64,000 nucleotides of DNA from Arthrobacter sp. U41 (GTDB lineage Bacteria > Actinomycetota > Actinomycetes > Actinomycetales > Micrococcaceae), in the NCBI RefSeq assembly GCF_007679325.1, contig NZ_VEGI01000001.1, forward strand, positions 682,001-746,000, written 5' to 3'. Of this stretch, positions 1-64,000 are shown in pieces. Position 1 is the first letter of the stretch; the number at the start of each line of letters is the position of its first letter. The notes beneath the pieces were generated by a model that was not told where the DNA came from, did not search any database, and was given only the letters and a program-made list of their open reading frames with translations. The translations under genes were made by a program, and so were the position numbers.

Positions 1-5
1 CTCAT
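1..5 (-). CDS. Possible start of next minus-strand gene (cut by window edge)
   Basis: An ATG on the minus strand (bases 5-3) lies 20 bases downstream of the stop of the fumarylacetoacetate hydrolase-family gene, and its reading frame leaves the window at once. In relatives of Arthrobacter I recall glutamyl-tRNA synthetase following this gene, but nothing here can confirm identity. Only the start codon is visible. Confidence 0.25.
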
Positions 6-25
6 GTGCTGTTTCCGCGGTCCGC

Positions 26-802
26 CTAGCGGCGGACCACCGGGTTGGAGAGCCGGCCGATGCCCTCGATCTCCACCTCGAAGCGGTCCCCGGCCTCAAC
101 CAGTCCGACGCCGGCGGGGGTGCCGGTCATGATGACGTCGCCGGGCAGCAGGGTGAAGGCCTGCGAGACAATCGAGACGAGCTCGCGGACGCCGCGGATC
201 ATCTGGCTGGTGCTGCCGTCCTGGCGCAGTTCGCCGTTGAGTCGGCCCTGGATCTGCAGGTCCTCGGTGTTCAGCTCGGTCTCGATCCACGGCCCCAGCG
301 GCGCGGAGGTGTCGAAGCCCTTGGCCCGGGCCCACTGCAGGTCGGTCTTCTGGACGTCGCGGGCGGTGAGGTCGTTGCCGCAGGTGTAGCCGAAGACGAC
401 GTCGTCGACGCGTTCCTCCGGGACGTCCTTGCAGATCCGGCCGATGACAACGCAGAGCTCGGCCTCGAAGGACACTTCCTCGGAGAATTCCGGCAGGATG
501 ATCGGATCGTTGGGCCCGATCACGGAGGTGTTGGGCTTCAGGAACAGCAGCGGCTGGGCCGGGACGTCGTTGCCGAGTTCCTTGGCGTGCTCCACGAAGT
601 TGCGGCCCACGCCGATGACCTTGCTGCGCGGGATGATCGGGGCGAGCAGGCGCACGTCCTCGAGCTTGTGCCGCACGGCGGTTCGTTCCACGCCTTGGAA
701 GAAGGGGTCGCCGTTGATGACAGTGACCATCTCACTGCCGGGCTCACCTTCAACAATGCCGTAGAGGGGATCAGAATCGACTACAAACCGGGCGATACGC
801 AT
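26..802 (-). CDS. Fumarylacetoacetate hydrolase (FAH) family protein
   Basis: The 258-residue protein matches the FAH superfamily of metal-dependent C-C hydrolases, decarboxylases and isomerases acting on acyl-pyruvates or 2-oxo-dicarboxylates. A short N-terminal part (about 1-60) precedes the catalytic domain, which opens with GVGRNFVEHAKELG. The metal ligands are visible as ExE (E113, E115 in SFEAELCVVIG) and D144 in GNDLTARDV. The C-terminal MTGTPAGVG motif is typical. The length is usual for the single-domain class (YcgM/FAHD1-like). Such proteins may act as oxaloacetate decarboxylase or acylpyruvase, and the exact substrate cannot be read from sequence. Start is ATG. Confidence 0.9.
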   Translation of the reverse strand: MRIARFVVDSDPLYGIVEGEPGSEMVTVINGDPFFQGVERTAVRHKLEDVRLLAPIIPRSKVIGVGRNFVEHAKELGNDVPAQPLLFLKPNTSVIGPNDPIILPEFSEEVSFEAELCVVIGRICKDVPEERVDDVVFGYTCGNDLTARDVQKTDLQWARAKGFDTSAPLGPWIETELNTEDLQIQGRLNGELRQDGSTSQMIRGVRELVSIVSQAFTLLPGDVIMTGTPAGVGLVEAGDRFEVEIEGIGRLSNPVVRR

Positions 803-918
803 GGCTCCTAGCGTACCGTCTCCGTCAGGCGCGCCGGGCTCCGTGACCGTGCCTCTTGCGGTCCCAGTGTTAGTCTGACGCGACGCACGAGGCGTTTTAT
901 CTGTTCAATGGGGGAAAC

Positions 919-2235
919 ATGTTAGGCATCGATACTTCTTCAGCGCGCTCTAAACGTCTCGGCGGGAGATTAGCAACCGGCGCGGCAACCGCTGTGATCG
1001 CCTCCGGAGGGCTAGTCGTATTTTCTGCGCCGGCCTTCGCTGCAGAGTCGGAAACATGCACCGCTGCGCAGGCAAGCTACCAGGCCGCCTTGACCGCTAC
1101 CGGCGCGAGCAACACACTTTCCGCCCAAGTCGCGGCAGCAAATCAAGCCGTGACCGAAGCGCAGCAGGCCCGCGATGCCCTGGCCGCAGCCGCCGTTGCC
1201 GACGCTGTCCAGGCGCAGGCCGACCTCGACGTCGCCGTCGCGTCCGCAGCCAAGACGGAAACCGGCTTGGAGTCGGCCCGGGAGCGACTGCAACGCGCAC
1301 TCGACACCGCCAGGTGGGCGGCCGACCGCGTGGACCGGATCCAGACCGAACTTGATGAGCTGCCTGAGCTGAATGCCGCGGCCGAGGAACAAGCAAGGAC
1401 TCAGCTCGAAGCAGCGACCGCCGCGCAGTCCGCTGCCGCTGTTAGTGTCACTGCCGCCCAAACAGCGCTGGAAGCCGCCAACGCGTCTCAGGACCAGCCG
1501 GCGATCGATGCCGCCCAAGCCGCACTGCTGGCCAAGCAAGTGGTGCTGGAAGCGGCTGAGGCGCAGCTGGCTGCAGCAAAATTGGCACTCGAAGGCGTGA
1601 AGGCCGACGGTGAGGCTCAGCTGGCGGATGCCTGGAACAGGGTAGAAGCCGCGGAGCAGCTGTTGTGGGAGATGGGTGATCACCTCATGCAGGCCGACGA
1701 TGCGTTCCGCGCCGCCAACGATCAGGCCGATACCGCAGCCGATGGCGTCACGCGGGCGCAGGCCACCCTCCTGGCGGCCCAGAATGTGGAAGGCATTGCT
1801 GCAGCAGATGCGGCTCTGGCTACAGCCAGCGCGGCCGCCAAGGCGCTGCACGCTCAAACAACGACGCCTCCTGACCCCGCATCCATCGACCGGCTGTTCC
1901 GTACTGCCCTCGAAGCCTGCGCGGCAACTTCTGAGACCGTCCCAAAGACACCAGTGGCTGTGGCCACGCCGGTCGTGGCGCCGGTGATAGCCACGGAGTC
2001 CCGGCGTGCGGCAGTTGAGGTTTCGTCCTCAGCTCCGGCGCAACAGACCGGTGCTGCAAATGCGGCCAATCCCGGCCTGAACGTGCAGACCGGCGTTATC
2101 ACCGATGCCGCCGCTCAAGCACCTGCTAGTCCCCAGGGTCAGGGCGGGCTGCCGGTGGCCGCATGGTCGCTGGGAGGACTCGTCGTCCTCGCGGCTGCTT
2201 CATTTGGCGTGCGGCGCCGCTCTGTGCGTGGGTAG
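919..2235 (+). CDS. Secreted Ala-rich coiled-coil surface protein, probable sortase substrate
   Basis: The 438-residue protein starts at an ATG preceded by GGGGGAA. It has a Sec signal peptide (Arg/Lys n-region, hydrophobic core about 18-35, AFA-AES cleavage near residue 41). Residues 45-320 are dominated by Ala, Gln, Glu and Leu with heptad-like spacing, as in long extended coiled coils. After a Pro/Val/Thr/Ala-rich linker (about 330-405) the C-terminus has GGLPVAAWSLGG, a hydrophobic segment and a basic RRRSVRG tail. That is the layout of a cell-wall sorting signal, with LPVAA where LPxTG would be expected. The adjoining sortase gene overlaps its stop codon, so the two probably work together. 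No enzymatic domain is seen. Confidence 0.85.
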   Translation: MLGIDTSSARSKRLGGRLATGAATAVIASGGLVVFSAPAFAAESETCTAAQASYQAALTATGASNTLSAQVAAANQAVTEAQQARDALAAAAVADAVQAQADLDVAVASAAKTETGLESARERLQRALDTARWAADRVDRIQTELDELPELNAAAEEQARTQLEAATAAQSAAAVSVTAAQTALEAANASQDQPAIDAAQAALLAKQVVLEAAEAQLAAAKLALEGVKADGEAQLADAWNRVEAAEQLLWEMGDHLMQADDAFRAANDQADTAADGVTRAQATLLAAQNVEGIAAADAALATASAAAKALHAQTTTPPDPASIDRLFRTALEACAATSETVPKTPVAVATPVVAPVIATESRRAAVEVSSSAPAQQTGAANAANPGLNVQTGVITDAAAQAPASPQGQGGLPVAAWSLGGLVVLAAASFGVRRRSVRG

Positions 2236-2899
2236 CCAACAGGCCGATGGGTGGTGCCGTTCCGGAGGAAAGGCTCTAATCCAAATCGCGCTGCTCACCG
2301 GTCTTGTGGGAGTGCTGCCGGGCTGTACGCCTGGCGGCCCCCACGAGCCGACGTCAGTTGCCGCGGAGCCCTCTCCGGCTCCGCGGCAGTCCATTGTTGA
2401 GACCGACGTGGCTCCGGGGGCCGTCCGAGGAGCCAGACCTGGCTCGTCTGCACTTCCCCCGGCCTCCCCTCCCCTATGGATCAGCTATCCGGCCGCCGGC
2501 ATTGAACTCTCCGTGCTCCCGCTGACGCCAAGCGCCGGCGAACTGCGAGCCGGTTCCCTGGTCCCGCCGACGACCATGGACGCCTACTGGCTCACAAACT
2601 ACGGGCAGCCTGGTTCCGGCTCAAGCAACACGACGTACATCGCCGGGCACAGCTGGGAAAACGCCGAGGCCCCTTTCAACCGGCTCAGCGGCCAGTCCGC
2701 AATCGGGGACGAACTGAGCGTCAGCACGGCGACAGGCACCGTGAATTTCAAGGTGCTGAGCGTCACCACCCACGACAAAGACACGCTGCGTTCGAGCAAT
2801 GTGTGGAACATCGTGCCCGGCCAGCTGGTGCTCATCAGCTGCTATACCGAAGACATCCAGGGTAAGAACGTGATTGTCACGGCCGTGCCCAACCCGTAG
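2228..2899 (+). CDS. Class F-like sortase, possibly lipid-anchored
   Basis: This protein (about 223 residues from GTG 2228) carries the actinobacterial class E/F sortase core. A catalytic His is seen in TTYIAGHSW, a Cys in LVLISCYTED, and SIADW-like strands lie between them. Sortases cleave a C-terminal sorting signal and join the substrate to the cell envelope. The N-terminus has a basic stretch (CRSGGK), a hydrophobic helix (ALIQIALLTGLVGV) and LPGC, a slightly imperfect lipobox, so it may be a lipoprotein. The start is uncertain: GTG 2228 gives a sensible signal sequence and overlaps the upstream stop by 8 bases. A strong GGAGGAAAGG at 2264-2273 has no ATG, GTG or TTG at the right spacing. 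No C-terminal Arg is obvious after the Cys. Confidence 0.82.
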   Translation: MGSQQADGWCRSGGKALIQIALLTGLVGVLPGCTPGGPHEPTSVAAEPSPAPRQSIVETDVAPGAVRGARPGSSALPPASPPLWISYPAAGIELSVLPLTPSAGELRAGSLVPPTTMDAYWLTNYGQPGSGSSNTTYIAGHSWENAEAPFNRLSGQSAIGDELSVSTATGTVNFKVLSVTTHDKDTLRSSNVWNIVPGQLVLISCYTEDIQGKNVIVTAVPNP

Positions 2900-2938
2900 C
2901 CGGCAGCTGCAGGAACCGTATCCCGCGCAAATCGTCCT

Positions 2939-3736
2939 CTAAAGGGTGCCGCTGTCCGTGCGCAGGTAGTGCAGCTGGGCGGCCACGGACAGTTCCGCCG
3001 CGGGCCGGACGGCGGGGTCGACGGCGGCATACACAGCGTCCGCCACTTCGGTCACCTCGGCGCCGGCGCCCAGGCCGTCCAGGGCAGTGCGGATCTGCGC
3101 TAGGCGGTCCTCGCGGTGGTCCCGGTAGGCGCGGACGATCGTGTCCAGTGCCGGCAGCATGGGCCCGTGGGCCGGGAGGACGGTGGCGGCGCCCAGCAGT
3201 TCCAGCCGGTCCAGGGAGGCGAGGTAGTCCCCCAGAGTGCCGTCGGGGTAGTCCAGAACCGTGGTGCCGAGGCCCAGGATCGTGTCGCCGGTGAGGACCG
3301 AGCCGCGGGCGCCGTCGTCGGGCAGGTGGAAGCAGACCGAATCCGAGGTGTGGCCCGGTGTGGCCACGACCCGAATTTCCGCGCCGGCGGCGTGGATGAC
3401 TTCGCCGTCCGCGAGGGGTTCACCGCCGTGACAATGGGCCGGGTCCTTGGCGCGCACGGGTGCGCCGGTGAGCTCGGCGAAGCGGGCGGCTGCGGCTGTG
3501 TGGTCCGCGTGCCGGTGCGTGATCAGGATGAGCTCGACGGTCCCGGCCCGGGCCAGTTCCTGCAGGTGCGGCTCGTCCAGCGGCCCGGGATCGACCACGA
3601 CGGTGCCGGCCGCGCCGGGGGCGGCAATGACGTAGGAGTTGGTCCCGTGCAGGCTCATCGGCCCCGGGTTGGGGGCCAGCCTGAAGCGGGTCAGCTCTGT
3701 GCTGCGCACCATGGCGCGGGGGTCGTCGGGGATCAC
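2939..3736 (-). CDS. MBL-fold metallo-hydrolase (LACTB2/glyoxalase II-like)
   Basis: The 265-residue protein has the metallo-beta-lactamase HxHxDH motif in LILITHRHADHTAAAA, followed by VVATPGHTSDSVCF and VLPAHGPML, which supply the remaining zinc ligands. The C-terminal 60 residues resemble the winged-helix tail of the LACTB2 subgroup, whose members cleave RNA or thioesters. The start is GTG (MIPDDPR), with a GAAGATGGAA upstream. It converges with the sortase gene 39 bases away. The substrate is not deducible. Confidence 0.85.
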   Translation of the reverse strand: MIPDDPRAMVRSTELTRFRLAPNPGPMSLHGTNSYVIAAPGAAGTVVVDPGPLDEPHLQELARAGTVELILITHRHADHTAAAARFAELTGAPVRAKDPAHCHGGEPLADGEVIHAAGAEIRVVATPGHTSDSVCFHLPDDGARGSVLTGDTILGLGTTVLDYPDGTLGDYLASLDRLELLGAATVLPAHGPMLPALDTIVRAYRDHREDRLAQIRTALDGLGAGAEVTEVADAVYAAVDPAVRPAAELSVAAQLHYLRTDSGTL

Positions 3737-3779
3737 AGTTCCATCTTCCCACCGAACCGGACGGGATGCAGTGCCGGCG

Positions 3780-4154
3780 TCATACCAGCAGCATCACCGC
3801 AATGACGGCCGGCAGCAGCGCCTCGGCGATGGCACTCGCCCACAGCCGCCGCTCGGACAGGACCAGGATGATGCCCAGCAGGACGTGGCCCAGGCAGGTG
3901 AACAGCAGCAGCGCCTCCCCGGCTGCGGGCTGGTCGCCCGTCAGCATAACCGAGCCCACGGTCGCGCCCACACCCCAGATCATGTTGTAGAACCCCAGGT
4001 TGAAGACCCACATCCGCACGGTTTCCGTGTCCTCCGGCTTGATGAGGAACAGCCGGTGGAAGCGCTGGTCCCGGAAGAAGAAGGACTCCAGGATCCCCAC
4101 GAGGATCAGCAGGACCCCGAAAATGACACCCAGAACCTGAACAAGTCCAGTCAT
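3780..4154 (-). CDS. DUF1304 family membrane protein
   Basis: This 124-residue protein has four hydrophobic segments (about 4-22, 48-66, 80-98, 105-123). The conserved ILESFFFRDQRFHRLFL and NLGFYNMIWGVGA patterns are typical of DUF1304. The family is small, integral to the membrane and without an established function. The gene lies 43 bases upstream of the MBL hydrolase on the same strand and could be cotranscribed with it. Confidence 0.85.
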   Translation of the reverse strand: MTGLVQVLGVIFGVLLILVGILESFFFRDQRFHRLFLIKPEDTETVRMWVFNLGFYNMIWGVGATVGSVMLTGDQPAAGEALLLFTCLGHVLLGIILVLSERRLWASAIAEALLPAVIAVMLLV

Positions 4155-4237
4155 GCGCCATATTGTGCCCCTGCGTCCGGGACGTGGCTAGGGGCTTCTG
4201 ACCGGCGCCACCGGACCACGCACCGGGCGATTAACGA

Positions 4238-4277
4238 CGACGGCGGCCTCCCCACCGGAAGGTGGGTGCCGCCGTCG
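4238..4277 (-). terminator. Hairpin downstream of ilvE
   Basis: CGACGGCGGC (4238-4247) pairs with GCCGCCGTCG (4268-4277). An inner CCCACC/GGTGGG stem closes a GGAA loop. It lies about 30 bases beyond the ilvE stop. On the minus strand a short T-containing tract (TCGTTAAT) follows. Confidence 0.6.
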
Positions 4278-4308
4278 AACGCTGCCTATGTAAGTAAGGC
4301 GCTACCGC

Positions 4309-5421
4309 TTAGGCCAGGCGGGTCAGCCAGCCGTGGGTGTCCTCGACGGTGCCGGTCTGGATGCCCAGGAGCTGCTCGCGGATGGCCATGGTGGTCTCCC
4401 CCGCCTTCGCGTCCTCGGAGCCGATGAATTCGGTGTCGTCCTTGAGTACGCCGATGGGGGTGATCACGGCGGCGGTGCCGCAGGCGAAGACCTCGGCGAT
4501 CTCGCCGGAGGCCACGCCGTCGCGCCATTCATCCAGCGTGATCTTGCGTTCGGTGACCTCTCGGCCCATGTCCTTGGCCACCTGGATAACGGACATCCGC
4601 GTGATGCCCTCCAGGATGGTGCCGCTCAGCGCGGGGGTCACCAGTGAGCCGTCCTTCATCACGAAGAACACGTTCATGCCGCCGAGCTCTTCCACGGCGT
4701 TGTCATTGAACTGGTCCAGGAAGAGGACCTGCTTGCAGCCGTGGGCCTCGGCTTCCTGCTGCGCGATCAGAGACGCGGCGTAGTTGCCGCCGCACTTCGC
4801 GGCGCCGGTTCCGCCGCGGCCGGCGCGGGCGTATTCGCGGGAAATCCAGATGGAGACGGGCTTGAGTTCGCCGCCGAAGTAGTTGCCGGCCGGGGAGGCG
4901 ATGACGCGGAAGGACACTTCGCGGGCGGCGCGGACGCCGAGGAAGGCCTCGGTGGCGATCATGAACGGCCGCAGGTAGAGGGCTTCGCCGTCGCCGGAGG
5001 GGACCCATTCCTTGTCCACGGAAACAAGCTCGCGGATGGCGCCCAGGAAGTACTCTTCGGGGAGTTCGGGGAGGGCCAGGCGGCGGGCCGACTTGTTCAG
5101 GCGGGCGGCGTTGGCCTCCGGCCGGAAGGTCCAGATGGAGCCGTCGGCGTGGCGGTACGCCTTGAGGCCCTCGAAGATTTCCTGGCCATAGTGCAGCACG
5201 GCGGCGGAGGGATCCAGAGAGATGGGGCCGTAGGCCTCAACCCGGGCACTGTGCCAGCCGCCCTTGCCCTCGGCGTCGACGCTGTAGTCAACGATCGCGG
5301 TGTGGTCGGTGAAATGGTTGCCGAAACCCGGGTTCGCCAGGATGGCAGCACGTTCTTCAGCGGACTTCGGGGTTGCCGAGGGCTGCTGGGTGAATTCGAC
5401 GCCATGGGCAGTCTGAGTCAT
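4309..5421 (-). CDS. ilvE: Branched-chain amino acid aminotransferase
   Basis: IlvE is a PLP enzyme that performs the last, reversible transamination to Val, Leu and Ile with glutamate as donor. The 370-residue protein matches the long class IV aminotransferase type found in actinobacteria and eukaryotes. Visible motifs are [32 protein letters not shown] (the Lys is the PLP lysine), [14 protein letters not shown] and [15 protein letters not shown]. The start ATG follows a GGAACC-type ribosome site. It lies downstream of leuB on the same strand with a 125-base gap, as part of the branched-chain synthesis group of this window. Confidence 0.97.
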
Positions 5422-5546
5422 GGTTCCTCCACGGTCGGCTGCCTGGTGTGTAAACGTGGTTCATCTCCGGACCACGGCAGCATATTGGTGATTCGAAACA
5501 AGCTTACGCCCGTTGGCGGGGCCGCCGGCCCGGTGCCTCGTGGCGG

Positions 5547-6614
5547 TTACAGGGCGGCGGCGATGGCGTCACCGATCGCGCTGGTGGTGCGCGCTGCAGT
5601 GCCCGGGGCTGCCGTGCCGCGGGCCGCGACGTCGGCGACGACGGCCGCCTCAACCTTGCGGGCGGCGGCGCCGTAGCCCAGGTGGTCCAGCAGCAGAGCG
5701 GCGGAGAGAATGGCCGCCGTCGGGTCCGCCTTCTGCTGGCCGGCAATGTCCGGAGCCGAACCGTGGACGGGTTCGAACATGGACGGGGCGGTGCGCTCCA
5801 TGTTGATGTTGCCGGAGGCGGCCAGGCCGATGCCGCCGGTGACCGCAGCGGCGAGGTCGGTAATGATGTCGCCGAAGAGGTTGTCCGTGACAATCACGTC
5901 AAAGCGCGCCGGGTCCGTGACCATAAAGATCGTGGCGGCATCGATGTGCAGGTAGTCATGGGTGACATCCGGGAACTCCTGGGCCACAGCCTCCACCGTC
6001 CGCTTCCAGAGGTGGCCGGCGAAGACCAGGACGTTGTGCTTGTGGACCAGGGTCAGCCTCTTGCGTGGGCGGTCGTTGGCCCGGCGGAAGGCGTCGCGGA
6101 CCACACGCTCCACGCCGTGGGCCGTGTTGAGCGAGACTTCGGTGGCTACCTCGTGCGGGGTGCCGGGGCGCAGCGTCCCGCCGTTGCCGACGTAGGGGCC
6201 CTCAGTGCCCTCGCGGACCACGATGAAATCGATGTCGCCGGGGTTGGCGAGCGGGCTGGCGACGCCCGGGTACAGCCGGGACGGGCGCAGGTTGACGAAG
6301 TGGTCCAGGCTGAAGCGCAGCTTGAGCAGCAACTCACGCTCGATGATGCCGGAGGGGATGCGGGTATCGCCCGGGGCCGCGCCGACGGCACCGAAGAGGA
6401 TGGCGTCGCGGGTGCGGAGATCGGCCAGGGTCTCCTCCGGCAGGGTCTCCCCCGTTTCGAGCCAGTGCTGCGCGCCGAGCTTGTAGTGCGTCTGCTGCAG
6501 CACAATGCCCTCGGCGGCGGCAGCCTTCTCGAGGACCTTCACGGCCTCGGCGGTGACCTCGGGGCCAATGCCGTCGCCGGGAATGACGGCCAGATCAATG
6601 GTGGATGCGCTCAT
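5547..6614 (-). CDS. leuB: 3-isopropylmalate dehydrogenase
   Basis: LeuB oxidises and decarboxylates 3-isopropylmalate with NAD+ in leucine synthesis. The 355-residue protein shows the beta-decarboxylating dehydrogenase hallmarks: [13 protein letters not shown] at the N-terminus, [21 protein letters not shown] and [30 protein letters not shown]. The C-terminus is richer in Ala than usual. A TGTCTCACTA element lies 40 bases upstream of the start, and a long hairpin separates the gene from metG, so it is probably transcribed from its own regulated promoter. Confidence 0.97.
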
Positions 6615-6653
6615 GTTTTCAGCGTAGCCAAGTGATCCACATGCTGGTCAACT

Positions 6654-6663
6654 TGTCTCACTA
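6654..6663 (-). promoter_or_regulatory. Putative branched-chain regulator operator upstream of leuB
   Basis: TAGTGAGACA on the minus strand, 40 bases before the leuB start, is identical to the two elements in front of ilvB (17601-17610 and 17632-17641). Its core GTGAGAC also occurs upstream of ilvD. IclR-type regulators (LtbR of Corynebacterium, NdgR of Streptomyces) control leu/ilv genes in actinobacteria, so assignment to such a regulator is an inference. No IclR gene lies in this window. Confidence 0.5.
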
Positions 6664-6695
6664 TCCGAACGCAGAGCATCCCGTTAAACGACGTC

Positions 6696-6750
6696 GAGGT
6701 GAGACTTCGCGCCGATGTCACTGAAAGACATGGGCGCGAAGTCTCACCTC
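6696..6750. repeat. Long palindrome between metG and leuB
   Basis: An 18-base arm (6696-6713) is perfectly complementary to 6733-6750. After one G/G mismatch the stem continues for five pairs (6715-6719 with 6727-6731) around the loop ACTGAAA. It lies 17 bases after the metG stop. Neither side carries a convincing T-run, so it may be a strand-symmetric terminator or a dispersed palindromic element. Its arms contain GTGAGAC/GTCTCAC, the core of the ilv/leu operator. Confidence 0.75.
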
Positions 6751-6767
6751 TGCGGGAGCGTCGGAGT

Positions 6768-8327
6768 TTACGCCTCGGCAGGCTCCTCGTACTTCGGGAA
6801 GACCGGGGACGGGGCGGGCAGCGGGGTTCCGGCCACGATCGGCGTGCCCAGGGCGGCGAACTCGCGTGCCTCCCCTTCCGGCTGGCCCAGGGTGTTCAGA
6901 ATGGCCGCCGTCGCCGCCGGCATGACCGGCTGGGCGAGGATGGCGACAATCCGCAGCACCTCGAGCGTCACGTAGAGGACGGTGTTCATGCGATCGACGT
7001 CGGTCTTCCGCAGCACCCACGGGGCCTGCTCGGCGAAGTAGGCGTTGGTGTCGCCCAGGACGTTCCAGATGGCCTCGAGGGCGCGGCTGAACTCCTGCTT
7101 TTCGAACGCGGCCCGGGAAATGTCCAGCAGTCCGTTGGCCTGGCCCAGCAGCGCGGCGTCCTCGGCGGTGAAGCCTCCGGGGACGGGCACGGCGCCGTCG
7201 CAGTTCTTCGCCACCATGGACAGCGAACGCTGGGCCAGGTTGCCGAAGTTGTTGGCCAGGTCCGCGTTCATCCGGCCCACCACGGCGTCGTGGCTGTAGG
7301 AGCCGTCCGCACCGAAGGGGACCTCGCGGAGCAGGAAGAACCGCACCTGGTCCAGGCCGTACTGGGCCACCCAGTCGGCCGGGGCCACCACGTTGCCCAG
7401 CGACTTGGACATCTTGACGCCCTGGTTGTGCAGGAAGCCGTGGATCATCACGCGCTTGGGCAGTTCCAGCCCGGCGGACATCAGGAACGCGGGCCAGTAG
7501 ACGGCGTGGAAGCGGGAGATGTCCTTGCCGATGACGTGGACGTCCGCCGGCCAGTACTTCCGGAACAGCTCGGAGTCGGTGCGGGGGAAGCCGACGCCGG
7601 TCAGGTAGTTGGTCAGCGCGTCCACCCAGACGTACATCACGTGCTCCGGGTTGCCCGGGACGGGAACACCCCAGTCGAAGGAGGTGCGGCTGATCGACAG
7701 GTCCTCGAGGCCGCCCTTGACGAAGCTGACCACCTCGTTGAAGCGGTTGTGCGGCGCGCCGAAGGTCGGGTGGTCCGCGTAGAGGGCCAGCAGCCGGTCC
7801 TGGTAGGCGGAAAGCTTGAAGAAGTAGCTCTCCTCCTCGGTCCAGGTCACCTCGGTGCCGGTCTCGGAGGCGTAGCGGAGGCCGTCTGCCTGCACCTCGG
7901 TCTCGTCCTCGACGAAGTAGCGCTCGTCGCGGACCGAGTACCAGCCGGCGTACTTGGAGAGGTAGATGTCCCCGTTGGCTTCCATCCGCTGCCAGAGCGC
8001 CTTGGCGGCCTCGTAGTGGTCCGGGTCGGTTGTGCGGATGAAGCGGCTCAGGGAGATGCCGAGGTCATCGCTCATCTGCCGGAAGGCGGCCGAGTTGCGG
8101 TCAGCGAGGTCCTTGACCGGGATGCCTTCCTTTTCCGCCGTCTGCTGCATCTTCAGGCCGTGCTCGTCCGTGCCGGTCATAAAGAACACGTCGTAGCCGT
8201 CCAGGCGCTTGAAGCGCGCCATCGCGTCAGTGGCGATGACCTCGTAGGCGTGGCCGATGTGCGGCACGCCGTTGGGGTAGCTGATGGCCGTGGTGATGTA
8301 GAACGGGGTTTTTTCGGAAGCGGTCAC
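6768..8327 (-). CDS. metG: Methionyl-tRNA synthetase (short form)
   Basis: MetRS charges tRNA-Met. The 519-residue class I synthetase shows [14 protein letters not shown] (HIGH) at the N-terminus and [12 protein letters not shown] (KMSKS) near residue 300. The insert around 120-170, where E. coli-type enzymes carry four zinc-binding Cys, has no cysteine ([17 protein letters not shown]), so this is the zinc-free type. The C-terminal EMAP-like tRNA-binding domain is absent. Translation starts at GTG 8327, only nine bases after the stop of the ABC ATPase, suggesting cotranscription with the transporter. Confidence 0.97.
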
Positions 8328-8336
8328 AGTTTTAAC

Positions 8337-9104
8337 CTAGATCAGTTCGGTGAGGGTGTCGCTCTGGCGGACCAGCTCGTGGTCGTGTGACGCCACCAGG
8401 ACGGCGATTCCGTCCGAGGTGGTGTCCTTGAGGATGCTGATGATGCGGTTGGCCGAGGACCGGTCCAGGCTGGCGGTGGGCTCGTCTACCACCAGCACGC
8501 GGGTGCCCAGGATCAGGGCCCGGGCGATGGCGACGCGCTGACGTTCGCCGCCGGAGAGCTGCGCCGGGCGGTGGCGCATGCGCCGGCCCAGGCCCACGAG
8601 GTCCAGGAGGTCCTTGGCCATGTCGCGGCGCTGGTCCACCTCGCCGTCGGGCACGGCGGGCAGCAGCACGTTCTCCAGCGCGCTCATCCCGTCGATCAGG
8701 GCTCCGCCCTGGTCAACGTAGCCGATCAGGGCCCGGCGGCGGTCGGCGATTTCGTCGTCGCCCATGGTCTCGAGGGAGTCCCCCTCCCAGAACACCCGGC
8801 CCGACGTCGGCAGGGTCAGGCCCGCGCCGACGGTGAGGATGCTGGTCTTGCCGGAGCCGGAGCGGCCGGCGACGCAGTGCATTTCGCCGGCGTGCAGCGT
8901 CATGTTGAAGTCGTCCACGACGTTGACGGCTTCGGCACCGCCCTTGCCGCCGCCGTAGTGGATGGTGATGTTGCTGAGCTCCAGCGGCGTGGCGTGGTCG
9001 GCGGCCTTCACGATCGTGTTGGCGCGCGTCTGGTGGGCACCGCGGCGGGTGCTTGCCGTCATCCGCTCGTGAGCCTCACGGTCAAGGTTCAGGTCGTTGT
9101 TCAT
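8337..9104 (-). CDS. ABC transporter ATP-binding protein (MacB/LolD type)
   Basis: This 255-residue ATPase has Walker A GRSGSGKTS, the signature LSGGERQRVAIARAL, Walker B VLVVDEPTASLD and a switch His in VASHDHEL. The sequence and its FtsX-type partner place it in the MacB/LolCDE class, which drives extrusion or mechanical transmission rather than uptake. The start ATG 9104 overlaps the permease stop as ATGA. Upstream in-frame codons exist but lie inside the permease gene. Confidence 0.93.
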   Translation of the reverse strand: MNNDLNLDREAHERMTASTRRGAHQTRANTIVKAADHATPLELSNITIHYGGGKGGAEAVNVVDDFNMTLHAGEMHCVAGRSGSGKTSILTVGAGLTLPTSGRVFWEGDSLETMGDDEIADRRRALIGYVDQGGALIDGMSALENVLLPAVPDGEVDQRRDMAKDLLDLVGLGRRMRHRPAQLSGGERQRVAIARALILGTRVLVVDEPTASLDRSSANRIISILKDTTSDGIAVLVASHDHELVRQSDTLTELI

Positions 9105-11890
9105 CGGACCACTTTCGTTGCAATCGGAATCCAGCAAAGTACAGCCACGAGCCCGGCGACAGCGGCCCAGAGCGCGGCATAAGGGGCGAGGAGGAGGCCA
9201 ACGCCGAGGGCGCCGAGGATACCCAGCGGCAGCGCGACCGTCCCCACCATGGCATTTTCGAAGAGGCGGACCTGGCCCAGCATGTCCGGGTTCCAGCCCA
9301 TGGCCTGCAGTGTGCCGAGGTACTGGCGCTTGGCCTGCAGCTCGAAGCGGCCGGTGACCATGGTCAGCAGCAGGCCGACGGCGACGCCGGACAGGCCGAG
9401 GATGATGCTGGGCAGGGCGATGCTGGTGGCGGCGAGCCCGCTCAGCGCGCTGGCGCCGGCGGCGCGGGGAATGTCGATCAGGAGCGCCACCATGCCGCCC
9501 ACCGCTGCGGCGAAGACGCCGACGGCGACCGCCAGGGAGATGGTGTTGAACTTGTTGGTGCTCAACTGCCGGTTGGCGAAGGTCAGCGGGGAGTCCACTG
9601 CGATGAGGCGCTCATCGTGCTGCGGTTCCTGGTCCACCACCTCGCGGTGGCGCAGCTGCTGGGCGGCGAAGAAGGCCGCCGCGGCGTAGAGCACCAGGAC
9701 GGAGGCCGAGACAATGGCCGTGGCCGGGTTCCAGCTGACCAGGCTCAGGACGATTCCGGCGACGGCCAGCAGGGCGGCGCCGACACCGAATTCGGCAAGC
9801 ACCCAGGACCGGATGCGGCGCTGGGTCCAGCCCATGGCGCGCAGGGTGCCGGCCTCGGTGCGGCGTTTCCGGACGTAGCTCACGGTGGAGGCGCCGGTCA
9901 GCAGGGCCGCGCCGATGAGCGTGAGGAAAAGCAGTGTCAGGTTCGTGGCGGTGAGGGAACCGGTGACGGCGTCGGCGGCGTCCTGGCGGACCCACGACTG
10001 CTGGACGGTGCCCAGCGGGGTTTCCTTGCCGGCGTCGTCCTTGGAGTAGCCGGGGACGAAGATGCTGGCGTCTTCGCGGGCCGAGCCGGCAACGATGGTG
10101 GCTTCGAGGCCCATGTCGCGGATCTCGTTGGCGAGCTTCTCCACCTCGGGCTGGGCTTCTTTCCAGCTGCCGGGTGCCTTGGCGCGGATGCGCACGGCGT
10201 CGATCACGGCGGCGTTGTCCTCGTAGCCGCGGGCGGCGGCGAGGCCGTAGTAGTCCGTGATGGCGCCGGCGGACTGGCTGGCCAGGCCCGTGGCGCTGAG
10301 CGAGGGCTTGAGCTCGGTGTTCTCGACGTCCTTGCCGGCGGCGTCCTTGGTGAGGGTGAACGGGGTGGGGTCGTAGCCGCCCAGGGGCAGGCGGTTGACG
10401 TCGCCGGCCGCTTCCTTGACCTTCTCGGCGTCGAACGTGCCGTAGACCATTGCGAGCGGCGTGGCGAGCTTCTTGCCGGTCTCAAGGTCGGCGCGGTAGG
10501 AGCGCTCGTCGACGGGCTTGCGCTGCGTCTGGTCCACGGGCTCGCCGCTGGCGGATTTCTCCGGGAGGCGGTTCACGGTGACCCAGTCGCCGGGGGTGGC
10601 GCTCTTGTCCACGGCGCCGTTGCCGGCGGCCTGGCCGTCGGTGTACTTCGGGGCGGCGGCGAAGTCGGTGCTCCACGTTGCGGGGTTGTAGAGGCCCTGG
10701 CCGAAGCTGGCGGTGTCGCCGAGCAGCGGGGTGAGGTCCTTGGACCCGGGCCAGGCCAGGGAGAACGGGGACTTGGAGACGAACGGGAGGTAGTCCTTGT
10801 CCAGCGAGCGGGTCACGGTGCCGACGTCCTTGGTGACGTTGCCGGAGGCGTCGATTTCCTCGATCTTGACCGAGTATTTGAGGTCAAGGGACGTGCCGGA
10901 GCGGACGATCAGCGGGATCGCCTGCGAGTCCTCGGTCAGCTGGCCGTTGCGCTTGGCCTGCTGGTACTGGCTCATCAGCGGGGCCCAGTACTTGAGCTTG
11001 ACGCCGAGGAAATCCGGGCCTTCCTTCAGTTCGTCCATGCCGATGCCGGTGGTGAAGAGGCTCTCGAAGTGGCGGCCGATCGCTCCGGCGTTGCGGGCGT
11101 CGGCGGGCGGTGCCTTCTCCAGCGGGGCAAGGAAGTCGCCGGCGCTGCCCAGCAGGGCACGCTCGGAGACGGGATCGACGGCGACGACGGATTCCGTCAC
11201 CTGCGGGGCCAGGGGCAGCGAGACGGAGAGGTTAAAGAGGTTGTGCTCGGAGCCGCCGGCCGGGGCCGGGAACTTGATGCCGGTCTCCCCCTCGGGGCCC
11301 GCGATACGGACGTTCTTGCCGCCGGCCACGTCCTCTTCGATGAGCCGCGCCTTGCCGAGGGAGCCTTCGGCCGTGGTCTTGAACAGGGTCTGATCGGAGT
11401 GTCCGTCGGAGCTGACGGCGCTGGCCGTGAGCCGGTACGTCTTCGGCTCGTCGGACAGGACGGACTCGGCGGCGGGCCATTTGCTCGGATCCGTGGCGGT
11501 GGGGTCCCCGGCGGTGCCGGCGAGTCCGGCCTGGTAGCCGAGGTAGTCGGTGGCCTCCAGGCGCGGGGACTCGAGGTCCTGGGTGACGCGGGAGACCAGG
11601 CTGATGGGCGCTGCCACGGAGGTGCCGGAGAGCTTCCGGAGGCTGTCCAGCTGCTCGAAGCTGATGCCGCCTTGGCCGGCGGCGATTTCGGGCTGCATCA
11701 GCCCGCCGTTGTCCTCGGTTTTCGCCTGGACCAGGATGTCGTAGAGTCCCCGCGAGTTCTGGTCAACGGTCCGGTTCAGGGCGGCCTGTGACTGACCCTG
11801 AACGAGGACCGACAGGCACATGGCCACGATCAAAATGGACGCGGTCAGCAGAAGCACTCGGCTTCTGATGAACCTCTGGACGGCGTTCAT
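9101..11890 (-). CDS. FtsX/MacB-type ABC transporter permease
   Basis: The protein (929 residues from ATG 11890, which follows AGGAGC) has one N-terminal transmembrane helix (FIRSRVLLLTASILIVAMCLSVLV), then a very large extracytoplasmic region of about 600 residues. Two FtsX cores follow: one near 650-770 (LTLLFLTLIGAALLTG with the EAGTLRAMGW coupling motif) and a second C-terminal one with a matching LGTLQAMGW. Duplicated FtsX cores with a large outer domain are typical of Gram-positive export or antimicrobial-peptide sensing systems. The substrate is unknown. It forms a two-gene unit with the ATPase, and metG follows. Confidence 0.9.
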   Translation of the reverse strand: MNAVQRFIRSRVLLLTASILIVAMCLSVLVQGQSQAALNRTVDQNSRGLYDILVQAKTEDNGGLMQPEIAAGQGGISFEQLDSLRKLSGTSVAAPISLVSRVTQDLESPRLEATDYLGYQAGLAGTAGDPTATDPSKWPAAESVLSDEPKTYRLTASAVSSDGHSDQTLFKTTAEGSLGKARLIEEDVAGGKNVRIAGPEGETGIKFPAPAGGSEHNLFNLSVSLPLAPQVTESVVAVDPVSERALLGSAGDFLAPLEKAPPADARNAGAIGRHFESLFTTGIGMDELKEGPDFLGVKLKYWAPLMSQYQQAKRNGQLTEDSQAIPLIVRSGTSLDLKYSVKIEEIDASGNVTKDVGTVTRSLDKDYLPFVSKSPFSLAWPGSKDLTPLLGDTASFGQGLYNPATWSTDFAAAPKYTDGQAAGNGAVDKSATPGDWVTVNRLPEKSASGEPVDQTQRKPVDERSYRADLETGKKLATPLAMVYGTFDAEKVKEAAGDVNRLPLGGYDPTPFTLTKDAAGKDVENTELKPSLSATGLASQSAGAITDYYGLAAARGYEDNAAVIDAVRIRAKAPGSWKEAQPEVEKLANEIRDMGLEATIVAGSAREDASIFVPGYSKDDAGKETPLGTVQQSWVRQDAADAVTGSLTATNLTLLFLTLIGAALLTGASTVSYVRKRRTEAGTLRAMGWTQRRIRSWVLAEFGVGAALLAVAGIVLSLVSWNPATAIVSASVLVLYAAAAFFAAQQLRHREVVDQEPQHDERLIAVDSPLTFANRQLSTNKFNTISLAVAVGVFAAAVGGMVALLIDIPRAAGASALSGLAATSIALPSIILGLSGVAVGLLLTMVTGRFELQAKRQYLGTLQAMGWNPDMLGQVRLFENAMVGTVALPLGILGALGVGLLLAPYAALWAAVAGLVAVLCWIPIATKVVR

Positions 11891-12053
11891 TGGGCTCCTG
11901 AAAGCTGGATTGCGTGCGCACACCGAAGTTCATCCCAAAGCGGAAGTGAAGGCGTCCCCTGCCGGGTGTGCAAAAGTAAAGGCCGGGCTGCCGGCCGGAT
12001 CCGAAAATCGGACGTAGCCATTGTACGCAGACCAGCCATGTGTTCGCGGACAC

Positions 12054-12079
12054 CCGGCGGCGGCCCACGCCGCCGCCGG
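12054..12079 (-). terminator. Hairpin downstream of serA
   Basis: CCGGCGGCGGC (12054-12064) pairs perfectly with GCCGCCGCCGG (12069-12079) around a four-base loop, 18 bases beyond the serA stop. There is no strong T-run, as is common in high-GC genomes. Confidence 0.55.
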
Positions 12080-12096
12080 TAACCACGGTGGGGACG

Positions 12097-13692
12097 TCAG
12101 TCCTCGAGATCGACCTCGCGCACCATATCCGCGCCGATTCCGGCCTTGATGGCGTCCAGGACCTGCTGCGGAACGGAGCTGTCGATGGTCAGCAGGGCGA
12201 GCGCCTGGCCGCCCTCGTCCTGCCGCGCAACCTGCATGCCGGCGACGTTGATGTTGTTCATGCCCAGAATGTGGCCGATGGTGCCGATCACGCCGGGGCG
12301 GTCCGCGTAGGCCACCACCACGAGGTGCTCGCTGATGGGGATCTCCACCTCGAAGCCGTTGATCCCGACGAGCTTCTGGACCTGCTTGGGCCCCGTCAGA
12401 GTTCCCGCCACGGAGATCTGCGAACCGTCGCTCAGGGCGCCGCGCAGGGTCAGGACGTTGCGGTACGACTCGGTGTCCGGCGTCGTGATCAGGCGGACGT
12501 TGATGCCGCGCTGCTCGGCGATCACGGGGGCGTTGACGTAGGAGACCTGATCGGTCACAACGTCGGCGAAGATGCCCTTGAGCGCGGCGAGTTCGAGCAC
12601 CTTGACGTCGAGCGAGGAGATTTCGCCGGCGACCTCGACGTCGAACTGGGTGAGCGAGGCGTGCGTCATCGCGGTGAAGATGCGTCCCAGCTTTTCCACG
12701 AGCGCGATGCCGGGCCGGACGTCGGGGGCGATCACGCCGCCGGCGACGTTGACGGCGTCGGGAACCAGCTCCCCGGCGAGGGCCAGGCGGACGGACCTGG
12801 CCACCGAGACGCCGGCCTTTTCCTGGGCTTCGTCCGTGGACGCGCCCAGGTGCGGGGTGACCACCACGTTGTCCATTTTGAAGAACGGCAGGTCGGTGCT
12901 GGGCTCCTTGTCGAAGACGTCGACGCCGGCGCCGGCGATTTCGCCAGCCTGGAGCGCGGCGTAGAGCGCTTCCTCATCGACGAGGCCGCCGCGGGCGACG
13001 TTGACGACGTACGCGGTGCTCTTCATCTTCTTGAAGGACTCGGCGCCGAGCATGCCGACGGTCTCCGGCGTTTTGGGCATGTGGATGCTGATGAAGTCGG
13101 ACTGCGCCAGCAGCTCATCAAAGGTCACCAGCTGCACGCCGAGCTGGGCGGCACGGGCCGAGGTGATGTAGGGATCGTAGGCAAGGATCTTGGTGTCGAA
13201 GCCCTTCAGGCGGGCGGCGACGAGGGCGCCGATCCGGCCGAGGCCGATGATGCCGATTTTCTTCTCGAAAAGTTCGATGCCGGTGTACTTGGAGCGCTTC
13301 CACTCGCCGTCCTTGAGCGCGGCGGAGGCCTGCGGGATGTGGCGGGCGAGGCTGAGGATGTGGCCGACAGTGAGTTCGGCGGCGGAGACGATGTTCGACG
13401 TCGGGGCGTTCACCACCATGACACCGGCCTGCGTGGCGGCCTTGATGTCGACGTTGTCGAGGCCGACGCCTGCGCGGGCGATCACCTTGAGGTTCTTCGC
13501 GGCGGCGATGGCTTCGGCGTCCACCTGGGTGGCGGAGCGGACCATGATCGCGTCGACGTCGGCGATCGCAGAGAGCAGCTGGGAACGGTCCGCGCCGTCG
13601 GTCTGCCGGACTTCGAAGTCCGGGCCAAGGGCGTCGATCGTGGCGGGCGAAAGTTCCTCAGCGAGGAGTACTACAGGTTTGGTGCTTGTCAC
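12097..13692 (-). CDS. serA: D-3-phosphoglycerate dehydrogenase
   Basis: SerA converts 3-phosphoglycerate to 3-phosphohydroxypyruvate with NAD+, the first step of serine synthesis. The 531-residue length identifies the long type I enzyme. It has a substrate/NAD-binding part (GLGRIGALVAARLKGF Rossmann motif, ARAGVGLDNVD, NVARGGLVDEEAL, VTPHLGASTDEAQ), an intervening domain (about 320-450), and a C-terminal ACT domain (LVVVAYADRPGVIGTIGHIL) that normally mediates serine feedback. The start GTG 13692 has AGAGGTCACC upstream. It follows ilvC on the same strand after a terminator-like hairpin. Confidence 0.97.
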   Translation of the reverse strand: MTSTKPVVLLAEELSPATIDALGPDFEVRQTDGADRSQLLSAIADVDAIMVRSATQVDAEAIAAAKNLKVIARAGVGLDNVDIKAATQAGVMVVNAPTSNIVSAAELTVGHILSLARHIPQASAALKDGEWKRSKYTGIELFEKKIGIIGLGRIGALVAARLKGFDTKILAYDPYITSARAAQLGVQLVTFDELLAQSDFISIHMPKTPETVGMLGAESFKKMKSTAYVVNVARGGLVDEEALYAALQAGEIAGAGVDVFDKEPSTDLPFFKMDNVVVTPHLGASTDEAQEKAGVSVARSVRLALAGELVPDAVNVAGGVIAPDVRPGIALVEKLGRIFTAMTHASLTQFDVEVAGEISSLDVKVLELAALKGIFADVVTDQVSYVNAPVIAEQRGINVRLITTPDTESYRNVLTLRGALSDGSQISVAGTLTGPKQVQKLVGINGFEVEIPISEHLVVVAYADRPGVIGTIGHILGMNNINVAGMQVARQDEGGQALALLTIDSSVPQQVLDAIKAGIGADMVREVDLED

Positions 13693-13757
13693 CGGTGACC
13701 TCTTTAGCTCTCTTGTATTTCAGGTGGGGATTTTGGTGAAACGGGTGGTGCTTCACA

Positions 13758-13799
13758 GCAGGGAAGCCGGACCCCAGAGTTGGTGTCCGGCTCCCCTGC
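13758..13799 (-). terminator. Hairpin downstream of ilvC
   Basis: The arm 13758-13772 pairs with 13785-13799 with a single mismatch. It starts 10 bases beyond the ilvC stop on the minus strand. It probably ends the ilvBNC transcript, leaving serA with its own promoter. Confidence 0.55.
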
Positions 13800-13809
13800 C
13801 GGTCAGTGC

Positions 13810-15449
<1,640 letters not shown>

Positions 15450-15451
15450 GT

Positions 15452-17350
15452 TCAGTCCTCCTCTTCCCATTCCGGGGTCATGTTGCGGGCAACCTGGATC
15501 TGGTCGTTGCTGACTCCGGCGGGGACCATCGGCCACACCATGGAGTTGGGGCTCACGACGAAGTCAATGACCACAGGGCGGTCGTTGATTTCCAGGGCCT
15601 TCTGGATGGTGGCGTCGATGTCCTCGTCGCGGTCGCAGCGGAAGGACGCGCAGCCGTAGGCGTCCGCCAGCTTCACGAAGTCCGGGATCCGGACGGTGTC
15701 GTGGCCGGTGTTGAGATCGGTGTTGGAGTAGCGGCCCTCGTAGAAGAGGGTCTGCCACTGCCGCACCATGCCCAGCGAGGAGTTGTTGATGATGGCGACC
15801 TTGATCGGGATCTTGTTGATCGCGCAGGTGGCCAGTTCCTGGTTGGTCATCTGGAAGCAGCCGTCGCCATCGATGGCCCACACCACGCGGTCCGGGTTGC
15901 CCACCTTGGCGCCCATCGCGGCCGGCACGGCGTAGCCCATGGTGCCGGCGCCGCCGGAGTTCAGCCAGGCGTGCGGGCGCTCGTACTTGATGAACTGCGA
16001 GGCCCACATCTGGTGCTGTCCCACGCCGGCGACGTACACGCCTTCGGGGCCGGTGAGGGCGCCGATGCGTTCGATCACGCGCTGCGGGGCGCTGAGTCCG
16101 TCGTCCGGTTCGGTCCAGCCCAGCGGGTAGGTTTCCTTGAGGTTGTTCAGGAAGGCCCACCAGTTGGTGTAGTCCGGGGTGCCGGAGGCGGCGAACAGGG
16201 TGCGCAGGGCCTCGCTGAGTTCCGGAATGATCTCCTTGACCGAGCCCACAATCGGGACGTCGGCGGTGCGGTTCTTGGAGATCTCGGCCGGGTCGATGTC
16301 CGCGTGGATGACCTTGGCGTTGGGCGCGAAGGTCTTCAGGACGCCGGTCACCCGGTCATCGAAGCGGGCACCCAGCGTGATGAGCAGGTCGGACTGCTGC
16401 AGGGCGGTCACGGCGGAGACGGTGCCGTGCATGCCCGGCATGCCGACGTGCTGCGGGTGCGAGTCCGGGAAGACGCCGCGGGCCATCAGGGTGGTGACCA
16501 CGGGGGCGCCGGAGAGCTCCGCGAGTTCCAGCAGTTCCGCCGAGGCGTGCGCCTTGACCACACCGCCGCCCACGTAGAGCACGGGCTTGCTGGCCGCCGC
16601 GATGAGCCGGGCCGCTTCGCGGACCTGCTTGTTGTGGCCGCGGAGCACCGGGTGGTAGCCGGGCAGGTCGATCTTGGGCGGCCAGGAGAAGGTCATCTGA
16701 CCCTGCTGGGCGTCCTTGGCGACGTCCACCAGGACCGGACCGGGGCGTCCGGTGGAGGCGAGGTGGAATGCCTCGGCCATCACGTGCGGGATGTCGTTGG
16801 GGTCGGTCACCAGGAAGGAGTGCTTGGTGATCGGCATGGTGATGCCGACAATGTCCGCTTCCTGGAAGGCATCGGTGCCGATGACTCCGCTGGAGACCTG
16901 GCCGGTGATGGCCACCATCGGCACGGAGTCCATGTGGGCATCCATGATGGCGGTAACGAGGTTGGTGGCACCCGGGCCGGACGTGGCGATGCAGACGCCC
17001 ACCCGTCCGGTGACCATGGCGTAGCCTTGCGCGGCGTGGCCGGCTCCCTGTTCGTGACGGACCAGAACGTGGTTCATTCGGGAAGCCATCAAGGGGTCAT
17101 AGGTGGGCAGGATCGCGCCACCGGGCAAACCAAAAATATCGTCGACGCCGAGTTCTTCGAGCGAGCGGACAATTGCTTGTGAACCGGTCATCACCGTCGG
17201 GGGTACGACGTTGTTCGGTCCAAGGACAGGAGAGACGGCAGCAATGTCGACGCCGGCGTCGGCCGGACGTTCGACGCGTTCAGAAGCCTTGTGGGCTCCA
17301 GCGGACTTAGTGGCCATCAGCGAGGGGCTGATCGGCGATCCTTTGCTCAT
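15452..17350 (-). CDS. ilvB: Acetolactate synthase large (catalytic) subunit
   Basis: IlvB condenses two pyruvates, or pyruvate and 2-oxobutyrate, using TPP, Mg2+ and FAD. The 632-residue protein has an N-terminal extension of about 50 residues before the TPP Pyr domain ([38 protein letters not shown]). The central FAD/DHS-like domain ([10 protein letters not shown]) and the C-terminal PP domain with the TPP motif [15 protein letters not shown] and [12 protein letters not shown] follow. The start ATG follows AAGGAAG. It is the first structural gene after the leader peptide and attenuator. Confidence 0.97.
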
Positions 17351-17440
17351 CGGACTCTTCCTTTGTGGATCATATGGTTGGATCTTCGGTGATCGTGGAA
17401 CTGCTGGTGATGCATGGTGCTGGTGTAACCGGTGGTGCGG

Positions 17441-17482
17441 AAATAAAAAAACCCCTCAGCCTGGCGGCTCTTCGAGGGGTTT
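17441..17482 (-). terminator. ilvB attenuator terminator
   Basis: On the minus strand AAACCCCTC (17482-17474) pairs with GAGGGGTTT (17457-17449), with a small inner AGCC/GGCT hairpin, and is followed by TTTTTTTATTT. This is a classical intrinsic terminator between the leader peptide and ilvB, 90 bases before the ilvB start. It is the expected terminator half of a transcription attenuator responding to charged tRNA-Val/Leu/Ile. Confidence 0.85.
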
Positions 17483-17510
17483 GCGCGTGACGGTTCGTTA
17501 CCAGTTGCGG

Positions 17511-17582
17511 CTATGGAGCCACGCGCTTGGTAAGTACGACGGAGACGCCTGCAGTGACGCCAGCGGTAACGAATGCGATCAT
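17511..17582 (-). CDS. ilvB leader peptide (attenuator)
   Basis: This 23-codon frame, too short for usual gene calling, reads MIAFVTAGVTAGVSVVLTKR then VAP and a stop. It contains six Val, one Ile and one Leu, and begins after AGAGGGAAAACTGAACGC. A branched-chain-rich leader upstream of a terminator and ilvB is the arrangement of the ilvBNC attenuators described in Corynebacterium and Streptomyces. Ribosome stalling at Val/Leu codons would favour read-through into ilvB. Confidence 0.8.
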   Translation of the reverse strand: MIAFVTAGVTAGVSVVLTKRVAP

Positions 17583-17600
17583 GCGTTCAGTTTTCCCTCT

Positions 17601-17653
17601 TAGTGAGACACGTGTCAACGAGCCCGCGTCCTGTCTCACTATTTGGACTCCAT
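17601..17653 (-). promoter_or_regulatory. ilvB promoter region with inverted TAGTGAGACA elements
   Basis: TAGTGAGACA (17601-17610) and its exact reverse complement (17632-17641) face each other across 21 bases, just upstream of the leader peptide. On the minus strand the outer copy is preceded by TGGAGTCCA four bases away, and the pair TGGAGTCCA-N4-GTGAGAC recurs upstream of ilvD. It probably binds a branched-chain amino acid regulator. Confidence 0.6.
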
Positions 17654-17683
17654 TGTCCACTGGTTGAACGCCTTATCCCACCG

Positions 17684-17734
17684 GCTCGCAGTTAAGGCCG
17701 GTCTGACCGCTCAAAAACGGCCTCAACTGCGAGC
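17684..17734. terminator. Long hairpin downstream of ilvD
   Basis: The 17-base arm at 17684-17700 pairs with 17718-17734 with a single A/C-type mismatch around a 17-base loop. It lies 20 bases beyond the ilvD stop and before the ilvB promoter, so it probably ends the ilvD transcript. There is no T-run. Confidence 0.6.
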
Positions 17735-17753
17735 TAGTTGGGTTCAGTGCGAA

Positions 17754-19475
17754 TCACCCGCAGTAGGCGCCCGTGGAGGCGCTGTGGACCAGCTTGGCGT
17801 ACTTTGCGAGCACACCCTTGGTGAACTTGGCCGGGAGCGGCTCCCAGCCCACCTTGCGGGCTTCGAGCTCCGCCTCGTCGACCAGGAGGTCGAAGGTGCG
17901 GGCAGCGATGTCCACGCGGATCCGGTCGCCGTCCTTGACGAAGGCGATGGGGCCGCCGTCGACGGCTTCCGGGGCGACGTGGCCGATGCAGAGGCCGGTA
18001 GTTCCACCGGAGAAGCGGCCGTCGGTCAGCAGCAGCACGTCCTTGCCCAGGCCAGCGCCCTTGATGGCGCCGGTGATGGCGAGCATTTCGCGCATGCCCG
18101 GCCCGCCCTTGGGGCCCTCGTAACGGATGACGACGACGTCGCCGGCCTTGATCCGGCCGTTGTCGAGCGCGTCCAGGGCGCCCTGCTCGCGCTCGAAGAC
18201 GCGGGCGGTGCCCTCGAAGACGTCGGCGTCGAAGCCGGCGCTCTTCACAACGGCCCCCTCCGGAGCCATGCTGCCGTGCAGGATGGTGATGCCGCCGGTC
18301 TTGTGGATGGGGTTGTCCATGGCGCGGAGGATCTTGCCGTCCAGGTCCGGCGGGTTGATTGCCTCGAGGTTCTCCGCGACGGTCTTGCCGGTGACGGTGA
18401 GGCAGTCGCCGTGCAGCAGGCCGGCGTCGAGCAGTGCGCGCATGATGACCGGCACGCCGCCGATCTTGTCGACGTCGGTCATGACGTAGCGGCCAAACGG
18501 CTTGAGGTCACCCAGGTGCGGGATCTTGTCGCCGATGCGGTTGAAGTCGTCCAGGGTGAGCTCCACCTCGGCCTCGCGGGCGATGGCCAGCAGGTGCAGC
18601 ACGGCGTTGGTGGAACCGCCGAAGGCCATGGTCACGGCGATCGCGTTTTCGAACGCCTTCTTGGTCATGATGTCGCGGGCGGTGATGCCCTTGCGCAGGA
18701 GGTTGACCACGGCCTCGCCGGACTTGCGGGCGAATTCGTCGCGGCGGCGGTCCGCGGAGGGCGGCGCGGCCGAGCCGGGCAGGGACATGCCCAGTGCCTC
18801 GCCGATGCAGGCCATCGTGTTGGCGGTGTACATGCCGCCGCAGGCGCCTTCGCCGGGGCAGATCGCCTTTTCGATGCGGGTCAGGTCCTCCATGCTCATC
18901 TTGCCGGCGGCGCAGGCGCCCACGGCTTCGAAGGCGTCGATGAGGGTGACTTCCTTTTCGGAGCCGTCCTCCAGCTTGACCCAGCCGGGCATGATGGAGC
19001 CGGCGTAGAGGAAGACGCTCGCGAGGTCCAGGCGGGCGGCGGCCATCAGCATGCCCGGGAGCGACTTGTCGCAGCCGGCCAGGAGCACGGAGCCGTCGAT
19101 TCGCTCTGCCTGCATCACGGTTTCCACGGAGTCGGCAATGACTTCGCGGGACACCAGGGAGAAGTGCATGCCTTCGTGGCCCATGGAGATGCCGTCCGAG
19201 ACGGAGATGGTGCCGAACTGCATCGGGAACCCGCCGCCGGCGTGCACGCCTTCCTTGGCGCCCTGGGCCAGCCGGTTCAGGGAGAGGTTGCAGGGAGTGA
19301 TTTCGTTCCAGGAACTCGCGACGCCGATCTGGGGCTTGGCGAAGTCGTCGTCACCCATGCCGACCGCCCGGAACATCCCGCGCGCGGGCGCGGCGTGAAT
19401 CCCGTCGGTGACGACCCGGCTGCGGGGCTTGATGTCCGGTTGGGTGACTGTCGCTGTTTGGGTGTCCTCACTCAT
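17754..19475 (-). CDS. ilvD: Dihydroxy-acid dehydratase
   Basis: IlvD dehydrates 2,3-dihydroxy acids to 2-oxo acids in Val/Ile/Leu synthesis, using an iron-sulfur cluster. The 573-residue protein has the family motifs [19 protein letters not shown] and [18 protein letters not shown] (cluster-ligand Cys). It also has [31 protein letters not shown] and [15 protein letters not shown]. It ends YCG like many actinobacterial IlvD. It is transcribed on its own, from a promoter region sharing the ilvB/leuB operator. Confidence 0.97.
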
Positions 19476-19568
19476 GGGTCAAAGTCTAGGGCTCCGCCGC
19501 AGGGCACAACGACCCGGATGGACGCATTAAGCGGAAAACCGGGAATGTTGCGACCAAATAGTGGACTC

Positions 19569-19590
19569 GCGTCTCACCTGATGGACTCCA
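19569..19590 (-). promoter_or_regulatory. ilvD upstream operator-like element
   Basis: On the minus strand TGGAGTCCA-TCAG-GTGAGAC lies about 95 bases before the ilvD start. The same composite (TGGAGTCCA, four bases, GTGAGAC) is found upstream of ilvB at 17634-17652. Shared, oriented elements ahead of two ilv genes argue for a common regulator. Confidence 0.5.
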
Positions 19591-19635
19591 GCGGCTCAAA
19601 TCTCCGGCCGACCCGGGGTCGCGTCTCCGTTGAGT

Positions 19636-20574
19636 TCAGTTGAGGTGAGCAGCATCACGCAGTTCCGGCGCCTGGGCGACGGACTGCGCCTCGGCCTTGA
19701 GCAGGGTGAGCACCTGCTGGATGGTGGTCCGGGCCGCGACGTCCGGGCGTGCGAGGGCAACGATGCTGCGGCTGGCCTTCACCCCGGCCAGGGGGCGCAG
19801 AACGAAGCCCCTCCCCTGGTTTTTCAGGGCCGTGTACCGCGGCAGGAGGCTGAGCCCGTGGCCGGCGCTGACCAGGGCCTCAAGGACCCGCAGGTCCGGG
19901 AACAGCTGGGCGCGGACCGCAGGGGAATCGGCCTGCACTTCGATCTGGCGGAGCACGGTGTCGAACGGGAACCCCTCGGGCACCCCCATCCACGGGTATC
20001 CGGTCACGTCTTCCGCCCGTAGCGTCTCCTTTCCGGCCAGCACGTGGCCTTCGGGGATGGCGACGTCGAGGGGCTCATCCAGGAGCGGCACCACCGTCAG
20101 TCCCAGCCGGGCGAAGACATCGGGCCCGTCGACGCTGTGGGCCAGCACAATGTCGTAGTCGGCAGTCAGGCCCGCGAAGCCGGCCACATTGGGATCCTCG
20201 AAGTGGGCCTGGAAGCGGAGACCGTCGATGGACTTCACCCGGTGCAGGAGGCCGGGAAGGAACATCTCGGCGGCACTGGGGAAGAACGCGGCCTTGACGT
20301 GGGTCTGCCAGCCGCGCCGGTAAGTGTCGATGGTGGCCTCCGCGCGGGCCATGGCGGTGGACACCTCGGCGGCGGCTTCCGCCATAGCGAGGCCGGCCTC
20401 GGTGAGGCGCACGCCGCGGCCCGATTTCTCGACCAGGACCACCCCCAGTTCGTCCTGCAGGGTCTTGAGCTGCTGCGACACGGCGGAGGGTGTGACGCTC
20501 ATGGCCTCGGCTGTGGCCCCGACCGTGCCGCGGTCCGCCAGTTCCCGGAGAATCCGCAGTCTCTTGAAATCCAT
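19636..20574 (-). CDS. LysR-family transcriptional regulator
   Basis: The 312-residue protein has an N-terminal winged helix-turn-helix (LRILRELADRGTVGATAEAMSVTPSAVSQQLKTLQDELGVVLVEKSGRGV). The ligand-binding domain follows (about 90-295, with LEALVSAGHGLSLLPRY). It is divergent from the membrane-anchored gene at 20680, with a 105-base gap between, and 160 bases from ilvD on the same strand. Its target and inducer cannot be deduced. A role in ilvD control is possible but unsupported. Confidence 0.93.
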   Translation of the reverse strand: MDFKRLRILRELADRGTVGATAEAMSVTPSAVSQQLKTLQDELGVVLVEKSGRGVRLTEAGLAMAEAAAEVSTAMARAEATIDTYRRGWQTHVKAAFFPSAAEMFLPGLLHRVKSIDGLRFQAHFEDPNVAGFAGLTADYDIVLAHSVDGPDVFARLGLTVVPLLDEPLDVAIPEGHVLAGKETLRAEDVTGYPWMGVPEGFPFDTVLRQIEVQADSPAVRAQLFPDLRVLEALVSAGHGLSLLPRYTALKNQGRGFVLRPLAGVKASRSIVALARPDVAARTTIQQVLTLLKAEAQSVAQAPELRDAAHLN

Positions 20575-20679
20575 GAACAGAGGCTACAGCGCGGGTGGCT
20601 GGAAGGGTGGACAGCCCCCTTAAGGCGGACGTACCGTCAAGCAACGGCAACCTTGCCTCATGGACAGAAGGACTCTGCT

Positions 20680-21630
20680 ATGGATTGGATCATCTGGCTC
20701 GTCGTTATCGCGGTGATTGTCGCCGTCGTCTGGTGGCTGCTGAACCGCAACAGCTCCCGCGGCCGCTCCGGCTCCGCAGATACGAAGGCCGGGGCCGAAA
20801 CCGCCTCCACCGACGATTCCACGCCTCCCCACCTGCACGACGCCGAGCACGGCCCCAGTCACCGCGGCGCCTTGTCCGGCGGCGGCTCCTCGCCGTCAGC
20901 GGCAGCGGCCGGCCTCGCGTGGATGCCCACGTCCGCGGGCTTCAACCAGGCCGAACCCGGATCCGAACCCGAACCAGCCCCCGACCCCGTTGCCGAGGCC
21001 GAAGACCGGGCGGCCGTCGAGGCCCACTTGAAGGCTCGGGCGGCGGCTGCGGCTGCAGCAGCCGAGGTGTCGGGCACCGAGGCGGCGGGTGCTAACGCAT
21101 CGGGCGCCACAGCGGCGCCGGCCGAATCCGCCCCGGCCGAAAGCCCCGAGTGGGAAACCCAGTGGTCCGAAACCCCGCCGGCCGAGCCTCATACCGCCGT
21201 CCACCCGGAACCCGTCCACGGCGCCGGTGCGCACGTCGCGGGTGCCGCCGGTGCGGGCGCCGCCGGTGCCACCGCCGCGACCGGTGCAGCAGCAGCGGGA
21301 CAGGCAGGCGCCCCCGTACACCACCCCGAATACACGGAGCCCCACGCCCCGACCCTCCCTGGCGCCGAATCGGCTGCGGCGGAGGCAGTCCTCGAGGCCG
21401 AGCCCGCCGGGCATCTGGCGGCCGACCAGCCATACGGCGAGGGGTCGGCGGCAGCTTCGGCCGACGGCAGCGGCCCCGAGGGCTTCACCGTCAAGGGCAA
21501 CGCCTCCTCGATGATCTATCACGAGGAGACCAGCGCCGCCTACGAGGAAACCCGCGCCGAGGTCTGGTTCCTCTCCGCGGCGCACGCCGAGGCCGCGGGC
21601 TTCCGCCCTCCGCGCCGGACGCGGCAGTAA
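20680..21630 (+). CDS. Membrane-anchored Ala/Pro-rich protein with conserved C-terminal motif
   Basis: The 316-residue protein starts at ATG 20680 after AGAAGGAC. It has one N-terminal transmembrane helix (WIIWLVVIAVIVAVVWWLL), then about 240 residues of Ala, Pro, Glu, Gly and His without predicted fold. A compact C-terminal block reads GFTVKGNASSMIYHEETSAA and continues to AEVWFLSAAHAEAAGFRPP. From memory, this YH...AEVWF...AEAAGF block occurs at the end of several actinobacterial membrane proteins and of some ribosomal proteins, with no known function. The upstream frame remains open but lacks a supported start. Confidence 0.8.
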   Translation: MDWIIWLVVIAVIVAVVWWLLNRNSSRGRSGSADTKAGAETASTDDSTPPHLHDAEHGPSHRGALSGGGSSPSAAAAGLAWMPTSAGFNQAEPGSEPEPAPDPVAEAEDRAAVEAHLKARAAAAAAAAEVSGTEAAGANASGATAAPAESAPAESPEWETQWSETPPAEPHTAVHPEPVHGAGAHVAGAAGAGAAGATAATGAAAAGQAGAPVHHPEYTEPHAPTLPGAESAAAEAVLEAEPAGHLAADQPYGEGSAAASADGSGPEGFTVKGNASSMIYHEETSAAYEETRAEVWFLSAAHAEAAGFRPPRRTRQ

Positions 21631-21678
21631 CCCGTTGCGCGGGACACCGAAAAATCATTGGACGGGACCGGACCAGCG

Positions 21679-22902
21679 ATGACGGGGACAGCGGCAGGAC
21701 GCCGGCACGTAGCTGAACCGCGCCCCGCTCTTCGCCGCGCCCGGGGCGCGGGCGCACCCTCCGCGGGCGCACGCGGCTGGGTGGGCCTGGCGGCCGCCGT
21801 CGCGATCATGCTCAGCGGCTGTTCGGCCGGCGGTGCCGACGTGCCCGCCGGCACCGCTCCCCCGCCCAGCGGCAGCACCGCCACACCGGGCCTGGAGAGC
21901 GCCACGCCTGACGTGACCCCGACTGGCGTGGACCGGCCTACGGTTGCCGAAAAGCTCGACGCCGAGTTGCAGCTGCCGTGGTCCACGGTCTTCCTGCCCG
22001 ACGGCACCGCCATCATCTCCGAACGCGACAGCACGCGGCTCCGGAGCATCGCGCCGGGAGCGCGCAATGGACGGGCCGGCACTATCGGCACGGTGCCCGA
22101 CGTCGTGCCCGGCGGAGAAGGTGGACTGCTGGGGCTGGCGCTGTCTCCGGATTTCGCCAACGACCGCTACCTGTACGCCTACTTCACAGCGGCGCGTGAC
22201 AACAGGATCGCGCGGATGCGTCTGGAGGAGCGGGGCGGGACGCTGGTTCTGGGCCCCTCGGAGGTCATCTTCTCCGGAATCCCCAAGGCCGCGACGCACA
22301 ACGGCGGGCGCATCCGTTTCGGTCCGGACGGACACCTGTATGTCGGCACCGGGGATTCGCGGCGCACGGAGCAGCCGCAGGACGTTAACGCCCTCGGCGG
22401 CAAGATCCTGCGCATCACGCCGGAGGGGCGCCCTGCGCCGGGCAACCCGTTTGGCGACAACCCGGTGTACAGCGTGGGCCACCGCAATGTCCAGGGCCTC
22501 GCGTGGGACAGCGCCGGCCGGCTGTGGGCAAGTGAATTCGGGCCCGACGTCGACGACGAACTGAACCTGATCGTCCCCGGCGGCAATTACGGCTGGCCGG
22601 AGGTCACGGGCGCCCCGCGCCGTGAAGGCTTCCGGGACGCGAAGGTGGTGTGGCCGTCGACGGCGGAGTCCTCCCCCAGCGGGCTGGAAATTGTCGGCGA
22701 CACGGCCTACCTGGGGGCGCTGCGCGGCCAGCGGGTGTGGGCGACACCCCTGAACGGCGAATTCGCCGGAGATCCCGTGAGCTATTTCACACGGGAGTAC
22801 GGGAGGATCAGGAACGTTGCATTGGCTCCGGACGGCCGCCTCTGGGTCCTCAGCAACAACAAAAACCCTGATTTCGTGCTGGTTTTGGAGCTGCCGGAGT
22901 AG
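21679..22902 (+). CDS. PQQ-dependent sugar dehydrogenase-like lipoprotein
   Basis: The 407-residue protein has a lipoprotein signal (VGLAAAVAIMLSGC, lipobox LSGC) and the six-bladed propeller of soluble glucose/sorbosone dehydrogenases. Conserved blocks include LPWSTVFLPDG, GGEGGLLGLALSPDF, HNGGRIRFGPDGHLYVGTGD, GHRNVQGLAWD and PGGNYGWPEV. Family members oxidise aldoses outside the membrane using PQQ, although many actinobacterial members lack proof of PQQ use. ATG 21679 was chosen. An earlier TTG at 21658 is possible, and neither has a strong ribosome site. Confidence 0.88.
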   Translation: MTGTAAGRRHVAEPRPALRRARGAGAPSAGARGWVGLAAAVAIMLSGCSAGGADVPAGTAPPPSGSTATPGLESATPDVTPTGVDRPTVAEKLDAELQLPWSTVFLPDGTAIISERDSTRLRSIAPGARNGRAGTIGTVPDVVPGGEGGLLGLALSPDFANDRYLYAYFTAARDNRIARMRLEERGGTLVLGPSEVIFSGIPKAATHNGGRIRFGPDGHLYVGTGDSRRTEQPQDVNALGGKILRITPEGRPAPGNPFGDNPVYSVGHRNVQGLAWDSAGRLWASEFGPDVDDELNLIVPGGNYGWPEVTGAPRREGFRDAKVVWPSTAESSPSGLEIVGDTAYLGALRGQRVWATPLNGEFAGDPVSYFTREYGRIRNVALAPDGRLWVLSNNKNPDFVLVLELPE

Positions 22903-22927
22903 CCCGCGGGGCGGGCAGTCGGCCCGA

Positions 22928-22957
22928 TTTCACACTCCGCCCAAACTCGTGTAGAGT
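22928..22957 (+). promoter_or_regulatory. Possible promoter of tRNA-Lys
   Basis: TTTCAC (22928-22933) and TAGAGT (22952-22957) are separated by 18 bases and lie about 60 bases before the tRNA. The match to the sigma-70-type consensus is moderate. Confidence 0.35.
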
Positions 22958-23019
22958 TTCATGTCGTTGCGGAGAACAACGCGGGAACAAAAAGACCGCG
23001 AAGAACAAAAACAACAGAT

Positions 23020-23095
23020 GCACCTCTAGCTCAACTGGCAGAGCAATTGACTCTTAATCAATGGGTTCCGGGTTCGAGTCCCGGGGGGTGCACCA
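23020..23095 (+). tRNA. tRNA-Lys (anticodon CTT)
   Basis: The 76-base cloverleaf has a 7-bp acceptor stem (GCACCTC with GGGGTGC, one G-T pair) and a D arm GCTC/GAGC. The anticodon stem ATTGA/TCAAT has loop CTCTTAA, and the T arm is CCGGG/CCCGG with TTCGAGT. CCA is encoded. It decodes AAG, the main Lys codon in a high-GC genome. Confidence 0.97.
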
Positions 23096-23100
23096 CCAAG

Positions 23101-23150
23101 AAAACCCCGTCTTTCAGGCCTTATGGTCCGGAAGGCGGGGTTTTTGTTTT
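23101..23150 (+). terminator. Terminator of tRNA-Lys
   Basis: AAAACCCCG (23101-23109) pairs with CGGGGTTTT, with further CTTTC/GGAAG-type pairing inside, and is followed by TTTTTGTTTT. It begins six bases after the tRNA. Confidence 0.8.
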
Positions 23151-23240
23151 GCCCGAAATACGCCCGATAGGATTCCGCGGTTCTGGAGTAGGTTGGCATC
23201 CAACAGCCTGCCCACTGTTCCCCATGTAAAGGACGCCGCT

Positions 23241-23750
23241 TTGGACGAATCTTTTGAGGCCCTGTTGTCGATTCTGACTGCCGTGCGGAACTCAAGCATG
23301 CAGCGCCGGCTGGGCGCCACCGTCGAACAGGTCAACCTGGAAGATGGCGCCACACGGTCAGCAGAGGTCATGGTCAGCTACAACGACAGGATCTGGACGG
23401 TCGCCGACGAAAACAAAACCTGGACGTTCACGCCCTCCACTGGCGGCAGGATCGAGTACACCACCGGGAAGGTTGAACAGCGGCCCCGGGACCGGGACGA
23501 TTACCTTCCCCCGGAAATCGCCCTGTTCTTCCCGTTGTCCATGCGCATCTGGGGCGGACTCCCGGACGACTTCCGGGTGGCTGGAGCGGAGGTGGAAGGC
23601 GAAGGAGTCAGGCTTGCCCTGGTCGCACTTAAAGATCCCCGCTTCACCGGGTCTGCGTTCGTGAACACCCAGTACGGGGTTATGACCGAGTACGTGACGC
23701 CTGCGCGGACCTATCATGTCCGCGACCTCAGCTGGCTCCCGCGTCCATAG
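23241..23750 (+). CDS. Hypothetical protein
   Basis: A 169-residue protein of unknown function. The frame is open back into the tRNA terminator, so the start was set at TTG 23241, which has AAGGA seven bases upstream and begins LDESFEALLSILTAVRNSS. The protein is soluble, with no signal or membrane segment. It alternates short strands (SAEVMVSYNDRIWTVADENKTW and later VTPARTYHVRDLSWLP), suggesting a small beta-rich domain. I recognise no family. Confidence 0.65.
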   Translation: MDESFEALLSILTAVRNSSMQRRLGATVEQVNLEDGATRSAEVMVSYNDRIWTVADENKTWTFTPSTGGRIEYTTGKVEQRPRDRDDYLPPEIALFFPLSMRIWGGLPDDFRVAGAEVEGEGVRLALVALKDPRFTGSAFVNTQYGVMTEYVTPARTYHVRDLSWLPRP

Positions 23751-23831
23751 GCGAAACACGTGTGGCGTACCGCCCGTGGGACGGCCGCTACCCATGCCCG
23801 ACCTAAAGGGAGATCACCAGGGAGACCTGCC

Positions 23832-24377
23832 CTAGAGCCTCTCTTCGATGAGCTTCACGCCAGACTCCCCGCTGGCAAGGTGGAGCCGCCCCTTGTCAGT
23901 CGCAAGGGCCACGATTGTCCAATTCTTCTTAAGCCCGGGCGGCCTTTTCGGGGGCGGCTCGACCTGGTCCTGGCTGACAACGTCGGAGAAGACGGTGACC
24001 TTGCCTTCGGGTTCGCCTTTGTCGACGTAGTCCGGCTGGAACTTGATGGTACCGCTGCTGATCTCCGCGAACCCGGGCAGCCACATGCCTCGAAGGGAAC
24101 CGGGAAGCGCGTCCGGGTAGCGGAGAGCGCATTCGACGATTCCGCGATCGGCATCACGTGCCAGCCGCGCCCTCCGCTCAGGGGCTGCCCTGCGGCCGAG
24201 CAGAAGTGAACCAAGACCCATGATGACAACGACTGCGGCCGTGGATCCCCAGGGACCCAGTTCATCGCGAAGGACGTTCATGGCAAACAGCGCGAGGAAG
24301 AGCAGCCAGAAATTCGAGGAGGCAGCGGCCTTCTCCCACCTCCCCCGGGGTGAGGGCTTGAGCATCTCGCCGGCCAT
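23832..24377 (-). CDS. Hypothetical membrane protein
   Basis: This 181-residue protein has two adjacent transmembrane helices (about 23-37 and 44-60) and then a cytoplasmic domain of about 110 residues. The domain is strand-rich (CALRYPDALPGSLRGMWLPG, GTIKFQPDYV, LHLASGESGVKLIEERL). The layout, two helices followed by a PH-like beta domain, is seen in several actinobacterial unknowns, but I do not assign a family. It is convergent with the gene at 23241. Confidence 0.7.
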   Translation of the reverse strand: MAGEMLKPSPRGRWEKAAASSNFWLLFLALFAMNVLRDELGPWGSTAAVVVIMGLGSLLLGRRAAPERRARLARDADRGIVECALRYPDALPGSLRGMWLPGFAEISSGTIKFQPDYVDKGEPEGKVTVFSDVVSQDQVEPPPKRPPGLKKNWTIVALATDKGRLHLASGESGVKLIEERL

Positions 24378-24556
24378 ATCCGCATCCTAGCGCCCGCTAG
24401 TCACATTGGGCGGCCCCGAAGGGGAATCATCCCGCTTTGACAGCCTCGCCGGCGTTGAGTTGCTCGCCTAGATGACCCCCGCGGGGGCGGCTCCTACTAT
24501 GATCGGGCCGCATAGACTGCATGGCAGTGACGTACCGAACGCTTTTTGGGGGATCA

Positions 24557-24610
24557 ATGAATGAATTGCACAACGTACCCGGACCTGTGAGCGCGGGGAG
24601 CCTGCCATGA
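24557..24610 (+). CDS. 17-codon leader frame coupled to the next gene
   Basis: ATG 24557 follows GGGGGATCA and encodes MNELHNVPGPVSAGSLP. The stop overlaps the next start as ATGA. The next gene has no good ribosome site of its own outside this frame, so the small frame may serve to deliver ribosomes. Whether the peptide has a role is unknown. Confidence 0.4.
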   Translation: MNELHNVPGPVSAGSLP

Positions 24611-25059
24611 GCAAGTCGAAGATGGCCGTGCGCAGCTACAAGCGCACCCGCGGCCTGAAACAGCTGCCCGTGGCTGTGTCCAGTCTTCGCTGGGCGCTGG
24701 TGCGGAGGCTGCTGCTCGCGGTTCCTGTCGGACTGTTCCTTGGCGGCATGCTGAGCACGGCGCTCAACCTGGAAACTGCGGACCCGTCGGGCGACACGGC
24801 CCTGCTCGCCGGCATGGCTCTATCTTTCGCCTTGTTCCTGACTGTTCTGTGGCTTCTGGGCCGGAGTCGGCGGAAGGCTTTTGCCGCATCAGGGGGCGAT
24901 CCGCAGGCGGCCGGCGTTCTGCTTTTCGGGGTGCTCACTCCCCGCAGGAGGAGTTCGAAATCGCACAGCCAAGGCTATGGCGGCGACGGCGGCTACAGCT
25001 CCGGAGGGGATTCCTCGGGTGACTGTGGCGGCGGCGACGGTGGCGGCGGATGCGACTAA
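24607..25059 (+). CDS. Hypothetical small membrane protein with Gly-rich Cys tail
   Basis: A 150-residue protein with a basic N-terminus (MSKSKMAVRSYKRTRGLKQ) and two transmembrane helices (about 36-52 and 66-84). It ends in a low-complexity Gly/Ser/Asp tail with two cysteines (DSSGDCGGGDGGGGCD). Gly-rich Cys tails of this kind occur on actinobacterial membrane proteins of unknown role. Translation is probably coupled to the 17-codon frame that overlaps its start. Confidence 0.65.
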   Translation: MSKSKMAVRSYKRTRGLKQLPVAVSSLRWALVRRLLLAVPVGLFLGGMLSTALNLETADPSGDTALLAGMALSFALFLTVLWLLGRSRRKAFAASGGDPQAAGVLLFGVLTPRRRSSKSHSQGYGGDGGYSSGGDSSGDCGGGDGGGGCD

Positions 25060-25085
25060 GCGGGAGCCGCGCTCACGGACTTCGG

Positions 25086-25226
25086 TCAGGCTCCGCGCCG
25101 GACCGCAACAGCCAGCTGGAAGTGGATGGGCAGGGCCAACTGCACCGGTGACGCCCCGACGGGCTCGTCGAGCAGCTCGTTGATCGAGGTCTGCCCTTCC
25201 AGCTCAGCAACCGGGTTTGTGTCCAT
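25086..25226 (-). CDS. Small hypothetical protein (46 aa)
   Basis: This short minus-strand frame starts at ATG 25226 with AAGGG just upstream. It reads MDTNPVAELEGQTSINELLD and ends ALPIHFQLAVAVRRGA. Codon use is GC-rich at third positions, and the composition (acidic N-terminus, hydrophobic centre) is protein-like. No family is recognised and expression is unproven. Confidence 0.4.
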   Translation of the reverse strand: MDTNPVAELEGQTSINELLDEPVGASPVQLALPIHFQLAVAVRRGA

Positions 25227-25300
25227 CCCTTGAGCCTATTCGCAGCCGGGGCCCGCACCCGTGAGGGACACGGGACGCCGCTGATCGGAGAGCCTCGGGG

Positions 25301-25489
25301 TCAACGTCTACGACGGGGTACGGAGTGCCCTATATCGGCGTGCCGGTGTGGTCCCGCCACGGGCGGCGCTGACGATTCGGGGTCCGCGGGGTGGGGATCG
25401 CACCCTTCACAGAACACGGCATCAGCAAATTCACCGCAGCACTGGCAACGATGCTCCAGGGATCTCGCTTCGAGAACGTAGCTAGTCAT
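25301..25489 (-). CDS. Small zinc-ribbon-like protein (62 aa)
   Basis: Starting at ATG 25489 (AGGAG ten bases upstream), the frame encodes MTSYVLEARSLEHRCQCCGE followed by FADAVFCEGCDPHP. The C-x-C-C...C-x-x-C pattern suggests one zinc-binding knuckle. The remainder is Pro/Ala/His-rich. An earlier ATG at 25498 sits too close to the ribosome site. Function unknown. Confidence 0.5.
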   Translation of the reverse strand: MTSYVLEARSLEHRCQCCGEFADAVFCEGCDPHPADPESSAPPVAGPHRHADIGHSVPRRRR

Positions 25490-25639
25490 GCGCCCCATGC
25501 TCCTCCGGTGCTCCGGAGTCGAAACGAGTAATCTGTACTCGTTTCAGGCACCGGACTACTTAAGGGAGAAAGAGCGCTCCTCCGCCCAGAAGGCGGGATG
25601 TTCGACGTCGGGCACCCCGCGTCGGGGGAAATTTGCCGC

Positions 25640-26122
25640 CTAGTTAGCCTCGACGGACAGGCTCGGATCCTGGGTGGCGACGATTGCCTTCACCTCAGGA
25701 GAGGAAATCCTGGTGGCCAGTTCGGTGACCACCGCCTGGAGTTCCTGCCTGAGGACATCCGGATCGATGGAGGCGGCGGCGAGCACGGCACGTTCCATGT
25801 CTGCGGCCTGGGCAACTGCCTCGCGGCCCCGGTCGGTCAGGGACACGACGTGGCTGCGGCGGTCGGAGGCACTGCGCTGGCGGGAGATGTGACCGTGGGC
25901 TTCGAGCCGGCTGAGAGTCTTGCCCATGGTCTGCGCCTGTACACGCACCAATTGGGCAAGCTGGGCCTGGGTCATCGGTCCGTTGACGGAGAGCACTTCC
26001 ATCGCGATGACCCCGGCATGGGTCAGGCCAATGGCCCCCAATTTTTCGTTCCAGGAGTGTTCAACAAGGCGTGCTGCCGTGGACAATAGGCGGCCCGTGG
26101 GCCAGCGATCCATATCAGGCAT
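25640..26122 (-). CDS. MarR-family transcriptional regulator
   Basis: The protein (160 residues from ATG 26122, MPDMDRWPTGRLL) has the MarR winged helix with MTQAQLAQLVRVQAQTMGKTLSRLEAHGHI and the wing RQRSASDRRSHVVSLTDRG. It is divergent from prxQ/bcp. A perfect 10-bp palindrome lies in the shared gap next to a TATACT box, suggesting autoregulation and possibly control of the peroxiredoxin. There is no Cys in the DNA-binding part, so OhrR-type thiol sensing is unlikely. Confidence 0.92.
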   Translation of the reverse strand: MPDMDRWPTGRLLSTAARLVEHSWNEKLGAIGLTHAGVIAMEVLSVNGPMTQAQLAQLVRVQAQTMGKTLSRLEAHGHISRQRSASDRRSHVVSLTDRGREAVAQAADMERAVLAAASIDPDVLRQELQAVVTELATRISSPEVKAIVATQDPSLSVEAN

Positions 26123-26129
26123 ACCAAAG

Positions 26130-26148
26130 AGTATAGCGATCGTACGAT
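26130..26148 (-). promoter_or_regulatory. MarR promoter with palindromic operator
   Basis: The perfect palindrome ATCGTACGAT (26139-26148) lies directly upstream of TATACT (minus strand, 26135-26130). That box is seven bases before the MarR start, so the transcript would be nearly leaderless and the palindrome would block the promoter. Confidence 0.45.
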
Positions 26149-26230
26149 TCGGCGCTGCCACCGACTCTCACTAGGCTGGTATATCGCCCCCAGGAAGCCC
26201 CGCAGCGCCCACCCCGATAAGGAGCACAAC

Positions 26231-26704
26231 TTGCCTGAACGACTCATCCCCGGTGATCCGGCGCCAGCTTTCACCCTGAAGAACGCCGAGGGGCACGACG
26301 TCTCCCTCACGGACTTCCGGGGCCGCAGCACTGTGGTCTATTTCTACCCGGCGGCGTCCACCCCGGGTTGCACAAAACAGGCCTGCGACTTCCGGGATTC
26401 CCTGGCATCCCTGCGGCAGGCCGGTTACGAGGTGGTGGGCATCTCCCCCGACCCCGTGGAGAAACTGGCCAGGTTCGCAGCTGCGGAAGGACTGGATTTC
26501 CCCCTGCTGTCCGATCCGGACCACACCGTCGCCGAGGCCTACGCGGCCTGGGGCGAGAAGAAAAACTACGGTAAGACCTACCAGGGTCTCATCCGGTCGA
26601 CGGTGGTGGTGGACCCCGACGGGAACGTCGCGGCAGCGCAATATAACGTCCGGGCCACCGGGCATGTCGCCAAACTGCGCCGAGACCTCAAAATCGACGC
26701 CTAA
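26231..26704 (+). CDS. bcp: Thioredoxin-dependent thiol peroxidase (Bcp/PrxQ)
   Basis: The enzyme reduces hydrogen peroxide and organic hydroperoxides with thioredoxin. The 157-residue protein has the PrxQ motif YPAASTPGCTKQACDFRDS, with the peroxidatic Cys and a resolving Cys five residues later (atypical 2-Cys). FPLLSDPDHTVAEAYAAWGEK and the active-site Arg in GLIRSTVVVDPDG are also present. The start is TTG 26231 with AAGGAG seven bases upstream. It is divergent from the MarR gene. Confidence 0.95.
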   Translation: MPERLIPGDPAPAFTLKNAEGHDVSLTDFRGRSTVVYFYPAASTPGCTKQACDFRDSLASLRQAGYEVVGISPDPVEKLARFAAAEGLDFPLLSDPDHTVAEAYAAWGEKKNYGKTYQGLIRSTVVVDPDGNVAAAQYNVRATGHVAKLRRDLKIDA

Positions 26705-26724
26705 CGGCCTGATGTCACTGGGGC

Positions 26725-26760
26725 GCCTTCACTCATCCCCCTTGGGTGATGTGTGAAGGC
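26725..26760 (+). terminator. Hairpin downstream of bcp
   Basis: GCCTTCAC (26725-26732) pairs with GTGAAGGC (26753-26760), with weaker pairing inside, 21 bases after the bcp stop. It is followed only by CGTTCC. Confidence 0.4.
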
Positions 26761-26862
26761 CGTTCCCCGGCCTACATTCGCTGGAGGTCCAGGTCTCTCC
26801 GGGTTCATGGCGAGGATCAGGCCCTGGAACCCAGTGGATACGGAGTCCTGAGGAGGAAACCG

Positions 26863-26946
26863 GTGCCGACGACGGATGCGGACTCCGCTCCCCGCGGCGG
26901 GCACAGCGCGTCGACGGAGCAGTGCACGGGACCCCAGCGTGCTTGA
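26863..26946 (+). CDS. 27-codon frame overlapping the GAP-family start
   Basis: GTG 26863 is preceded by a near-perfect GAGGAGGAAACC ribosome site and opens a 27-codon frame whose stop overlaps the next gene's start by eight bases. The GAP gene itself has no comparable site. The frame may be a translational coupler. Alternatively the site may serve ATG 26876, an N-terminally longer GAP protein. Confidence 0.35.
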   Translation: MPTTDADSAPRGGHSASTEQCTGPQRA

Positions 26947-27604
26947 ACTGATTGCGGAACTGGTGCCCCAGGCCATCGGCATGGCGGCCAGCCCGCTCCC
27001 GCTCATAGCTGTGCTGCTGATCATCCTTTCCCCGAATGGCAGGGGCCGGAGCATCGCCTTCGCCGCGGGCCGGGTCCTCGCGGCCCTAGCCACGGTGCTT
27101 GCGGTGGCCGCACTGTCCGACGTTGCCACGCAGGGATCGGGCGGTACACGCGTCGGCGCAGCCATCCGCCTCGTGCTGGGCGTGCTGTTCGTCATCCTGG
27201 CGCTCTCCAAGTTCCGCTCGCGGCCCAGGAGCGAAGCGGAACAGAAGACCCCCGGGTGGATGCAAGCCCTTGACGGTATGAAGCCCGCGAAAGCCCTGCG
27301 GACGGGGTTCCTGGTGACCGCGGTCAATCCGAAGGAGCTCATCTTCGGCATCGCGGCCGGCGTCGTGATCGGCAGCTCCACGCTCCCGCCCGGTATGGTT
27401 TCCGCCGCCATACTCATCTACACGGGGATCGCCACCATCACGGTCGTGGGGCCCGTGGTGGCGTATCTCGTTATCGGCACCCCGGTGCGTGCAGCTCTGG
27501 AACCTGTCCGGACCTGGCTGGTCCGCTACTACAACGTCATCATCGCGGCCGTCCTGGCCATCATCGGCGCAGTCATGATCGGAAAAGGCCTCGCCGGGTT
27601 GTAG
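26939..27604 (+). CDS. GAP family (Sap/SfLAP-like) membrane protein
   Basis: This 221-residue integral membrane protein has six hydrophobic helices. It carries the family pattern AIGMAASPLPLIAVLLIILSPNG near the N-terminus and LVTAVNPKELIFGIAAGVVIG in the centre. GAP (Gap/SfLAP) proteins of mycobacteria help move glycolipids to the cell surface. The role in other actinobacteria is unknown. GTG 26939 was preferred because family members begin close to LEL(I/L)xELVP. An upstream ATG (26876) would add 21 basic, non-conserved residues. Confidence 0.85.
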   Translation: MLELIAELVPQAIGMAASPLPLIAVLLIILSPNGRGRSIAFAAGRVLAALATVLAVAALSDVATQGSGGTRVGAAIRLVLGVLFVILALSKFRSRPRSEAEQKTPGWMQALDGMKPAKALRTGFLVTAVNPKELIFGIAAGVVIGSSTLPPGMVSAAILIYTGIATITVVGPVVAYLVIGTPVRAALEPVRTWLVRYYNVIIAAVLAIIGAVMIGKGLAGL

Positions 27605-27765
27605 CTGTACCGGATCCGCCAGAACCCCCGACAGCCCGGCAGCCGCCGTCGACCGCTGCCCCGCCGCTGTCTGGGGAAGTCGCCGCAGCGTGTGCCGCGA
27701 AATGTACAATGGAGCCTGGCATCCGCCCCCGACGGTCGAAGGACCCGACAGACGGCGGCGCCGCG

Positions 27766-27846
27766 CGCGAGTGGTGAAATTGGCAGACACGCAGGATTTA
27801 GGTTCCTGTGCCTTCGGGCGTGGGGGTTCAAGTCCCCCCTTGCGCA
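27766..27846 (+). tRNA. tRNA-Leu (anticodon TAG)
   Basis: The class II tRNA has acceptor GCGCGAG/CTTGCGC and D arm GTGGTGAAATTGGCAGAC. The anticodon stem CAGGA/TCCTG has loop TTTAGGT, followed by a long variable arm (TGCCTTCGGGCG) and a T arm GGGGG/CCCCC with TTCAAGT. CCA is not encoded. TACAAT at 27705-27710 is a candidate -10 box. Confidence 0.96.
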
Positions 27847-28294
27847 CACATTAGAGGGAGTCCCGGTCTTCGGACCGGGGCTCCCTTCCTGGTTAACCGC
27901 TCTTTCCGGGCTCTGCGGGTTATACGGGCGGCGGTCCGGGCACTTAGGCACGGACACGCCGGGAACGCCGGACCCAATGGCACGCGATCGTGATCAAAGG
28001 CGCCCCGGACGGCGAACGGAGGTGCCCGGGCCTACCCAGCCTAAAACCACAAAACCGCGCAAAACCGGGCCGAAATCACCCAAAAACAGGTCACATCAAG
28101 CCGCTAATCCGCCTCAGAATCCGGCACAAAGCGATCCAATAAAAAGAAATTCAATCCCGCACCCATCCATTTCTCCCGAGCCCCCGAATACCCATTGAGA
28201 CACCAACCAAGGGTCGGTGCCCACAAGTCGGAAAAGGGCCAAAGCGGCAACAGTTCGCCGCGGCAATGATCGGCACAACAAAGGAGAAACCGAA
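27847..28294 (+). other. 448-base gap between tRNA-Leu and fasciclin gene
   Basis: The gap begins with the tRNA terminator hairpin. It then becomes A/C-rich and G-poor on the plus strand: 28081-28200 has about 42 C against 17 G and 42 A. This composition resembles a Rho utilisation site. A Lys/Pro-rich open frame crosses it but has no supported start. The last 20 bases hold the AAGGAG ribosome site of the fasciclin gene. Confidence 0.5.
27855..27886 (+). terminator. Hairpin after tRNA-Leu
   Basis: A 14-base arm (27855-27868) pairs with 27873-27886 (one G-T pair) around a TTCG tetraloop, nine bases after the tRNA. There is no T-run. It could be a terminator or a 3' processing barrier. Confidence 0.6.
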
Positions 28295-28969
28295 ATGCAG
28301 ACCATCAAGCGCACGACTCTTTCCGTTGCAGGAATCGCTGCTGCAGCCATGCTCAGCCTCACCGCCTGCGGCGGATCCACCACCGCGGCACCCAACTCCT
28401 CGGCCCCGGCCTCCGCGCCGATGGAATCGAGCATGGCACCGTCGCCGTCCGCCAGCTCGGCAGCAGCCATGGATCCGGCCGCCAACCTCGTCGGTTCCGG
28501 CTGCGCAGCCTACGCCGAGCAGGTTCCCAGCGGCGCCGGCTCCGTCTCCGGAATGGCCCTCGACCCGGTAGCGGTCGCGGCGTCCAACAACCCGATCCTC
28601 ACCACGCTGACCGCCGCAGTTTCCGGCAAGCTCAACCCGAAGGTCGATCTGGTGGACACCCTGAACGGCAGCGAGTTCACGGTCTTCGCACCGACGGATG
28701 ACGCCTTCAAGAAGATCGACGCCGCCACGATCGAAACGCTGAAGACGGACGATGCCCTGCTCAGCAAGATCCTGACCTACCACGTAGTCCCCGGCAAGAT
28801 CAGCCCGGACGAGATCGTCGGCACCCACAAGACGGTCCAGGGCGGTTCCGTGACGGTGACCGGCACCAAGGACGCCCTCAAGGTTGACAGCGCCAACGTC
28901 GTCTGCGGCGGCGTTATGACCGCCAACGCCACGGTCTACATGGTGGACTCCGTCCTGATGCCCAAGTAG
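28295..28969 (+). CDS. Fasciclin (FAS1) domain lipoprotein
   Basis: The 224-residue protein starts at ATG 28295 after AAGGAG. It has a lipoprotein signal ([14 protein letters not shown], lipobox LTAC) and a Ser/Ala/Pro linker to about residue 60. One FAS1 domain follows ([45 protein letters not shown]). It resembles mycobacterial MPT70/MPT83-type surface adhesion proteins. The bound partner is unknown. A strong terminator follows directly. Confidence 0.95.
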
Positions 28970-29025
28970 GCTCCGCTGAACGCTCCTGCTGCGATTCCAG
29001 CCTGACTCACTGGACCATCCGGGAG

Positions 29026-29062
29026 AAACGAAGGCCCGCACCCCTGGTGCGGGCCTTCGTTT
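29026..29062 (+). terminator. Strong terminator after fasciclin gene
   Basis: A perfect 17-bp stem (29026-29042 with 29046-29062) with a 3-base loop ends in TTT. It lies 57 bases after the stop codon. Confidence 0.85.
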
Positions 29063-29194
29063 GTGCCTGCCGCGGCCGGTGGACCGGGCGCGGCCCGCGG
29101 CGCCGCCTGGCTCCCAGCTACCGCCCGGGTGGGTCAACTAGAATGAGCCTGTTCCGCAGCCGGCGGTCCATCCAGTCCCTGAGGTGATAACCGA

Positions 29195-30940
29195 GTGCCC
29201 AAAAGTACAGTGCCCAGCCGCGCCCTGCGCCGCAGCAGACTGCAGGCCAGCAGACTGCAAGCCAGCGGAGCGCGGACCGGCGCAGTGCGCCGCATCGCGG
29301 CCGGTATGGCCGTGCTCCTGACACTGCCGCTCGCCGCCTGCACCGGAACCCCCGGCCCCGGCCCGGCCTCCGCCACCGCCTCGCCCAGCTCCTCGGATGC
29401 CGCCCCCGACGCGGTGTTCAACTTCGGCACCGCGTCCCAGCCGCTCGGACTGGATCCGGCTGTAGTCTCCGATATCGAGTCCTACCGGATCACACGCCAG
29501 GTCCTTGAGGGACTGGTCGGCGTGGACCAGACCACGGGACAGCCCACGCCGCTGCTGGCCACCGAATGGACCACCAGCGCTGAAGGCCGCTCGTACACGT
29601 TCAAGCTCCGCGAGAAGGTGACGTTCCAGGACGGGACGGCCTTCAACGCCGCGGCCGTCTGCAGCAACTTTGACCGCTGGTTCAAGTTCCCCGAGGCGCT
29701 CCGGAAGCAGGCTCCCGGGACCACCTTCAAGGGCGTTTTCAAGGCCCACGCCGATCAGGCATCCCTGTCCATCTACAAGGGATGCACCGCGCTGGCACCG
29801 GACAACGTCCGGATCGACCTGACCCAGCCCTTCACCGGATTCCTGCAGGCCCTCACGCTGCCCGCCTTCGCCATCTCCTCGCCCCAGGCCCTTGCGGCCA
29901 AAAACGCCGACGAGCTGAACCAGAGCCGCGACGGCCAGCCCGTCTCCGCCTACGGGCTCCATCCGGTGGGAACCGGCCCCTACGTCTTTGATTCCTGGGA
30001 TCCGAGCAGCATCACGCTCTCCAGCAACAAGGACTACTGGGGCGACAAAGGCCAGATCGGCACCATCAACTTTGTCACCTACGATCACACCCAGACCCGC
30101 ATGCAGGCCCTGCTCGACGGCAAAATCGACGCGTACGACGCCGTGACCATCGGCAACTTCGACCAGCTGGTCAAACGCGGACAGCAGATCGTCCAGCGGG
30201 ATCCGTTCTCCGTCATGTACGTCGGCATGAACCAGGAAGTGCCCATCCTGGGCGACATCAAGGTCCGTCAGGCGATCGAAATGGCGCTGGACAAGGGCCT
30301 GCTGATCCGCAGGTTCTTCATTGACAACACCGCCGAGGCCACGCAATTCGTCCCGCCCAAGCTCAGCGGCTTCAACAACAACGCGCCCGCCCTGGGGCAC
30401 AACCCGGCGAAAGCCAAGGAGTTGCTTGCCGAGGCCGGCTACAACGGGCAGGAACTGAAGTTCTACTACCCGTTGAACGTCACCAGGCCCTACCTCCCGA
30501 CGCCGGAAAAGGTCTACGCGGAAATCAGCAAGCAGCTGACCGCCGTCGGGCTGAACATCAAACCGGTGCCCGTGGAGTGGTCCGACGGCTACCTCCAGAA
30601 GGTCACGTCCCCCGGGGACCACGCCCTCCACCTTCTGGGCTGGAACGGCTCCTACGCTGATCCGGACAACTTCGTCGGCCCGCTTTTCGGCGAGAACACC
30701 GGCGAGTTCGGCTACCAGGACCCGCAGGTCTTTTCCAAGATCTCCCGGGCCCGCGGCCTGCCCGACGGCGAGGAGCGGACCGCGGAGTACCAGACCATCA
30801 ACGCGCAGATCGCCGCCTCGGTCCCCGCCGTGCCCATCGCTTTCCCGATCTCGGCCCTGGCCCTTTCCGACCGGGTGGTGAAGTACCCGGCGTCGCCCGT
30901 TCTCAACGAAGTTTTCACAAAGGTGGAGCTAAAGCCTTGA
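29195..30940 (+). CDS. ABC transporter substrate-binding lipoprotein (family 5, peptide type)
   Basis: The 581-residue protein has a basic N-terminus and a lipobox (LLTLPLAAC). The DppA/OppA-type solute-binding fold follows, with NFGTASQPLGLDPAVVSDIES, YTFKLREKVTFQDGTAFNAAAV, YGLHPVGTGPYVFDSWD and VRQAIEMALDKGLLIRRFF. It should deliver peptides or another oligomeric ligand to a permease, but no permease or ATPase gene is adjacent. The start is GTG 29195 with GAGGTGA upstream. A 15-base direct repeat in the signal region gives RLQASRLQAS. Confidence 0.93.
   Translation: MPKSTVPSRALRRSRLQASRLQASGARTGAVRRIAAGMAVLLTLPLAACTGTPGPGPASATASPSSSDAAPDAVFNFGTASQPLGLDPAVVSDIESYRITRQVLEGLVGVDQTTGQPTPLLATEWTTSAEGRSYTFKLREKVTFQDGTAFNAAAVCSNFDRWFKFPEALRKQAPGTTFKGVFKAHADQASLSIYKGCTALAPDNVRIDLTQPFTGFLQALTLPAFAISSPQALAAKNADELNQSRDGQPVSAYGLHPVGTGPYVFDSWDPSSITLSSNKDYWGDKGQIGTINFVTYDHTQTRMQALLDGKIDAYDAVTIGNFDQLVKRGQQIVQRDPFSVMYVGMNQEVPILGDIKVRQAIEMALDKGLLIRRFFIDNTAEATQFVPPKLSGFNNNAPALGHNPAKAKELLAEAGYNGQELKFYYPLNVTRPYLPTPEKVYAEISKQLTAVGLNIKPVPVEWSDGYLQKVTSPGDHALHLLGWNGSYADPDNFVGPLFGENTGEFGYQDPQVFSKISRARGLPDGEERTAEYQTINAQIAASVPAVPIAFPISALALSDRVVKYPASPVLNEVFTKVELKP
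29234..29263 (+). repeat. 15-base tandem repeat in signal-peptide region
   Basis: Two copies of AGCAGACTGCAGGCC (14 of 15 bases identical) encode the repeated RLQAS in the n-region of the peptide-binding lipoprotein. Confidence 0.7.
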
Positions 30941-31019
30941 CGGACGGGGCCAATTTCAGTAAGAGGCCGGTGCGGGATATTCTGTGACAGCCAGACCCGC
31001 TGCTAATCGGAGACTGATT

Positions 31020-32525
31020 GTGACTTTCATTTCCAAGACCCAACATGCCGACGTCGTCCTGATTGGTGGCGGCATCATGAGCGCCACGCTCGGTGCCTTC
31101 CTGAAGCAGCTCGAGCCGAACTGGACGATCTCCCTCTTCGAGAAGCTGGATGAGCCGGGTCTGGAGAGCTCCGACCCCTGGAACAACGCCGGCACCGGAC
31201 ATGCGGCGCTGTGTGAGCTTAATTACTCCCCCGCCGCCAAAGACGGCTCGGTGGACCCCGCGAAGGCGCTCCTCATCAACGAGCAGTTCCAGCTGTCGCG
31301 CCAGTTCTGGTCCCACCTGGTCACGAACGGCATGATCGGCTCCCCCAAGGGCTTCATCAACACCGTGCCGCACATGAGCTTTGTGATCGGCGAGGACAAC
31401 ACCAAGTTCCTGCGCACCCGTTATGAGGCGCTCAAGCCGAACCCGTTGTTCCGCTCGATGGAATACTCCGAGGACCACGCCCAGATCGCCAAGTGGGCCC
31501 CGTTGATCGTCAAGGGCCGCGACCCGAAGCAGCGCATCGCCGCCACCCGCGCCGCGGAAGGGACCGACGTCGACTTCGGCGCCCTGACCCGCGAGCTGAC
31601 CACCTACCTCGGCAACAACGGCGTGGAGGTCAACTACGGCCACGACGTTTCCGGCATCAAGCGCGCCCCCGGCGGCGGCTGGGACCTGTCGATCAAGCAC
31701 CCCAGGTCCGGCGAACACGGTTCGATCCGCGCGAAGTTCGTCTTCGTCGGCGCCGGCGGCGGGGCCTTGCACCTGCTGCAGGCCTCCGGCATTCCGGAAA
31801 GCAAAGGCTACGGCGGTTTCCCCGTCTCCGGCCAGTTCTTCCGCTGCACCGACGAGACGCTCGCGGCCCAGCACAGCGCCAAGGTCTACGGCCAGGCCTC
31901 CGTCGGCGCCCCGCCCATGTCCGTCCCGCACCTGGACACCCGCTACGTCAACGGCAAGCGATCCCTGCTGTTCGGCCCGTACGCCGGCTTCTCCACGAAC
32001 TTCCTCAAGAACGGCTCCTACCTGGACCTGCCGCTGTCCATCCGGCCTTCCAACATCATCCCGATGCTGGCCGTGGCCAAGGACAACATGGACCTCACCG
32101 CTTACCTGGTGAAGGAAGTCGCCAAGCGGCACGGCGCCAAGGTGGAAGCCCTGCGCGAGTACTACCCCGCGGCACAGGACGGCGACTGGGAACTCATCAC
32201 CGCCGGCCAGCGTGTACAGATCATCAAGAAGGATCCGAAGAAGGGCGGCGTGCTCCAGTTCGGCACCGAAGTCATCGCCGGCCGCGACGGCTCCATCGGC
32301 GCCCTGCTGGGTGCGTCCCCGGGCGCGTCCACCGCAGTGCCCATCATGATCGAACTGCTCCAGAAGTCCTTCCCCAAGCAGTTCAAGGGGTGGCAGTCCA
32401 AGTTCAAGGAGATGATGCCCGGCTACGGCGTCAAGCTCAACGAGAACCCGGACCTCGCCGCCCGGCTCGAGGCCGACACCGCCAAGGCACTGCAGCTGGA
32501 CACGGTCAACGCCGCACGCGGCTGA
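31020..32525 (+). CDS. mqo: Malate:quinone oxidoreductase
   Basis: Mqo oxidises malate to oxaloacetate and passes electrons to the quinone pool at the inner face of the membrane. It replaces or complements malate dehydrogenase in many actinobacteria. The protein (501 residues from GTG 31020, with GGAGA upstream) has FAD-binding [19 protein letters not shown]. Family blocks include [43 protein letters not shown] and [13 protein letters not shown]. An upstream in-frame GTG (30984) adds 12 non-conserved residues. Confidence 0.97.
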
Positions 32526-32610
32526 CGCCCGCCGGGTTGGAGCCGTTTTGATCGCTGTGCAGCTTTGATCCCGTCGAATCACGTCCGCCGACCCATCAGG
32601 AGACCATAAG

Positions 32611-35600
32611 ATGTTCCGGCTCGCAAAGCTGTCGCTGGCAAACCGGGCCCTGATCGCGCTGATCACCGTCTTCGCGTCGGTGTTCGGCGTGATTACGATG
32701 TCCTCGCTCAAGCAGGAGCTCATCCCGTCCATCGAGTTTCCGCAGATCACGGTCATCACCTCGATGCCGGGAGCCTCGCCCGAAGTCGTGGACAAGCAGG
32801 TCAGCGCTCCGCTGGAAACGGCCCTCAAAGGCGTCGAAGGCCTGGAGTCGACGTCGTCCACCTCCCGCAACGGCGTTTCCCAGATCAGCCTGTCTTTCAC
32901 CTATGGTTCGAACCTTGACCGGGCACGGAACCAGATCGACCGGGCCATCTCCAACGCCAAGCGGTCGCTGCCGGACGACGTCGAGCCCCAGGCCATCGCG
33001 GGCAGCATCAGCGATTTCCCGATCGTGTTCCTCGCCGTCTCCTCCGACAAGCCCCTCAGCGAGCTGAACGCCGATCTCGCCCGGCTCACCGTCCCGCAGC
33101 TGCAGAAGCTCGACGGCGTCCGCGGCGCCGAGGTGACCGGCGGCGCCACGCAGCACATCAAAATCCTGCCCCGGCCCGCGGCCATGGCTGCCTCCGCCGC
33201 CAGCGTCCAGTCCATCCGCGATGCGCTGACGAACAACGGGGACCTGGTTCCGGCCGGGACCATCGAGGACCAGGGCAAGACGCTGTCGCTGCAGATCGGC
33301 AGCCCGGTGGACTCGCTCGACGCCATCAAGGCGCTCCCGCTGGGCGGCGCCGGCAAAGCCGCAACGATCGGCGGCGTCGCCGACGTCAGCATCGCCGAGG
33401 ACGCCCGCACCTCGATCACCCGGACCAACGGCAAGGAAACCCTGGCCCTGTCCGTCACGAAGAAACCCGAAGGCGATACGGTCGGCATCTCCCACGCGGT
33501 GAAGGACGCCCTCCCCCAGCTCGAAGCCGAACTCGGCTCCAACGCCCGGTTCACGCCGATCTTCGACCAGGCGCCGTTCATCGAAAAGTCCATCAAGGAC
33601 CTCACCACGGAGGGCTTGCTGGGCCTGGGCTTCGCCGTCGGAGTGATCCTGGTGTTCCTGATGTCCGTCCGCGCCACCCTGGTGACGGCCGTTTCCATTC
33701 CCCTGTCCCTGCTGATCACGTTTATCGGGCTCTCGGCCACGGGCTACTCGTTGAACATCCTGACCCTCGGCGCCCTCACCATCGCGATCGGCCGCGTGGT
33801 GGACGACTCAATCGTGGTGATTGAGAACATCAAACGCCACCTGAGCTACGGCGAGGCGAAGATCACCGCGATCCAGACGTCCATCCGCGAGGTGGCCGGC
33901 GCCATCACGGCGTCCACCCTCACCACGGTGGCCGTCTTCCTGCCGATCGCCTTTGTGGCCGGCCTGGCCGGTGAGCTGTTCCGCCCGTTCGCGCTGACGG
34001 TCACCATCGCCCTGCTGTCCTCGCTGCTTGTCTCCCTGACAATCGTGCCGGTGCTGGCCTACTGGTTCCTGCGGAACCCCGCCGAAAATTCGGCCGCAGC
34101 CAGTAGCGCCGCAGCCCCGGACACGGTTCCGGACGCCACAGTTTCGGACGCCACGGGCCGTGAGACCGCCGCCCGGGAGATGACCGCCCGGGAGATCGCG
34201 GCGAAGGCCCACGAGGCCGAGCAACGCACCGTCCTGCAGCGCGGCTACCTCCCGGTTCTGACCAAAACCCAGAAGCACCCGGTGGTGACCCTCATTGCGG
34301 CGGCGCTGGTGCTGGGCGCCACCGCCGCCATGACCCCGCTGCTGGCCACCGACCTGCTGGGCAGCTCCGGCGAAAACAGCATGACGGTCCGGCAGGCCCT
34401 GCCCGCCGGCACCAGCCTGTCCGAAGCCAGCGCTGCTGCGGTCAAGGTGGAGGACGTCCTGCGGGAGATCGACGGCGTTAAGGACGTCCAGGTCACCACC
34501 GGCAACGCCCAGACCGGGTTCTCCGCGCTGCTGTCCTCCGGCGCCTCCAACTCCACCTTCACCGTGGTGACCGAGGAGAAGGCCAACCAGGCCCGGCTCA
34601 AGGACACCGTCCGCAGCCAGCTGGCCGGCGTCCCCGATTCCGGCAAGATCACGGTGGGCTCGCAGCAGGGCGGGTTCGGCACGTCGTCCACCGTGGACAT
34701 CACCCTCAAGGCCGCCACCACCGCCGATCTCCGGACCGCGAGCGACGCCATGGTCAAGGCCATGGACGGCGTCCCCGGTGCATCCGAGGTGGCCACGAAC
34801 CTGGCCGCCAGCCAGCCCGTGGTCCAGGTCAAGGTGGACCGCGCCAAAGCCGTCGCCGCCGGCCTGACCGAGGAACAAGTGGCAGGCGTGCTCGCCTCCA
34901 CCATCAGCCCGATCCCTGCCGGAACCGTGCGCATCGACACCAACGACTTCCCGGTTCGCATCGGTGAAGGCACCCGCTTCACGAGCATCGACGCCGTCAA
35001 GCGGACCCCGCTGCCGACGGCGGCCGGTCCCGTGCCGCTGTCCAGCATCGCCTCCGTGGAACAGGTGGATGTCCCCGTCTCCATCACCGCCAGCAACGGC
35101 CAGCGGACCGCACGCGTGTCCGTCACGCCGTCGGGCGCCAACCTCGGCGCGGTGAGCACCGAAGTGCAGGCCCGGCTCAAGACAGTCCAGTTGCCGCCGG
35201 GCGTCACCGCGGAGATCGGTGGAGCCACCACCCAGCAGGCCGAATCGTTCTCCCAGCTCGGCCTCGCGCTGCTGGCGGCCATCGCGATCGTCTACGTGAT
35301 CATGGTGGCCACGTTCAAGTCGCTCGTCCAGCCGCTGATCCTGCTGGTCTCGGTGCCCTTCGCGGCCACCGGCGCCATCGGCCTGCTGCTGATCACCGGG
35401 GTGCCGCTTGGACTGCCTGCACTTATCGGCATGCTGATGCTGGTGGGCATCGTGGTCACAAACGCTATTGTGCTGATCGACCTCATCAACCAGTACCGCC
35501 AGCCGCGGAACGGCGAACCCGGCATGAACGTGGCGGACGCGATCACACACGGCGCGCGCCAGCGCCTCCGGCCCATCCTGATGACGGCGCTGGCCACCGT

Positions 35601-35931
35601 GTTCGCCCTGACGCCGATGGCCCTGGGCCTGACCGGCGGCGGAGGTTTTATCTCGCAGCCGCTCGCCATCGTGGTGATCGGCGGCCTGATCTCCTCCACC
35701 GCGCTGACCCTGGTCCTGGTGCCCGTGCTGTACCGGCTGGTCGAGGGCCGGCGCGAACGGAAGGCCGCAGCGCGTACAGGAGACGGTCCTGGTAATGGTG
35801 CTGCTGCGGGGGCGGATGCCGGCCCGGCCCGTGCCGGTGCCCGTGGCCGCCGGGCGGCTCCCGGGGCTGTCCCGGACGACTTCCCGGACGACCTGCCCGA
35901 GGACGCGCCCGTTCCCACCGGCTCGCACTAG
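32611..35931 (+). CDS. RND (HAE1/AcrB-type) efflux permease
   Basis: The 1106-residue protein has the full duplicated RND architecture: a TM helix at 10-30, a porter domain, a TM block (about 335-485), a second half starting near 555, and a second TM block (about 885-1040). The proton-relay pair is present in AIGRVVDDSIVVIENIKRH (about 391-409). Residues 490-540 form an Ala/Thr/Glu-rich linker unlike Gram-negative AcrB. The C-terminal 60 residues are Gly/Ala/Arg-rich and disordered. No membrane-fusion or outer-membrane partner is adjacent, as expected for a Gram-positive HAE1-like pump. The substrate is unknown. Confidence 0.93.
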   Translation: MFRLAKLSLANRALIALITVFASVFGVITMSSLKQELIPSIEFPQITVITSMPGASPEVVDKQVSAPLETALKGVEGLESTSSTSRNGVSQISLSFTYGSNLDRARNQIDRAISNAKRSLPDDVEPQAIAGSISDFPIVFLAVSSDKPLSELNADLARLTVPQLQKLDGVRGAEVTGGATQHIKILPRPAAMAASAASVQSIRDALTNNGDLVPAGTIEDQGKTLSLQIGSPVDSLDAIKALPLGGAGKAATIGGVADVSIAEDARTSITRTNGKETLALSVTKKPEGDTVGISHAVKDALPQLEAELGSNARFTPIFDQAPFIEKSIKDLTTEGLLGLGFAVGVILVFLMSVRATLVTAVSIPLSLLITFIGLSATGYSLNILTLGALTIAIGRVVDDSIVVIENIKRHLSYGEAKITAIQTSIREVAGAITASTLTTVAVFLPIAFVAGLAGELFRPFALTVTIALLSSLLVSLTIVPVLAYWFLRNPAENSAAASSAAAPDTVPDATVSDATGRETAAREMTAREIAAKAHEAEQRTVLQRGYLPVLTKTQKHPVVTLIAAALVLGATAAMTPLLATDLLGSSGENSMTVRQALPAGTSLSEASAAAVKVEDVLREIDGVKDVQVTTGNAQTGFSALLSSGASNSTFTVVTEEKANQARLKDTVRSQLAGVPDSGKITVGSQQGGFGTSSTVDITLKAATTADLRTASDAMVKAMDGVPGASEVATNLAASQPVVQVKVDRAKAVAAGLTEEQVAGVLASTISPIPAGTVRIDTNDFPVRIGEGTRFTSIDAVKRTPLPTAAGPVPLSSIASVEQVDVPVSITASNGQRTARVSVTPSGANLGAVSTEVQARLKTVQLPPGVTAEIGGATTQQAESFSQLGLALLAAIAIVYVIMVATFKSLVQPLILLVSVPFAATGAIGLLLITGVPLGLPALIGMLMLVGIVVTNAIVLIDLINQYRQPRNGEPGMNVADAITHGARQRLRPILMTALATVFALTPMALGLTGGGGFISQPLAIVVIGGLISSTALTLVLVPVLYRLVEGRRERKAAARTGDGPGNGAAAGADAGPARAGARGRRAAPGAVPDDFPDDLPEDAPVPTGSH

Positions 35932-36056
35932 CAGCCCGCGGGCCGGCGTCCTGGCGGACGGTGTAGTACGCCGCCAGCTCCGCCGAGCCGCTCTCTGGCG
36001 AGAAGGTCTGCACCACCCCTGCGGGCTGCAGTAGTAGTTAGCAAGGGCAGCGGGGT

Positions 36057-37073
36057 TTAGCCCCGCGTAGCCATGGCTAGGGACACCGTGGCGTAGGCCA
36101 AGGCGCCCGTCATCTCCTGAAGCAGTTCGGTGTCGGTGTTGCCGATGGTGTCGCAGGCTCGGTGGTAGCACGGATCGAGGTCCTGGCCTGCCGTGCCGCC
36201 GTAGGACTGCGCCTGGGCGTCGGACTTCTTTTCCTCATCACCGCTGAACAGGCCGCCGGCGGGAATCCCGGCCTGCAGGAACGCGTCGTAGTCGGAGTCG
36301 CCGGCTTCGAAGGGTGTGGTTTCCGCCGGCAGCGAGTTCGCCTCGAAGAAGCGGAAGAAGACGTCCTCGATCTCCTTGGAGCCCTCCGGCCCGCCGTCAC
36401 CGAAATCGGACCCGTCGCCGTCGTGGAAGGACCGTATACCGTTCGGAGAGGCCGCCATGTCCACGTTCAGGTTCGCCAGGGTCCCGTCCTTTTCGGCGTT
36501 GCTGAGCTGGTCGACGTAGTGCTGGGAACCGTAGAGTCCGTCCTCTTCAGCACCCCAGAACGCGAAGACCACCCGGTTGGCTGGGGTGATCCCGGCTTCC
36601 TTGAACCACAGGGCGGTCTCCAGGACGGCAGCGACGCCGCTGGCGTTGTCGTTGATGCCCGGACCCCTGCGTACGGAGTCCAGATGGCCGCCCACCACCA
36701 CGGTGTTGGCGGCGCTGCCCCCGGTCTCGGCAAGAATATTGAAGCTCTCCACCTGGTCCCGGTTCCTGCGGTTCTCCTCGAAGGTGAAGGTCTGCCGGAC
36801 GGGCGTGTACCCGGCCGCGCGCAACTGTTCCTCGACGTAGCGGGCGGATGCCTCATACCCGGAGGTCCCCGTCGCGCGGTTTCCATCGTTGTTATCAGCG
36901 ATCCGCTGCAGCGCCTCGAGGTGGTCACTCAGTCCCCGGGTCGTGAAGGCCTCCAGCACTGCCCGCGCGTCCGGACCGTCTCCCGGCTCCAGCCGCCGGG
37001 CGGTGCACGCGAAGGACAAGAGGCTGACGGCAACCAGGATTGCCACCGCGGTCCGTCCGAGTTTCTTCGTCAT
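36057..37073 (-). CDS. M28-family zinc aminopeptidase, secreted
   Basis: The 338-residue protein has an N-terminal signal (TAVAILVAVSLLSFAC, possible lipobox SFAC). Its M28 peptidase domain resembles Streptomyces aminopeptidases. Zinc ligands and catalytic residues are visible in VVGGHLDSVRRGPGINDNASG, FAFWGAEEDGLYGSQHY, NLNVDMAA and CYHRACDT. It should remove N-terminal residues from peptides outside the membrane. The gene is convergent with the RND pump, and only 125 bases separate their stops. Confidence 0.93.
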   Translation of the reverse strand: MTKKLGRTAVAILVAVSLLSFACTARRLEPGDGPDARAVLEAFTTRGLSDHLEALQRIADNNDGNRATGTSGYEASARYVEEQLRAAGYTPVRQTFTFEENRRNRDQVESFNILAETGGSAANTVVVGGHLDSVRRGPGINDNASGVAAVLETALWFKEAGITPANRVVFAFWGAEEDGLYGSQHYVDQLSNAEKDGTLANLNVDMAASPNGIRSFHDGDGSDFGDGGPEGSKEIEDVFFRFFEANSLPAETTPFEAGDSDYDAFLQAGIPAGGLFSGDEEKKSDAQAQSYGGTAGQDLDPCYHRACDTIGNTDTELLQEMTGALAYATVSLAMATRG

Positions 37074-37167
37074 GTGGGCAGCCTCCAGGCTACGAAGATA
37101 GCGCCCCGGCCGCTCCAGAGGAAGAGTAAGGCCTCACTTAGTGCGAACAGGCCTAGTGCGAACAGGC

Positions 37168-38622
37168 TTAGTGAGAGCCGGCGGGAAGCGGGGCAACGGC
37201 GGGCGCCGGATCGGAGAACGCCAGCCTCGGCACCAGGACCAGCACCCCGGCGGCGGCGAGGCCGGTCACGCCGCAGACGGCCCACACCGTCAGGTACCCG
37301 GCCAGCGGCGCCGCGGTTTCGCCGGCCCCGGCCGCGACGGCCCCGGCTTCGCCGAGGACGTGGCTCAGCAGGGCGATGCCGAACACCGCGGATGCGAAGG
37401 CTCCGCCGATCGTTTTGGTGGTGTTGGTCAGACCGGTGGCCATCGCGGTCCGGTTGAGGGGAGCGGCGGCGGCCGCCGCGGAGGGAAGCGCGGCAACGAG
37501 GGCGCCGGAGCCGATGCCTGCAATGGCCATGTTGACCAGGGCCTCGGCCAGGCTGCCGTGGAACGGCAGGAACAAGAGATACCCCGCGCCCACCAGCACG
37601 GCTGCGCAGACGAGCGTCCAGCGCGGGGTCAGCCGCCGCGTCACCAGCGGGTAGAGCAGCGCACCCACCAGCAGTGCCAGCACATAAACGCCGATGATGA
37701 TGGAGACCTGGCCGGCTCGCAGCCCCAGCCCGTAGCCGTGAATGGCAGGGTCCGTCCTGGCGAATGTGGACAGCGGGGCCTGCGCGCCGAGCACGGAGAC
37801 GCCGAACAGGCCGGCGGTCAGCTGGACCGGCCACATGGATTTGCTGCGCAGCATCCGGATATCCACCAGCGGGTCCTCACGGCGCAGCTCGTAGCGCGTG
37901 AACGGGATGAAGACGAGGATGCCGGCGGCCACCAGCAGCCACGGCCACCACGCGCCGGGGCCGTTGAGCCGCATGAAGGTCAGCCCGGACGTGATCAAGA
38001 GAAGCCCGACGGCGAGCAGGCTGAAGCCGCGCGTGTCCACCCGTCCGCCGCTGCGTTCGGTGGACTCCGGGACACCGAAGCGGATGGCGAACCAGCAGGC
38101 GGTGACGGCCACGGCGGGGATCATCAGCACGAGCTGCAGCTGGCCGGCGAGGATCTCCACGAGGGCACCCGCGGCCAGGGCGCCCGCGATGACGCCGAAT
38201 TCCAGCGCGCCGACCAGGAGCCCGGCGGCGCGGCGGGTGCGGGCGGCGCCGTCGGGCAGTTGGTGCACCCGGCTGAAGATCAGCGCGATCTCCAGCGGCA
38301 GCCAGACCACGTAGAAGCCCTGCAGGGACCAGGCCGCCAGGAAGGTCCAGAAGTCAGGCGCGAGCGCCACGCCCCAGGATGCCGCGGCGGTCAGCACGGT
38401 GGAGACCAGCAGGATCCTGCGGTGCCCGTACATGTCGCCGAGTTTGGCCAGGACGGGGACGGCCAGGGCGCTGACCATCAGCTGCGCGGCCTCGAACCAG
38501 TTGACGTCGCCGTCGCGGATGTCCAGGTGCCGGGCGATGTCGGTGAGGATGGGCGTGTAGTAGCCCTGCAGGATCCCGCTGGTGATCTCGACCAGACACA
38601 GAAAAGCGAGGACGCGGCGCAT
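37168..38622 (-). CDS. MFS transporter (multidrug exporter type)
   Basis: From ATG 38622 (GGAAGG upstream) the protein is 484 residues long with about 14 hydrophobic helices, fitting the DHA2/EmrB-like group. MFS motif A appears as LAKLGDMYGHRRILLVS between helices 2 and 3. A longer open frame upstream extends through the promoter of the divergent oxidoreductase and is not plausible. The divergent neighbours (flavin oxidoreductase plus MarR) suggest a stress- or drug-inducible pair, which is an inference. Confidence 0.9.
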   Translation of the reverse strand: MRRVLAFLCLVEITSGILQGYYTPILTDIARHLDIRDGDVNWFEAAQLMVSALAVPVLAKLGDMYGHRRILLVSTVLTAAASWGVALAPDFWTFLAAWSLQGFYVVWLPLEIALIFSRVHQLPDGAARTRRAAGLLVGALEFGVIAGALAAGALVEILAGQLQLVLMIPAVAVTACWFAIRFGVPESTERSGGRVDTRGFSLLAVGLLLITSGLTFMRLNGPGAWWPWLLVAAGILVFIPFTRYELRREDPLVDIRMLRSKSMWPVQLTAGLFGVSVLGAQAPLSTFARTDPAIHGYGLGLRAGQVSIIIGVYVLALLVGALLYPLVTRRLTPRWTLVCAAVLVGAGYLLFLPFHGSLAEALVNMAIAGIGSGALVAALPSAAAAAAPLNRTAMATGLTNTTKTIGGAFASAVFGIALLSHVLGEAGAVAAGAGETAAPLAGYLTVWAVCGVTGLAAAGVLVLVPRLAFSDPAPAVAPLPAGSH

Positions 38623-38761
38623 GGCAACCTTCCGGGCGGGCTGAGCACCTGGAGGCCAGCCGATGGTTTGCATCCTAGGCCCGCGCCTCGCGATCGGCGG
38701 GAAACACGGCCGCGGCCGGGCGGGGAATATCTGGACGCGGTGGGCGTTGTACCGGTCGATA

Positions 38762-38790
38762 GATGCAAATGCATGTACATCGGATATAGT
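38762..38790 (+). promoter_or_regulatory. Promoter with imperfect palindrome upstream of LLM oxidoreductase
   Basis: The 20-base element 38762-38781 (GATGCAAATGCATGTACATC) matches its own reverse complement at 16 of 20 positions. It is followed by TATAGT (38785-38790), a good -10 box. It lies in the gap shared with the MFS gene and is a likely target for the MarR regulator encoded downstream. Confidence 0.45.
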
Positions 38791-38833
38791 AGGAAACAGC
38801 TCCCGGAAGTCTCCGGCCACGGAAAGGCACATC

Positions 38834-39961
38834 ATGCAGATCGGCGTATTCAGCGTCAGCGACATCACCACCGACCCCACCACGGGCCGCACCCCGACGG
38901 AACACGAGCGCATCAAAGCGTCCGTGGCGATCGCCAAAAAGGTTGAGGAAATCGGTATGGATGTCTACGCCCTCGGCGAGCACCACAACCGGCCCTTCTT
39001 CTCCTCCTCCCCCACCACCACCCTGGCGTACATCGCGGCGCAGACCGAGCGCATCATCCTGTCCACGGCCACCACGCTGATCACCACCAACGATCCGGTG
39101 AAGATAGCCGAGGACTTCGCGATGCTCCAGCACCTGGCCGACGGCCGTGTGGACCTGGTCCTGGGCCGCGGCAACACCGCCCCCGTCTACCCATGGTTCG
39201 GCAAGAACATCCAGGACGGGATTGAGCTCGCGATCGAGAACTACTCCCTGCTGCGCCGCCTCTGGGACGAGGACACCGTCAACTGGTCCGGCAAGCACCG
39301 CACGCCGCTGCAGAACTTCACCTCCACCCCACGCCCGCTCGACGGCGTCGCCCCCTTCGTGTGGCACGGTTCGATCCGCACGCCGCAGATCGCGGAAGTG
39401 GCCGCGTACTACGGCGACGGGTTCTTCGCGAACAACATCTTCTGGCCCAAGGAGCACTACCAGCAGCTGATCGGCCTCTACCGCGAACGCTACGAGCACT
39501 ACGGCCACGGCAAGGCAGACCAGGCGATCGTGGGCCTCGGCGGACAGTTCTTCATGCGGAAGAACTCGCAGGACGCGGTCAAGGAGTTCCGCCCCTACTT
39601 CGACAACGCGCCGGTGTACGGCCACGGCCCGTCGCTCGAGGACTTCACCTCGCAGACCCCGCTGACCGTCGGCAGCCCGCAGGAAGTGATCGAGAAGACC
39701 CTGACGTTCCGCGAATACTTTGGCGACTACCAGCGCCAGCTGTTCCTGATCGACCACGCCGGCCTGCCGCTGAAGACCGTGCTGGAGCAGCTGGACCTGT
39801 TCGGCGAAGAGGTCCTGCCGGTCCTGCGCAAGGAATACGCCGAGAAGACCCCGGCCCATGTGCCCGAACCGCCCACCCACGCCGGCCGGGTCGCAGCGTC
39901 CCTCGCCGCGGCCGGGCAGTCAGCCACCGCCAGCCACGCCGCGGCGCAGGGCGGCGCGTAA
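38834..39961 (+). CDS. LLM-class flavin-dependent oxidoreductase
   Basis: This 375-residue protein of the bacterial luciferase-like monooxygenase superfamily starts at ATG 38834 after GGAAAGG. Typical blocks are MDVYALGEHHNRPF, ILSTATTLITTNDPVKIAEDFAMLQHLADGRVDLVLGRGN and PFVWHGSIRTPQIAEVAAYYGDGFFANN. Members use reduced FMN or F420 to oxygenate varied substrates. The last 30 residues are Ala-rich and not conserved. The stop overlaps the MarR start by one base (TAATG), so the two are cotranscribed. Confidence 0.94.
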   Translation: MQIGVFSVSDITTDPTTGRTPTEHERIKASVAIAKKVEEIGMDVYALGEHHNRPFFSSSPTTTLAYIAAQTERIILSTATTLITTNDPVKIAEDFAMLQHLADGRVDLVLGRGNTAPVYPWFGKNIQDGIELAIENYSLLRRLWDEDTVNWSGKHRTPLQNFTSTPRPLDGVAPFVWHGSIRTPQIAEVAAYYGDGFFANNIFWPKEHYQQLIGLYRERYEHYGHGKADQAIVGLGGQFFMRKNSQDAVKEFRPYFDNAPVYGHGPSLEDFTSQTPLTVGSPQEVIEKTLTFREYFGDYQRQLFLIDHAGLPLKTVLEQLDLFGEEVLPVLRKEYAEKTPAHVPEPPTHAGRVAASLAAAGQSATASHAAAQGGA

Positions 39962-40419
39962 TGTCAGCCCCCACCGAATCACCGGTGCGCCTGGCCGCGG
40001 AAACCTGGGAATCCCTGTTCCGCGCCCAGGTGGCGGTGATGCGCAGGCTGCAGGCCGGCCCGGCGTTCAAGTCCCTGGCCGTCAACGAGTACGACGTGCT
40101 CTTCACGCTCTCGCGCTGCCCGTCCGGCTGGCTCCGCCAGAACGAGCTCAACGACCACGTCCTGCTGAGCCAGTCCAGCCTGAGCCGGCTGGTGGAGCGG
40201 CTCGAAAAACGGGGCCTCGTGGAGCGGAGGCCGGCCCTCGACGACGGACGCGGCGTCCTGGTCCGGCTCACCGAAGCGGGCCTGGAGCTGCAGAAGAAGA
40301 TCGGCCGCGAGCATGTCCGCGACATCGCAGCTCTGGTGGGCCCGGCCCTGTCGGCGGCCGAGCAGCAGGAACTGCTGCGCCTCACCGAGAAGCTGCGCGC
40401 CTCGGTGGCCGCGCGCTGA
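39961..40419 (+). CDS. MarR-family transcriptional regulator
   Basis: The 152-residue protein has the MarR fold: YDVLFTLSRCPSGWLRQNELNDHVLLSQSSLSRLVERLEKRGLVERRP and the wing DDGRGVLVRLTEAG. It is translated with the preceding flavin oxidoreductase. It probably represses that operon, and perhaps the divergent MFS exporter, through the palindrome at 38762-38781. Confidence 0.93.
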   Translation: MSAPTESPVRLAAETWESLFRAQVAVMRRLQAGPAFKSLAVNEYDVLFTLSRCPSGWLRQNELNDHVLLSQSSLSRLVERLEKRGLVERRPALDDGRGVLVRLTEAGLELQKKIGREHVRDIAALVGPALSAAEQQELLRLTEKLRASVAAR

Positions 40420-40479
40420 GCGTCACGTCGGCCTTAGCCTCGGTGGCGCGCCTGAGCGGGTTGACGACGAGCAGGGGCT

Positions 40480-41442
40480 TCACTCCTTCGGTAGACCAGC
40501 GGACATCGGGCCGAGTTCGTCCTTCCGGGGCGGATTTGCGCCTGGCCTGGAACACGTGATCGCTGCCGCGCGGTTGGCGTAGGCAGCCAAAGCATGAAGT
40601 TCATCCCGCGTCAGGCTATTCAGCCGTGTCCTGCCGCCGGCCCCGAGTGCTGCGAACTGCGCGAGCCCGGAGAGGAGACCAGCCATGAAGGAGTCGCCGG
40701 CGCCCACAGTATCCGCCACGGTGATGCAGTCAGCAACCATCTCCACGCGCCCGTTTCGGGACAGGATGACCGGTCCGGCGGCTCCTCGGGTCAAGGCGAC
40801 GACCGATGGGCCGAGCGCCAGCCAGTGTTCCAGGGTTTCCTCCGGGGTCCTGTCCGGGTAGAGCCAGCGGAGGTCTTCGTCGCTGGCTTTGATGACGTCG
40901 CTGGCTGCGACGAAGAGTTCGGCCTGCCGGCGCGCTGCGGCAGCATCGAGGCTTATGCCGGGGCGGCAGTTGGGATCGTAGCTGACGGTCGTGTGCTCAC
41001 GGGCGGCCCGCACGAGTGCGAGCGTGGTCTGGTCCCCCGGCGGGAGGGCAGTTGCGATTGATCCCGTGTGGACGTGGGCGGGACCTTCGACGGCGGCGAG
41101 GGCCGGCAGGGCGGCGCCGTCGAGTTCCCAGGTGATGGAGAAGGTGTAGCGGGCGGCACCCTCCGGCCCCAGCTCGGCCAGGGCCGTCGACGTCGTCGCG
41201 GTTCCGCCGTTGATCACCTGGACGCGGTTCGCTCGCAGATGTTCGTCGATCTCAAGCCCGCGCCGGTCATCGGCGTAGTGGGTCACCAGGGTCGTCCGCA
41301 GGCCAAGGCGCGCGGCCCCGACCGCCACGTTGAGCGGGCTGCCGCCCGGGTGGGCCTGGATCGCCTCCGGCTGGCGGGGATCGCTGATGATGTCGACAAG
41401 TGACTCGCCGACAACGACCACCGTAACTTCGTTTGCTGGCAT
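40480..41442 (-). CDS. PfkB-family carbohydrate kinase, probable fructokinase
   Basis: The 320-residue ribokinase-fold protein opens with VVVVGESLVDII and has the substrate motif HPGGSPLNVAVGAARLGL. The ATP/anion-hole motif is DTVGAGDSFMAGLLSGL. It is the last gene of the polyol operon, 23 bases after the dehydrogenase. If the dehydrogenase yields fructose, this kinase would trap it as fructose 6-phosphate. Other ketoses such as xylulose cannot be excluded. Confidence 0.92.
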   Translation of the reverse strand: MPANEVTVVVVGESLVDIISDPRQPEAIQAHPGGSPLNVAVGAARLGLRTTLVTHYADDRRGLEIDEHLRANRVQVINGGTATTSTALAELGPEGAARYTFSITWELDGAALPALAAVEGPAHVHTGSIATALPPGDQTTLALVRAAREHTTVSYDPNCRPGISLDAAAARRQAELFVAASDVIKASDEDLRWLYPDRTPEETLEHWLALGPSVVALTRGAAGPVILSRNGRVEMVADCITVADTVGAGDSFMAGLLSGLAQFAALGAGGRTRLNSLTRDELHALAAYANRAAAITCSRPGANPPRKDELGPMSAGLPKE

Positions 41443-41465
41443 GGCTCTTCCCTGCTGTCTTCTTC

Positions 41466-42527
41466 TCAGCGGCCGGGGTAAACGACCGCTTTAAGCTGGT
41501 CGGGTTGTTTGCCGGCTTTGAGCGCTTCTTCGGCGTCGGCCAGGGCGTACCTGCCGGTGACCAGGATGTCCAGGTCCACCTTGCCGTCCGCGATCAGCCG
41601 GATGGCCAGCGGCCAGGTGTTGGTGTAGCGGAAGACTCCGGAGAGCCAGATCTCCCGGTTCTGGATATATGAGACGGGGAGCTCGACGTCGTCGGCCCCG
41701 AGCCCCACCAGGATGACCCGGCCGGCCGGTCCCACGGCCTTGATGCCGGAGCGGACCGCTTGCGGGGCGCCGGACGCGTCGATGAACGCGTCGACGTCGA
41801 GCCCTTCAACACTGTCCGTCCGGGCGTTCAGGGTGTGCGTGGCGCCGTGTTCCAGGGCGAAGGCGAGGCGGTCCTCGGCGATGTCGGTGATGTAGATTTC
41901 GGCGGCGCCGTAGGCGCGGGCGGCCTGGGCGGCGATGATGCCGATCGGGCCGGCGCCGGCGATCAGGACGCGGCTGCCGGGCTTGATTCCGGCGCGTTCG
42001 CAGGCCCAGAGGCCGACGGAGAGCGGTTCGATGAGGGCGGCCGCCTCGTCGCTGACGCTGTCCGGGATGTCATAGGCGAAGTCGCTCTGAATGGTGACGT
42101 ATTCGGCGAAGGCGCCGTTGACCGGCGGCGTGGCGTAGAACTCGATGTCGGGGCACAGGTTGTATCGTCCCGCTTTGCACTGCTTGCAGGTGCGGCAGGG
42201 CCGCTGGGGCTCGACGGCGACCCGCCGGCCGATGCGGGCGGGGTCCACGGCGCTGCCGACGGCGGCGACCCGTCCGGAAAGTTCGTGGCCGAGGATCAGC
42301 GGGTGGTCCACGACGTAGTCGCCGATCCGGCCGTGCTCGTAGTAGTGGACATCGCTGCCGCAGACGCCGACGGCGGCGACCTGTACCAGGACCTGGTCCG
42401 GTTCGAGCTGCGGGACGGTGAGGGTCTCCAGAGCCATCTGGTCCTGGCGCTTGAGGACGGCGGCGCGCATCGTGGCGGGTACGTCCGGATGTCCGGGGGT
42501 GCGGGACTGTGCGGTTGAGGTTGTCAT
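41466..42527 (-). CDS. Zinc-dependent polyol dehydrogenase (sorbitol/xylitol type)
   Basis: The 353-residue medium-chain dehydrogenase oxidises a sugar alcohol to a ketose with NAD+. Catalytic zinc residues lie in GVCGSDVHYYEHG and LILGHELSG. The structural zinc motif with four Cys is in CRTCKQCKAGRYNLC, and the nucleotide motif is GAGPIGIIAAQAA. GVCGSDVHY and the tight fit to L-iditol/sorbitol dehydrogenases support a polyol substrate. It lies between the permeases and the kinase. Confidence 0.93.
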   Translation of the reverse strand: MTTSTAQSRTPGHPDVPATMRAAVLKRQDQMALETLTVPQLEPDQVLVQVAAVGVCGSDVHYYEHGRIGDYVVDHPLILGHELSGRVAAVGSAVDPARIGRRVAVEPQRPCRTCKQCKAGRYNLCPDIEFYATPPVNGAFAEYVTIQSDFAYDIPDSVSDEAAALIEPLSVGLWACERAGIKPGSRVLIAGAGPIGIIAAQAARAYGAAEIYITDIAEDRLAFALEHGATHTLNARTDSVEGLDVDAFIDASGAPQAVRSGIKAVGPAGRVILVGLGADDVELPVSYIQNREIWLSGVFRYTNTWPLAIRLIADGKVDLDILVTGRYALADAEEALKAGKQPDQLKAVVYPGR

Positions 42528-42570
42528 CGAAGTAATCCTTTTCCTACAAAAATCGGAGGGGTGGCGCCGG

Positions 42571-43488
42571 CTATTTGACGGCGCCGAGGGAGAGGCCCTG
42601 GACGAGCTTGTCCTGGGCGGCGAAGCCGGCGAACAGCACCGGCAGGGAGACCACGACGGCGGCTGCGCAGACCTTGGCGAGGAACAGTCCCTGGCCGGAG
42701 ACGAAGCCGGTGAGGAAGACCGGGGCGGTGCCGGCCACGACGCCGGTGAGGACCCGGGCCAGGAGCAGTTCGTTCCAGCTGAAGATGAAGCAGATCAGGG
42801 CGGTGGCGGCGATGCCGGGCATTGCCACGGGGGCCACCACCTTGCGGAGTGTCAGCAGCAGGCCCGCGCCGTCAATCTGGGCGGCCTCCAGCATTTCGAC
42901 CGGCACTTCGTCGAGGAAGGACCGCATCATCCACACGGCGATGGGCAGGTTCATCGAGGTGTACATCAGGACCAGGAACCAGATGTTGTCCAGCGCGCCG
43001 ATGTTTTTGGCGACGAGGTAAAGCGGCAGGACCGCGGCGACGACCGGCATCATCTTGGTGGAGAGGAAGAAGAACATCACGTCGGACCACTTCTTCACCG
43101 GACGGATCGACAGGGCGTACGCGGCCGGGATCGCCAGCAGCAGCACCAGGACGGTGGAGAAGATCGAGGCGGTGGCGGAGTTGATCAGTGACGGCCACGG
43201 GCTGACCCCGGACGTTGCCCCGAAGAACTCCTGGTACGCGTCCAGCGTGAGGTCAGCGGCGATGGAGGGCGGATTGGTCGCGGCGTCCGTTTCCGAGTGG
43301 AAGGACGTCAGGATCATCCACAGGACCGGCACTGCGAACAGCAGGGCCAGCAGCCAGGCCGCGATGCCGGCGGCCGTGTTGTTCCGGGTGGGGTCCATGC
43401 GGGACTTGCCGCGGCGCCGTGAACCCGTACTGCGGACGTTCGGGCCGGGGACGGATGCCCGGCGCTCGGTGGGGGTGAGCGTGCTCAT
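42571..43488 (-). CDS. Carbohydrate ABC transporter permease (MalG type)
   Basis: This 305-residue inner-membrane permease has six helices and the EAA loop (EVPVEMLEAAQIDGAGLLLTLRKVVAPVAMPG) that docks the ATPase. The start ATG 43488 overlaps the stop of the MalF-type permease as ATGA. A longer open frame upstream runs over that gene and is rejected. The C-terminus KLVQGLSLGAVK is typical of MalG-type subunits. Confidence 0.95.
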   Translation of the reverse strand: MSTLTPTERRASVPGPNVRSTGSRRRGKSRMDPTRNNTAAGIAAWLLALLFAVPVLWMILTSFHSETDAATNPPSIAADLTLDAYQEFFGATSGVSPWPSLINSATASIFSTVLVLLLAIPAAYALSIRPVKKWSDVMFFFLSTKMMPVVAAVLPLYLVAKNIGALDNIWFLVLMYTSMNLPIAVWMMRSFLDEVPVEMLEAAQIDGAGLLLTLRKVVAPVAMPGIAATALICFIFSWNELLLARVLTGVVAGTAPVFLTGFVSGQGLFLAKVCAAAVVVSLPVLFAGFAAQDKLVQGLSLGAVK

Positions 43489-44471
43489 CGTGCTGCCTCC
43501 TTCTTGAAGAGCGAGAAAACGGTGCGGAGTGCGAAGGTCGCCACGATGATGGTGCCGATGACCACCACGACGCCGGCGGCGGACGCCAGGCCGTATTCGT
43601 TGGCGTAGTAGAACGTCTCGTAGATGGCGTAGGGAAGGTTGGCCGTGCCCAGGCCGCCGGAGGTGAGGGTGAAGACGGCGTCGAAGTTCTGCACGATGTA
43701 GATGGCTCCGAGCAGGCCGCCGAGTTCCAGATACTGCCTCAGGTGCGGCAGGGTGAGGTGGTGGAAAATCGCCCAGGGAGTGGCTCCGTCCATTTGGGCG
43801 GCTTCGACCGTGTCCATGGGACGGGACTGCAGGCCGGCGAGCAAGATGAGCATCATGAATGGTGTCCACTGCCAGACCAGCGACATGATGATCGCCAGCA
43901 GGGGCGCCGAGGACAGCAGGTCAGTCTGCGGCGGGGCGTCGCTGCCGAAGAGCGACCAGACCCAGGTGAGCGTGCCGTTGATCAGGCCGTATACGGGGTT
44001 GAGAATGGCGTGCTTCCAGATGAGCGCCGCAGCCACCGGCACTACGAGGAAGGGGGCGATCAGCAGGGTCCGTGCCAGTCCGCGGCCGATGAACTTCTTG
44101 TCCAGGAGCAGGGCCAGGCCAAGGCCGAGGAGCAGGCTGGCCAGGACCACCGAGACGGTCATGACGATGGTGGTGACGATCGCCTGCAGAAAGTAGGGAT
44201 CGGTGAGGACCTGGATGTAGTTATCGAACCCGGCAAACCCGGTCGTGTCCGGGCTGAGGCTGTTCCAGTTCATGAATGAGATGAACAGGGTCACCACGAA
44301 CGGAAGCTGGGTGACAATGATGAGGAAGATCAGGGCCGGCAACAGCGGTGCACGCCGTACCCAGGCCACGGCGCGTTCCCGTGCTCTTGTATCTCTGGTG
44401 TCTCCGGTGTCTCTTGAAGGTTTGGCTGTGGTGCTCCCGTGCCGGGAGACGCGCGTCGCTGCGTTAGTCAT
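43485..44471 (-). CDS. Carbohydrate ABC transporter permease (MalF type)
   Basis: The 328-residue permease has six helices and the EAA motif (DTVEAAQMDGATPWAIFHHLTLPHL). Its N-terminus is Arg/Thr-rich. It forms a heterodimer with the MalG-type partner. No ATP-binding gene is in the operon, as in actinobacteria where one MsiK-type ATPase serves many sugar importers. Confidence 0.95.
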   Translation of the reverse strand: MTNAATRVSRHGSTTAKPSRDTGDTRDTRARERAVAWVRRAPLLPALIFLIIVTQLPFVVTLFISFMNWNSLSPDTTGFAGFDNYIQVLTDPYFLQAIVTTIVMTVSVVLASLLLGLGLALLLDKKFIGRGLARTLLIAPFLVVPVAAALIWKHAILNPVYGLINGTLTWVWSLFGSDAPPQTDLLSSAPLLAIIMSLVWQWTPFMMLILLAGLQSRPMDTVEAAQMDGATPWAIFHHLTLPHLRQYLELGGLLGAIYIVQNFDAVFTLTSGGLGTANLPYAIYETFYYANEYGLASAAGVVVVIGTIIVATFALRTVFSLFKKEAAR

Positions 44472-44497
44472 GATGTTCTCCTGCAGTTGGGTTGTGG

Positions 44498-45844
44498 CTA
44501 CTTGTACTTGTCGCCGACTTTTTGCGCGGCTTCCTGCCCCTTGGCGACGGCGTCGGCGACAGTCCCCTGGCCGGCGATGACAGAGCTCACGCCTTGGGAC
44601 ACCCTGGTGCCCAGGGCGGCGAACTCGGGAATACCGACAAACTGGATACCCACGGCCGGCCGCGGCTGGACGCCGGGGTTGGTCGGATCGGCGTTCTCGA
44701 TGGCGAAGCGTTCGGCTTCAAAGAAGGGTGCGGCCTGCTGGAACTCGGTGTTCTCGTAGGTGGAGATGCGCTTGCCGGACGGGACTTTGGACCAGCCGAG
44801 CTTGGACGCAACCAGTTCCTCGTACTCCTTCGAGCTCGCCCAGGCGATGAACTTGCCGGCGGCATCCTGCTTCTTGGAGGCCGCTTGCACGGCCCAGGAC
44901 CAGGTCCACAGCCAGCCCGAGGACTTGGTTTCCTTTACCGGGGCCTGGGCGTAGCCGATCTTTCCCTTCACCGGGGAGGCCTCTGATTCCAGGGCGCCGG
45001 CCGCTGAGGTGGCGTCGTACCACATGGCGACCTTGCCCTGGCTCATGTTGTTCAGGCACTCGGTGAACCCGGCTTGGGCGGCCCCCGCCGGACCGTGGTC
45101 CCGGACCAGCTTGGTGTAGAACTCGACTGCTGCGGTGAATTCCGGGCTGTTGACCTGCGCGTTCCAGTCCTTGTCGAACCATGTCCCGCCGAAGGTGTTC
45201 ACCACCGTGGTCAGCGGTGCGAAGACCTGGCCCCAGCCGGGCTGGCCGCGCAGGCAGATCCCCTTCATGCCCGGGGCGGCGCCGTCGGCCTGTGCGGCCA
45301 AGGCTGCGACCTCATCCCAGGTGGGCTTCTCCGGCATGGTCAGGCCCTTGGCGTCGAAGATGTCCTTCCGGTACATCAGGAAGGAGGACTCTCCATAAAA
45401 CGGTTCGCCGTAGAGCTTTCCGTCCGTGCCGGTCAGCGAGGCCGTGTAGGCCGGCAGGATGTCCGCCTGGTTGAACTCGGGATCCTGGGCCACATGGTCC
45501 AGCGGTGCCAGCCAGCCATTCGCGGAGTAGAACGGAATCTCGTAGTTGGACAGCGACGCAATGTCGTACTGGCCGGCCTGGCTCGAGAATTCCTGGCTGA
45601 TCTTGGCGCGGACGTCGTTTTCCGGCAGGACGGTGTAGTTGACCCTGATGCCGGTTTTCTGGGTGAAGTTCTCCGCCGTGAGCCGCTGCAGGTCCTCCAT
45701 CTGGGGGTTGTTCACCATCAGGACATTGATGGCATTCGGGTCACCTGCCGAATTTCCTCCGCCTGCACCTGCACAGGCCGAGGCGCTGATGGCCACGCAG
45801 AGGGCACCTGCGGCCAACGCGGCGACGCGTGTTTTTGCGCGCAT
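44498..45844 (-). CDS. Sugar-binding lipoprotein of ABC importer (family 1)
   Basis: The 448-residue protein has a lipobox (AISASACAG) and the family 1 solute-binding fold, similar to SmoE/MtlE polyol-binding proteins. Blocks are NINVLMVNNPQMEDLQRLTA-like strands at the N-terminus, MYRKDIFDAKGLTMPEKPTWDEV and AQPGWGQVFAP-type ligand loops. AAGGAG precedes the ATG by about eight bases. It heads the polyol operon and is divergent from the AraC gene 275 bases away. Confidence 0.93.
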   Translation of the reverse strand: MRAKTRVAALAAGALCVAISASACAGAGGGNSAGDPNAINVLMVNNPQMEDLQRLTAENFTQKTGIRVNYTVLPENDVRAKISQEFSSQAGQYDIASLSNYEIPFYSANGWLAPLDHVAQDPEFNQADILPAYTASLTGTDGKLYGEPFYGESSFLMYRKDIFDAKGLTMPEKPTWDEVAALAAQADGAAPGMKGICLRGQPGWGQVFAPLTTVVNTFGGTWFDKDWNAQVNSPEFTAAVEFYTKLVRDHGPAGAAQAGFTECLNNMSQGKVAMWYDATSAAGALESEASPVKGKIGYAQAPVKETKSSGWLWTWSWAVQAASKKQDAAGKFIAWASSKEYEELVASKLGWSKVPSGKRISTYENTEFQQAAPFFEAERFAIENADPTNPGVQPRPAVGIQFVGIPEFAALGTRVSQGVSSVIAGQGTVADAVAKGQEAAQKVGDKYK

Positions 45845-46119
45845 TCAAGGACTCCTTTGTTCTTTCGGGGGATGCAATGCGACCTGCGCTCCGACTGCCT
45901 GTGTCGGGGTGCGGCGCCGAATGCGGGACCTGGGCTGGAAGCCGGGGCGCCTCGCTGATGTTCCTCAAGATTAGGCCCGTGGGATAGGGCACAACTAGCG
46001 CCGTGGTTGCCAGTTTCTGATACTAATTTTCCGCACCTGCGCCCGGCCGGGCGCTACGCTAGGAGCAGGTAGCACAAAGGCTGTCGCTATTTCATAACCT
46101 TGACCTAGGGAGAACCAGG
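45845..46119. promoter_or_regulatory. Divergent control region of polyol operon and araC-type gene
   Basis: The gap contains GGCACAAC...GTGGTTGCC, an imperfect inverted repeat, at about 45988-46012. A perfect 16-base palindrome lies at 46039-46054, flanked by ACCTGC (46035-46040) and GCAGGT (46065-46070). TACGCT at 46055-46060 is a possible -10 box for the AraC gene. The repeats are candidate sites for the AraC regulator and global control. Confidence 0.4.
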
Positions 46120-47061
46120 ATGAGCGCAGCAGATCCCAGCGGCGGCGCAGACCCAGTCGACAGTGCGGCTGCCCGGCTTGCAGAAAGACTGCTGGGCATG
46201 CACGCCAACCGGGAAGTCATCCCGGAAGACCCGAACCATTCGGTCCGGTGGCATGAGCACGACTACCCCAGTCCGGTGGCACGTTGGAACTACCATCCTG
46301 AGTACGAGCTGCACCTGATCCGGAAAGGCACCGGAAAGTTCATCGTGGGAGACCACATCGGGACCTTCGAGGCCGGACACGTTGTGCTGGTGGGGTCGGG
46401 GCTGCCGCACGATTGGGTCAGCGACCTCGAGCCCGGAGAAGTCCTCCAGGGCAGGGACGCCCTCATCCAGTTCGACGGAAAGTGGGTTGAACAGGCGGCG
46501 TCGATCATTCCTGAAATGGCCGAGGTCAAACCGCTGCTGGAACAGTCCTCCCGCGGAATCGAGTTCCTGGGACGGACGGCCCGGACGGCCGCCGCGTCCA
46601 TCGACGCGATGGGCGCATCCACCGGGTTGGAGCGGCTGCACCATCTTTTTGAGCTGCTGGGGACACTTGCCCGCGCACCGCAGGAGGAACGGCGCTACCT
46701 GGCCGACGAATGGTTCAGGCCCCAGCTGGACGGCCAGGCCGCGGCCGTGGTGGACATCGTCCTCGAATACGTCTTCAGCAACCACGCCGGCAGCGTCAAG
46801 ATGTCCGAGGCCGCCGCGCTGGTAGGGATGTCAGAGCCGACGTTTTCGAAATACTTCAAACGCGCCACCGGCCAGAACTTCAGCGATTTGGTCCGCAAAC
46901 TGCGGCTCGCCCACGCACGGCGCCTGCTGGAACACAGCGACAAAGCGATCTCCGACATTTGTTACGAAGTCGGCTTCTCGAATCTCTCCAACTTCAACCG
47001 GCATTTCCTGAATGACGCGGGCGTTACCCCGCGCCATTACCGCCAGCGCGTCCAGTTGTGA
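46120..47061 (+). CDS. AraC-family transcriptional regulator of the polyol operon
   Basis: The 313-residue protein has an N-terminal cupin sensor (about 30-130; HEHDYPSPVARWNYHPEYELHLI). The C-terminal pair of helix-turn-helix units follows (MSEAAALVGMSEPTFSKYFKRATGQNFSDLV and ISDICYEVGFSNLSNFNRHFLNDAGVTPRHYR). Its divergent position next to the binding-protein gene makes it the likely polyol-responsive activator. Confidence 0.94.
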   Translation: MSAADPSGGADPVDSAAARLAERLLGMHANREVIPEDPNHSVRWHEHDYPSPVARWNYHPEYELHLIRKGTGKFIVGDHIGTFEAGHVVLVGSGLPHDWVSDLEPGEVLQGRDALIQFDGKWVEQAASIIPEMAEVKPLLEQSSRGIEFLGRTARTAAASIDAMGASTGLERLHHLFELLGTLARAPQEERRYLADEWFRPQLDGQAAAVVDIVLEYVFSNHAGSVKMSEAAALVGMSEPTFSKYFKRATGQNFSDLVRKLRLAHARRLLEHSDKAISDICYEVGFSNLSNFNRHFLNDAGVTPRHYRQRVQL

Positions 47062-47101
47062 TCGTGCCGGTCGGGACCGAGGCGTGCCTGGCGGACCATC
47101 C

Positions 47102-47908
47102 CTAGTGGAGGATGACCGGCTTCGCCGGGTCCTCGTCCGGCAGGTCGCCGTCGACGACGGCGGTCACCTGCAGCTGCGTCAGCGATAGGCTGCCGCCCAC
47201 CGTCGACAGGAACGCGGTGTCCGAGGAGTCCCGGCCGGCGGTTATCCGCAGCATGCTCTCCCGGGGAGCCAGTCCGGTGGGATCGATGACGTGCCAGGCA
47301 CCGTTGACGTGGGCTTCGGCCACGGCGTGGAAGTCCATGGGGTTCAGCCCAGGGGCGTACACGGCGGCCAGCCGGGCCGGTACGTTCTTGGCGCGCAGCA
47401 GGGAGATGGCCAGGTGGGCGAAGTCGCGGCAGACCCCGCGGCGGTGCAGCAGCGTCTCGACGGCGCCGTCGGTCCCGCGGGAGGATCCGCTGATGTAGCG
47501 CAGCTCGCTGAAGACCCAGTTGCGCACCGCGTTCACCAGCTCTTCGCCCTGCAGCCCGCCGAATTCCGCGTAGGCGGTGGGCAGGAGCCGGTCGGACTCG
47601 GCGTAGCGGCTCGGCCGGACGTAGCGGATGAGTTCCATCAGCCGGGGTTCCTCCGGCAGCGCGAACCCCGACACGGCGGCGGTGTACTCCACCAGCACGT
47701 CGGCGGGTTCGGCGAATTCCATGTAGTGGAAGCGCCCTCCGTGGTGGTCGGAGAGCTCGGTCAGCGGGACATCTTCGCCGCCGGCCGTCACGGACAGGGA
47801 CTCCACGAAGCTGGTGTAGCCGGCGTTTCGTGCCACGGACACCGCCAGGGCGACCTTGGTGTCGGCCACGGTCTTGAAGGCCAGGCGGGCGGCTACAGAG
47901 CGGTGCAT
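47102..47908 (-). CDS. Transglutaminase-like domain protein
   Basis: From ATG 47908 the 268-residue protein has an N-terminal beta domain. The transglutaminase/cysteine-protease core follows, with Cys in RRGVCRDFAHLAISLLR, His in MDFHAVAEAHV and Asp in WHVIDPTG. There is no signal peptide. Bacterial members of this group (with the bacterial transglutaminase N-terminal region) are thought to act as intracellular proteases or amidases on unknown substrates. Confidence 0.9.
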   Translation of the reverse strand: MHRSVAARLAFKTVADTKVALAVSVARNAGYTSFVESLSVTAGGEDVPLTELSDHHGGRFHYMEFAEPADVLVEYTAAVSGFALPEEPRLMELIRYVRPSRYAESDRLLPTAYAEFGGLQGEELVNAVRNWVFSELRYISGSSRGTDGAVETLLHRRGVCRDFAHLAISLLRAKNVPARLAAVYAPGLNPMDFHAVAEAHVNGAWHVIDPTGLAPRESMLRITAGRDSSDTAFLSTVGGSLSLTQLQVTAVVDGDLPDEDPAKPVILH

Positions 47909-47994
47909 GGATCTCCGGGGTGTGAGGTTGCGGCGGGTCGCGTCGCCGTCGTCCCTGCCGGCCCGGCTGTGTGCGGGCGGCGGGCGGTGCGGGA

Positions 47995-48858
47995 CTAGTT
48001 TTTGATCTCCAGAGACATTAGCATCCGCTGGACGTTGGCGAATTCCGAGCCGTCGTTGGCGTATTTGGCCGCCTGGTCCAGGGTGTCGAAGGCCTTGGCC
48101 GGGGCAACCTTCTGGTCGGGGGCGAAAGCCTTCAGCGCCGTCAGGTCCGCGAAGGAGTAATCGCCCATGCCCTCGGGGCCGCGGACCAGGTTCTGAAGCA
48201 CGCAGGCCTTTCCTTCCGTGCCGCCGACGATGTTGGTGATGCCGTAGGAGCCGAAGTACTTGTAGCCCTGGATCACCCGGAACACCACGCGCGGGTCGAT
48301 GGTGCCGTCGCCGCCGCGGTGCGGCAGGTCCACCGGGATGCTGCTGACCACGACGTAGGGTTTGGCGGCCTTGTCTGCGCAGGCCGGGGCGGGCTGGGGC
48401 CGGAGGCCGGTCTGCAGGGTGGCGAGGTAGCCGCCGTCGGCGTCCTTGACCTCGATCTTGAGTGCGCCGGGCAGGGTGCCCTGCTCCGGGGGCAAGGACT
48501 GCGCGATCCATTCCCGCGGCAGCTCGAAACTGATTTTCTTCGCCGGATCCGTAAAGACCTTCCAGTCCGCTGCCGTCGAACCCGGCGACGGCGAGGCGGT
48601 GGACCCTGGCGAGGCGGTGGACCCTGGCGAGGCGCCCGGCGTCGTGCTGCCCGCGGAGGGTTCCACTGACGGATCCGACGGCGCACCGCTCGCCCCGGGA
48701 CTGCCGCCCGCCGTCCAGGCGGGCGTGCCCTTGCCGTCGCCGGTGCACCCGGCCAGCGCCGTGGCGGCGAGCACCAGGGCAGCGGCGGTCCGGAGCCCGC
48801 GGGCCGCGGGCCGCCGGAAGGTGTCCGTCCCAGTCATGGTGCCAGCGTAGCGGGACAT
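47995..48858 (-). CDS. Hypothetical secreted lipoprotein
   Basis: The 287-residue protein starts at ATG 48858 directly after AGGAGG. It has a lipoprotein signal (LVLAATALAGC) and a Ser/Pro/Gly/Thr linker built on tandem repeats (about 60-95). A domain of about 190 residues follows (WKVFTDPAKKISFELPREWI, VVFRVIQGYKYFGSYGITNI). The domain looks like the PsbP/LpqN-type beta fold, but I do not assign it firmly. The start lies eight bases after the stop of the dipeptidase gene. Confidence 0.75.
   Translation of the reverse strand: MSRYAGTMTGTDTFRRPAARGLRTAAALVLAATALAGCTGDGKGTPAWTAGGSPGASGAPSDPSVEPSAGSTTPGASPGSTASPGSTASPSPGSTAADWKVFTDPAKKISFELPREWIAQSLPPEQGTLPGALKIEVKDADGGYLATLQTGLRPQPAPACADKAAKPYVVVSSIPVDLPHRGGDGTIDPRVVFRVIQGYKYFGSYGITNIVGGTEGKACVLQNLVRGPEGMGDYSFADLTALKAFAPDQKVAPAKAFDTLDQAAKYANDGSEFANVQRMLMSLEIKN
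48590..48634 (-). repeat. 18-base tandem repeat in lipoprotein linker
   Basis: GGCGAGGCGGTGGACCCT occurs twice in tandem plus half a copy, coding for the TASPGS-type linker repeats. It is likely prone to length variation. Confidence 0.85.
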
Positions 48859-48866
48859 CGGGCCTC

Positions 48867-50216
48867 CTAGAGTTCCCTGATCAGCGTTTCGTAGAAGGTG
48901 ACGCCGCGCTCCAGGGTCTCCAGCAGGATCTTTTCGTCGACGGCGTGGATGGAGGCCCGGGCCCCGGCGTCCATCGAGAACGGGGCGAAGCGGTACACGG
49001 CGGTGCAGATCCCGGTGAAACGACGCGAATCCGTGCCGCCCATCATGATGTAGGGGGTGACGAGCGCCTCGGGGAAAACCTCGGTGATGGAGGCCTCCAG
49101 CAGCTCCCATTGCGGTCCGGAGTAGGGCGAGACCGGGGAGGGATCGTTGCCTTCCACCACTCGCAGCTCCACCTTGGGGTCCCGGATGATCCGCCGCAGC
49201 CGCTCCACCGTCCCCTCGACAGTCTCCCCCACGGCCACCCGGATGTTGGCGTTGGCCCGGGCGGTGGCGGCCAGGACGTTGGCGCCGGGGCTGCCCTCCA
49301 GGGTGGTGATGGCGACGGTGGTGCGGGTCATGGCGTTGGTCTCATTCCCCATCCGGCCAAAGAGCAGGGTCACCGGGGCGCGGAACAGGGACAGCCTGGC
49401 GAACACTGCCCGCAACGGCGCCGGGGCGTGCGGACCGAACCGCCGGAGCATCTCCGCGGTGACGTCCGGCAGCGACTGCGGAAAGGGGCTGCGTTCGATC
49501 CGGGTGATGGCACGCGCCAGCCGCGCCGTCGCGCCCATCCGGGGAGGGGTGGAGGCGTGCCCGCCGGGGTCCCGGGTCAGCAGCTCCACATCGAGGATCC
49601 CTTTTTCGGCCACCCCGACCACGGCGGCCGGCCGTCTCACGCCGGGAAACGCCCCGCCGGCCACGGCGCCGCCCTCGTCCAGCACCAGCCAGGGCCGCAC
49701 TCCCCGGCCGGCGAGCAGTGCCGCGGCTGCCGCGGCGCTGTCCCCGGCGGTCTCCTCGTTGTTGCCGAAGGAGAAGTAGAGGTCGCGGGCGGGGGCGAAC
49801 CCGGCGTCGAGCAGGGATTCTGCCGCCTCCATCACGGCGACCAGCTGGCCCTTGTCGTCGAGGGTGCCGCGGCCCCACAGGTGGGTGCCGTCGATGTGCC
49901 CGGAAAACGGCGGGTGCGTCCAGGCCTCCGGGTCGCCCGCGGGCACGACGTCGTAGTGGGCCATCAGCACGGTCGGACGCGCAGCGGGGTCCGGCCCGGT
50001 CCCGGGCCAACGGAACAGCAGCGCGCTGCCGGTGACGCGTTCGAGGTCCAGGGCGGCGTGGACGGCGGGATACAGGCGGGCCAGCGCTGCGATGAATCCT
50101 TCGAACTCGGCGGCGTCCACCTCGTGGTCCAGCCGGGAGGACACGGTGCGGAACCGCACAAGTTCAGCCAGGGCGGCGGCGGCGCGGCTGGCGGGAGGCC
50201 TGGGGGTGCTCTGCAT
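48867..50216 (-). CDS. M20-family dipeptidase/carboxypeptidase
   Basis: This metallopeptidase (449 residues from ATG 50216) has the M20 metal-site blocks VLMAHYDVVPAGDPEAW, LWGRGTLDDKGQLVAVMEAAE and FGNNEETAGDSAA, plus a C-terminal MMGGTDSRRF. A dimerisation domain is inserted between. It resembles the CPS1/PM20D1-like M20 subgroup, which cleaves or forms N-acyl amino acids and dipeptides. The N-terminus MQSTPRPPASRAAAAL is family-like. Longer upstream starts overlap the divergent gene's promoter. Confidence 0.92.
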   Translation of the reverse strand: MQSTPRPPASRAAAALAELVRFRTVSSRLDHEVDAAEFEGFIAALARLYPAVHAALDLERVTGSALLFRWPGTGPDPAARPTVLMAHYDVVPAGDPEAWTHPPFSGHIDGTHLWGRGTLDDKGQLVAVMEAAESLLDAGFAPARDLYFSFGNNEETAGDSAAAAAALLAGRGVRPWLVLDEGGAVAGGAFPGVRRPAAVVGVAEKGILDVELLTRDPGGHASTPPRMGATARLARAITRIERSPFPQSLPDVTAEMLRRFGPHAPAPLRAVFARLSLFRAPVTLLFGRMGNETNAMTRTTVAITTLEGSPGANVLAATARANANIRVAVGETVEGTVERLRRIIRDPKVELRVVEGNDPSPVSPYSGPQWELLEASITEVFPEALVTPYIMMGGTDSRRFTGICTAVYRFAPFSMDAGARASIHAVDEKILLETLERGVTFYETLIREL

Positions 50217-50301
50217 GCGCGAAAGTCTACGGCCGTGCCGGCCCCGGCGCCCGCCGCCGGGGACGCGATTCGCTGCCGGGAAAGCGGGATACGCTGGGGA
50301 C

Positions 50302-50976
50302 ATGGCGGATCAGGATTTTGACTCCACGGATTTCGGAGACCAGGACAGCGTGGCGGACATCTCCGCCGTCGACATCGCGGACTGGCGGCTCCGGACCTTT
50401 GCGCTCTACGCCAACGTGCGGAAGATCGCGGCAGAGGATCCGGCCGAGGCGCATTCGTACTGGCGCCAGGAGCGGGACCGGATGTTCGGCACACACCCCG
50501 CATCGCCGCTCACGGCGTCCGCCAAGTCCAGCTTCGGCGGGCTGAAGACGGCGGACTACGATCCGATCTACCGCTTCCACATCCCGCTGACCAGCGAGGG
50601 TGCCGGGCGGGAAATGAACGTGGAGACCGGGACCGACGGCCTGGTGCGGTTTGTCCGGCTGGGCACATTCGACCTGCCGGAAATGGGCCAGCTCGCCGTG
50701 TGGAAGCTCCGCGGCTACGGCGGCGGCATTTTTGTTCCTTTCCGTGATGCCACGGCCGGACAGCAGGGCGGCACCTACGGCGCGGGCCGCTACCTGCTGG
50801 ACACCATCAAGGGTGCCTTCCACGGCGTGCAGGGGTCCGGCGCGGAGGCCGAGTTCGTCGTTGACTTCAACTTCGCCTACAACGCGTCCTGCGCCTACAA
50901 CGAGGCGTGGGCATGCCCCCTCGCCGGCCCGTCCAACCGCCTGGCCGTGGAGATCCCTGTCGGCGAGCTGTACTGA
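50302..50976 (+). CDS. DUF1684 domain protein
   Basis: The 224-residue protein contains the DUF1684 pattern. WRQERDRMFGTHPASPLTAS leads, then YDPIYRFHI, LPEMGQLAVWKLRGYGGGIFVPFRDATAG, GTYGAGRYLLDTIKGA and the invariant FVVDFNFAYNASCAYNEAWACPLAGPSNRL end block. The family has no experimentally settled function. There is no signal peptide. The start ATG follows GGGGAC. It is divergent from the M20 gene and four bases upstream of the GtrA gene. Confidence 0.92.
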   Translation: MADQDFDSTDFGDQDSVADISAVDIADWRLRTFALYANVRKIAAEDPAEAHSYWRQERDRMFGTHPASPLTASAKSSFGGLKTADYDPIYRFHIPLTSEGAGREMNVETGTDGLVRFVRLGTFDLPEMGQLAVWKLRGYGGGIFVPFRDATAGQQGGTYGAGRYLLDTIKGAFHGVQGSGAEAEFVVDFNFAYNASCAYNEAWACPLAGPSNRLAVEIPVGELY

Positions 50977-50980
50977 GCGG

Positions 50981-51532
50981 ATGGACACAGAGCTCGATCA
51001 GCACACCCCTGCCCCCGGAAGTGCCGCCGTCGGCGCCGCCACCGGATCTGCCCCCGGACCTTCCGCCGTCGGGACGGTCGGTCCTTCCGGCCGGGCTCCT
51101 GTCCGACGCCGGCACCGCGGCGTCCTGCGCTATCCGCTGGTCCGGCAGCTGCTGAGGTTTACCGCCGTCGGCGTCGTCTGCACGGCGACGTCGCTGGCGC
51201 TGTACGCGTTCCTCCGGCCGTACTTCGGCTCGCAGCCGGCCAACGCCACCGCGCTCATCCTGACCTCGCAGATGAACACCGCCCTGAACCGGCGGCTGAC
51301 CTTCAAAATCACCGACCGCCACCGGATGAAGCGCGACCACCTCAACGGGCTGATCGTGATCGTCGTGGCGCTCCTGATTACCGGCGGCAGCCTCGGCGTC
51401 CTGCACTGGATCAATCCCGCCGCCACCGTGGCCGACGAGCTGTGGACCACTACCCTCGCCGGTTTCGCGGCCACGGCCGTGCGCTTCACCCTGCTGCGGC
51501 ACTGGATCTTCCGCCGCGCCCGGCACCGCTAA
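50981..51532 (+). CDS. GtrA-family membrane protein
   Basis: The 183-residue protein has a Pro/Ala-rich N-terminus of about 50 residues. Four transmembrane helices of the GtrA/DPMS family follow (FTAVGVVCTATSLALYAFL; LILTSQMNTALNRRLTF; LIVIVVALLITGGSLGVLHW; FAATAVRFTLLRHWIF). GtrA proteins assist transfer of prenyl-linked sugars across the membrane for wall polysaccharide synthesis. It starts four bases after the DUF1684 stop, so the two share a transcript. Confidence 0.9.
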   Translation: MDTELDQHTPAPGSAAVGAATGSAPGPSAVGTVGPSGRAPVRRRHRGVLRYPLVRQLLRFTAVGVVCTATSLALYAFLRPYFGSQPANATALILTSQMNTALNRRLTFKITDRHRMKRDHLNGLIVIVVALLITGGSLGVLHWINPAATVADELWTTTLAGFAATAVRFTLLRHWIFRRARHR

Positions 51533-51606
51533 ACCCCGGTTGCCCTGTCAGATAACGTCCCTCTGAGGGCCCCGGAACAGCATTAAGTGACAGGGCAACG
51601 CGGGGT
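51533..51606. terminator. Bidirectional palindrome filling the GtrA/NifS gap
   Basis: The 18-base arm at 51533-51550 pairs with 51588-51606 (one bulged G). The stem starts at the base after the GtrA stop and ends in the stop of the convergent cysteine desulfurase. An inner CCCTCTGAGGG hairpin sits in the loop. Its right arm holds the 12-mer AACGCGGGGTCA also found at 63382-63393. Confidence 0.7.
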
Positions 51607-52763
51607 CAGGGGCCGGCGAGGGCACGGACGCTGCCGACGGCGGTGCGGACCGCCGCCGCCGCTTCCTGCAGCTCGGCAGCCGTGATGGTGGTGTCGAAGC
51701 TGAAGCGCACTGCGGTCTGCGCAACTTCGGCCTCGATGCCCATGGCGCGCAGCACCGGCGACGGCTCGTCCGAGCCCGCCGCGCAGGCCGATCCGCTGGA
51801 GCAGATGACGCCCTGGCGCTCGAGTTCCAGCAACACGGACTCGCCGCTGGTCCCCGGGAAGCAGAACGACGCCACGGAGGGCAGCCGCTCCACCGGATGG
51901 CCGGTGAGGACCGCGCCCGGAACCCCGGCGTGTACCGAGCGGATAAAGTCATCCCGCAGGGCGGAGACCTGCGCCGCACGGTCCCCCTGGGAACCCCGGG
52001 CGAGGGTGAGCGCCGTCGCGAGCGCCACAGCCCCGGCCACGTTCTCGGTCCCCGACCGGCGCCCGCGTTCCTGCCCGCCGCCGTGGATGACGGGCTCCAG
52101 CCGGGTGCGGCTCCGCACGAACAAGGCCCCGCTGCCTTTCGGGGCTCCCAGTTTGTGGCCGGAGATGCTTAGGGCATCCACGCCCAGTGCCGCGGTGTCG
52201 AGCGGCAGCCAGCCGGCAGCCTGGACCGCGTCGGTGTGGAAGGGTATGCCCTGCGCCCGGGCCAGCGCGGCCAGCCGGGCGACCGGCTGCACGGTGCCCA
52301 CCTCATTGTTGGCGTACATGATGCTGACCAGGGCGGTTTCCGGCCGGAGCACGGCGGCGAGCGCCGCCTCGGTGACGCGGCCGTACGGATCCACCGGCAG
52401 CACGTCGACGGCGAAACCGTGCACGCGCTCCAGGTAGCGTGCGGATTCCTCCACGGCGGGATGTTCGACGGCGCTGATCACCACCCGGTCCAGCCGCGGG
52501 TCCGCGGCCCGCCGGGCCAGCGCGATGCCCTTGACGGCGAGGTTGTCCGCTTCCGTGCCGCCGGAGGTGAAGACTACCTCTCCCGGGCGGCAGCCCAGTG
52601 CCTTGGCCGTCGCTGCCCTGGCCCCGGCAAGCGCCGTGGCCGCGGCGTCGCCGAGGGAATGGTGGCTCGAGGGATTGCCGAACTCCCCGCTGAGGTACGG
52701 CCACATCGCTTCGAGCACCTCGCGGCGGACCGGGGTGGTGGCCGCGGCGTCGAGGAATATCAT
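51606..52763 (-). CDS. Cysteine desulfurase (NifS/IscS-like) of the NAD operon
   Basis: This PLP enzyme (385 residues) moves sulfur from cysteine to iron-sulfur cluster assembly. It shows MIFLDAAATTPVRREVLEAM, the PLP lysine in LSISGHKLGAPKGSGALF and the catalytic Cys loop ICSSGSACAAGSDEPSPVL. It is the last gene of the nad operon (ATGA overlap with nadC). The likely job is supplying sulfur for the [4Fe-4S] cluster of NadA, as proposed for NifS-like genes beside nad genes in Bacillus. Confidence 0.94.
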   Translation of the reverse strand: MIFLDAAATTPVRREVLEAMWPYLSGEFGNPSSHHSLGDAAATALAGARAATAKALGCRPGEVVFTSGGTEADNLAVKGIALARRAADPRLDRVVISAVEHPAVEESARYLERVHGFAVDVLPVDPYGRVTEAALAAVLRPETALVSIMYANNEVGTVQPVARLAALARAQGIPFHTDAVQAAGWLPLDTAALGVDALSISGHKLGAPKGSGALFVRSRTRLEPVIHGGGQERGRRSGTENVAGAVALATALTLARGSQGDRAAQVSALRDDFIRSVHAGVPGAVLTGHPVERLPSVASFCFPGTSGESVLLELERQGVICSSGSACAAGSDEPSPVLRAMGIEAEVAQTAVRFSFDTTITAAELQEAAAAVRTAVGSVRALAGP

Positions 52764-53773
52764 GGCGTGGTCCGGCCCGCTGCCTGTTCGGTGGTGCCGT
52801 CAGCACGGAGCTGGTCCCTGCCGGGTCCGAGGTCAATGTCGAGTCCCAGATCCAGGGCGGCCACGCTGTGCGTCAGTCCGCCGATCGAGATGACGTCCAC
52901 CCCGGTGGCGGCGATACCGGCCACAGTGGCCAGGTTGACGTTGCCGCTGGCCTCGACCCGCGCCCGTCCGGCCACCAGGGCCACCCCCGCGGCCAGCTCC
53001 GCGGGGGTGAAGTTGTCCAGCATGATGGTGTCCACCCCGGCGTCCAGTACGGGCCCGATCTGGTCCATGCTGTCCACTTCCACTTCGAAGTGGGTGGTGT
53101 GCCCCAGCCGGGCTTTGGCGTCACGCAGCACCGCGGTGAGTTTCGACGGGTCTCCCCCGGTGAGGACGGCCAGGTGGTTGTCCTTGGCCAGCACGGCGTC
53201 GGAGAGGCCGAAGCGGTGGTTGGCTCCGCCGCCGCAGCGGACCGCGTAGCGTTCGAGCACCCGCAGGCCCGGCGTCGTTTTCCGCGTATCAGTGATGCGC
53301 GCCCCTGTGCCGTCCACGAGGGCGACGAACTCCGCCGTCCTGGTGGCGATGGCGCTCATCCGCTGAACCAGGTTCAGGGCCACACGCTCGGCCAGCAGCA
53401 CGGCGCGGGCGTTGCCGGAGACCCTCGCGAGCGCCGTTCCGGCGGCAAAGGCGGCACCGTCTGCCACCAAGAGTTCGACGACGGCGCCGGGGTCAGTGAG
53501 CTTCATCGCCGCAGCGAACACCTCCCCGCCGCTGAGCACGCCGGGCACCCGGGCGGCCAGGACCGCCGTCGCACGCGTGTCCGCGGGAATGAGCGTCTGC
53601 GAGGTGATGTCGCCGTAGGGTGCGTCCTCCAAGAGGGCGGCACGGAGGACGGCATCCACGGCTGCTGCGGGGAGGGTGCCTGCGAGCGCGGCGGTCGCCG
53701 ACGGCGCGGCCGGACGCGCGGTGGCCACGGTAGTAGACCGTGTAGAGGTCGGGGCTGCAACGGGTGCGGTCAT
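52760..53773 (-). CDS. nadC: Nicotinate-nucleotide pyrophosphorylase (quinolinate PRTase)
   Basis: NadC joins quinolinate and PRPP to nicotinate mononucleotide with loss of CO2. From ATG 53773 the protein has 337 residues, including an extra N-terminal Ala/Thr stretch of about 35. Family motifs are LLEDAPYGDITSQTLI, ITDTRKTTPGLRVLERYAVRCGGG, NHRFGLSDAVLAKDNH and FEVEVDSMDQI. The C-terminal VEASGNVNLATVAGIAATGVDVISIGGLTHS is also present. ATGA overlaps join it to nadB and to the desulfurase gene. A longer upstream frame lies over nadB and is rejected. Confidence 0.96.
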   Translation of the reverse strand: MTAPVAAPTSTRSTTVATARPAAPSATAALAGTLPAAAVDAVLRAALLEDAPYGDITSQTLIPADTRATAVLAARVPGVLSGGEVFAAAMKLTDPGAVVELLVADGAAFAAGTALARVSGNARAVLLAERVALNLVQRMSAIATRTAEFVALVDGTGARITDTRKTTPGLRVLERYAVRCGGGANHRFGLSDAVLAKDNHLAVLTGGDPSKLTAVLRDAKARLGHTTHFEVEVDSMDQIGPVLDAGVDTIMLDNFTPAELAAGVALVAGRARVEASGNVNLATVAGIAATGVDVISIGGLTHSVAALDLGLDIDLGPGRDQLRADGTTEQAAGRTTP

Positions 53774-55662
53774 GAGGAAATCCTTTGTTTCGGACGGGAC
53801 GCGGCGGCGGGCCGGTGGCCGTGCGCGCCGGCCGGCAGGGTGGGGCGGGCGGGCGCTACCAGCAGGGCGGGGGCGGCGGCTGTCGCGTCGGCCCGGTAGT
53901 GGGCGCCGACGGAGCCGGTCCGCTGCCGGGCGGCCGCCACGAGAAGTTGCGCGGCGAGCAGCAGGTTCCGGTCCTCGTGCTCCCGCGGGTCCGCTGCGTC
54001 CGCCACGTTCCCGGGACGGACGACGGCGGCCCATGACGCCAGCACGTTCTCCGCCTCCCGCAGCTGATCGCCGCTGCGCAGGACCCCGGCGTCCGCAGTC
54101 ATCAACCGCCGCAGGGCCTCGCGAGAAAATGGCACGGAATCAGCCTCAGCCTTCACAACACCAACCTCAGGGGCCGCCGGTAGAGCTTCTTCCCCGACAG
54201 AGTCGCGCGACAGCGCTGCGGAAGCGGGCGTCAAGGGGAGGCCGGCAGCGGCCGTGGGCCCACGCGATCCGGGTTCCCTGGCCGAGCTTGCGAGGCTAGG
54301 GCGATCGTGGGGAGCCCGCGGAGCAGCGGTGCCGTGCGACGGCACGCCACCCAGGAATGCCTCCACAGCGCGGCGGCCGAAGACCAGCCCCTCGAGGAGT
54401 GAATTGCTCGCCAGCCGGTTGGCGCCCTGCGCACCCGTGCACGCGACCTCGCCGGCTGCGTACAGCCCCGGCACGGTGGTGCGCCCCCACAGGTCGGTGG
54501 ACACGCCGCCCATCCAGTAGTGCGCCGCCGGGGACACCGGAAGCGTCTGCGTGGTCCAGTCGTAGCCGGCGGCGCGGGTGGCAGCCGTGATGCTGGGAAA
54601 GCGCCGGGCCAGGAAGCCGGGCCCGCGGGCCGCCTCGATCGCCCGGGCGTCCAGGAAAACCGGGCTGTCCGCCGGCGCGCCCGTGGCGGCGAGGTGCAGG
54701 GCAATACTGCGGGAGACGACGTCGCGCGGGGCCAGTTCGGCGTCCGGGTGGTAGTCGGGCATAAAGCGGTAGCCGGCGGCGTCGAGCAGGACGGCGCCTT
54801 CCCCGCGGACAGCCTCTGAAATGAGCAGCGCCGGCGGGCCGCCGGGCACCTCGTCCGCCGCGAGTGTGGTGGGGTGGAACTGGAAGAATTCCAGGTCGCG
54901 GACCGCCGCTCCGGCCCGCCAGGCCAGGGCCAGGCCGTCTGCAGTGGCGACGGCCGGATTGCTGGTCCGGGCGAAGAGCCGTCCGGCGCCGCCGGTGGCC
55001 AGGAGCACCGCGTCGGCCTGCAACTGCCGCGGCTGCCCGTGGGACAGGTAGGCCACGCCGGTGACCCGCGCGGAGCCCGCCGTCGGGCCGGGTTCGGGGA
55101 GGCTGGTGGGTTCAGGAAGGTCAGTGAGCAGGTCGGTGACGAACGCGCCGGTCTCCACCCGCAGCCGGCCCTGGCCTGTCCGGTTGAGGACGGCGCGCTC
55201 CAGGACGGCGGCGACCAGGGCGCGGGTGATGCGGGCGCCGGTCGCGTCGCCGCCGGCGTGCAGGATGCGGGCGGCCGAGTGTGCCGCCTCAAGGCCGAGC
55301 GCCGGGCCGCCGCCGGGTCCGGCGTCGAAGTGCACGCCGAACCGTTGCAGCCCCGCGATGTCCCGGACGGCCTCGGTGCACAGGACCCGTACGGCGTCGG
55401 GGTCGTTGAGTCCGGCGCCCGCGGCGAGGGTGTCGGCGATGTGCGCCGCTACGGAGTCTCCGGGCGCGGCCTCCCCCGGGGCGAGCACCGCCGAGACGCC
55501 GCCCTGGGCGTAGAAGGTGTTGCTCTGCTCGAGGGTTCCCTTGCTCAGGAGCACCACCTCGCACGCCGGGCCGCCGTCTCGGACCGCGTCGGACGCGAGC
55601 AGCGCGGCATACAGCCCCGCGATGCCGCTGCCGACAACCACCAACCGCGGGGGCCTGGTCAC
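53770..55662 (-). CDS. nadB: L-aspartate oxidase
   Basis: NadB oxidises aspartate to iminoaspartate, the first step of de novo NAD synthesis. The 630-residue flavoprotein has the FAD motif VVVGSGIAGLYAALLA, EFFQFHPTTLA, HYWMGGVSTDLWGRTTVPGL and GEVACTGAQGANRLASNSLLEGLVFG. It is about 80-90 residues longer than E. coli NadB. The excess is a low-complexity Pro/Ala/Ser insert near 445-520 before the C-terminal helical domain, plus an Ala/Pro tail. The start is GTG 55662, overlapping the nadA stop as GTGA. Confidence 0.96.
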   Translation of the reverse strand: MTRPPRLVVVGSGIAGLYAALLASDAVRDGGPACEVVLLSKGTLEQSNTFYAQGGVSAVLAPGEAAPGDSVAAHIADTLAAGAGLNDPDAVRVLCTEAVRDIAGLQRFGVHFDAGPGGGPALGLEAAHSAARILHAGGDATGARITRALVAAVLERAVLNRTGQGRLRVETGAFVTDLLTDLPEPTSLPEPGPTAGSARVTGVAYLSHGQPRQLQADAVLLATGGAGRLFARTSNPAVATADGLALAWRAGAAVRDLEFFQFHPTTLAADEVPGGPPALLISEAVRGEGAVLLDAAGYRFMPDYHPDAELAPRDVVSRSIALHLAATGAPADSPVFLDARAIEAARGPGFLARRFPSITAATRAAGYDWTTQTLPVSPAAHYWMGGVSTDLWGRTTVPGLYAAGEVACTGAQGANRLASNSLLEGLVFGRRAVEAFLGGVPSHGTAAPRAPHDRPSLASSAREPGSRGPTAAAGLPLTPASAALSRDSVGEEALPAAPEVGVVKAEADSVPFSREALRRLMTADAGVLRSGDQLREAENVLASWAAVVRPGNVADAADPREHEDRNLLLAAQLLVAAARQRTGSVGAHYRADATAAAPALLVAPARPTLPAGAHGHRPAAASRPKQRISS

Positions 55663-56972
55663 GGCCGTGCCGCCAGCATCCGCTCGAGGGCAACCTTTGC
55701 CGGGGCGGCGACGTCGTCCGTCACTGTGATCCGGTTGACCACCTCGCCCCGGACCAGCGCTTCCAGGACCCAGGCGAGGTAGCCGGGGTGGATGCGGTAC
55801 ATGGTGGAGCAGGGGCAGATCACCGGGTCCAGGCAGAAGATGGTGTGTTGCGGGTACTCCGCGGCCAGCCGGTTGACCATGTTGATCTCGGTGCCGATCG
55901 CGAAGGTGGTGGGCTCCGTGGCGGCGGCGATGGCCTTGCGGATGAAGTCCGTGGAACCGGCGGAATCAGCGGCGTCCACCACCTCCATGGGGCATTCCGG
56001 GTGCACAATCACCTGGACGCCCGGGAACTCGGCGCGCGCCTTTTCGATCTGGCCCACGTTGAAGCGCTTGTGGACCGAGCAGAAGCCGTGCCAAAGGATC
56101 ACGCGGGAATCGAGCAGGGTCTGTTCGTTGTTGCCGCCGAGGTCCTTGCGCGGGTTCCACAGGGGCATCTGCTCCAGCGGTACGCCCATGGCCTTGGCGG
56201 TGTTGCGGCCCAGGTGCTGGTCGGGGAAGAACAGCACGCGCTGGCCGCGCTCGAACGCCCATTCGAGGACGGTGGAGGCGTTGGAGGACGTGCAGACGAT
56301 GCCGCCGTGCTCGCCGCAGAAGCCCTTGAGGGCGGCGGAGGAGTTCATGTAGGTGACCGGGATGACCGGGACCCGGCCGTCGGGGTCGGGCTCGGTGCCG
56401 TACAGTTCCTCCAGCTGTTCCCAGCACTCGGTCACGGAGTCGATGTCCGCCATGTCCGCCATGGAGCAGCCCGCGGCCAGGTTGGGCAGGATCACGGCCT
56501 GGTCCGGGCGGGACAGGATGTCCGCGGTTTCGGCCATGAAGTGCACGCCGCAGAAGATGATGGCCTCGGCATCGGGCCGGGTCAGGGCGGCATTGGCCAG
56601 CTGGAAGGAGTCCCCCACGAAGTCGGCGTATTCGATCACTTCGTCGCGCTGGTAGAAGTGCCCCAGCACGACGGCGCGGTCCCCCAGTGCCGCTTTGGCG
56701 GCGCGGATCCGGGCGTCGAGCTCGGCGTCGCCGGCCAGCTTGTACTCCTCCGGGAGCTGGCCCTGCCGGGGTGTTGAGGCGGGGGCGACGTCGGCGACGG
56801 AGGCGCCGGGGCCGTAGGCGGGCACACCGGCGAGGGCCTCGGCGAGGTCGTAGTCCCAGGGTCCGCGGGCCAGCGCGGGGCTGCAGGTGGAGGCGGTCGC
56901 TGCAATGCCCGTGGCGCTGCTGGCGGCCTGTTCGCGCGTGATCAGCTGGATGGCCGTATTGACGCTGCTCAT
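55659..56972 (-). CDS. nadA: Quinolinate synthase A
   Basis: NadA condenses iminoaspartate with dihydroxyacetone phosphate to quinolinate using a [4Fe-4S] cluster. The 437-residue protein has the cluster cysteines in AIIFCGVHFMAETADIL, GGIVCTSSNAS and CLDPVICPCSTMYRIHPGYL. AVVLGHFYQRDEVIEYADFVGDS is also present. The first 90 residues form an extra, actinobacterial-type N-terminal segment. It overlaps the nrtR-like stop and nadB start by four bases each. Confidence 0.97.
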   Translation of the reverse strand: MSSVNTAIQLITREQAASSATGIAATASTCSPALARGPWDYDLAEALAGVPAYGPGASVADVAPASTPRQGQLPEEYKLAGDAELDARIRAAKAALGDRAVVLGHFYQRDEVIEYADFVGDSFQLANAALTRPDAEAIIFCGVHFMAETADILSRPDQAVILPNLAAGCSMADMADIDSVTECWEQLEELYGTEPDPDGRVPVIPVTYMNSSAALKGFCGEHGGIVCTSSNASTVLEWAFERGQRVLFFPDQHLGRNTAKAMGVPLEQMPLWNPRKDLGGNNEQTLLDSRVILWHGFCSVHKRFNVGQIEKARAEFPGVQVIVHPECPMEVVDAADSAGSTDFIRKAIAAATEPTTFAIGTEINMVNRLAAEYPQHTIFCLDPVICPCSTMYRIHPGYLAWVLEALVRGEVVNRITVTDDVAAPAKVALERMLAARP

Positions 56973-57688
56973 GGTGTGCTCCTGTTGTCTGGGTCAAGGC
57001 CGGGGCGGCCGGTAAAGCGGTAGAGGCGGGGCGGGCGGTGTTTGCCGCCCTGCAGGTACTGGTCGGTTTCTTCGATCTCCGGCGTGGCCTTGACCTGCCG
57101 GCGGAAGTTGGCCGGGTCCAGCTCGCGGTCCAGGACGGCCTCGTAGACCTCCCGGACCTGGGCGAGGGTGAAGTACTCGCCCAGCAGGTGGTACGCGATG
57201 GACCCGTAGGCCATCTTGTTGCGAAGCCGCCAGAGCGCGTAGTCGATGATGGCGTTGTGGTCGAAGGCCAGTTCGCCGAGCCGGTCGGCCCGGAACCACT
57301 TGACGTTTTCGGATTCGTCCGCGAGCGCGGCCTCGGTGGGCTGCACCAGCGCCCAGTACACAATCGAGACGACCCGCTGGGTGGGCGAACGGTGCAGGCC
57401 GCCGAACGCGTAAAGCTGTTCGAGGTAGCTGGGCGCCAGGCCCGTGGTCTCCTGCAGGTTCCGCGAGGCGGCGTCCGGCAGGGACTCGGAGTGGGTCAGC
57501 GGGCCCCCGGGCAGTGCCCACAGGCCCTTGAACGGTTCGCGGATCCGGCGCACCAGCGGGATCCAGAGGGTGGGCCGTCCGGAGCGCTCACTGGGGCGGA
57601 GGGCGAAGATCACCGTGGAGATGGCCAGCGACGGCGGCGCGAGTTGGCGCTCGGAGACGTTGGCTGCTGTGGTGTAAACGATGGTCAC
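56969..57688 (-). CDS. nrtR: NrtR-like Nudix-fold regulator of NAD synthesis
   Basis: The 239-residue protein has a Nudix domain (about 20-150) followed by a winged-helix domain (AYGSIAYHLLGEYFTLAQVREVYEAVL, FRRQVKATPEIEETDQYLQG). That is the NrtR/ADP-ribose-sensing repressor layout. Its Nudix box reads GPLTHSESLPDAASRNLQETTGL. The catalytic REUxEExGU has become RNLQETTGL, so two essential acidic positions are lost and hydrolysis is unlikely. It heads the nad operon and a palindrome lies at its promoter, fitting autoregulation by an NAD-derived signal. Confidence 0.9.
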   Translation of the reverse strand: MTIVYTTAANVSERQLAPPSLAISTVIFALRPSERSGRPTLWIPLVRRIREPFKGLWALPGGPLTHSESLPDAASRNLQETTGLAPSYLEQLYAFGGLHRSPTQRVVSIVYWALVQPTEAALADESENVKWFRADRLGELAFDHNAIIDYALWRLRNKMAYGSIAYHLLGEYFTLAQVREVYEAVLDRELDPANFRRQVKATPEIEETDQYLQGGKHRPPRLYRFTGRPGLDPDNRSTP

Positions 57689-57756
57689 CCGCCTTCTGAG
57701 GCTCCAGGCCGGCCCGCTGGGGCTGTCCGGGACGCTCCGGCCCGACCGCCGGAGTA

Positions 57757-57775
57757 GTTATAGTCAGATTGACTA
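57757..57775 (-). promoter_or_regulatory. Putative NrtR operator and -10 box of nad operon
   Basis: TAGTC-AGATT-GACTA (57761-57775) is a perfect inverted repeat 73 bases before the nrtR-like start. On the minus strand TATAAC (57762-57757) overlaps it as a good -10 box. Binding of the repressor would occlude RNA polymerase. Confidence 0.55.
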
Positions 57776-57873
57776 GAACTAATTCTACGACCTCACCTGC
57801 CGGGGGCAAAATGTTTCAGGTCACAGGGGCGGCCGCCGCGCACGGACAGGCCGCGATCCAGCGTGCGGGCCTA

Positions 57874-58347
57874 TCACCTGCCGGCGGCCGCGGCTTCCAG
57901 CAGCGGAAGGGTGCGGCCCTGGAAGTGGGTGTTCAGGACAATGACCGAGGACGAGCGCAGCACCGTCCGGGTGGCGATCATGGCGTCCAGCACGCGCTGG
58001 AGGTCAGAATTGGAGCGGGCCGCAATGCGTGCCATCAGGTCCGATCCGCCGGAGACGGTATGGATTTCGATCAGTTCCGGAATCGCCGCGAGTGCTTCGA
58101 CGACGGCGTCGTGCCCCAGGTCCTGGTTGATGGTCAGAGAGCAGAACGCCACCACCGGGAACCCGAAGTGCGCCGGATCCGGCTGCGGCACCCAGGTGCC
58201 GATAACTCCGCTGTCCTGCATCCGGTCCAGCCGCGATTGCACGGTGGCGCGGGCAACCCTGAGCACGCGGGACGCCTCCAGCACCGAAGCGCGGGGGGAA
58301 TCCGTGAAGAATCGGACAATTTTTGCGTCCAGGCCATCAATGTCCAT
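57874..58347 (-). CDS. Lrp/AsnC-family transcriptional regulator
   Basis: The 157-residue protein starts at ATG 58347 with AGGAGGAAG upstream. It has an AsnC helix-turn-helix (LDAKIVRFFTDSPRASVLEASRVLRVARATVQSRLDRMQDSGVI) and the RAM/ligand domain (IHTVSGGSDLMARIAARSNSDLQRVLD). It is divergent from the amino acid permease and near the 2-oxoacid dehydrogenase operon. BkdR-type Lrp proteins control branched-chain oxoacid dehydrogenases, so a similar task is plausible here. Confidence 0.94.
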   Translation of the reverse strand: MDIDGLDAKIVRFFTDSPRASVLEASRVLRVARATVQSRLDRMQDSGVIGTWVPQPDPAHFGFPVVAFCSLTINQDLGHDAVVEALAAIPELIEIHTVSGGSDLMARIAARSNSDLQRVLDAMIATRTVLRSSSVIVLNTHFQGRTLPLLEAAAAGR

Positions 58348-58522
58348 CAAATCTTCCTCCTGCTGACGCCGTGGCATCACAAACCGCTACTGATAGTCCG
58401 GCCTTGGCTAACAAACTGTCACTATGCTCTCACGGCTGGCGCGCCCGGACACCGCTCCGGAGCGTAAAATTCAATAGGTCCCATAAGGACTTAAGATCCA
58501 AACCACACGAAGGTTCGCCAGT

Positions 58523-59953
58523 ATGACAATGAAGTCCACCGCGGAGCGCCCCGGCCTGAAACTTGGCCACAGCATGAAGCCACGCCAACTCACCATGATG
58601 GGACTCGGCAGCGCCATCGGCGCCGGCCTGTTCCTGGGCTCGGGGGCGGGCGTCCAGGCCGCCGGACCCGCCGTCCTGATCTCCTACCTGGTCGCGGGAA
58701 CCCTGATCATCCTGGTCATGTGGGCCCTCGGCGAAATGGCCGCCGCCAACCCCAACAGCGGAGCGTTCTCCGTCTACGCGGCAAAAGCCATGGGCCGGAC
58801 CGCGGGAGCCACCGTCGGATGGCTCTGGTGGCTGCAGCTGGTGGTGGTGATCGCCGCCGAGGCCCTCGGCGCCGCCGCCCTGCTGTTCACCGTGTGGCCG
58901 GTGGTTCCGGTCTGGGCCCTGTCCCTGATCTTTATGGCCGTGTTCACGGCAATCAACCTGGCCGGGGTGAAAAACTTCGGCGAGTTCGAGTTCTGGTTTG
59001 CCATCCTCAAGGTCGCTGCCATCCTGCTGTTCCTCGGCATCGGCACGGCACTGCTGCTGGGCTGGCTGCCGGACGTCGAGTCCCCCGGCCTCTCCAACTT
59101 CACCGCCGACTTCGCTCCCGCCGGGCTGGGCGGCATCGCCACCGCGCTCTTCGTGGTGATCTTCGCGTTCGGCGGCACCGAGATTGTCAGCGTGGCCGCC
59201 GCCGAAACCGAGAACCCCCAGCACAGCGTGGGCCAGGCGATCCGCACCGTCGTCTGGCGGATCCTGGTCTTCTACATCGGCTCGGTATTCGTCATCGCCG
59301 CGGTCCTTCCCTCCACATCGGAAGAACTGGCCTCACCCTTTGCCGGCGTCCTCAACGTGGCCGGTATCCCCGGCGCCGGCGCCGCCATCACGCTGGTGGC
59401 CGTCGTCGCGCTCCTCTCGGCCCTGAACGCGAACCTGTACGGCGCCTCCCGGATGGTCTTCTCACTGTCCGAACGCGGCGAGGCTCCCCGGTTCCTGTCG
59501 AAGATCAACAAAACGCGCGTGCCGGTGCTCGCCGTCGCCGTGTCCGTGGCGTTCGGCTTCCTGGCCGCCGTGCTGGAGCTGGCCTTCCCGGAGAAGATCC
59601 TTCCGGCCCTGTTCCAGCTGGTCGGCTCGACGTGCCTGATGGTCTGGGGCTCCGCCCTGGTGTCCCAGCTGATCCTCCGCCGCCGCGCGGACCGTGAGGG
59701 CACTGTCCTGCCGCTGCGGATGAAGGGTTTTCCGGGACTGACCATCTTCGGCCTGGTCCTCCTGGCCCTGATCTTCGCCGTCGGTTTCAGCAGCCCGGAC
59801 AGCAGCAAGCAGCTCTTCAGCACCATGGCCCTGGTCGCCGGCATCGCCGCCGCCTGCTGGATCGGCGCGCGGCTCACCCGCAACCGCAGCGCGGCGCCGG
59901 CCGAGGAGGCCCAGCAGGCCGACCAGGCCGACCCCGTCGACGTCGGGAAGTAA
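58523..59953 (+). CDS. Amino acid permease (APC superfamily, GABA/aromatic type)
   Basis: The 476-residue protein has 12 transmembrane helices. The first contains the APC unwound-helix motif LTMMGLGSAIGAGLFLGSG, with PAVLISYLVAG in helix 2 and IFAFGGTEIVSVAAAETENP in helix 6. It belongs to the AroP/GabP/CycA-like AAT group of proton-coupled amino acid importers. The specific substrate cannot be told. The divergent Lrp gene is its likely regulator. A long palindromic terminator follows 19 bases after the stop. Confidence 0.94.
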   Translation: MTMKSTAERPGLKLGHSMKPRQLTMMGLGSAIGAGLFLGSGAGVQAAGPAVLISYLVAGTLIILVMWALGEMAAANPNSGAFSVYAAKAMGRTAGATVGWLWWLQLVVVIAAEALGAAALLFTVWPVVPVWALSLIFMAVFTAINLAGVKNFGEFEFWFAILKVAAILLFLGIGTALLLGWLPDVESPGLSNFTADFAPAGLGGIATALFVVIFAFGGTEIVSVAAAETENPQHSVGQAIRTVVWRILVFYIGSVFVIAAVLPSTSEELASPFAGVLNVAGIPGAGAAITLVAVVALLSALNANLYGASRMVFSLSERGEAPRFLSKINKTRVPVLAVAVSVAFGFLAAVLELAFPEKILPALFQLVGSTCLMVWGSALVSQLILRRRADREGTVLPLRMKGFPGLTIFGLVLLALIFAVGFSSPDSSKQLFSTMALVAGIAAACWIGARLTRNRSAAPAEEAQQADQADPVDVGK

Positions 59954-59972
59954 CAGGTCCACAACGCACTAC

Positions 59973-60040
59973 CTGACCAGACTGCACAAACTGTAAAGCC
60001 GGACACGAGTCCTGATGACAGTATTGTGCAGTCTGGTCAG
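59973..60040 (+). terminator. Long palindromic terminator after the permease
   Basis: A perfect 17-bp stem (59973-59989 with 60024-60040) is extended by ACTGT/ACAGT after a one-base bulge. It encloses about 23 bases and is followed by CTGTTTTCC. It separates the permease from the E1 alpha gene. Confidence 0.75.
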
Positions 60041-60091
60041 CTGTTTTCCGGCTGATTGCCCACCGCCTCCGTGGTGACTAGGGTCACAGCC

Positions 60092-61138
60092 ATGGACACG
60101 CTTCCCGTGGCTTCCGGCGCCGGTGCCGAACCGCTCACTCCCGCCCAGCTCCGCGAGCTCTATTCGCTGATGGTGGCCGTCCGCCACCTCGACACCTCGG
60201 CCATCGCCTGGCAGCGCCAGGGCATCATCCCCGGCTACGCGCCCGAGCTCGGCCAGGAGGCCGCCCAGGTGGGCAGCGGCTACGCCGTCGACACCACCCG
60301 GGACTTCGTCTTTCCCACCTACCGCGAGATGGGCGTCGCCCGCACCATGGGCGTGGACATGGTGGCCTACATGTCCACCCACAAGGCCACCTGGCACGGC
60401 GGCCTCTACAACCCCATGGAATCCCGGCTCGCCCCGATCCAGGCCGTGGTGGCCGGCTCGGTACTGCACGCCGTCGGCTGGGCACACGGCCAGACACTTG
60501 CCGGCACCGCCGACGGCAAGCTCGGCGTCGCGCTCACGTACTTCGGCGATGGCGCCTCCTCCCAGGGCGACGTCCACGAGGCCCTGAACTTCGCCGCCGT
60601 GATGAAGGCCCCCGTGGTCTTCTTCGTCCAGAACAACGGCTGGGCCATCTCGGTGCCCACCGAACGCCAGGTGGCCGGCGGCTCCGTCGCCGCCCGCGCC
60701 GCCGGCTACGGCATGCCTGCCCTGCAGATCGACGGCGACGACGTCGTCGCCGTCGTCGAGGCCACCCGCCGCGCCTTCGCGCACGCCCGGGCCGGGAACG
60801 GCCCCGTGCTCATCGAGGCCATGACGTACCGCCGCGGCCCGCACTCCACGTCCGACGATCCGGGGCGCTACCGCTCGCTCGACGAGGAGCGCGACGGCGC
60901 CGGCGCCGACCCGCTGGAACGGTTCCGGCAGCGGCTGCTCGCCGACGGCATCGCCGACGAGGCGTTCTTCGCCGAGGCCCTCGCCGCGGCCAAGGCCGAG
61001 GAGGAACAGATCCGCACCGGCATCCAGGCCCTGGGATCCCGCCCCGGCACCGAAATGTTTGACCTGGTCTTCCAGGAAACCACCCCTGCCCTGCAGGCCC
61101 AGGCCGCCAACTGGCGCGAGGAGTCCGAACATGTCTAA
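60092..61138 (+). CDS. 2-oxoacid dehydrogenase E1 alpha subunit
   Basis: The 348-residue TPP enzyme subunit starts at ATG 60092. It decarboxylates a 2-oxo acid and passes the acyl group to a lipoyl carrier. TPP motif GDGASSQGDVHEALNFAAVMKAP...QNNGWAIS spans about 152-185. The phosphorylation-loop region YRRGPHSTSDDPGRYR matches branched-chain and acetoin-type E1 alpha chains. GYAPELGQEAAQVG is the usual N-terminal block. It opens an operon with E1 beta, a lipoyl protein and a hydrolase. Branched-chain 2-oxoacid, pyruvate and acetoin remain possible substrates. Confidence 0.93.
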   Translation: MDTLPVASGAGAEPLTPAQLRELYSLMVAVRHLDTSAIAWQRQGIIPGYAPELGQEAAQVGSGYAVDTTRDFVFPTYREMGVARTMGVDMVAYMSTHKATWHGGLYNPMESRLAPIQAVVAGSVLHAVGWAHGQTLAGTADGKLGVALTYFGDGASSQGDVHEALNFAAVMKAPVVFFVQNNGWAISVPTERQVAGGSVAARAAGYGMPALQIDGDDVVAVVEATRRAFAHARAGNGPVLIEAMTYRRGPHSTSDDPGRYRSLDEERDGAGADPLERFRQRLLADGIADEAFFAEALAAAKAEEEQIRTGIQALGSRPGTEMFDLVFQETTPALQAQAANWREESEHV

Positions 61139-62201
61139 CTCGATTCTCGAAGGCGCAGCTGCCGCGGGCCCGGCCCGAAGCGCCGCCGCAACGACCACTG
61201 CCGCAACCACCACAGTGATGTCCATGCAGCAGGCGCTCAACCGGGCCCTCGACGAGGTGCTCGCCGAGAACCCGCAGGCCGTCATCTTCGGTGAGGACTG
61301 CGGCCGGCTCGGCGGCGTTTTCCGCATCACCGACGGCCTGCAGGCCAAGCACGGCGAGCAGCGCGTTTTCGACACCCCGCTGGCGGAATCCGGCATCCTC
61401 GGCATGTCCGTGGGCCTGGCGATGGCCGGGTTCCACCCCATCCCCGAGGTCCAGTTCGACGGCTTCGCCTACCCCGCAATCAACCAGATCGTCTGCCAGA
61501 TTGCCCGGATGAACTACCGCAGCCGCGGCACCATGCCGATGCCCATCACACTGCGCGTTCCCAGTTTCGGCGGCATCCGCGCCCCCGAACACCACGGGGA
61601 GAGCCTCGAGGCACTCTTCGCGCACGTTCCCGGGCTCAAGGTGGTCTCGCCGTCGAACCCGCACGAGGCCTACCACCTGCTCAAATACGCCGCCACGCGG
61701 CCGGACCCGGTGATTTTTATGGAGCCGAAGTCGCGGTACTGGCAGAAGGGCGACGTCGACCTTGCGCACTGCGATGCGGACGGCGGCGACCCCACCGGCG
61801 CGAAGGTCATGCGCGAAGGCCGCCACCTCACTCTTGTCGCATGGGGCGCCATGGTGGCGCGCTGCCTCCAAGTGGCCGAGCTCGCCGCCGAGGACGGGAT
61901 CGACATCGAGGTCCTGGACCTGCGCTGGCTCAAGCCGATCGACGCCGAGGCGCTGGCCGCGTCCGTGCGCAAGACGCGCCGCGCCGTCGTCGTCCATGAG
62001 GCGCCGCTGACGTCCGGGCTGGGCGCCGAGGTGGCACAGCTGATCACCCAGAGCTGCTTTGACACGCTCAAGGCGCCCGTGGAGCGCGTCACCGGCTTTG
62101 ACGTGCCGTACCCTTCGGGGGACCTGGAAGATGAATACATCCCGAACATTGACCGGATCCTCTTCGGGATCCAGCGAGTATTGGAGTACAAACGTGGCTG
62201 A
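61131..62201 (+). CDS. 2-oxoacid dehydrogenase E1 beta subunit
   Basis: The 356-residue beta chain pairs with E1 alpha in an alpha2-beta2 enzyme. It shows MSMQQALNRALDEVLAENP, VIFGEDCGRLGGVFRITDGL, PLAESGILGMSVGLAMAGFHPIPEVQFDGF and the C-terminal VVVHEAPLTSGLGAEVAQLI. ATG 61131 overlaps the alpha stop by eight bases but gives a non-conserved Ala/Thr-rich N-terminus of 30 residues. The ATG at about 61215-61221 fits the family start better, so the true start is uncertain. Confidence 0.93.
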   Translation: MSNSILEGAAAAGPARSAAATTTAATTTVMSMQQALNRALDEVLAENPQAVIFGEDCGRLGGVFRITDGLQAKHGEQRVFDTPLAESGILGMSVGLAMAGFHPIPEVQFDGFAYPAINQIVCQIARMNYRSRGTMPMPITLRVPSFGGIRAPEHHGESLEALFAHVPGLKVVSPSNPHEAYHLLKYAATRPDPVIFMEPKSRYWQKGDVDLAHCDADGGDPTGAKVMREGRHLTLVAWGAMVARCLQVAELAAEDGIDIEVLDLRWLKPIDAEALAASVRKTRRAVVVHEAPLTSGLGAEVAQLITQSCFDTLKAPVERVTGFDVPYPSGDLEDEYIPNIDRILFGIQRVLEYKRG

Positions 62202-62523
62202 AATTTCCTTCCCGCTCCCGGACCTCGGAGAGGGCCTGATCGAAGCGACCGTACTGGAATGGCTCGTGGCCCCGGGCGACCAGGTGGAGCGCAACCAGCC
62301 CCTCGTCGAGGTCGAGACCACCAAATCCGCCGTTGAATTGCCCAGCCCGCAGGCAGGTAAGGTGGTGCGTATCCACGGCGGGCCCGGTGACAAAATCAAT
62401 GTCGGCGAGCCCCTGATTGTGTTTGAGGTGCCGGACAACACCGCCGGCATCGTGGGCACGGTCCCGAAGGAAGAGGCACCAAAGCGCCGGGTCCGCCTGA
62501 GCGCCGTACTTGATGAGGACTGA
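62194..62523 (+). CDS. Stand-alone lipoyl-domain protein (truncated E2)
   Basis: The 109-residue protein starts at GTG 62194, inside the end of the E1 beta gene (8-base overlap). It consists of a single lipoyl domain, ISFPLPDLGEGLIEATVLEW with the lipoylation site VEVETTKSAVELP (Lys44), and a 30-residue basic tail (PKEEAPKRRVRLSAVLDED). The E1/E3-binding domain and the acyltransferase catalytic domain of normal E2 chains (about 300 more residues) are missing. The frame ends at a proper stop, not in a degraded remnant. The next gene is an alpha/beta hydrolase, recalling AcoC, where the two are fused. Confidence 0.92.
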   Translation: MAEISFPLPDLGEGLIEATVLEWLVAPGDQVERNQPLVEVETTKSAVELPSPQAGKVVRIHGGPGDKINVGEPLIVFEVPDNTAGIVGTVPKEEAPKRRVRLSAVLDED

Positions 62524-62527
62524 CACC

Positions 62528-63355
62528 ATGAGCGGCAGACACACCGGCGAACAGCATTCGCACACCGTCGAGGGCACCGACCCCCAGCTGTATGTCGGGG
62601 TGCATGAGCCGGACTCCGACGCCGGGCTGCGTCCGGTGCTGCTGCTGCACGGATTTTCCTCCTCCGCGAAGCTCAACTGGGAGGACACCGGCTGGATCAG
62701 CGCCCTGCTGGAGGCCGGCCGCCGCGTCATCACAGTGGATCTGCCCGGCCACGGCCGCAGCGGCGCCCCCGAGGATATGGATTCGTACACCCCCAGCCGG
62801 ATCCGCGCGGACCTGCTGCAAATCGCGTTCGACGCCGGAGCCCGGCCGCTGCGCGACGGTGACCCTTCCAGCGGGCTGGACCTGATCGGCTATTCGCTCG
62901 GTTCCCGGCTCGCGTGGGAGTTCGGCGCCACGCAGCATGAACTGGTGCACCGGCTGGTCCTGGGCGGGCCCAACGTCGCCGATCCGCTGGCAGACTTCGA
63001 CCTCGTTGCCGCCCAGCGCTACCTGGCCGACGGCACCCCGATCGCCGACGCGTCCACCGCCGGGCTGCTGAAGATGGCGCAGATGCTGCCCAGCAACAAC
63101 ATCTTCTCGCTGCTTTCCCTCGTGGAAGCCGTCAAGAGCGAGCCGTTCGATCCCGCCGAGGCCGTGCCGCACGTTCCGATGCTGCTCGTGGCCGGCGAGA
63201 AGGACGAGCGGGCCGCCTCCATGCCGGAACTCGCCGCGCTCGGCGCCAAGGCCGGGGCCATGGTGGAACAGCTCGTCCTGCCGGGCCGGAACCACACCAA
63301 CGCCATCACCAGCCGCGCGTTCAAGCAGGGGGCTGTCAGCTTCCTGGCCGTCTAA
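62528..63355 (+). CDS. Alpha/beta hydrolase of the 2-oxoacid dehydrogenase operon
   Basis: The 275-residue protein starts at ATG 62528, four bases after the lipoyl gene, with GATGAGGA upstream. It has the oxyanion block VLLLHGFSSSAKLNWEDTGW and VITVDLPGHGRSGAP. The nucleophile elbow GYSLGS has Ser123, with the acid in LLVAGEKDE and a His in LPGRNHTNAI, so the Ser-Asp-His triad looks intact. In AcoC-type acetoin dehydrogenase E2 chains a related hydrolase fold follows the lipoyl domain. Here it may act in trans as thioesterase or acyl carrier partner, which is an inference. Confidence 0.88.
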   Translation: MSGRHTGEQHSHTVEGTDPQLYVGVHEPDSDAGLRPVLLLHGFSSSAKLNWEDTGWISALLEAGRRVITVDLPGHGRSGAPEDMDSYTPSRIRADLLQIAFDAGARPLRDGDPSSGLDLIGYSLGSRLAWEFGATQHELVHRLVLGGPNVADPLADFDLVAAQRYLADGTPIADASTAGLLKMAQMLPSNNIFSLLSLVEAVKSEPFDPAEAVPHVPMLLVAGEKDERAASMPELAALGAKAGAMVEQLVLPGRNHTNAITSRAFKQGAVSFLAV

Positions 63356-63381
63356 TCCCAGTCCCCCGGACTCCCCCAACC

Positions 63382-63442
63382 AACGCGGGGTCACTTCCAG
63401 CCCATCCGCACCACTCCGGTGGACCGGAGCTGACCCCGCGTT
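63382..63442 (+). terminator. Palindromic terminator of the dehydrogenase operon
   Basis: AACGCGGGGTCA (63382-63393) pairs perfectly with 63431-63442. A nested CTCCGG/CCGGAG hairpin lies inside, and GTTTGTTTAA follows. It begins 27 bases after the hydrolase stop. Confidence 0.75.
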
Positions 63443-63535
63443 TGTTTAACCCGACCGAGTCTCGCGCGGCTCCCCCGACGGACGTAGGCTGGCCGCGACA
63501 GGTGCGTCAGGGTGCGTTACCGGAAGAGGGCTGTT

Positions 63536-64000
63536 ATGGGCATGCGCTTCAGTGACCGCGGGCAGGCCGGCAGGCTCCTTGCCGCCGCCCTCCCCCAGTT
63601 CCGCGGGCGCCCGGACACCGTTCTGCTGGGTCTCGCCCGCGGCGGCGTTCCGGTTGCCGCCGCGGCAGCCGCAGCGCTCCGGCTTCCCTGGGACGTGATT
63701 CCGGTCCGGAAGCTGGGGATTCCGGGACATGGGGAGACGGCCTTCGGTGCGCTGGCTGCCGTCGACAGCGGGGTGGTGCGTGTCCTGAACCGGCCTTTTG
63801 TGGACCAGCTTCTGGAGCTGGGGATCCAACAGTCCGCGCTGGATGCGGTGGAGCGCCTCGAGAGGTCGGAACTGAAGCGCCGCGCCGGAACGTATCCGGG
63901 CCCCCGGCTGGCCCTGCACGGCAGAACGGCCATCGTTGCCGACGACGGGATGGCCACCGGAGCGAGCATGCGGGCCGCCGTCGAGGCCGTGCGGGCGGCC
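63536..64000 (+). CDS. Phosphoribosyltransferase, partial (runs off the right edge)
   Basis: The frame starts at ATG 63536 with GGAAGAGGG upstream and is open to the window end (155 codons). It reads MGMRFSDRGQAGRLLAAALP, then LGLARGGVPVAAAAAAAL and VRKLGIPGHGETAFGALA. The PRPP-binding loop is VADDGMATGASMRAAVEAVR. This is the class I phosphoribosyltransferase fold of the ComF/YcgC-like group often annotated simply as phosphoribosyltransferase. The substrate base is unknown. Confidence 0.88.
   Translation, partial: MGMRFSDRGQAGRLLAAALPQFRGRPDTVLLGLARGGVPVAAAAAAALRLPWDVIPVRKLGIPGHGETAFGALAAVDSGVVRVLNRPFVDQLLELGIQQSALDAVERLERSELKRRAGTYPGPRLALHGRTAIVADDGMATGASMRAAVEAVRAA

Follow-up and report, generated by a model that had tools for sequence, protein, structure and literature searches.

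A putative dedicated sortase–substrate pair with a conserved, proline-free NVQTG-type signal in Arthrobacter and related Micrococcaceae

Organization of the gene pair

The window analysed here is a 64,000-nucleotide stretch of contig NZ_VEGI01000001.1 of Arthrobacter sp. U41. Near its beginning lie two overlapping forward-strand genes, the first of which encodes a protein with the following features:

919..2235, + strand: substrate gene (open reading frame), secreted surface protein of 438 aa, with GGGGGAA ahead of the ATG at 919
919..1041, + strand: signal-peptide-like stretch, read from the sequence, with its probable end at ...SAPAFA
1057..1920, + strand: helical ectodomain, bounded by its first and last cysteines (CTAAQASYQAAL ... 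LFRTALEAC), from predicted helices; end signature common to locus L034 and others
2158..2211, + strand: C-terminal hydrophobic stretch AAWSLGGLVVLAAASFGV, hydropathy maximum 2.03 over 15 residues
2212..2232, + strand: basic tail RRRSVRG, read from the sequence

The protein terminates in GGLPVAAWSLGGLVVLAAASFGVRRRSVRG, with four Lys or Arg residues within the last 15, and its order of signal peptide, motif, hydrophobic stretch and basic tail is that generally expected of a sortase substrate. The body is alanine-rich, and two long helices (residues 64-190 and 193-287) were predicted in a structure model of moderate confidence (mean pLDDT 67.8, pTM 0.44) that was built from an alignment of two sequences only. 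A search of the body against Pfam found nothing (best DUF1120, E 0.65), and its end signature (CTAAQ...L ... LF..AL.AC) is that of a group of helical ectodomains, with L034 the closest. The protein probably serves to display a long helical adhesin or spacer on the cell surface.

The second gene encodes the sortase:

2228..2899, + strand: sortase gene from its probable GTG start (frame open from the ATG at 2105); PF04203, sortase fold

The true start is probably the GTG at 2228, which overlaps the substrate stop by eight bases, rather than the ATG at 2105, as it was the sole ATG, GTG or TTG found from that ATG to the hydrophobic segment of the sortase. The open reading frame 2105-2899 matched the Pfam sortase family PF04203 with an E-value of 1.2e-9 and 38.4 bits (cut-off 26.6), confirming the gene pair described in the initial annotation, namely a secreted-type protein whose stop is overlapped by a sortase-domain reading frame. 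An AlphaFold model of the sortase (mean pLDDT 78.2, pTM 0.70) displayed the sortase beta-barrel fold and aligned with 3re9 in VIA-align over 127 residues (Z 14.9, rmsd 2.6). Many of the top Foldseek matches (best E 7.4e-9) were class C sortases, which, together with the presence of one substrate per sortase, could suggest that the enzyme polymerises its single substrate in the pilin-like fashion of class C, either as an alternative to wall anchoring or ahead of it. However, classes A and E score about equally as fold matches, such that the fold is not decisive for class, and a second pilin gene was not noticed beside the pair; polymerisation is accordingly considered improbable.

A conserved signal in the upstream neighbour

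One genome scan identified 165 relatives of the sortase, of which the best 80, from Arthrobacter, Pseudarthrobacter, Kocuria and Micrococcaceae, were kept with flanks of up to 5 kb. Comparison of these loci with the window revealed a conserved element in the C-terminal region of the upstream protein, which lies apart from the pentapeptide highlighted in the initial annotation:

2068..2094, + strand: predicted sorting signal NPGLNVQTG, with the predicted scissile bond between T and G of NVQTG (2080-2094); signal at 77/81 sortase loci
2149..2163, + strand: LPVAA, at the start of the membrane stretch, unconserved; window and L033 only

An upstream neighbour bearing the consensus N-x-G-[L/F/Y/M]-N-[V/A]-Q-T-[A/G] within the last 110 residues of its open reading frame was present at 77 of the 81 loci formed by the window and the best 80 of the 165 relatives (72 of 76 in the first set and 5 of 5 further loci), motif discovery and first count having been made on the same loci. 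The neighbour was not judgeable at the other four: the contig begins at the sortase in L082 and L103, and in L044 and L077, which were excluded, N lie between the neighbour and the sortase or just before the latter, a few of them interrupting the upstream reading frame of L077, by eye an ice-binding-like protein. The co-occurrence of both genes expected in the initial annotation is thus borne out. In 74 of the 77 signal-bearing proteins a hydrophobic tail follows in the same frame, the exceptions being L057, L062 and L106, and the gap between signal and membrane segment is long in the window, at about 21 residues.

Within bounds set by the search pattern, which itself restricts the residues allowed, the 77 signals were strongly conserved at the core Asn (N 76, D 1), Gln (Q 73, D 4) and Thr (T 76, S 1) positions and at the Asn of N-x-G (N 70), with a final residue that is mostly Ala (A 68, G 5, S 3, T 1). 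The position following the core Asn is mostly Val or Ala (V 40, A 24, I 9, M 2, L 2), and that following the Gly varies between aliphatic and aromatic residues (L 28, F 25, Y 11, M 6, V 3, I 2, T 2). Because of this restriction the control on open reading frames is important: among 2128 stop-to-stop frames of at least 150 aa at the same 80 loci, the loose motif occurred in the last 110 aa of 80, only 3 of which were not the neighbour.

The initial annotation had proposed LPVAA as the sorting motif, and its placement directly ahead of the hydrophobic stretch does resemble that of LPxTG. In the orthologue comparison, however, LPVAA was restricted to the window and L033 (Arthrobacter sp. OVS8), which are closely related (88% identity between ectodomains and 90% between sortases), and the next relative, L034, has LALGA in its place. 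LPVAA also lacks the Thr of known motifs, and the far better conserved GxNxQT[A/G] stands about 20 residues upstream of it, as NPGLNVQTG in the window, an element absent from the initial annotation. A sorting function for LPVAA is consequently very improbable. The proposal of a one-to-one pair with altered specificity fared better; the pairing and an unusual signal are strongly supported, with NVQTG replacing LPVAA as the motif concerned.

Occurrence of the signal and sortase beyond the first loci

Searches with the window's sortase covered genomes of the genus, the family and the phylum. Within the genus, 108 of 150 genomes contained a match (E 1e-5), with up to four copies, and 42 contained none; at the family level, matches at E 1e-15 were found in 31 of 197 genomes and 11 of 32 genera; and across the phylum 7 of 396 genomes matched at E 1e-10, two belonging to the window's genus and the rest being weak. 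In its own genome (3.89 Mb) the window's sortase matched only itself, and a profile search listed two other sortases, L001 and L002.

The DNA pattern for G-x-N-[VA]-Q-T-[AG] gave at least 150 rows across the 150 genus genomes. Among the matches listed, 92 have L, F, Y, M, V or I after the Gly, and 89 of these lie 154-1398 bases upstream of a sortase found in the E 1e-5 genus search. Two more adjoin sortase copies absent from the E 1e-5 results, bringing those beside a sortase to 91 of 92, and the remaining one is a chance match inside another gene; of the other 58 listed matches, 1 is beside a sortase. In the 42 genus genomes without a sortase there were 19 pattern matches and no C-terminal signals. 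The window's own genome contains the strict pattern once, in the substrate protein, and five matches to a looser pattern, among which only the window's substrate then has a hydrophobic tail. The initial annotation had allowed that the C-terminus could be a plain membrane anchor with an incidental sortase neighbour, for which the hydrophobic tail itself, and no more, could be cited; the presence of the same signal beside the sortase at all 77 judgeable loci, and its near absence elsewhere, make this extremely unlikely.

Among family-level loci the pairing rule is less strict than among the first 81. The signal was present at 20 of 23 (L121-L143), several of which repeat the first set; L142 carries the variant GLAVQT, which has no Asn, L141 has no signal-bearing neighbour within about 1.3 kb upstream, and L143 has just 85 bases of sequence ahead of its sortase. 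No such neighbour was found in the 1.5-kb flanks of the distant L144-L146 and L148.

With regard to genomic context, the ilvE, MBL-fold and FAH-family genes found at 2939-5421 of the window also adjoin a pair at twelve other loci, where the pair lies on the opposite side of ilvE. As these relatives keep the pair near the same genes in a different place, the spot is a possible hotspot for sortase-pair cassettes. Separately, two records named Vibrio cholerae strain 35D (L057, L099) contain the Micrococcaceae sortase discussed here together with its partner, probably as a result of contamination or misnaming.

Relationship between signal, ectodomain and sortase clade

The ectodomains upstream of the signal formed two large BLAST clusters, one of 34 (CHATGS-type or proline-rich) and one of 31 (helical, with Cys at both ends), along with several small groups that include ice-binding-like PF11999 domains (L085, L104, L106). 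These helical, CHATGS-type and ice-binding-like ectodomains are non-homologous and all carry the signal. The CHATGS domain had no Pfam match above cut-off in L081, L091, L093, L109 or L110; L079 exceeded the cut-offs of GSu_C4xC__C2xCH and Phostensin_N, two low-complexity-looking models, without a matched stretch.

In a tree of 76 sortases, signals with F or Y before the core Asn were separated from those with another residue there on a single branch, requiring 1 change, compared with a mean of about 24 changes when signals were shuffled (0 of 500 shuffles as low). This tracking of signal and sortase could be mere co-inheritance with the passenger, against which L079 speaks, as it has a CHATGS-type passenger yet combines an aliphatic signal with a sortase of the aliphatic clade. 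Inheritance as a cassette could also hold a signal and its sortase together on other grounds. In each of the 26 genomes with two listed pairs the four-residue signals differ between the pairs, whereas shuffled signals gave a mean of 6.3 genomes with an equal pair and only 4 of 10,000 shuffles were as low. Differing signals within a genome, such as GFNAQT with GYNVQT, are as expected if the pairs are insulated from each other, but may instead reflect two old paralogous loci.

At L054 and L107, two successive signal-bearing proteins precede one sortase, and the one-to-one rule therefore has exceptions. The ice-binding-like proteins at L085, L104 and L106 (and, by eye, L077) have the signal and a sortase alongside, and ice-binding proteins may for this reason be wall-anchored in these bacteria.

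Membrane anchor, active site and class of the sortase

The N-terminal and catalytic features of the sortase are as follows:

2276..2326, + strand: hydrophobic N-terminal anchor of the sortase, ending in lipobox-like LPGC (2315-2326); lipobox not shared across the family
2648..2650, + strand: catalytic His (GHSW), kept in 81/81
2840..2842, + strand: catalytic Cys (ISCYT), kept in 81/81
2864..2869, + strand: Lys-Asn at Cys+8/+9, the usual catalytic Arg position; residue counts from 81 sortases

The initial annotation had regarded the sortase as lipid-anchored. The LPGC sequence is indeed present, but when the N-terminal hydrophobic segments of 76 sortases were compared with a loose lipobox pattern only 4 matched, and some of these matches are probably spurious; in 71 of the 76 the anchor segment is an ordinary hydrophobic one. 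Lipid anchoring was thus rejected as a family trait and is at most a peculiarity of the window's copy.

The His and Cys are retained in all 81 sortases, a count to be read in light of how these were collected, as relatives were found by two short peptide patterns, one containing GHSW, and the first 76 were picked by a pattern containing both active-site residues, which missed L085, L093, L096, L099 and L104 (added later). The third catalytic residue of sortases, an Arg on strand beta8, is lacking in the window. Across the window and the best 80 of the 165 relatives, Cys+8 is K in 75, R in 2, Q in 2 and T in 2, and Cys+9 is N in all 81. Published Cys-to-Arg spacings are 9 in SrtE1 (Cys320/Arg329; PMC5148588) and Filifactor alocis SrtA (PMC13257024) and 8 in Clostridioides difficile SrtB (PMC5118464), such that, by spacing rather than by superposed coordinates, Lys or Asn occupies the place of the Arg. 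The Lys and Asn would then presumably take over the work of the usual Arg.

The lack of Arg at Cys+8/+9 in 79 of 81 sortases also raises the alternative that the protein is no transpeptidase and that its role is limited to binding, shielding or proteolysing the C-terminal signal, given the report that all classes keep His-Cys-Arg and that the Arg is essential there (PMC13257024). Against this, the His and Cys are invariant, a Lys stands at Cys+8 in 75 of 81, and the beta8 Arg is likewise unconserved in the class F sortases examined, 6 of 25 rows having an Arg close by, two residues ahead of the N/S/D of the strand; the alternative is judged unlikely. As the beta8 Arg is also unconserved in these class F rows, and a Lys (in some cases an Arg) usually stands nearby in the window's family, the loss of Arg as a unique mark of the window's sortase family was toned down. 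In the outgroup sequences L144, L146 and L148 an Arg is located directly ahead of the Asn.

The best-matching named class, and likewise an actinobacterial one, is class F. The window's sortase scored 28.9 bits against the NCBIfam class F model NF033748, far under the cut-off of 166, and 21.4 bits against the NCBIfam general sortase model (cut-off 39.35); the best E-value of NF033748 against the other 43 of 44 sortases was 2.3e-8. In both groups beta8 begins with Asn, and its Arg is weakly conserved. However, the window's family has a shorter beta7-beta8 loop and lacks the Arg four residues before the Cys that was seen in 25 of 25 class F rows, a regularity among the rows examined here rather than a published definition; the window has Val at this position and the family rows read have hydrophobic residues. 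In trees, the window's family and the Arg-bearing outgroup formed their own branch relative to class F with support of 100/98, subject to a long-branch warning. Class F has been reported to use LPXTG (PMC13257024), and its roles have been called unknown (PMC13251363).

Similarities were also apparent to two other classes. Class B sortases recognise NPQTN, with which the window's signal has an Asn-x-Gln-Thr core in common, although it lacks the Pro; the families listed for 44 sortases included none of the NCBIfam class B models. The pentapeptide NVQTG itself has been proposed as the signal of C. difficile CbpA, but was reportedly not cleaved in vitro by C. difficile SrtB (PMC4155245), leaving no enzyme for NVQTG in the literature examined. 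Class E sortases such as SrtE1 use LAxTG, and have in common with the window's sortase the fold and a non-Pro residue at the second motif position. The Cys-to-Arg spacing of 9 in SrtE1 equals the Cys-to-Asn spacing of the window's family (PMC5148588), but class E has Arg where the window has Asn, its motif differs, and it anchors several substrates, the chaplins (PMC5148588). A literature search found no publication on such a sortase pair in Arthrobacter, and publications on NVQTG with a sortase concerned, by title, C. difficile only.

The C-terminal architecture is of the same kind as those described by GVDTG_CTERM (NF058571), PVV_CTERM (NF051874) and LPXTG_anchor (TIGR01167), to which 25, 5 and 20 of 74 tails, respectively, had weak matches at E up to 10. 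The window's tail matched none of the three at this threshold, and that of L081 scored 15.9 bits for LPXTG_anchor, equal to its cut-off of 15.9. PVV-CTERM was rejected as the same signal, as the corresponding tails in the genus read AIPVVN.... These genus PVV-CTERM proteins (L209-L216) have AIPVVN..D.. tails, and inspection of 1.5-kb flanks at L209, L212 and L216 revealed no recognisable sortase.

The NVQTG-type tag marks a family of dedicated sortases that apparently has no name. As judged from sequence, the signal is a dedicated, proline-free, NPQTN-like one, and the sortase group that serves it is related to class F but lies outside those named classes that were tested. It is possible, although proposed here only tentatively, that this group constitutes a separate Micrococcaceae sortase class with Lys/Asn in place of Arg, a proline-free GxNxQT[A/G] signal, activity on the adjacent substrate only, and insulation by signals in multi-copy strains.

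Proposed mechanism

The pair is very probably a dedicated cassette in which the sortase reads the signal of the adjacent substrate and anchors that substrate to peptidoglycan. The signal peptide would direct export of the substrate, and the C-terminal hydrophobic stretch and basic tail would retain it in the membrane, whereupon the adjacent sortase would recognise GLNVQTG and its Cys would attack the Thr carbonyl of the signal. The C-terminal stretch would thereby be released and the protein passed to an amino group of peptidoglycan, the pair acting in cis with one sortase for one adjacent substrate. The observed elements of this scheme are the anatomy and adjacency of the two genes and the conservation of the signal, which does not depend on the type of ectodomain and follows the clade of the sortase. 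By analogy with characterised sortases, the enzyme most likely cleaves between T and G of NVQTG and links its single substrate to peptidoglycan, and the cut between T and G or A, the acyl-enzyme and the peptidoglycan acceptor would follow the same precedent.

The natural substrates and roles of actinobacterial class F-like sortases are poorly known, and here a related enzyme is found with an adjacent substrate. If the proposed function is correct, NVQTG/NVQTA gains its enzyme, and the family shows how strictly dedicated anchoring pairs evolve while ectodomains swap. It would also bear on sortase function without the catalytic Arg, and could provide further orthogonal enzymes for protein ligation.

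Other candidate pairs

Further loci have a class F-type or class F-like sortase after a secreted protein with a different tail. In the window's own genome, the class F-type sortase of L002 (C22:508405-511824), which scored 129.1 bits against the class F model and thus under the cut-off of 166, directly follows a secreted protein with the tail ...GVPGGRSGAAEAATGS... and without LPxTG. The tail of the L118 neighbour (AVPAGNAG) is similar to that of the L002 neighbour, and L002 may for this reason be another dedicated pair with its own signal. At L219 and L220, the gene ahead of a class F-like sortase encodes a secreted protein whose tail reads GQMKMPAGGA[AD]TG..., perhaps indicative of a further dedicated pair.
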